This document shows positions 1 to 21,019 of a DNA stretch of 21,019 nucleotides, one piece after another. Each line of letters begins with the position of its first letter. Within the stretch, counting starts at the first letter, position 1. The DNA is from a virus: IMG/VR virus record IMGVR_UViG_3300021368_000141, positions 1 through 21,019 of that record, one strand, 5' to 3'. The notes beneath the pieces were generated by a model. The model was not told the origin of the DNA and ran no database searches. It worked only from the letters and a program-made list of their open reading frames with translations. The position numbers and the translations under genes are program-made.

Positions 1-1420
1 TGTTGAAACTTCTGCTAGTACGCAAGTTCACGATTTAACAAGCGATAGTGTAACAAGTGGCGCAATAGACATTTCGCAAGGTGTATTTACGCAAAATCAC
101 CCATTTGCAACGTCTGATATAACACTTGGCAATGTAGAAATAGATACAACAACTTGTATATTTTCTTTTGATTTTGCCGCTTCAGACATTAACTACGGTA
201 CGCCGACAGTAGGTCAAACATCTATTAGCCAAATACATAATATTGAAGCGGTTTATAATGGTAGACCCGCTGATGTGCCTACTCTTACAATGTTTGAAGA
301 CGAAACATTTAGTGCGCCTGATGTATTTACTGGAACAGTAAGAGTTTCGCCCGCCGTATTTATCCAAGACCATTTGTTCGCAAGCGCCGATATAACTACA
401 GAAGCGCCGAGCGTTGATAACGTAGTAATAACAGGAAATCATGTTTTAACATCTGATGATGTAACATCTGGTGCGGTAACGGTAGACGATACAAATGCTG
501 TTATACAAATAGAATTTTTAAGCGACGATGTTACAAGCCAAGCACCAAGTATAGACCAAACTGGCATTACCCAAATACACAATTTAGAGCCAACAATTTC
601 TATTGGAGGCGTAGCAGTACAAACAACGGCTATAACTCAACTTCATTTCTTAGCGGGTAATGATGTCATTTCGGCAAATGTAGAAGTTCAAGAAACTAAA
701 AACCCTTGGGATGGCGCGACTGATTTAGACGATGAAAATTATACACAAATACCAGAACCTTCTGATGTTTGGTCAACCGCCACCGCCGCATCAACGCCAA
801 CATTTACTACTCAAACACCTAATCAATTAGGTGATTTCTTAATACATACCGAACCCGCAACCACTATAGACAATACGTTCCAACTAAAAACTCATGACAT
901 TACAAGATTTAAAAATAAAAAAGTTGTGTTTTATTTTGGGCACACACTAAGAACAAGTGGATTTGGCGGGTATTTCTGGCGGGGCGATTTGCAATTAGAT
1001 AATATGACCATTGGCGATAATTACTACAGTTTCCAAGATGCAAGCGGTTGGTCAACATCTAATTATAGTGTAAATCCAAAAGAAAGCGATTTTAATAACA
1101 TAACTAGTTGGACAAGTGTATCAAGCAGTTATGTAACTGGTCGATGGCTGCAAACTTCGGGCGGTACACCAAGTCAATATACAGGTATTACATTAAGCAA
1201 TAACGCTTATTATTTTTATACGGAAAGCACTAGTACAGATTGGGGTCATACCTTTTGGCTTCGTAGTCCAACGATAGATTTAGGCGATAATACTGAATTT
1301 AAATATTATTTAGGCCGCTACGGTTATGCTATAGGCGAGTTTAATGTTTGGGTAAAAGTTTTAGATGTTCCTTTTACGGAACAAACTGATAATAGTTCAA
1401 CATGGACGGATGCAGCATAA
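1..1420 (+). CDS. Tail fibre / receptor-binding structural protein, 5' end missing
   Basis: The reading frame is open from base 2, so the first ATG at 275 is internal and the gene begins outside the window. The first ~230 visible residues are imperfect ~22-residue repeats (H-x-L-x-S-D-D-V-T-S-G-A-x-x-V/I, ending in I-x-Q), rich in Thr, Ser, Asp and Val, as in elongated beta-structured phage fibres. The last ~200 residues are different and aromatic-rich. Near the C-terminus, YYFYTES, then LRSPTIDLG, then GRYGYAIGEFNVWV resembles the core of MAM/concanavalin-like beta-sandwiches, which suggests a glycan- or receptor-binding tip. The next two genes also look like fibre components. The fibre role is inferred from repeats, composition and position; the MAM-like likeness is by eye only. 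Confidence 0.7.
   Translation, partial: VETSASTQVHDLTSDSVTSGAIDISQGVFTQNHPFATSDITLGNVEIDTTTCIFSFDFAASDINYGTPTVGQTSISQIHNIEAVYNGRPADVPTLTMFEDETFSAPDVFTGTVRVSPAVFIQDHLFASADITTEAPSVDNVVITGNHVLTSDDVTSGAVTVDDTNAVIQIEFLSDDVTSQAPSIDQTGITQIHNLEPTISIGGVAVQTTAITQLHFLAGNDVISANVEVQETKNPWDGATDLDDENYTQIPEPSDVWSTATAASTPTFTTQTPNQLGDFLIHTEPATTIDNTFQLKTHDITRFKNKKVVFYFGHTLRTSGFGGYFWRGDLQLDNMTIGDNYYSFQDASGWSTSNYSVNPKESDFNNITSWTSVSSSYVTGRWLQTSGGTPSQYTGITLSNNAYYFYTESTSTDWGHTFWLRSPTIDLGDNTEFKYYLGRYGYAIGEFNVWVKVLDVPFTEQTDNSSTWTDAA
26..690 (+). repeat. Degenerate ~66-bp (22-residue) coding repeats in the tail fibre
   Basis: About eight diverged units can be laid out in the protein. Recurring landmarks are HDL/HPF/HNI/HVL/HNL/HFL followed by SDDVTSGA-like and SVDxxxITQ-like segments. 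They are conserved more as protein than as DNA, which points to an old structural repeat array rather than recent tandem duplication. Confidence 0.6.
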
Positions 1421-1452
1421 CGTGATAAGATGATGATAATTAGGAGATTAAC

Positions 1453-1971
1453 ATGGCAATAACAATCACTAAGCCCACTGTTGGTGGTTCCGAAGATAGT
1501 TGGGGAACTACTATCAACAACGCGCTCGATAATATTGCGGCAACATTAAACGGTACTAATACAACAACTATCGCGCCGCAAATGACAAGTTTTGTTTTAG
1601 ATAACACTACGGTTAATGCCACAGGTGCAGAATTAAATGTTTTAAGTGGTATCACGGCAAGCACAACAGAACTTAATAAATTAGATGGAACCCCCGCAGG
1701 TTTAACATCAACAGAAATAGGATACCTTGACGGTGTAACAAGTGCTATCCAAACGCAATTAGATGCTAAAGCACCCACTGCAAGCCCTACACTAACGGGT
1801 ACAACAACAGTTTCGACGATAGCATTACCGCAAAACTGGACGATTTCAGTTTCGGGAACAGGTGCAAGTAGTTTTTTAAAAGTTGCATATAACGGAACAA
1901 ATATCCTGTCATTATCAACGGCAGGGGCATTAATAGTAGAAGACAACGTAACAGCTTTTGGTTCGGCTTAA
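1453..1971 (+). CDS. Tail fibre-like protein with ELNxLDG repeats
   Basis: 172 aa. An AGGAG ribosome binding site lies just before the ATG. Residues ~55-100 carry successive copies of the T/A-ELN-x-L-x-G and TEIGYLDG motif (GAELNVLSG, TTELNKLDG, STEIGYLDG), followed by QTQLDAKAPTASPTLTG. This motif is a hallmark of fibre and appendage proteins in many marine phages and is thought to form trimeric stalks. The N-terminus (AITITKPTVGGSEDSWGTTINNALD) is typical of such proteins and may be the attachment part. Its stop overlaps the next start (TAATG), so the two fibre genes are probably translated together. Family assignment rests on motif recognition; the receptor is unknown. Confidence 0.75.
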   Translation: MAITITKPTVGGSEDSWGTTINNALDNIAATLNGTNTTTIAPQMTSFVLDNTTVNATGAELNVLSGITASTTELNKLDGTPAGLTSTEIGYLDGVTSAIQTQLDAKAPTASPTLTGTTTVSTIALPQNWTISVSGTGASSFLKVAYNGTNILSLSTAGALIVEDNVTAFGSA

Positions 1972-2708
1972 TGACGCTACAGACAGAAGGGGCGATTTCG
2001 CTTAACGATATTAACATAGAGGCGGGTAATTCTTCGGGAAGCACTTGCTCGTTAAATGACGCTGCTATTAGAGATTTAATTGATAAAGCGGCAAATGCGA
2101 CTAGTTCTTTTGAAGACTTTTATGGGGCGTCAAGCACTATTACTTTTACCTATGAAATTATAGGCGCGGGTGGTGCAGGAGGTTACGGTAGGTCTGACGG
2201 TAGCGGTTCGGGTACTGCTCCATCAGGTGGCGCTAGTTCGTTGTCTGGCTCTGGTTTTAATACAGTTACATCGCAAGGTGGTGCGGGTGGTCAGAATAGT
2301 GTTCTTGGACCAAGCACTATAGCAGGGAGAGACGGCGAGGCATCACACTACGGCGCAGGTGGCGCAGGTGGTGGTAATAATGGTGGCGGTGGTAATGCGC
2401 ACCTTGATGGTAAAGACGCACCGACAACATCTTATGGTGCGGGCGGCGGCGGCGGCGGCTCAGATAGTAGTGGTTTCTTAGATGCCGCAGGGTATGCAGG
2501 AGAAGGCGGTTCGGCGGCTTCAAGGCTAACAGGTTCAATAACAGTCGAAGCAGATACAACTATTACAATCACAATAGGTGTGGGTGGTACTGGACCGACT
2601 GGCGAGCAAGGTAGAAATGGTGGTAACGGAGCGAACGGTTATGCAAAAATTACAGTTGACGGTACAGCAACAACCTTTACGTCAAGCGGCACTTTAGTAA
2701 TTCAATGA
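1971..2708 (+). CDS. Glycine-rich tail fibre / adhesin-like protein
   Basis: 245 aa, translationally coupled to the preceding fibre gene (TAATG). The first ~55 residues (ISLNDINIEAG ... CSLNDAAIRDLID ... SFEDFYGASS) are a short module seen at the N-terminus of many marine phage structural proteins and probably dock the protein onto the virion. Residues ~60-225 are extremely glycine-rich, with runs such as GAGGAGG, GGGNNGGGG and GAGGGGGGS, then a beta-type ending (ITITIGVGGTG, YAKITVDG, TFTSSGTLVIQ). Glycine-rich loop domains of this kind occur in phage adhesins, where they can form polyglycine-II sandwiches that recognise the host surface. The adhesin role is inference. Confidence 0.65.
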   Translation: MTLQTEGAISLNDINIEAGNSSGSTCSLNDAAIRDLIDKAANATSSFEDFYGASSTITFTYEIIGAGGAGGYGRSDGSGSGTAPSGGASSLSGSGFNTVTSQGGAGGQNSVLGPSTIAGRDGEASHYGAGGAGGGNNGGGGNAHLDGKDAPTTSYGAGGGGGGSDSSGFLDAAGYAGEGGSAASRLTGSITVEADTTITITIGVGGTGPTGEQGRNGGNGANGYAKITVDGTATTFTSSGTLVIQ

Positions 2709-2724
2709 TAAGAGTTTATTAGCT

Positions 2725-4767
2725 ATGTCTGAAAATATCACTTTAAAAATTCCAAAAGGTATTTATGCAAACGGAACTGCTAGAAGCCAAAAGGGTCGGT
2801 GGAACTCAGGAAATTTTGTAAGATGGATAGACGATGCTATAAGGCCAATAGGCGGCGTTAGAAGGTGGGTAACATCAGCGCAACCCTCTAAAAAATGGCG
2901 CGGAATACATTCTTGGCTTGATTTATCAAAAACTAAATGGATTGCCTTCGGTGCTTACGACCAGTTTAAAGCATCAAAAGGTGCGGGTGACGTTTTTTAT
3001 GATTTAACACCGCATGATTTAGTGGATGGCAGAGAGGACGCTGACTACGAAGACGGTTATGGGTACGGCTTTTATGGCAACGGCACTTATGGTATGCCTA
3101 TATCGCAAAACCAAGATGGACAATTAGACCCTGTTACAACTTGGTCTATTGATAACTTTGGCGAGGTTTTAATAGCTTGTTCATCAGATGACGGCCGTAT
3201 CATGGATTGGGATTTAGATACGGTTGGCGGTACTAACCTTTTAGCAAATGGCGATTTTTCTTTAGGATTTGGCACTATATCATCAAGTAATGGCGGTTTA
3301 GGCGGCGGCGGTTGGGTCGAAGCGGGACCAGGTGCGGGAAGCGGAACAGGTTGGGAAATAGACACAACAACCAACACGGCAACCTTTTTAGGCAGTACTA
3401 CATTTGCATCATCGACCTATATGAAAAACGTAGTTAAAGGTCTAACAATAGGTAAAAGATACAAATTTAGAGTAGCAACGGTTGAGGATAACGATTTAAA
3501 TGTTTCTATAAAAAACGCTAATAATAGTTTTGAAACCAATGTTTTAACTGGAAATGCTATTTTTAGAAGTTTGTATTTAAATAGTTTAAATGAATACCAA
3601 CCAGAGTTTGACGCAACAACAACAGAAGTGACCATAGAATTATACGGCGACACTTTCGCAAGCCAATCGCCACAAGACGATACAACTATTTCGGGTTGTT
3701 CATTGCGAGCATTGCCAGTTTTAACGCCTATAGCAAATGCGCCGACAAACAATAAAAGTATTTTAGTAACTGACGAAAGATTTGTTTTTGCTCTGGGTTC
3801 GGGGGGAAATCCTAGAAAGGTCGCTTGGAGTGACCGCGAAGACCGAAACACTTGGACACCTGCGGCAACTAACGAAGCGGGTGACATAGAAATATCAGAT
3901 GTTGGCGATATAATGTGCGGCGTAAAAACTAAAGGCCAAACGGTTGTTTTGACTACTACATCAGCGCATAGTTTTAAATATACGGGTCCACCATATGTTT
4001 ATTCTACCAGTATAGTTGGTCAAAATTGTGGCGTTATTTCTGCAAAAGCGGCGGCAAATACAGAAGTTGGCGTTTTTTGGATGGGTGACAATGGTTTCTT
4101 TTATTTTGATGGTAACGTGGTTAGAGATTTAAAATGCGAAGTTCACGACCATGTTTTTCAAGATATAAACATGGGTCAAAAGTCTAAAATATTTTGTTGG
4201 GTAAATAGTAAATATAATGAAATTTGGTGGCATTATTTAAGCGCATCAACAATAGACAGCCCTAATCAGACTATTGTTTTTGAGGAGCCAGAAAAATACG
4301 TTTCATATAATTATGTTGAAAATTATTGGATGGTCGGAGACTTTGGTAGCGCAAGAACTGCGGGCATGGACAGAGGTGTTTTTCAATATCCGATGTTAAT
4401 GTATAATCTTGGTTTAGTAAATTTTCCCTCAACTGCATATATTTTCGAGCATGAAGTTGGCACATCTTTATCCGATGGCGCATATGTGGAAAGTGGCGCA
4501 ATAGAAATTGGCGAAGCGGATAACGTAATGAAAGTCTTAAACGCTTATCCAAGCATAGAAGAACCGACAGATGCAGCTATAGGGTTATATGTAAGACAAC
4601 ATGAAGGCGATAATTGGGGTTATATGCATAACTTAAATGATGGCACAGGAAAAGAAAATGTACGTTTTACTGGGCGTCAATTAAAGATGCGTGTTTATGG
4701 CGAAGAAGATACCGATTGGCGTGTTGGTGATTTACGATTAGAAGTTAAAAAAGGCGGGAAAAGATAA
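2725..4767 (+). CDS. Nozzle/stabilisation-like tail protein with an inserted beta-sandwich-like module
   Basis: 680 aa. The N-terminus (LKIPKGIYANGTARSQKGRW ... VRWIDDAIRPIGG) and the segment at ~340-480 (VTDERFVFALGS, KVAWSDREDRNTW, FWMGDNGFFYFDG) match the beta-propeller style of podovirus tail proteins that close the portal channel, such as P22 gp10 or T7 gp12. Residues ~171-332 look like an insertion: it opens with NLLANGDFS, has a glycine-rich stretch, a YKFRV strand and a TTEVTIELYGDT strand, and ends in ISGCSLRAL, the pattern of a carbohydrate-binding beta-sandwich. The propeller pattern resumes directly after it. No strong ribosome binding site is visible. Its stop overlaps the next start (TAATG). 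The nozzle role is inferred from motif style and position. Confidence 0.65.
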   Translation: MSENITLKIPKGIYANGTARSQKGRWNSGNFVRWIDDAIRPIGGVRRWVTSAQPSKKWRGIHSWLDLSKTKWIAFGAYDQFKASKGAGDVFYDLTPHDLVDGREDADYEDGYGYGFYGNGTYGMPISQNQDGQLDPVTTWSIDNFGEVLIACSSDDGRIMDWDLDTVGGTNLLANGDFSLGFGTISSSNGGLGGGGWVEAGPGAGSGTGWEIDTTTNTATFLGSTTFASSTYMKNVVKGLTIGKRYKFRVATVEDNDLNVSIKNANNSFETNVLTGNAIFRSLYLNSLNEYQPEFDATTTEVTIELYGDTFASQSPQDDTTISGCSLRALPVLTPIANAPTNNKSILVTDERFVFALGSGGNPRKVAWSDREDRNTWTPAATNEAGDIEISDVGDIMCGVKTKGQTVVLTTTSAHSFKYTGPPYVYSTSIVGQNCGVISAKAAANTEVGVFWMGDNGFFYFDGNVVRDLKCEVHDHVFQDINMGQKSKIFCWVNSKYNEIWWHYLSASTIDSPNQTIVFEEPEKYVSYNYVENYWMVGDFGSARTAGMDRGVFQYPMLMYNLGLVNFPSTAYIFEHEVGTSLSDGAYVESGAIEIGEADNVMKVLNAYPSIEEPTDAAIGLYVRQHEGDNWGYMHNLNDGTGKENVRFTGRQLKMRVYGEEDTDWRVGDLRLEVKKGGKR

Positions 4768-5114
4768 TGCCAGTTATACCGCCAGTTATCGGTCAAGACA
4801 TAAAACAATGGGGACAAGAAATTAATTTATTTCTAAATAGAAATTTAGGCCGTATTTTTCATAAAACACAAAGCGATATACCTTCAGATAATGGAATTTT
4901 TTTATGGGATGAAGACAAAGGTTATCCCGTAGTTTCTGCGGGTGGCGCGTTTAAACAGTTAGCTCTAAAACAAACAACGCCTAGTGCAAACATAGGTGCG
5001 GCGGGCGATACGACTGGAATGATAGCATGGGATACTAACTACATTTATATAAGTGTAGGGGATTATGATGGTTCGACAGCTATATGGAAAAGAGTGGCAT
5101 TAAGTACATGGTAA
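4767..5114 (+). CDS. Small tail-associated protein, function unknown
   Basis: 115 aa, coupled to the nozzle-like gene by TAATG. The N-terminus (QDIKQWGQEINLFLNRNLGRIF) reads as an amphipathic helix that could dock onto a virion complex. The rest is beta-rich with repeated G-xx-W-D-x-xx-Y patterns (NGIFLWDEDKGYP, GMIAWDTNYIYISVGDYDG). Similar small proteins sit beside tail genes in marine podoviruses. I cannot assign a precise role; a fibre-attachment or trimeric cap protein is possible. Confidence 0.6.
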   Translation: MPVIPPVIGQDIKQWGQEINLFLNRNLGRIFHKTQSDIPSDNGIFLWDEDKGYPVVSAGGAFKQLALKQTTPSANIGAAGDTTGMIAWDTNYIYISVGDYDGSTAIWKRVALSTW

Positions 5115-5175
5115 AGTGTAGGGGTGTTAAATTACACAAATTATGCTATAAGGAAATTAATAAACGGAGTTTGTT

Positions 5176-5952
5176 ATGGGTGTAATGGATTTTTTATTTG
5201 GTACGGAAAAATCATCTGAAATGGAACCTCGTATGAAAGAGGCTAGAAATTTCATTTTAGACCAAATGATGAAACAGTATTTAGCGGGACCCGTAAATGT
5301 TCCTAAATACTTTGCGCCAATCGACCAAGCAAGATATTCGGGGGCTAATTCGTTATTAGGCTCTTTGGGCTTAGACACTGTTGCGGCACCTTCTATGCAA
5401 ACAGAAATGGTAAACGGCATGAACGTTTATTCTAGCGAACCTTTTCAAACAGAAATGGAAGCAAATTTTGCTGCAAAATACCCTGCGCAATACGAATATT
5501 TAAAATCTATGTATATGGACCCAGTAACAGGCGAAAGAAATCCGACAGCAATGTTAAACGCTATAAATGCAGTATCGGGAAGCGGCGGCGGTGGTTCTGG
5601 CGGCGGCGGTAGTGGCGATAATAGAATACCAGTAAATACTGGAACAAATTATGCGGCAAATGTTTCTGATGGAGACGGACCCTACGAAAAAATAATAGGA
5701 TACGGTCAAAACGATAATAACGATGTTGTTGCTATAGGTTACGGCGGCGGCATGGTTGACCCTAGTTTAGCAAAAGCGGCGGGTTATAATTATCGTGACG
5801 ATAACCCTTATGATTATTCGATAGGCGACCATTTCAGCGCAATGAAAGACGATATAAGTAACATTAAATCAAATGTTGTTAATGATATAGTTTCAATTTT
5901 TAGCGACGATGACGATGATGACGATGATAGTGGATTTTTGGGGATTTTCTAA
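5176..5952 (+). CDS. Putative virion protein with Gly4Ser linker and octa-aspartate tail
   Basis: 258 aa. A GGAG ribosome binding site precedes the ATG, which follows a 61-bp intergenic gap. Residues 1-130 form a compact, helix-rich N-terminal region (MGVMDFLFGTEKSSE ... YLAGPVNVPKYF). Residues ~134-147 are an S-G-rich linker with two GGGGS units. Residues ~150-240 are Gly/Asn/Tyr/Asp-rich. Residues 244-251 are eight aspartates, followed by a hydrophobic end (SGFLGIF). It lies directly before the ejection-type genes and overlaps the next start (TAATG). No domain is recognised; a role in the virion interior or tail is inferred from position only. Confidence 0.6.
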   Translation: MGVMDFLFGTEKSSEMEPRMKEARNFILDQMMKQYLAGPVNVPKYFAPIDQARYSGANSLLGSLGLDTVAAPSMQTEMVNGMNVYSSEPFQTEMEANFAAKYPAQYEYLKSMYMDPVTGERNPTAMLNAINAVSGSGGGGSGGGGSGDNRIPVNTGTNYAANVSDGDGPYEKIIGYGQNDNNDVVAIGYGGGMVDPSLAKAAGYNYRDDNPYDYSIGDHFSAMKDDISNIKSNVVNDIVSIFSDDDDDDDDSGFLGIF

Positions 5953-6683
5953 TGATTGGCGATAATGTTTTTGATAATGTAGTAAATTTACAAACAGATG
6001 CGGTAAATACAACAACCGACAGAAAAGATTATTATACCGATGCCGCAGGGATGTATAACCAGATAGGCAATATAAGTTTAGACCCAAATGCTTATAAAGC
6101 ATATATGAACCCTTACACTGATGAAGTTATAAACAGAACTGGCGCGGACATTTTAAGACAACAACAAGAAGCGCAAAATTTATTAGGGGCACAAGCACAA
6201 GCGGCGGGTGCTTTCGGCGGTTCTAGGTTTGGAGTACAGTCAGCCGTTCAAGCAGGTGAATACGATAAAAATTTTGGAGACATGGCCGCTAAGTTAAGAA
6301 TGCAAGGCTACGATAATGCGCAAAACCTAGCTATTACAGATATGAACGCACAGGCTAATAATATGGCTACTGCCGCGCAAGGTTTGCAAGGTGTAGGTAA
6401 TAACTTAGGAAGTGTTGCTTCTGCCTATGGTGGTTTGGCTAATCAAATGTTCGGTCAAGGATTAGAAGGTCTTGAGCAACAAGCTTCGGCTTCAGAAGCT
6501 AAGAGAAAAGAGGAACAGCAAGTATTAGACGCTGCTAGGATACAATTACTTTTAAATCTTGGTTACGGCAAAGATGCTCTTACAGATTACGCAGGTCTAT
6601 TTACTGGTTTACCGAAAGATAGCGTAAGCACTGGTGGAGACGTTGGTTTATTAGATTTTTTATTAGCGATAAATAGTTTGTAA
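5952..6683 (+). CDS. Putative internal virion / DNA ejection protein
   Basis: 243 aa, rich in Ala, Gln, Asn and Gly, and predicted to be largely helical. The segment YMNPYTDEVINRT (~51-63), the Q/A-rich helix RQQQEAQNLLGAQAQAAGAF (~69-88) and GGSRFGV (~89-95) are the pattern of internal virion proteins in marine podoviruses that leave the capsid with the DNA. The following ~110 residues are an uninterrupted amphipathic helical region. The ATG overlaps the preceding stop. Assignment is by composition, motif and position ahead of the lysozyme-domain protein and portal. Confidence 0.65.
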   Translation: MIGDNVFDNVVNLQTDAVNTTTDRKDYYTDAAGMYNQIGNISLDPNAYKAYMNPYTDEVINRTGADILRQQQEAQNLLGAQAQAAGAFGGSRFGVQSAVQAGEYDKNFGDMAAKLRMQGYDNAQNLAITDMNAQANNMATAAQGLQGVGNNLGSVASAYGGLANQMFGQGLEGLEQQASASEAKRKEEQQVLDAARIQLLLNLGYGKDALTDYAGLFTGLPKDSVSTGGDVGLLDFLLAINSL

Positions 6684-6686
6684 AAA

Positions 6687-8207
6687 ATGGCAACATGGGA
6701 AGAAATTCAACAGGGTATCTTTGCAGGAGAAAGCGGTGGTGATTACAATGCTCTGTTTAATTTTCAAAATAGAGAAGATGGACGATTTAGTGATGTAAAA
6801 CTTACTGATATGACTATTAATGAAGCACTGGCTTTTGCTGACCCACAGGGCGATTATGCTCGCTACGTTGCTTCATTAAACGAAGGTCAGATTTCAACGC
6901 CGATGGGCGCATATCAAATAGTAGGAAGAACATTACGGGATGCTAAAAATGCTTTAAATTTAGATGGCGATGTAAAGATGACGCCTTCTGTACAAGATAA
7001 GATAGCTAAATGGATTTTAAAGACGCAAGGAACAAAAGCATGGGCAGGGTACAAAGGCGAAGAAGTCAGAGCAGGGGATACAAGTATGGCGCAACCTAAT
7101 AAATTAAACGCAATTCAAATGCAGCAAATGAGCCAACAGCCGCGTGGTTTGATGGGTATGCTACAGCAAACAGGTAATAAACTTAGAAATTTAGATTTAG
7201 GCGATGCGAATACACGAGCAGTAATTGGGTCGTTTTCTAGGTCGCCAGTAGGCGAAAAATTACGCCAGTTAAATATAGGCATGGCGGCAAGAGATGAAAA
7301 GTTAAAAAAAGTAAATACAACTTTGGCTTATCTTGATAGAGAGGAAGGCGGTAAGCCTTACGCAGATGCGATACGAGCAGGCGCTGATGCACAAGCTACA
7401 TTAAAAGATTTTTTAACAGCAACAGGCAAAACTGGCACAGACAACGTACAAAGTTCAGTTACACTGCCTAATTACGCAGGTTTTCTCGTTACAACTAAAA
7501 GCGGTGAGGTTTATGTAACGACTAGAGATAACCGCAGACTTACAGACCCAAAAGAAATAGATGAATACATATTAGCAGCACAAAATAATGAGGTTAAATT
7601 TGTAGGTGATAAATCAAAATCTCGTTCTGCAGGCACACAGCAAGGCAGATATGAATTTATGACTAAAATTGAAAGTGCAAAAGGGTTCGCCGCTAAGAAA
7701 GTTGAATGGGTTAATGGGGTTTATAAACAATCTGCGAATATCGACAATACTGTTCGATTATATAAGCAAGCACTAGAACAATTAGACAAAGGTGCCTCAA
7801 CTGGTAGAATTGCGCAGATTATACCGACTACAAGTGCTGTAACAGCGTTATTAGACACTATAGGTGGCGAACTTGGGTTAGATGTTATTGGTAGTGTTAC
7901 TTTCGGTGCGTTATCTGAAGGTGAACTTAACTTAGCAATGGATTTAGGTATGCCTAAAGATGATTTATCGCCACCAGAGTTAAGAGAATGGTTGCTTGAA
8001 AGAATAGATGCAAAAGAAAAAGCTTCAATAGCTCTCAAAGATACAGCCGCTTACTTGTCGCAAGAAAACGTAACAATAAACGATTATTATACTAAATATT
8101 TAGGAATAAACCCTACGGCGGATAATAAAACGCAAAATAATAAAACGACACAACCAGTAACTTCAGACAACCCATTAAAATTAAATTTTGGTGATGAGAG
8201 TAAGTAA
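6687..8207 (+). CDS. Virion protein with N-terminal lysozyme/transglycosylase-like domain
   Basis: 506 aa. Residues ~5-125 carry a lysozyme-superfamily signature: GESGGDYNALF, with E15 as the likely catalytic glutamate, then GAYQIVGRTL (~74-83) and a helical IAKWILKTQG segment. This is the arrangement of phage muramidase/SLT-type domains. The remaining ~380 residues are helical and charged, as in ejection proteins that carry a peptidoglycan-cutting head (compare the role of T7 gp16). It probably opens the cell wall locally during infection, while the M15 peptidase at 16451 serves lysis. It starts three bases after the previous stop, in the same frame, with no obvious ribosome binding site, so it may depend on re-initiation. 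The next gene abuts its stop. Confidence 0.7.
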   Translation: MATWEEIQQGIFAGESGGDYNALFNFQNREDGRFSDVKLTDMTINEALAFADPQGDYARYVASLNEGQISTPMGAYQIVGRTLRDAKNALNLDGDVKMTPSVQDKIAKWILKTQGTKAWAGYKGEEVRAGDTSMAQPNKLNAIQMQQMSQQPRGLMGMLQQTGNKLRNLDLGDANTRAVIGSFSRSPVGEKLRQLNIGMAARDEKLKKVNTTLAYLDREEGGKPYADAIRAGADAQATLKDFLTATGKTGTDNVQSSVTLPNYAGFLVTTKSGEVYVTTRDNRRLTDPKEIDEYILAAQNNEVKFVGDKSKSRSAGTQQGRYEFMTKIESAKGFAAKKVEWVNGVYKQSANIDNTVRLYKQALEQLDKGASTGRIAQIIPTTSAVTALLDTIGGELGLDVIGSVTFGALSEGELNLAMDLGMPKDDLSPPELREWLLERIDAKEKASIALKDTAAYLSQENVTINDYYTKYLGINPTADNKTQNNKTTQPVTSDNPLKLNFGDESK

Positions 8208-9914
8208 ATGGCTTCTAGTTTAGCAGAATTTAGACAAAAAAATCCAGCCTACGATAACGTGCCAGACGGCAAATTACTTTTCGGTCTTTATAACCACCCT
8301 GATTTCGAAAATGTTCCGTTAATGAAGTTTGCTAATGCTATGGATTTATCAAGCAGCCAAAAAATGGAATTTCTACAATATGCGGGCAAACAAGGTAAAA
8401 GCATAAGTTTTAATACTAAAACAGGACCTTCTTACGGTGGACCTGTTGTTGGTGGTGCAAGAGCAGGTTTACAAGGCATAACCTTTGGTGGCAGCGACGA
8501 GGTAGTAGGTGCAGGTGTTGCGGCCGCAAAAAAACTAGGTGGCGACTATAGACCATTCTCAGAAATTTATCGACAAGAACAATCACGAGAAAAACAAAGA
8601 ATAGAGGATTTTAGAGAGGATTACCCAAAAACTTCTCTAACTGCTGAAATAACTGGCGGTCTGGCATTACCGCTTGGTTCAGCAAAAACTGTTGGCGGTA
8701 TGTTAACAACATCTGGGCTAATGGGTGGCGCGGCCGCTTTTCTTAATAGCGATGGTTCTTTTAATGAAAGAGTATTACAAGCACCATTTGGTGTTTTAAT
8801 GGGTATGGCGTTGGGCGGTGCTTTTTCTGTTGCAGGAAAAACAGTTAACGAGCAAGTAAAATCTTTTCTAACTAAAAGAGCAGCAAAGGCAGCATCGCAG
8901 GGTGCGCAAGCATTAGAGAAATTAAAATTAGAAGCTTCAGAAGCATACGACAAAGCTTTTAAAGCGGGCGTGTCTATAAAGCCTGAAGCATTTAAATCTA
9001 TGTTAGATGACGTTATTGCTAAAGTGTCTGGTGGTAGGCCAATTAGAGATAAACTAACACCAAAGGCCGCAGACACTATTACAGCGATGAAGGACGAATT
9101 AAAAAGAGTTGTAAAAGATAATACTGGGTTTTCTATAGATGATATTGATTATTTAAATAAATTAACTCGCGCAGGTAAATCAGAAATTGGTAATCAAGAA
9201 GAACAAAGACTAGCAATGATGATAAGCGAAAATTTAGACGATTTTGTTAATAAATTATCGAACGGCGATATATATGGCGGCAACGTTCAAACAGCTGTTA
9301 AGGAACTTTCTAAAGCACGTTCAACGTGGAACAGAATGAAAAAAACAGAAGTTGTCGAAGAATTATTAGAAAATGCTAAAACATACGCAGGTGGTTTAGA
9401 AAGTGGTTTAAGAAACCAAATAAGTAGCATTTTGCGAAATAGAAAAAAAAGACGACAGTTTAATAAAGATGAATTAAAATTATTAACGCAAATTCGTGAA
9501 GGTAGCCCTATTGGAAATTTAATTGCTAATATGTCTATGGGCGGTTTTTCTCTAACAGGCGGCAGAAGTAATATAAACCAAATGGGTGCTTTAGGACTAA
9601 TCGCAACAAGTCTCGGCGCGGCATATGCTGACAATCCTCTTGTGGGCGCGGCAATAGGTGCAGCATTAGAAGTAGGCGGGGCAACAGCAGTTAGATATGT
9701 TAGAGAAATGAGTATGAAAAATAAAGTAGAATTGTTCCGAAATATCGTTGCCAATGGTTTAGCAAAGGAAGTTTACGCGAAAAGCCCAAGGGCATTTAAA
9801 ATGCTTGAAGCGGCAGCGGGAGGTTCGCAAGCAGCAACAAGAGGCGCAATAGCGACAGGTGATGACCCCGTTGCAACTGAAATACAAACTCAGACAGGTG
9901 TGTTATTAAGATGA
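8208..9914 (+). CDS. Internal virion / ejection protein with membrane-active glycine-alanine segments
   Basis: 568 aa. The start immediately follows the previous stop. Several Gly/Ala-rich hydrophobic stretches (~77-106, ~143-180, ~193-210 and ~459-493) alternate with long charged helical regions (for example ~105-135 and ~215-440). That layout fits a protein stored in the capsid and inserted into the cell envelope during DNA delivery. The order lysozyme-domain protein, this protein, portal supports an ejection role. The stop overlaps the portal start (ATGA). No catalytic motif is seen. Function is inferred from composition and context. Confidence 0.65.
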   Translation: MASSLAEFRQKNPAYDNVPDGKLLFGLYNHPDFENVPLMKFANAMDLSSSQKMEFLQYAGKQGKSISFNTKTGPSYGGPVVGGARAGLQGITFGGSDEVVGAGVAAAKKLGGDYRPFSEIYRQEQSREKQRIEDFREDYPKTSLTAEITGGLALPLGSAKTVGGMLTTSGLMGGAAAFLNSDGSFNERVLQAPFGVLMGMALGGAFSVAGKTVNEQVKSFLTKRAAKAASQGAQALEKLKLEASEAYDKAFKAGVSIKPEAFKSMLDDVIAKVSGGRPIRDKLTPKAADTITAMKDELKRVVKDNTGFSIDDIDYLNKLTRAGKSEIGNQEEQRLAMMISENLDDFVNKLSNGDIYGGNVQTAVKELSKARSTWNRMKKTEVVEELLENAKTYAGGLESGLRNQISSILRNRKKRRQFNKDELKLLTQIREGSPIGNLIANMSMGGFSLTGGRSNINQMGALGLIATSLGAAYADNPLVGAAIGAALEVGGATAVRYVREMSMKNKVELFRNIVANGLAKEVYAKSPRAFKMLEAAAGGSQAATRGAIATGDDPVATEIQTQTGVLLR

Positions 9915-12049
9915 AACTTGAACCAATGGACGATATGACAGTTGAAGGAATTATCCAAAAAGCTGTGCAAGATGCGGTTGATTTTATAGAGGCAGAAATC
10001 GAAGAACCGAGAATTAGAAGCCAACGGTATTACGATGGCGAGGTTGATATTGGCTTCGAAGACGGTAGGTCAAGAGTAGTTGCAACTAAATGTCGTGAAG
10101 TTGTAAAAAGTTTAAAACCATCCATACAACGTATTTTTCTAAGCACAGATAAGGTTGTAGAGTTTGTTCCTCGTAGGCCAGAAGATGTGAAAATGTGTGA
10201 ACAAATGACCGAGTATGCAAATTATAAATTTATGCAAAATGACGGTTATAGATTACTTAACGATGTTTTTCAGGATGCGATGGTCAAAAAAACAGGCATT
10301 GCGAAAGTTATGTTTGAGGACAAAGTAAAAAGCGAAATTTATAACGTAACTAATTTAAGTGATGACGAATATAACTTTTTAGTCGAGCCTGATGACATAG
10401 AAGTATTAGAGCACACTGAAACGCAAACAATGGATTTCGATGCAGAAGGCGCAGAAGTGTCAGGTGTATCGCACGACGCAACAATAAAGAAAAATATACC
10501 CGACGGTGATATATCTATAATGTCGATACCGCCCGAGGAATTTTTTGTAGATAGAAACGCCAGAAGTGTAGATGATTTTTTTGTTATTGGCCATAGAACA
10601 GATACAACTGTTGGTGATTTGTTGGCGATGGGTTATGACCCTGACGAGTTACACGGTATCGAAGGAAACATGGCAACGTTTCAAGCAGAAGCAGAATTTG
10701 AACGAAGAAACTATGCAACTGACGACGACGATGACGAAAGTGCCGACCCAACAAGTAAAAAAATAGTAATTACAGAAGCATATATGAAAATTGATAAGGA
10801 GGGCACGGGTCAGCCAATGCTTTATCAATTTATACTAGGCGGAACCAATTACAAGATGCTGTCTTGCGAATTAGCCGACAGAGTCCCTTTTGCAATATTC
10901 GAAGTTGACCCAGAACCCCACGCTTTTTTTGGGAGTAGCCTAGTAGACCTAGTTATTGATGACCAAGACGCTGCAACAGCTATGCTAAGAGGCGTTTTAG
11001 ATAATGTCGCTTTAACAAATAATCCTGGTCTCGAAATAATAGACGGTCAAGTTTCTGTTGACGATTTATTAAATAACGAAATAGGCAGAATTGTCAGAGT
11101 TAAACAGGCAGGTGCTATTCGTGAGCAAGTTGTGCCATTTACAGCGGGTTCTACTCTACCTGCGCTGCAGTATTTTGATAATTTAATTGATAATAAAACT
11201 GGGATAAGTAAAGCGTCACAGGGTTTAGATGCAGATGTTTTACAGAGCGCAAGTGCAACCGCAGTAGCGGCTACGATGAAAAGTGCGGCAGGGCAAGCCG
11301 AGGTTATAGCTAGAAATTTAGCCGAAGGCGGTATGAAACAATTATTTACTTTAATTGCTGCAACTATAATTGAGCATACAAATAAAAAAGAAATAATAAG
11401 ATTAAACAATAATTTTGTAGACGTTGACCCAAGGTCTTGGGACGCAGGTGCAGATATGATTGTTAACGTCGGTATAGGCACGGGGCAAGAAAAAGAAAAA
11501 CAAGCGATGCTTGGGCAAATGCTCGCTGTGCAAATGGATGTTTGGCAAAAGTACGGACCAACAAATGGTTTAGTTTCGATGACTAATGTTCGCAATACCC
11601 TTGCTGATTTATTAGCGTTAAGTGGTATTAAAAACGCTGAAAAGTATTTTCAGCCAGTTACAAAAGAAAGCGAAGCGCAACTTATACAGCAAAAACAACA
11701 ACAAGCCGCGATGCGGGCGCAACAACAAGGAGCAATGCAAGTTGACCCGAATAGGGCGTTTATGGCTACAGAACAGATGAAAGCCCAAACAAAAGCGCAA
11801 GTTGATATGGCTAAATTACAGTTAGATGCTCAAAAGGCTTCAAACGACAATAAATTTAAAATGCATGAACTTGCGATGAGAGATGATTTACAACGTGACG
11901 AAATGGTGCAACATTTAGCAGTTAAAGTAGCCGAAATATTAGGAAAATACGGCGCAGCAGTTGATACGGCGGCTGTAAAGGCGGAACAAGACAAAGAACG
12001 ACCACATAACAAAGAAATGATGAATGGATTACAAGAAGCGAGCTATTAG
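9911..12049 (+). CDS. Portal protein (P22-like)
   Basis: 712 aa, close to the ~725 aa of P22 gp1. The portal forms the dodecameric ring at the capsid vertex through which DNA is packaged and ejected. Residues ~38-90 (RYYDGEVD ... EDGRSRVVATKCREVV ... LSTDKVVEFVPRRPED) are the conserved N-terminal signature of podoviral portals of this type. Around ~335 PHAFFGSSLVDLVIDDQDAA marks the stem/wing region, and GISKASQGLD and SATAVAATM follow. The C-terminus is rich in Gln and Ala with coiled-coil character (~585-650), like the barrel of P22-type portals. The ATG overlaps the previous stop, and the 3' end overlaps the next gene by 26 bp. Portal, small gene, scaffold and coat are contiguous. Confidence 0.9.
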   Translation: MKLEPMDDMTVEGIIQKAVQDAVDFIEAEIEEPRIRSQRYYDGEVDIGFEDGRSRVVATKCREVVKSLKPSIQRIFLSTDKVVEFVPRRPEDVKMCEQMTEYANYKFMQNDGYRLLNDVFQDAMVKKTGIAKVMFEDKVKSEIYNVTNLSDDEYNFLVEPDDIEVLEHTETQTMDFDAEGAEVSGVSHDATIKKNIPDGDISIMSIPPEEFFVDRNARSVDDFFVIGHRTDTTVGDLLAMGYDPDELHGIEGNMATFQAEAEFERRNYATDDDDDESADPTSKKIVITEAYMKIDKEGTGQPMLYQFILGGTNYKMLSCELADRVPFAIFEVDPEPHAFFGSSLVDLVIDDQDAATAMLRGVLDNVALTNNPGLEIIDGQVSVDDLLNNEIGRIVRVKQAGAIREQVVPFTAGSTLPALQYFDNLIDNKTGISKASQGLDADVLQSASATAVAATMKSAAGQAEVIARNLAEGGMKQLFTLIAATIIEHTNKKEIIRLNNNFVDVDPRSWDAGADMIVNVGIGTGQEKEKQAMLGQMLAVQMDVWQKYGPTNGLVSMTNVRNTLADLLALSGIKNAEKYFQPVTKESEAQLIQQKQQQAAMRAQQQGAMQVDPNRAFMATEQMKAQTKAQVDMAKLQLDAQKASNDNKFKMHELAMRDDLQRDEMVQHLAVKVAEILGKYGAAVDTAAVKAEQDKERPHNKEMMNGLQEASY

Positions 12050-12272
12050 AGCCAGAAATTTATTAAAAAACGATGAATTTCAAGGCATCATGCGAGATTT
12101 GCGAGATAATCAATTACGAATTATCGCAAATACAACCGCGCAAGAAGTGGAAAAACGTGAGGACGCACACGCCATTTTTCGAGCGCTTAATGAAATTGAG
12201 TTTATTCTACAAGCCGATGTTGGCGCGGAAAAACTCATAGACAAAAAGGAACGGCAACGCCATGGCGACTGA
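12024..12272 (+). CDS. Small conserved-type protein between portal and scaffold
   Basis: 82 aa, overlapping the portal 3' end by 26 bp and the scaffold start by 11 bp. It is basic and fully helical in appearance: KKRAIRARNLLKNDEFQGIMRDLRDN, then EKREDAHAIFRALNEIEFIL. Small genes with an R-E-D-A-x-x-I-F-x-A-L-x-E-I-E-type motif are common at this place in podovirus head operons, but I know of no proven function. A head-assembly cofactor or packaging accessory is possible. Confidence 0.7.
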   Translation: MDYKKRAIRARNLLKNDEFQGIMRDLRDNQLRIIANTTAQEVEKREDAHAIFRALNEIEFILQADVGAEKLIDKKERQRHGD

Positions 12273-13272
12273 ACCGACAATAAACAGCTTAGATGATATT
12301 GTTACACAACAAATCATGGAGCAACCAACACCGCAAGAAACTAATCAAAGCGAAGTTGAAGAAACAACTATCGAGGAACCTCAAGACGTTGAGACTGAAG
12401 TAGAAGTTGAAGCAACCGAAAGCGATGATGTCGCCGACCTCGATGGCGATGAAGCGGAAATAGAAATCGAGGATGAGGATGAAAGCGAAGACGATGCGGC
12501 CGTTCCCCTAGAACTTTCTGATGATTACGAATTAGAATATAAGTCTAATGGCGAAATTAAGAAGGCAACCTTAGGAGAGCTAAAGCGAAGCGCAGCGGGA
12601 CAAGATTACATCCAAAAAGGCATGGAGGATAATGCGAATGTTCGAAAGGAACTAGAAAAGCAATCTATGTCTATGCAGGAGGACAGACAACGTCTGAATG
12701 AATTGTTAACGATGTTAGACAACCCAGAGACCGTTCCTGTTAAACCAGTTATGCCATCTAAGGAGCTACAAGCTAGTGACCCTTTAGGTTATCTGGAAAG
12801 CATGGAGCAGTATCGTCAAGATTTAAGTGCTTTTGAAAGTTTTAAAACAGAAGCATTAAAAGAGGTCGAAAAGTCTAAGCAACAACAATTCGCCGCACAG
12901 CAGAAATATGCACAAGAACAAGCTGAAATACTGAAAAAGGAAATACCAGAGTTGCAAGACCCTGAAAAAAGTAAACAATTAATGGTCGATATTAAAACTG
13001 TTGCCACTGATTTTTACCATGTTCCCGAGCAAGTATTAAGTAACCTTGTGCATGGTTGGGAATTTAAAATTCTCAAAGATGCTGTTGCGTATCGAAAGTT
13101 GCAGGATGCCAAAGGTAAAGTTACCGAAAAAACTAAACTGGCTAGACCAAAAATTAAATCTGGTGCGAAAAAATCTGTGTCGGCTTCTAAGATAACAAAA
13201 CAAAAGACGGCTAAGTCTAAAATGCAAACTACTGGCGCATTAGATGATGTTGCTAGTTATCTCTTGTCTTAA
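12262..13272 (+). CDS. Capsid scaffolding protein
   Basis: 336 aa, with an AAGGA ribosome binding site at 12246-12250. It has the classic scaffold make-up: a strongly acidic disordered N-terminus (~30-80, mostly Glu/Asp); a conserved-looking YKSNGEIKKATLGELKRSAAG segment (~93-113) common in marine phage scaffolds; a long Gln/Lys/Glu coiled coil (~115-245); and a Lys-rich basic C-terminus (~275-325) suited to binding coat protein. It directly precedes the major capsid gene. No protease is encoded nearby, so P22-like exit and recycling of the scaffold is more likely than proteolysis; that is inference. Confidence 0.85.
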   Translation: MATEPTINSLDDIVTQQIMEQPTPQETNQSEVEETTIEEPQDVETEVEVEATESDDVADLDGDEAEIEIEDEDESEDDAAVPLELSDDYELEYKSNGEIKKATLGELKRSAAGQDYIQKGMEDNANVRKELEKQSMSMQEDRQRLNELLTMLDNPETVPVKPVMPSKELQASDPLGYLESMEQYRQDLSAFESFKTEALKEVEKSKQQQFAAQQKYAQEQAEILKKEIPELQDPEKSKQLMVDIKTVATDFYHVPEQVLSNLVHGWEFKILKDAVAYRKLQDAKGKVTEKTKLARPKIKSGAKKSVSASKITKQKTAKSKMQTTGALDDVASYLLS

Positions 13273-13287
13273 TGAAAGGAAACGACA

Positions 13288-14247
13288 ATGGCTGTAACAG
13301 CTAATACAAACGAAACATACGATGTTTCAACAATCCGAGAGGATTTATCGGAGGCATTGGCTTCCATAACGCCAACCGAGACAATTTTTATGTCTTCTAT
13401 TGGTACACGCAACGTTGACAACACCTATTTCGAGTGGAGTGAGGTTGACCTCGCGGCCGCGGGTGCAAACCGTCAAATCGAGGGCGATGTAGGACTCTCA
13501 AATACAGCACCAACAAACGCTGTAAGAAAAGGGAACTACACCCAAATTTCAGCTAAAGTTGTAGAAGTATCATCCACAAACCAAGCTGTTAATGGTGTTG
13601 CAAATGCGCAAACAGTAGCGAAGCAAGTTGCTTATAAACTTTCTGAGTTGAAGCGCGATATGGAAAAAATGCTCCTAGACAACGTAGCTGCAAGTGCTGG
13701 TGCCTCTGGAACCGCTAGACAAACAGCGGGTCTACCTGCGTTTTTAACAACAAACGTTGAGCGTGGTACTGGCGGTGCTAACGGGACAACCTCTGGCACA
13801 GGTTCAGCGGGTTATGTTAACGCGGCGGCAACAGACGGAACAGCTAGGGCAATTACTGAAGCACTTCTTAAAAGTGTTATTGCTTCTTGTTGGGATGAAG
13901 GCGCAGAGCCAAGCATAGTTCTTTGCGGAAGTTCACAGAAACAAACTATTTCTGGGTTCACAGGCAACGCAACTAAGTTTCAAGAAGTCGATGGTAAAAA
14001 ATTAACCGCAGCGGTTGATATTTATATTTCCGACTTTGGAGACGTGCAAATTGTCCCTGCTCGTCACGTCCGTACAACAGACGTTTTCGTGCTTGACCCA
14101 TCATATGCTGAAGTTGCTTATCTACAAACAGCGAAGCAAGAACCTCTTGCAAAAACTGGTTTGTCAGAACGCCGCTTAATTAGCTGTGAATACGGCTTGC
14201 AAGTTACTTCTGAAAAAGCACACGGTATCGTTGCAGACGTATCATAA
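13288..14247 (+). CDS. Major capsid protein, SU10/DUF5309-like
   Basis: 319 aa, with a good AAAGGA ribosome binding site 15 bases after the scaffold gene. The sequence TYDVSTIREDLSEALASITPTETIFMSSIG, then TYFEWSEVDLAAAG and RKGNYTQISAKVVEVSSTNQAV, is the pattern of the SU10/DUF5309 major head protein family (HK97 fold). The C-terminal half has VQIVPARH, VFVLDPSYAEVAYLQ and LISCEYGLQVTSEKAHGIV, matching the beta-rich P/A-domain ending of the family. About 160 residues in, a Gly/Thr/Ala-rich stretch is the likely variable loop. Codon choice in its 5' part is somewhat less AT-biased than in neighbouring genes, as expected of the most expressed virion gene. Confidence 0.88.
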   Translation: MAVTANTNETYDVSTIREDLSEALASITPTETIFMSSIGTRNVDNTYFEWSEVDLAAAGANRQIEGDVGLSNTAPTNAVRKGNYTQISAKVVEVSSTNQAVNGVANAQTVAKQVAYKLSELKRDMEKMLLDNVAASAGASGTARQTAGLPAFLTTNVERGTGGANGTTSGTGSAGYVNAAATDGTARAITEALLKSVIASCWDEGAEPSIVLCGSSQKQTISGFTGNATKFQEVDGKKLTAAVDIYISDFGDVQIVPARHVRTTDVFVLDPSYAEVAYLQTAKQEPLAKTGLSERRLISCEYGLQVTSEKAHGIVADVS

Positions 14248-14250
14248 TAA

Positions 14251-14276
14251 TAGTGGGGGCTTAAATGCCCCCATTA
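14251..14276 (+). promoter_or_regulatory. GC hairpin after the capsid gene (attenuator or mRNA-stabilising)
   Basis: TGGGGGC (14254-14260), loop TTAAAT, GCCCCCA (14267-14273), extendable by T-A, A-T and one G-T pair. There is no T-tract after it, so it is a weak terminator at best. It could protect the 3' end of capsid mRNA or lower expression of downstream genes. Confidence 0.6.
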
Positions 14277-14291
14277 ACTACGGAGATTAAA

Positions 14292-14543
14292 ATGAAAATA
14301 GTTATTTCGACAGATAGACAACCTTTCGTGAACGGTAGAAAAGCCGAAAAAGGTGAAATTTTTGATGTTACTGCGGCAGAAGCAAAGATTTTAAAGGCAA
14401 ACGGTTTCGCAATAGACGGTGAGAGCAAACCTAAGAGGGCTAGGAACGCCAAAGGACATTTAAAGGCAGATGACCCCAAAACGCCAGAAAACGAAGCGTG
14501 GGAGGGCGGCGTAGCGCCTAAAAAAAAGAAAGCGAAAAAATGA
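14292..14543 (+). CDS. Small head-region protein with Lys-rich tail
   Basis: 83 aa from the ATG at 14292. I prefer this start because GGAG (14282-14285) sits six bases upstream; the in-frame ATG at 14265 lies inside the GC hairpin and would add nine residues (MPPLTTEIK). The N-terminal half (VISTDRQPFVNGRKAEKGEIFDVTAAEAKILKANGFA) is a compact beta-beta-alpha-type unit found in small phage head-region proteins, where E/D-V-xx-x-EAK-x-L-xx-x-G-x-A is typical. The C-terminus ends in a run of lysines. It follows the capsid gene and overlaps the next start (ATGA). Role unknown; a capsid decoration, cement or head-completion part is possible. Confidence 0.7.
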   Translation: MKIVISTDRQPFVNGRKAEKGEIFDVTAAEAKILKANGFAIDGESKPKRARNAKGHLKADDPKTPENEAWEGGVAPKKKKAKK

Positions 14544-14815
14544 GCGTACAAAGTAGATATTTTGACGAAGACGGAAAAATTATAATTAACCGTAGCCAAG
14601 ATATACAAGACATATTAGATTTTAATAAAGAGCGTAATATAGACGGCCATAACCCTAAGTCAGATATGCGACTAGCAGGGTCTGTACCTTTTGTTGTTAT
14701 CGAAATGTGGATGCGAGAAAGCGGCTGTAAGTTAGGTTCGCCAGAATTTAATGAATATTGTAAGAAACAACTTATGTCGGGCAATTATAGTAAATTAATT
14801 GCTAATGGGTATTAG
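14540..14815 (+). CDS. Conserved-type small virion-module protein, function unknown
   Basis: 91 aa, coupled by ATGA to the previous gene. Residues ~5-30 (RYFDEDGKIIINRSQDIQDILDFNKE) and ~42-65 (DMRLAGSVPFVVIEMWMRESG) form a pattern that recurs in marine podoviruses and myoviruses as a small soluble protein near head genes. The end (CKKQLMSGNYSKLIANGY) is typical too. No catalytic residues are evident. The ATG of the next gene follows its stop directly. A packaging, head-completion or connector role is a guess from position. Confidence 0.65.
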   Translation: MSVQSRYFDEDGKIIINRSQDIQDILDFNKERNIDGHNPKSDMRLAGSVPFVVIEMWMRESGCKLGSPEFNEYCKKQLMSGNYSKLIANGY

Positions 14816-15205
14816 ATGGAATTACCCAAGGTAAATATTGCAGTAATAGGGGTTGTTTGTTCTAGTTTAGGCGGAATGGTGTGGTACGCCTCGGAGCAAG
14901 CAAGTATTATAGCAAATTTACAAGAAACTGTGTCTGTTTTAACGGCCGAAAATTCGGCGACTGAACGTGTAAATCTACAACGAGACGTACAACAAAACAC
15001 AGAAAATATTCACGAATTAATAGATATACTTGCCGAATTTTATGAAGACATGGAGGATGCTGATACGGAAATATGGGGCGATATAGACCTTATTAATGAG
15101 GACTTGGGGGGCATGGCGGCTCATATGATGGAAATTATAAAACTGCAATCACGAATAGCGGTTATAGAAAAAACGATGCAATATACCAAAAATGATGGGA
15201 TGTAA
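14816..15205 (+). CDS. Membrane-anchored coiled-coil protein
   Basis: 129 aa. Residues ~6-25 (VNIAVIGVVCSSLGGMVWYA) are a single hydrophobic segment near the N-terminus, followed by a long acidic coiled coil (~30-125; NLQETVSVL, NTENIHELIDILAEF, LQSRIAVIEKTM). One N-terminal anchor plus a periplasmic-length helix is the layout of an i-spanin, and the gene lies in the lysis part of the operon. However, no lipoprotein partner (o-spanin with a lipobox) is seen in or near it, so the spanin idea is weak. Other options are a holin regulator or a virion membrane protein. Confidence 0.6.
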   Translation: MELPKVNIAVIGVVCSSLGGMVWYASEQASIIANLQETVSVLTAENSATERVNLQRDVQQNTENIHELIDILAEFYEDMEDADTEIWGDIDLINEDLGGMAAHMMEIIKLQSRIAVIEKTMQYTKNDGM

Positions 15206-15207
15206 TT

Positions 15208-15663
15208 ATGGACCCATTAACAATTTTGGCAGGGCTAAAAACAGGTTTAGCGGCAGGAAAAAGCATTGCGTCACTTTCCAAAGACATAGGTAAATTTTTT
15301 GATGCTACTGATGCGGCTAAGAAGACTTTACAACAAAAAGGTGTATCAGCAAAAAGCACTAACGCCACAGCTCTCGACCGATGGGCGAAATTACGACAGG
15401 CTGCTGATGCGGAGGAGGAATTAAAGGAGTGGATTACACAAACCTACGGACGAAGCAAATACCTAGAATTATTAAAAATAAGAAGGGAAGTTCTCGCGGA
15501 AAAACGTGAAGCAGAAGCACAAGCAAGGCGTGATGCAATAGAGCGACAAGAAATGATTATTACAATCGTTGGAATTTTTGTTCTTCTTACTTTTTCCGCT
15601 GTGGGTGCGTCTGCTTATCTTCACTACATGGGTTGGATTGACGTTAGAGATTGGTTTAGGTGA
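15208..15663 (+). CDS. Conserved marine-phage membrane protein, function unknown
   Basis: 151 aa. The N-terminus (DPLTILAGLKTGLAAGKSIASLSKDIGKFFD) and the central YGRSKYLELLKIRREV segment are recognisable from many marine cyanophage- and pelagiphage-type genomes, where the function is unknown. A charged coiled coil (~60-115) leads into one C-terminal transmembrane helix (~116-140). The N-terminal Gly/Ala/Ser-rich hydrophobic stretch may also contact membrane. It sits just upstream of the holin genes, so it may modulate lysis timing. Its TGA overlaps a GTG start for the next small gene (GTGA). Confidence 0.65.
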   Translation: MDPLTILAGLKTGLAAGKSIASLSKDIGKFFDATDAAKKTLQQKGVSAKSTNATALDRWAKLRQAADAEEELKEWITQTYGRSKYLELLKIRREVLAEKREAEAQARRDAIERQEMIITIVGIFVLLTFSAVGASAYLHYMGWIDVRDWFR

Positions 15664-15776
15664 CGCTTGTTGAAGTTAAGCACAATAGATTTGTGGTTTA
15701 TTCAAAAAATGGTAAAGTTATTATACAGACAAGTGACCTAAGGGTTGCAAGGAGGTTTTTAAATGCCAAAAGCTAA
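15660..15776 (+). CDS. 38-aa protein with GTG start, bridging two lysis-region genes
   Basis: This frame starts with GTG overlapping the TGA of the previous gene (GTGA) and ends inside the next gene, overlapping its start by 14 bp. The product is small and beta-hairpin-like: VEVKHNRFVVYSKNGKVIIQ, then TSDLRVARRFLNAKS. It fills an otherwise empty ~100-bp gap in a fully packed operon, and its strand-turn-strand pattern looks like real protein. An internal TTG at 15669 is an alternative start. Function unknown. Confidence 0.55.
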   Translation: MTLVEVKHNRFVVYSKNGKVIIQTSDLRVARRFLNAKS

Positions 15777-16068
15777 ATATGATTTAAATGACAATGGTAA
15801 GATAGACCCTGACGAGCGCGACATAATGCTTGAAGACCGTCGACGCATGATGGAAGACGCAGACGCCAAACGTGACGCACAACTAAGAATGACATGGTTT
15901 GCTTTAAGCGGAATGGTTTTATATCCCTTCGCTATAGTTTTGGCTTCGTGGATGGGTTTAGAGCAAGCATCTAATTTATTAGCCGATATAGCGGCTGTTT
16001 ATGTTGTTGCTGTTTCTGGAGTCACCGCCGCATATTTTGGTTTTACAAACATGGGAAGTAACAAATGA
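15763..16068 (+). CDS. Two-TM membrane protein with EF-hand-type loop
   Basis: 101 aa with a near-perfect AAGGAGGT-type ribosome binding site at ~15748-15755. Residues 7-18 (DLNDNGKIDPDE) are a canonical 12-residue EF-hand calcium loop: D7, N9, N11, D15, E18 with G12. Charged helical residues follow (~19-42), then two hydrophobic segments (~44-63 and ~72-95). This family-like layout occurs before the holin in many marine phages and is often called holin-like, but no function is proven to my knowledge. It overlaps the 3-TM holin gene (ATGA), which favours a role in lysis or in regulating the holin. Confidence 0.65.
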   Translation: MPKAKYDLNDNGKIDPDERDIMLEDRRRMMEDADAKRDAQLRMTWFALSGMVLYPFAIVLASWMGLEQASNLLADIAAVYVVAVSGVTAAYFGFTNMGSNK

Positions 16069-16451
16069 TTGGTCAACTTATTGGACCAATAGCTAGTATT
16101 GCAGGCGGTTGGTTGCAGGGAAAAGCAGATGTAAAAGCGGCAGAAGCTAAATTAAAACTTACTGAGGCTGAAGCAAAAGCTAAAATAATGCTTTCGAAAG
16201 AGACATCGATTGCTGATTGGGAGCGCATAATGGCGCAGGGTTCACAGAACTCATGGAAAGACGAATGGTTGACTATTTTGTTCAGTATTCCGCTTGTGCT
16301 AGTTTTTTTAGGGGATACTGGACGACAAGTTGTTGCGGATGGTTTCGCGGCACTTGAAACGATGCCTGACTGGTATCAATACACATTAGGGGTAATCGTA
16401 GCGGCAAGTTTTGGAGTGAGGTCGGCTACTAAATTTTTCGGGAGAAAATAA
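16065..16451 (+). CDS. Holin, GTA-type 3-TM family
   Basis: 128 aa. The middle (KAAEAKLKLTEAEAKAKIML), then SQNSWKDEWLTILFSIPLVLVFL and MPDWYQYTLGVIVAASFGVRSATKF, is the signature of the 3-TM holin family named for gene transfer agent release (Holin_3TM type). Hydrophobic segments lie at ~2-16, ~68-83 and ~104-120, separated by an Ala/Lys/Glu helix. It should make inner-membrane holes that let the endolysin reach the cell wall. It is coupled on both sides, ATGA with the EF-loop protein and TAATG with the endolysin, so the lysis genes are expressed together. Confidence 0.8.
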   Translation: MIGQLIGPIASIAGGWLQGKADVKAAEAKLKLTEAEAKAKIMLSKETSIADWERIMAQGSQNSWKDEWLTILFSIPLVLVFLGDTGRQVVADGFAALETMPDWYQYTLGVIVAASFGVRSATKFFGRK

Positions 16452-16918
16452 TGGCTTTTAAATTATCAAGTAGGTCTTTGGGTAAGCTAGAGGGTGTTCA
16501 CCCTGATATGGTTGCTACAGTGCAAAAGGCCATAGAGCGCACAAAAATTGACTTCGGCGTGACGTATGGCGTTAGAAGTGTCGAAGAACAGCAACGGCTT
16601 TTCGATATGGGTAGAAGCCAAACAATGAAATCTAAACACTTAATTCAAGATAGCGGGTTTTCACACGCTGTTGATTTGGTGGCTTACGATGGGTCGGAAG
16701 TTGTTTGGGAAATAAATGTATATGACGATATAGCTGATGCAATGGCTAGTGCGGCCAAGGAAGTAGGCTGTCGGCTTAGATGGGGCGCGGCATGGCATAT
16801 AGATGACATAGGCGATTACGAAGGCACTATGGAAGATGCTATGAACGAGTATGTAGACCTTAGAAGGTCGCAGGGGCGCAGACCGTTTATAGATGGTCCG
16901 CATTTCGAATTAAGGTAG
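16451..16918 (+). CDS. Endolysin: L-alanyl-D-glutamate peptidase, zinc M15 (VanY/T5-type)
   Basis: 155 aa, the usual length for this family. It is predicted to cut the peptidoglycan stem peptide. The order of motifs is SRSLGKLEGVHPDMVATVQKAI (~7-28), VTYGVRSVEEQQRLF (~37-51), then KSKHLIQ ... SHAVDLVAY with likely zinc ligands H63 and D75, and DGPHFELR at the C-terminus with D148 (catalytic base) and H151 (third zinc ligand). The D-x-x-H spacing equals that of T5 endolysin. The H63-D75 spacing is five residues longer than the usual SxHxxGxAxD motif. There is no signal peptide, so the holin should deliver it. A GGAG-like site and TAATG overlap couple it to the holin. It is the last late gene before the terminator. 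Confidence 0.85.
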   Translation: MAFKLSSRSLGKLEGVHPDMVATVQKAIERTKIDFGVTYGVRSVEEQQRLFDMGRSQTMKSKHLIQDSGFSHAVDLVAYDGSEVVWEINVYDDIADAMASAAKEVGCRLRWGAAWHIDDIGDYEGTMEDAMNEYVDLRRSQGRRPFIDGPHFELR

Positions 16919-16941
16919 GGGGCATTTAGCCCCCCTTTTTT
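16918..16941 (+). terminator. Rho-independent terminator of the late operon
   Basis: GGGGGC (16918-16923), loop ATTTA, GCCCCC (16929-16934), then six Ts (16936-16941). It begins at the last base of the endolysin stop codon and lies at the convergence with the minus-strand genes. The reverse orientation has no T-tract. Confidence 0.85.
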
Positions 16942-17287
16942 AGTAGCTTCTGCCGTTTGGGTAAATCATTTCTTTGTATGTATTAGGGTTTATCGTAATG
17001 GCGTGTTCTTGGTAAAATTCTTTACTGCGCGGGTCTAAATCGTTTAGCTCATCGTCCCATTTTTCGTAAGTCCTAATAGTCTTAACATACTCTTTATGTC
17101 CCAAATTGTTGGTGGTAACTATCGCCGCCACAAAAGCCAAAGCGTCTTGCTCACGCTCTAAACCTTGAACAACGTAATCGTCGCCACCTTTATACTTCCA
17201 ACGGTGTAGCCCTTCAGCAAATGCTCCAGAGCCTACTTCTGCGCCATCATTTTCTAAAATTTGTGTGCTAACAACATATACATTCAT
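16940..17287 (-). CDS. Unknown 115-aa protein (early-region type)
   Basis: Not recognised. It begins MNVYVVSTQILENDGAEVGSG and has mixed alpha/beta character, with a central region of Lys/Asp/Tyr (LHRWKYKGGDDYVVQG), a helix (EREQDALAFVAAIV) and a final PNTYKEMIYPNGRSY. No signal peptide or membrane segment. It is a single-gene unit: conserved promoter-leader element A lies upstream with an AGAGGA ribosome binding site, and a terminator separates it from the gene upstream. Its stop codon touches the T-tract of the convergent late terminator. Shared promoter architecture with the 101-aa and 92-aa genes suggests they are switched on together. Confidence 0.65.
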   Translation of the reverse strand: MNVYVVSTQILENDGAEVGSGAFAEGLHRWKYKGGDDYVVQGLEREQDALAFVAAIVTTNNLGHKEYVKTIRTYEKWDDELNDLDPRSKEFYQEHAITINPNTYKEMIYPNGRSY

Positions 17288-17364
17288 TTTTAAAATCCTC
17301 TTTTTTGCTTATACGTTAATTATAAATTAATAAATTGTAAATGTAAAGTATTTTTTTTGTAAAA
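17288..17364 (-). promoter_or_regulatory. Promoter-leader element A (upstream of the 115-aa gene)
   Basis: Reading on the minus strand: an A8 tract (17358-17351), TTTACATTTACA (17347-17336, the first half serving as -35), a 17-bp spacer, a perfect TATAAT -10 (17324-17319), then the 26-nt leader TATAAGCAAAAAAGAGGA plus an A/T spacer to the ATG. The same arrangement occurs before the 101-aa and 92-aa genes at identical spacing. Confidence 0.8.
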
Positions 17365-17381
17365 AGTAAAATAAATTAAAA

Positions 17382-17400
17382 AGGGGGCTGTTAACCCCCT
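17382..17400 (-). terminator. Rho-independent terminator after the 101-aa gene
   Basis: On the minus strand AGGGGG (17400-17395), loop TTAACAG, CCCCCT (17387-17382), then a T-run (17382-17378). It separates the 101-aa unit from the 115-aa unit, making both monocistronic. Confidence 0.8.
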
Positions 17401-17406
17401 CTAGCT

Positions 17407-17712
17407 TTATATTGCCATTTCTATTGACATTACCACTTCGCACTCTGCCGCTCTTACACATTCTCTTATAGAGTCGAAGGGTCCACATTCTTTTTCTACT
17501 TTTGTATTGTTATCGTGGGCATAAATTGTAGTAAGGTATCCTTCGCCCCATTCTTCTATAGTTACCCACTGATGGGCATTTCCGCCTTCTGATACTGGCT
17601 TTGCCTTCCAAAATGTTTTGATGTGGTGTCCGTCAATATACTCGTCAACTTGTGTAAAGCGCATTAGGCCATAATCAAATTTTGCGGGTTGTTCTTTAAA
17701 ATAGTTACTCAT
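17407..17712 (-). CDS. Unknown 101-aa protein (early-region type)
   Basis: Not recognised. It begins MSNYFKEQPAKFDYGLMRF and is soluble, aromatic and acidic. A beta-rich centre (HHIKTFWKAKPV, HQWVTIEEWGEGYLTTIYAH) is followed by a Cys-containing helix (CGPFDSIRECVRAAECEVV) with three cysteines at ~77, 85 and 91, too irregular to call a zinc site. Conserved promoter-leader element B precedes it with AGAGGA, and a terminator follows. Its own promoter and terminator imply a unit expressed independently of its neighbours. Confidence 0.65.
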   Translation of the reverse strand: MSNYFKEQPAKFDYGLMRFTQVDEYIDGHHIKTFWKAKPVSEGGNAHQWVTIEEWGEGYLTTIYAHDNNTKVEKECGPFDSIRECVRAAECEVVMSIEMAI

Positions 17713-17785
17713 TTTTAAAATCCTCTTTATTGCTTATATGTAAACATTACACTATAAATTTGTAAATGTACAGTACTTTTTTTAT
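17713..17785 (-). promoter_or_regulatory. Promoter-leader element B (upstream of the 101-aa gene)
   Basis: On the minus strand: an A7 tract (17783-17777), TGTACATTTACA (17772-17761), a 17-bp spacer from the first half to TAATGT (17749-17744, a poor -10), then TATAAGCAATAAAGAGGA and an A/T spacer to the ATG. It aligns base for base in spacing with elements A and C. Confidence 0.78.
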
Positions 17786-17802
17786 AATTTTTTAATTTAT
17801 TT

Positions 17803-18009
17803 TTACCAAGGCCGAATTTTTGGTTTAATTATTTTGGATGCTACGTCACTAACATCGCAATAGCCTTCTTGTGCATTTATTTGGTCGTACAGTGTATTAT
17901 TATTTAAAAGTACGCTCCAACAATCATCTTCACTAGAAAACCATATGCTAACGTACATCATATTATCAAGAAGTGTATAACCAAGTGTCAAAAGTGTATA
18001 ATATTCCAT
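17803..18009 (-). CDS. Unknown 68-aa protein
   Basis: Not recognised. MEYYTLLTLGYTLLDNMMYVSIWFSSEDDCW ... has an N-terminal moderately hydrophobic half and an acidic/polar second half, with no clear membrane helix. A CAGGGA ribosome binding site lies at good distance from the ATG. It is separated from the preceding 91-aa gene by 83 bp that hold no feature beyond a TATAAA at ~18035, so it may be the last gene of the small-gene operon or have a weak promoter of its own. No terminator is visible after it. Confidence 0.5.
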   Translation of the reverse strand: MEYYTLLTLGYTLLDNMMYVSIWFSSEDDCWSVLLNNNTLYDQINAQEGYCDVSDVASKIIKPKIRPW

Positions 18010-18092
18010 TGTGTTCCCTGTTTGTTTTCTTTATAAGGAATTTGGGGAGTGACGATGATGTCTTAGGCTCTAAATTCAATGTACTCCATATG

Positions 18093-18368
18093 TTAGTTTC
18101 TTGTGCCTAGCTCCCCACCAATATCCCAAGGAACTTTTGGTAAACTTATTCGATGGTTTTTAATTTTCTTTGTATCGGTTTCGATAGATGTTTTCCCACC
18201 GTACTGTTTAGCAAATTCTACACCAAACCTAAATGCATGGGTTCGAAGTGCGTGACTATCTATTCCCATTGCCCTCGAAGCCTCGACTATTGTTAAATGG
18301 CTAAACATCTCCAATAATTCTTTTACTTCGATAGATTGCTTTTTTCTTAGTTCCTCCCAAGGTTTCAT
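18093..18368 (-). CDS. Small helix-turn-helix-like protein
   Basis: 91 aa, with a strong AGGAG ribosome binding site. Residues ~13-50 (EVKELLEMFSHLTIVEASRAMGIDSHALRTHAFRFGVEF) have the pattern of a helix-turn-helix: a helix with E-A-S-x-x-M-G-I, a turn, and a recognition-like helix. The basic tail (~60-90) could contact DNA or RNA. It may be a regulator of the phage's own minus-strand genes, for example through the repeated promoter box, but that is inference. The ATG overlaps the stop of the 59-aa gene (ATGA). Confidence 0.6.
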   Translation of the reverse strand: MKPWEELRKKQSIEVKELLEMFSHLTIVEASRAMGIDSHALRTHAFRFGVEFAKQYGGKTSIETDTKKIKNHRISLPKVPWDIGGELGTRN

Positions 18369-18544
18369 ATTTTAACTCCTTCCTCCCTTAGTTTCTTAAT
18401 TAATACCGCCATAGCTTCTTTTGCTTGCCTATAGTCTTGTTTAACTGATGGCGGTGCGTCAGGTAGTAAGGCTAGGGGTTCTAGCCTATCTATTTCCCTT
18501 TTTATACTGTCCCGAGTGTCTCTATCTTCTGGTTTTATTTCCAT
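18365..18544 (-). CDS. 59-aa charged helical protein, overlapping both neighbours
   Basis: An AGAGG ribosome binding site sits 7 bases before the ATG at 18544. The product is acidic/basic alternating and helical: MEIKPEDRDTRDSIKREIDR, then LEPLALLPDAPPSVKQDYRQ and KEAMAVLIKKLREEGVKI. It overlaps the 82-aa gene by 23 bp and ends in ATGA shared with the helix-turn-helix gene. The two-helix pattern with a Pro-rich turn resembles small phage inhibitors or adaptor peptides, but no homologue is recognised. The overlaps and ribosome binding site make it very likely real. Confidence 0.65.
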   Translation of the reverse strand: MEIKPEDRDTRDSIKREIDRLEPLALLPDAPPSVKQDYRQAKEAMAVLIKKLREEGVKI

Positions 18545-18770
18545 TATCTGCCTCTCTTAATTTGTAACGCTTTTCATAAGCAAACCATTTATTGCGCGTT
18601 GAGTTGGTAAATCTGTCCATTTTATCTCTAAAAAGTTCTGGGTATTCATAAAAGTTTTTTGTTTCACCGTCTGTACGTTCAACTGCTTCTTCTACCCAAG
18701 CGGCTATATGTTGCAGAACAAAATTTTCTAAGTCTATAGCGTTCATAGGTGGTTTAGTTAGTTTTTCCAT
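18522..18770 (-). CDS. Unknown 82-aa soluble protein
   Basis: Not recognised. MEKLTKPPMNAIDLENFVLQHI ... is helical with many aromatic residues (NFYEYPELF, NKWFAYEKRYKLREADNG). No membrane segment or cofactor motif. An AAGGA ribosome binding site lies within the end of the 61-aa gene, which it overlaps by 13 bp. It is part of an unbroken chain of overlapping genes that starts at promoter C. Confidence 0.6.
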   Translation of the reverse strand: MEKLTKPPMNAIDLENFVLQHIAAWVEEAVERTDGETKNFYEYPELFRDKMDRFTNSTRNKWFAYEKRYKLREADNGNKTRR

Positions 18771-18943
18771 TGTTCATATCCTTTTTGCATAGCCGCAAGG
18801 GCGTTATTAATTACTCTGTTTTCTTTAGCAATCAAAGTGTCTATGTAGTCACCCGCCATTATATCAATGCAATGGTTTTCTAACGCTTGGCTAATAGTCA
18901 TATATTGGCTTTCAGTCAGTTCTACTTTTATCTTTTTACTCAT
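18758..18943 (-). CDS. Unknown 61-aa soluble protein
   Basis: Not recognised. MSKKIKVELTESQYMTISQAL ... IMAGDYIDTLIAKENRVINNALAAM, consistent with a small beta-alpha-alpha fold; the start (IKVELTESQYMTISQALE) looks like a strand followed by a helix. Its ATG overlaps the stop of the 31-aa gene (ATGA), with GGTGA upstream, so it is probably made by translational coupling. Its 3' end overlaps the 82-aa gene. Confidence 0.6.
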   Translation of the reverse strand: MSKKIKVELTESQYMTISQALENHCIDIMAGDYIDTLIAKENRVINNALAAMQKGYEQWKN

Positions 18944-19035
18944 TGCATCACCATAAAGCTGTCAATGTTGAGGGCTAGGATGGTCATAAAAATAACCATC
19001 CCTACTAATATAATTTTATCTTGCCAATCTAGCAT
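18940..19035 (-). CDS. 31-aa single-span membrane microprotein
   Basis: MLDWQDKIILVGMVIFMTIL, then ALNIDSFMVMQ. After a charged five-to-six-residue start, ~17 hydrophobic residues (~8-24) form one membrane helix. The ATG overlaps the stop of the 92-aa gene (TAATG) and the stop overlaps the next start (ATGA), so both ends are coupled to neighbours, which is strong support that it is translated. It could be a small inner-membrane regulator or a superinfection-exclusion or lysis modulator; no family is recognised. Confidence 0.6.
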   Translation of the reverse strand: MLDWQDKIILVGMVIFMTILALNIDSFMVMQ

Positions 19036-19313
19036 TAGAAGCTCTCCTTCCATAAATCATAAGCCATGTCATCGCATTGCACAGTTTCTAAAGATAAAGC
19101 CTCGTCTATAGCCATAAAGTATTCGTTTTCCACAAATGCTTTAACGTGCTTTGGAAGCTCTTTTTGCTGTTTAGTAACGTAGTTGCTCCAAAACATCTCT
19201 ATGTTGTCAGGGTGGCCATCTCTGTCCACGTCAGCATAAATTTCAATTTTAAACTCGTCACCGAAGCCACCTTTGCTTCTGATGTCTACGGTTAATTCAG
19301 TTGATATATTCAT
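19035..19313 (-). CDS. Unknown 92-aa protein with EF-hand-like loop
   Basis: Not recognised overall. The N-terminal half is beta-rich (ISTELTVDIRSKGG, FKIEIYADVD) and contains DVDRDGHPDNIE at residues 28-39, with Asp/Glu at EF-loop positions 1, 3, 5, 9 and 12 and G at 6, so calcium binding is possible. The second half is helical and acidic (AFVENEYFMAIDEALSLE ... MAYDLWKESF). It is the first gene of the small-gene chain, directly under promoter-leader element C with AGAGGA. The EF-like reading is by motif only. Confidence 0.65.
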   Translation of the reverse strand: MNISTELTVDIRSKGGFGDEFKIEIYADVDRDGHPDNIEMFWSNYVTKQQKELPKHVKAFVENEYFMAIDEALSLETVQCDDMAYDLWKESF

Positions 19314-19388
19314 TTTATAAATCCTCTTTATTGCTTATATGTAAGGTATAATATACAAAAATGTAAATGTAAATAGTTTTTTTTGTAA
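19314..19388 (-). promoter_or_regulatory. Promoter-leader element C (drives the small-gene chain)
   Basis: On the minus strand: an A8 tract (19384-19377), TTTACATTTACA (19373-19362), a 17-bp spacer from the first half to TATACC (19350-19345), then TATAAGCAATAAAGAGGA and an A/T spacer to the ATG. The A-tract begins only four bases after the stop of the 313-aa gene; no terminator lies between. Confidence 0.8.
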
Positions 19389-20330
19389 TTATGCTATTTT
19401 TTTTGTAGGTGTCCAATACTGCTTTTTAAAGCCAAATGCGGGGTGGCCTGCCCAATACCCTTCTATCCATGTTTGCCATCGGCCTTCCCTAAGTATTGAT
19501 TTAGGGTGTTGTTTTTCAGCTTTTTTCCAGTGGCCTCTATTAAAATGTAATGGCATTTTATGAAATTTAGTATCGTATGGGTCTCTGGCTGTAACTGGTT
19601 TGTCAACGTCCCAACCGACTTTATGCCAAGCGTCAACAGCAAACCCCATACCTTGATGCGCAGCCCTTCTAGCTTGTCGTGTGCCATCTTTGTTAATTTT
19701 TACAAATCTAGGTGTATTTATAGTCTGTAATAAACAGCATACTCGCCGCAAACCGCCAGAAACAGCATCTAAAAACTGTGGGTCTGCCTGCCATTGAAAT
19801 TTTAGAAGAGCATCTAATTCCCATAAATTTGCACCGCCAACAGTGCCATAGCGCATTGGGCTGTAACCGCTACTAAAAGAGTAGATATCAAAATGTGTAG
19901 GGTCATCGCTTATCTGTCGGCAAACGTAATAAATATTAGCCATCATTTTTTGTAGTGGCTTGTAACCATAGGCCGATGCTTTGTTTAGTTCTGGGTTGTC
20001 AATTCTGTTTAAGCCCTCATATCTACCAGTTTTTATATCGTTTACATCTTTGCGTGTTATTGGAAACGCAACCAAAACAACTGGTGATGGTAGCCTAGCG
20101 TCAACAGAGGGCGGTGTATCTTTGTAAGGGTACATTTGGCTTTCAAATGTGCCGTCTCCTATTACTTGTTCGCTTATATCGCTACAATCAAAAACTTTTA
20201 CCTCACTTGCTATGCCCCTTACCCAAGCAGCATTTAATTCACGGTTTAAATGTTGCTCTGGTAAGTTAGCGATATTGTCGTCCAACCGCTGGTCTAACAA
20301 CGTAAACATATCCATAATGTCATTTATCAT
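19389..20330 (-). CDS. Unknown 313-aa phage protein with RGHW-type C-terminus
   Basis: GGGAGA ribosome binding site upstream. The N-terminal ~75 residues are acidic and helical. A hydrophobic beta core follows (SPVVLVAFPITRKD, ~82-95), then a mid-region IYSFSSGYSPMRYG (~149-162) and VCCLLQTINTPRFV (~197-210). The C-terminus has NRGHWKKAE (~264-272), REGRWQTWIEGYWAGHPAFG (~281-300) and a final KKQYWTPTKK. A similar R-G-H-W ... W-I-x-x-x-W-x-G ... Y ending recurs in many actinophage and marine phage proteins of unknown function, and I recognise the pattern but no activity. It follows the DUF932-like gene after a GC hairpin. Confidence 0.7.
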   Translation of the reverse strand: MINDIMDMFTLLDQRLDDNIANLPEQHLNRELNAAWVRGIASEVKVFDCSDISEQVIGDGTFESQMYPYKDTPPSVDARLPSPVVLVAFPITRKDVNDIKTGRYEGLNRIDNPELNKASAYGYKPLQKMMANIYYVCRQISDDPTHFDIYSFSSGYSPMRYGTVGGANLWELDALLKFQWQADPQFLDAVSGGLRRVCCLLQTINTPRFVKINKDGTRQARRAAHQGMGFAVDAWHKVGWDVDKPVTARDPYDTKFHKMPLHFNRGHWKKAEKQHPKSILREGRWQTWIEGYWAGHPAFGFKKQYWTPTKKIA

Positions 20331-20362
20331 GATATTTCTCCCTAAATTTATCCAAGAAGTTC

Positions 20363-20390
20363 GGGGGGTTTCCCCCCCCTTTTTCTTTTT
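20363..20390 (+). terminator. GC hairpin with T-tract facing the plus strand
   Basis: GGGGGG (20363-20368), loop TTT, CCCCCC (within 20372-20379), then TTTTTCTTTTT. The T-tract follows the hairpin only on the plus strand, where no gene precedes it. On the minus strand, between the DUF932-like gene and the 313-aa gene, it would act as a hairpin without Ts. Confidence 0.55.
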
Positions 20391-21019
20391 ATAAAGTCTC
20401 CCATATTTTTGTATTTAGTAACTGGCCAACTGCTCTTTCTCTTTCGCGGGTTACATTGTGCGGCCTTTTAGTGTCTGTTGTATGGGTTGCCCAATGCGTC
20501 ATGCAGTTGTAAACCGCCCATTTGTTTTGGCCTAAGTGTTTAAACTCTTGGTCTAGTTGCCCCATAAGGTTTTCTAGTTGTTTTTTGTTATGGGTTTCTT
20601 CTGTAGTTTTAGAGTTAATTTTAACTAAACGTTTTTTAAACAGGTTTTCTACTTGCTCCTTCTCTACTTTGGTTTTCATCCAAGCTTGCCATTGTTCTTT
20701 TTGATTCCAAAATGTTTCCAAGCCTAGTTTAATTTTTTGCTCTATGCCTTCTACTGAAATGCTGTTGGTGTGTCGTTGCCATATTGCGGTAACGCTGTCA
20801 GGTGTAACGCAACCATTTTTGCACCATAGTCTAAAAGCATCGGCCACTGTTTGATATGCCCAATGTCCGTCATAAGAGTTAAAACCTTTTACCCTAAACA
20901 TTACATGGTCACCAACTTCTGGCTCAGTTACAAGGTTGTTAAACTTAATATCTATTTCAAGCTTCTTACCTTGCTCATGGCAATAAACATTAAAGTCATA
21001 ATCATTTGATATGTTAACA
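20389..21019 (-). CDS. DUF932-like phage protein, 5' end beyond the window
   Basis: The frame is open to the window edge, with at least 39 residues before the internal ATG at 20901 (VNISNDYDFNVYC ... VTEPEVGDHVMFRVKGFNSYDGHWA). The GD-x-V ... N-S-Y-D-G, then FRLWCKNGC, then H-T-N and, near the C-terminus, WAVYNCMTHWATH, follow the order of motifs in DUF932-family phage and plasmid proteins (N-S-x-D-G-S; R-x-V-C-x-N-G; Y-x-x-x-N-x-x-T-x-x-x-T-H). The family's function is not established. A charged coiled coil (EKEQVENLFKKRLVK ...) lies between. The visible part is the C-terminal ~209 residues, compared with typically 250-350 for the family. Confidence 0.6.
   Translation of the reverse strand, partial: VNISNDYDFNVYCHEQGKKLEIDIKFNNLVTEPEVGDHVMFRVKGFNSYDGHWAYQTVADAFRLWCKNGCVTPDSVTAIWQRHTNSISVEGIEQKIKLGLETFWNQKEQWQAWMKTKVEKEQVENLFKKRLVKINSKTTEETHNKKQLENLMGQLDQEFKHLGQNKWAVYNCMTHWATHTTDTKRPHNVTRERERAVGQLLNTKIWETL

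Follow-up and report, generated by a model that had tools for sequence, protein, structure and literature searches.

The window, a 21,019-nucleotide fragment of an uncultured podovirus (IMG/VR record), carries on its minus strand three copies of a 75-bp module made up of a promoter-like region and a leader, each ending at the start codon of a small gene. These copies, the genes behind them and the neighbouring features are listed below, with boxes numbered in the direction of transcription.

16917..16936, scored on the plus strand: GC-rich stem resembling a terminator; it follows gene A, where the early and the structural genes converge
16940..17287, minus strand: gene A, 115 aa, no Pfam match
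17288..17362, minus strand: copy A of the module, leader included, in front of gene A (115 aa); TTAC box 1 at 17359-17362, then A8; -35 TTTACA at 17342-17347; TTAC box 2 at 17337-17340; -10 TATAAT at 17319-17324; third box TAAC at 17315-17318; leader TATAAGCAAAAAAGAGGA at 17296-17313
17380..17402, minus strand: intrinsic-terminator-like stem AGAGGGGGTTAACAGCCCCCTTT with a T tail, after gene B and just upstream of module A
17407..17712, minus strand: gene B, 101 aa, no known family
17713..17787, minus strand: copy B of the module, leader included, in front of gene B (101 aa); box 1 TTAT; -35 TGTACA at 17767-17772; box 2 TTAC at 17762-17765; -10 TAATGT; box 3 TTAC; leader at 17721-17738
18093..18368, minus strand: gene for a 91-aa helix-turn-helix-like protein, conserved in relatives
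19035..19313, minus strand: gene C, 92 aa, no known family
19314..19388, minus strand: copy C of the module, leader included, in front of gene C (92 aa); box 1 TTAC; -35 TTTACA at 19368-19373; box 2 TTAC at 19363-19366; -10 TATACC; box 3 TTAC; leader at 19322-19339
17336-17347, 17761-17772 and 19362-19373, minus strand: the 12-bp boxes of copies A, B and C
20389..21019, minus strand: DUF932 gene, cut by the end of the window

The three minus-strand copies are present where the original prediction had placed them and their spacing is identical, the distance from the 12-bp box to the ATG being 60 bases in 3/3. When aligned on this box, the 75-bp module with its leader is 76-81% identical between copies; outside it, copy-versus-copy identity is 28-42% over the 60 upstream bases and 30-40% over the first 60 coding bases. 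Allowing up to three mismatches, the leader TATAAGCAATAAAGAGGA has 3 matches in the window against 0.02 expected, whereas the 12-bp box alone, with two mismatches, was found 7 times against 6.4 expected, which is chance level. Although the box by itself occurs at chance frequency, the box with its spacing and leader does not; a chance origin was rejected on this ground, and the significance of the module comes from the combination at fixed spacing. The search pattern proposed at the outset, TTTACATTTACA-N21-TATAAGCAA, needed correction, as the actual gap is 22 and a pattern with 21 would miss every copy.

A search with the portal protein, from which 80 related contigs of 58-79% identity were kept, gave Octadecabacter Antarctic DB virus 2 as the nearest named phage (portal 47%), and a pattern scan of the latter found no module. 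No relatives were found through the 313-aa neighbour protein, nor through DNA among named phages. By pattern and matrix scans, about two dozen contigs of related marine phages were seen to carry the module, every copy lying immediately ahead of a start codon. The gap from box to leader was 22 in every copy of one pattern scan of relatives, and nearly all real copies reached matrix scores of about 20-68 bits, compared with 11 bits at most, or no match, in reversed-sequence controls; the pattern itself had 0 matches in reversed sequence. A lack of conservation in related phages had been named beforehand as the outcome that would speak against the module; the relatives keep the box-leader pattern at invariant spacing and in front of different genes.

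The strict pattern was also run against one genome each of 84,980 bacterial and archaeal species, among which the sole match was a phage contig of 29,798 bases that had been binned wrongly into an archaeal MAG. Because the strict pattern occurs in no host genome, we regard the module as a phage signal and not a host signal. The site is thus found at several promoters per phage and is absent from host genomes, as is the case for repeated operators. Of the proposed phage-specific regulon signal with a binding site for a phage or host factor, the regulon signal survives, with a predicted protein site conserved across relatives; the host factor was dropped as a reader, the scan of 84,980 species having matched only the misbinned phage contig.

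Forty-nine distinct pairs of module and gene resolve into about 22 unrelated first-gene families. Homologues of gene C (40-95% identity) occur in about ten relatives, with the module in front of most; its function could not be read from structure, the model being of low confidence (pLDDT 67.5). In relatives, a fourth module with a shortened leader stands in front of the DUF932 gene. The modules are frequently arranged as divergent pairs, back to back and about 46 bp apart, on either side of a conserved core such as GTAAAGTTACGTTACGTTATTTAC, with RusA and its neighbours driven in one direction, and gene C, the helix-turn-helix operon, DUF932 and the 313-aa relative in the opposite one.

Thirty non-redundant copies, differing from one another by more than 6 of 58 bases, yield the consensus TTACaAaa..a....Tt.ac.tTTACaaa.ttat....TAt..tTtACaTAtAag.AA. 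Their layout is of the sigma-70 type, with TTKACA, a 17-bp spacer (hexamer distances of 16-18 bp are the accepted range), TAnnnT and an A-tract upstream. Within the -10, T and A are invariant (100%) and the last T is kept in 83% of the 30 copies. Only copy A passes a simple promoter consensus scan, and the -10 had been described as good in one copy only; this was too severe, the initial TA being kept in all three (TATAAT, TAATGT, TATACC) and the final T in A and B. Weak-looking -10 hexamers thus retain the T and A most needed by sigma-70, and the module is, by its layout, a sigma-70-type promoter of predicted activity. The same -35/-10 arrangement with its variable spacer would argue against a T7-type promoter; the T7-type polymerase family PF00940 had no match in 17 records, in a search whose positive control was silent as well. 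An effect of the leader on the mRNA, suggested earlier, finds no backing in its structure, since none of the three leaders folds more stably than its shuffled versions (z +0.8 to +1.7) and none has an Rfam match; the leader is best read as start-site sequence plus ribosome site rather than as an RNA switch.

What the original prediction had not noticed is that a TTAC box occurs three times in each module with an exact period of 22 bp, near positions -50, -28 and -6: the first at the head of the A-tract (TTAT in copy B), the second directly after the -35 and the third directly after the -10. Over the 30 copies, A and C never vary in boxes 2 and 3 (100%) and box 1 is conserved at 87-100%, compared with 50-80% for most -35 positions; the invariant bases of the second and third boxes are thus better preserved than the -35 hexamer. 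Across twelve loci, 40 direct TTTAC pairs are spaced at 22 bp against a mean of 3.1 per spacing, counts that are inflated by the overlapping descent of these loci. In a de novo scan of all 6-mers and spacings, TTTACA at 22 bp ranks first in this clade, and the same scan found no 22-bp signal in six other groups of relatives. The boxes are probably held by constraint, because the spacer between them diverges freely, although the copies are related by descent and conservation alone therefore overstates constraint. A strict palindromic operator at the start site, TTAC-N6-GYAA, suits most copies but was not adopted; its right half is altered in the DUF932 copies (GACGTAGCAA) and in L040, L047, L061 and L125.

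Could the boxes be no more than promoter fine structure? A strong, unregulated sigma-70 host promoter, complete with a discriminator and a good ribosome site and spread by duplication, would explain the -35, the 17-bp spacer, the TAnnnT and the A-tract (UP element), all of which fit sigma-70, and strong early host promoters are used by many phages. We nonetheless find this unlikely, as the TTAC within the spacer (box 2) is invariant without being a sigma-70 requirement and is better conserved than the -35, and as the 22-bp triple recurs in a different orientation at the gene of a candidate regulator.

The latter gene, found in relatives beside an O-like replication initiator, encodes a Cro/XRE protein of 59-67 aa which matches HTH_3 (PF01381) at 31.4 bits against a curated cut-off of 23, as well as phrog_18104, a transcriptional regulator; no convincing relatives were found in the PDB. 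Its control region carries TTTAC, GTAAA and GTAAA at positions 0/22/44 in 7/8 sequences of this clade, a triple which 0/5000 dinucleotide shuffles reproduced for each of three sequences tested. This region is otherwise laid out unlike the module and its boxes run F-R-R, not F-F-F. Nearly all genes that have the AGCAA...AGGA leader also have TTTAC boxes, among them the one that diverges from XRE. Boxes are present where the recognition helix of the XRE protein reads SRPVLYQI, and phages whose helices read SKHT, SRFT, SRWT or SRHT have neither boxes nor module; this link between helix and boxes involves few independent changes and is confounded with overall divergence. L125 and L133, whose XRE proteins are 63-64% identical, share the SRPVLYQI helix and keep TTTAC-22-GTAAA, and L125 also has a diverged module. 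An altered box at the 22-bp period accompanying another XRE helix was looked for and set aside, the yield being a possible TGTATCTT pair in L162 and no 22-bp signal over such contigs. The window, a fragment, is without an XRE gene, as is the short contig L047, in which modules are present. Arrays of direct repeats are an unusual target for dimeric Cro-type proteins, and the one plausible dyad, in box 3 (TTAC-N6-GYAA), is broken in the DUF932 copies. Taken together, the shared boxes point to the XRE protein as the best candidate reader.

Another phage protein might regulate instead, namely the 91-aa helix-turn-helix protein put forward in the original prediction or the product of a gene that adjoins the divergent control region; such a protein might be an activator and recruit RNA polymerase by way of the boxes at -50 and -28. 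Relatives do conserve the 91-aa protein, and boxes lying upstream of and within the promoter could suit activation. This alternative seems to us less probable still than an unregulated promoter: neither a module nor an array of boxes accompanies the 91-aa gene, the fold predicted for its product is a low-confidence model (pLDDT 60), and the first genes at the divergent region, being different in different phages, cannot be the common regulator. With the 22-bp-spaced boxes found at the Cro/XRE control region and not at its own gene, the 91-aa protein is judged a weaker candidate than the XRE protein, and the earlier choice of binder is not supported.

Comparison of close relatives places the modules where gene content changes. 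Gene B is absent in L031, L111, L115 and L076, and gene A lies directly behind a B-type module in L031, L066, L076 and L111. For the loss of gene B in L031, L111 and L115 the breakpoint falls inside the module, and in L031, L076 and L111 the two alignments with the window overlap there. An extra 52-aa gene stands behind module C in L104 and L105 and is missing from the window and L111. Between L114 and L144, a 141-aa gene (the MTYTY cassette) aligns together with its module and nothing beyond, and its gene-order positions differ. The modules thus appear from these alignments as junctions of gene gain and loss, and we ascribe gain, loss and relocation at these sites to the homology of the modules and to their self-contained regulation. 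In the window, genes A and B each consist of a module, a single gene and a terminator-like stem, so that both have a predicted promoter and terminator of their own, and the absence of gene B from L111 adds variable presence, the hallmarks of morons. One could read the repeat as a recombination or cassette-boundary element that exists mainly for gene exchange, its regulatory content being incidental; the breakpoint in the module at the loss of gene B, the variable presence of a 52-aa gene after module C and the two locations of the MTYTY cassette are all in keeping with it. We think this highly improbable, given that conservation is not uniform but tracks the promoter elements and boxes while the spacer diverges freely, and that no recombinase was found in 17 records. 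Gene exchange is better seen as a consequence than as the purpose of the module.

The module, its spacing, its phage specificity, the gene exchange and the boxes common to the XRE gene constitute sequence evidence that leads us to propose, with a probability of roughly 0.6, an early regulon which host RNA polymerase transcribes, a Cro/XRE protein controls and probably represses, and whose repeated block permits gene exchange. Phages of this clade would use the module as their standard promoter for early genes. The sigma-70 RNA polymerase of the host would read TTKACA-N17-TAnnnT, aided by the A-tract at about -48, and start transcription at the A of ATAAGCAA; the resulting leader, about 25 nt long and unstructured, would contain a GAGGA/AGGAG ribosome site. 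The three TTAC boxes, on one helix face and exactly two turns (22 bp) apart, would be read by a phage DNA-binding protein, presumably the Cro/XRE protein of 59-67 aa whose gene adjoins that of the replication initiator; this protein most likely represses all modules and itself, resulting in early expression followed by shut-off. Homologous recombination could then swap unrelated genes behind the module while these stay in the regulon; since promoter, operator and ribosome site form one block ending at the start codon, unrelated genes would be exchangeable and yet co-regulated. Promoter activity, the transcript starts, the XRE protein as binder and repression instead of activation are the parts of this scheme that we infer. 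No tyrosine or serine recombinase or integrase was found in 17 records (two of them longer than 36 kb, all possibly fragments), and we favour a lytic phage whose early genes are switched off by a Cro-like protein, with lysogeny as a less favoured but admissible lifestyle.

From sequence alone, the module makes the early regulon of these uncultured marine phages recognizable; about twenty families of small proteins without known function are grouped by it as early genes under common control, a class in which anti-defence and host-takeover proteins usually turn up. Should the link between boxes and XRE protein be true, it would provide an operator code that can be tested, with an unusual phasing of 22 bp, and a concrete picture of how phages take up or exchange genes and still keep their timing under control; one phage protein may govern an interchangeable set of genes. 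We file the system under a known kind, the phage early regulon, with an unusual operator layout as its new element. That this amounts to a new operator design, in which a small Cro-like protein uses three direct TTTAC boxes at 22 bp running through a sigma-70 promoter and the block serves as a standard socket for exchanged accessory genes under one regulator, is a suggestion that we make tentatively.

The nearest functional parallel by analogy would be SPBRE and MrpR of the Bacillus phage SPbeta. SPBRE, a 15-bp motif, was found in silico as a repeated promoter element decades before its repressor MrpR, a protein of tyrosine-recombinase fold, and SPbeta is temperate (PMC10516654). Like SPBRE, the present element is short, repeated in intergenic promoter regions and located in front of mostly unknown genes (PMC10516654); unlike SPBRE, the block here spans the UP tract to the start codon, has three boxes spaced at 22 bp and a candidate Cro/XRE reader, and no integrase was found. 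The Cluster K mycobacteriophages have a 13-bp SAS, GGGATAGGAGCCC, and an ESAS of 17-bp inverted repeats (PMC3203893), which resemble the module in lying directly upstream of the start codons of many unrelated genes and in combining a start-associated with an extended upstream part (PMC3203893). The SAS sequence has no match in the window, no 17-bp ESAS-type inverted repeats occur in the modules, and the module, unlike SAS/ESAS, contains a plain sigma-70 promoter. The 17-bp dyad repeats of Cluster O are likewise common to one phage cluster, with deletions between repeats proposed from genome comparison (PMC4351075), but are palindromic and mostly off promoters (PMC4351075), whereas the boxes here are direct, asymmetric and always at promoters. 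With the C1 operators of phage P1 and the stoperators of mycobacteriophage L5, the module would share the principle of one repressor with many asymmetric genome-wide sites (PMC9283540); those sites are single, whereas three boxes of 4-5 bp at a fixed 22-bp period lie inside the promoter here. The exact box string occurs in the literature searched only in three papers, all of them on other subjects, as judged by title.

Morons usually have unrelated promoters and are expressed in lysogeny. The genes behind the modules are, like the morons of lambdoid phages, single accessory genes with their own promoter and terminator that vary between close relatives (PMC7067206); they differ in sharing one common early, probably repressor-controlled module, which also drives core early genes (RusA, DUF932).

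In the left-hand member of the divergent modules (back-to-back pairs driving genes both ways), the distance from box to ATG is 89-97 bases in four related contigs, giving a longer leader.

L109 8850-8970, L112 2990-3101, L113 590-684 and L043 16899-17000: left-hand divergent module with the longer leader

Within this long leader lie an inverted repeat, TACAAGTAAA-TTTT-TACTTGTA, and an additional TTGACA, and this part of the module may serve as a further operator or promoter, or fold into a hairpin. Another module-like promoter, with a shortened leader (TTTACAAGCAATAAAGGA) and no matrix score, is present in L132 at about 2950-3020.

Phages whose XRE protein (in the relatives with TTTAC boxes, the candidate reader of those boxes) has a recognition helix of the SKHT type carry a direct repeat of GTCTTATATA, 17 bp apart, in the XRE promoter, a possible operator of this subgroup.

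L126 425-460, L118 11842-11859, L121 7645-7662 and L127 1685-1702: GTCTTATATA direct repeat, XRE promoter

In a distant relative, the homologue of gene C (L092, upstream of 17742, minus strand) is preceded by a similar promoter layout devoid of TTTAC boxes, and the XRE control region (L162) contains two copies of TGTATCTT, 22 bp apart, possibly a changed box keeping the same 22-bp period.

Modules of this phage are also present on L149 (PAJM01000045.1, 29,798 bases), a contig assigned to a Euryarchaeota MAG and equal in size to IMG/VR contig 2778261329_000001; L149 is a phage contig wrongly placed in an archaeal bin.

Two other genes were annotated, the second of which is flanked by replication initiator and terminase genes.

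Window 20389-21019: C-terminal part (170-aa ORF) of a DUF932 protein truncated by the window end, up to which the reading frame is open
L104 11330-12583: fusion of a ParB N-terminal domain with an N6/N4 DNA methylase, 417 aa
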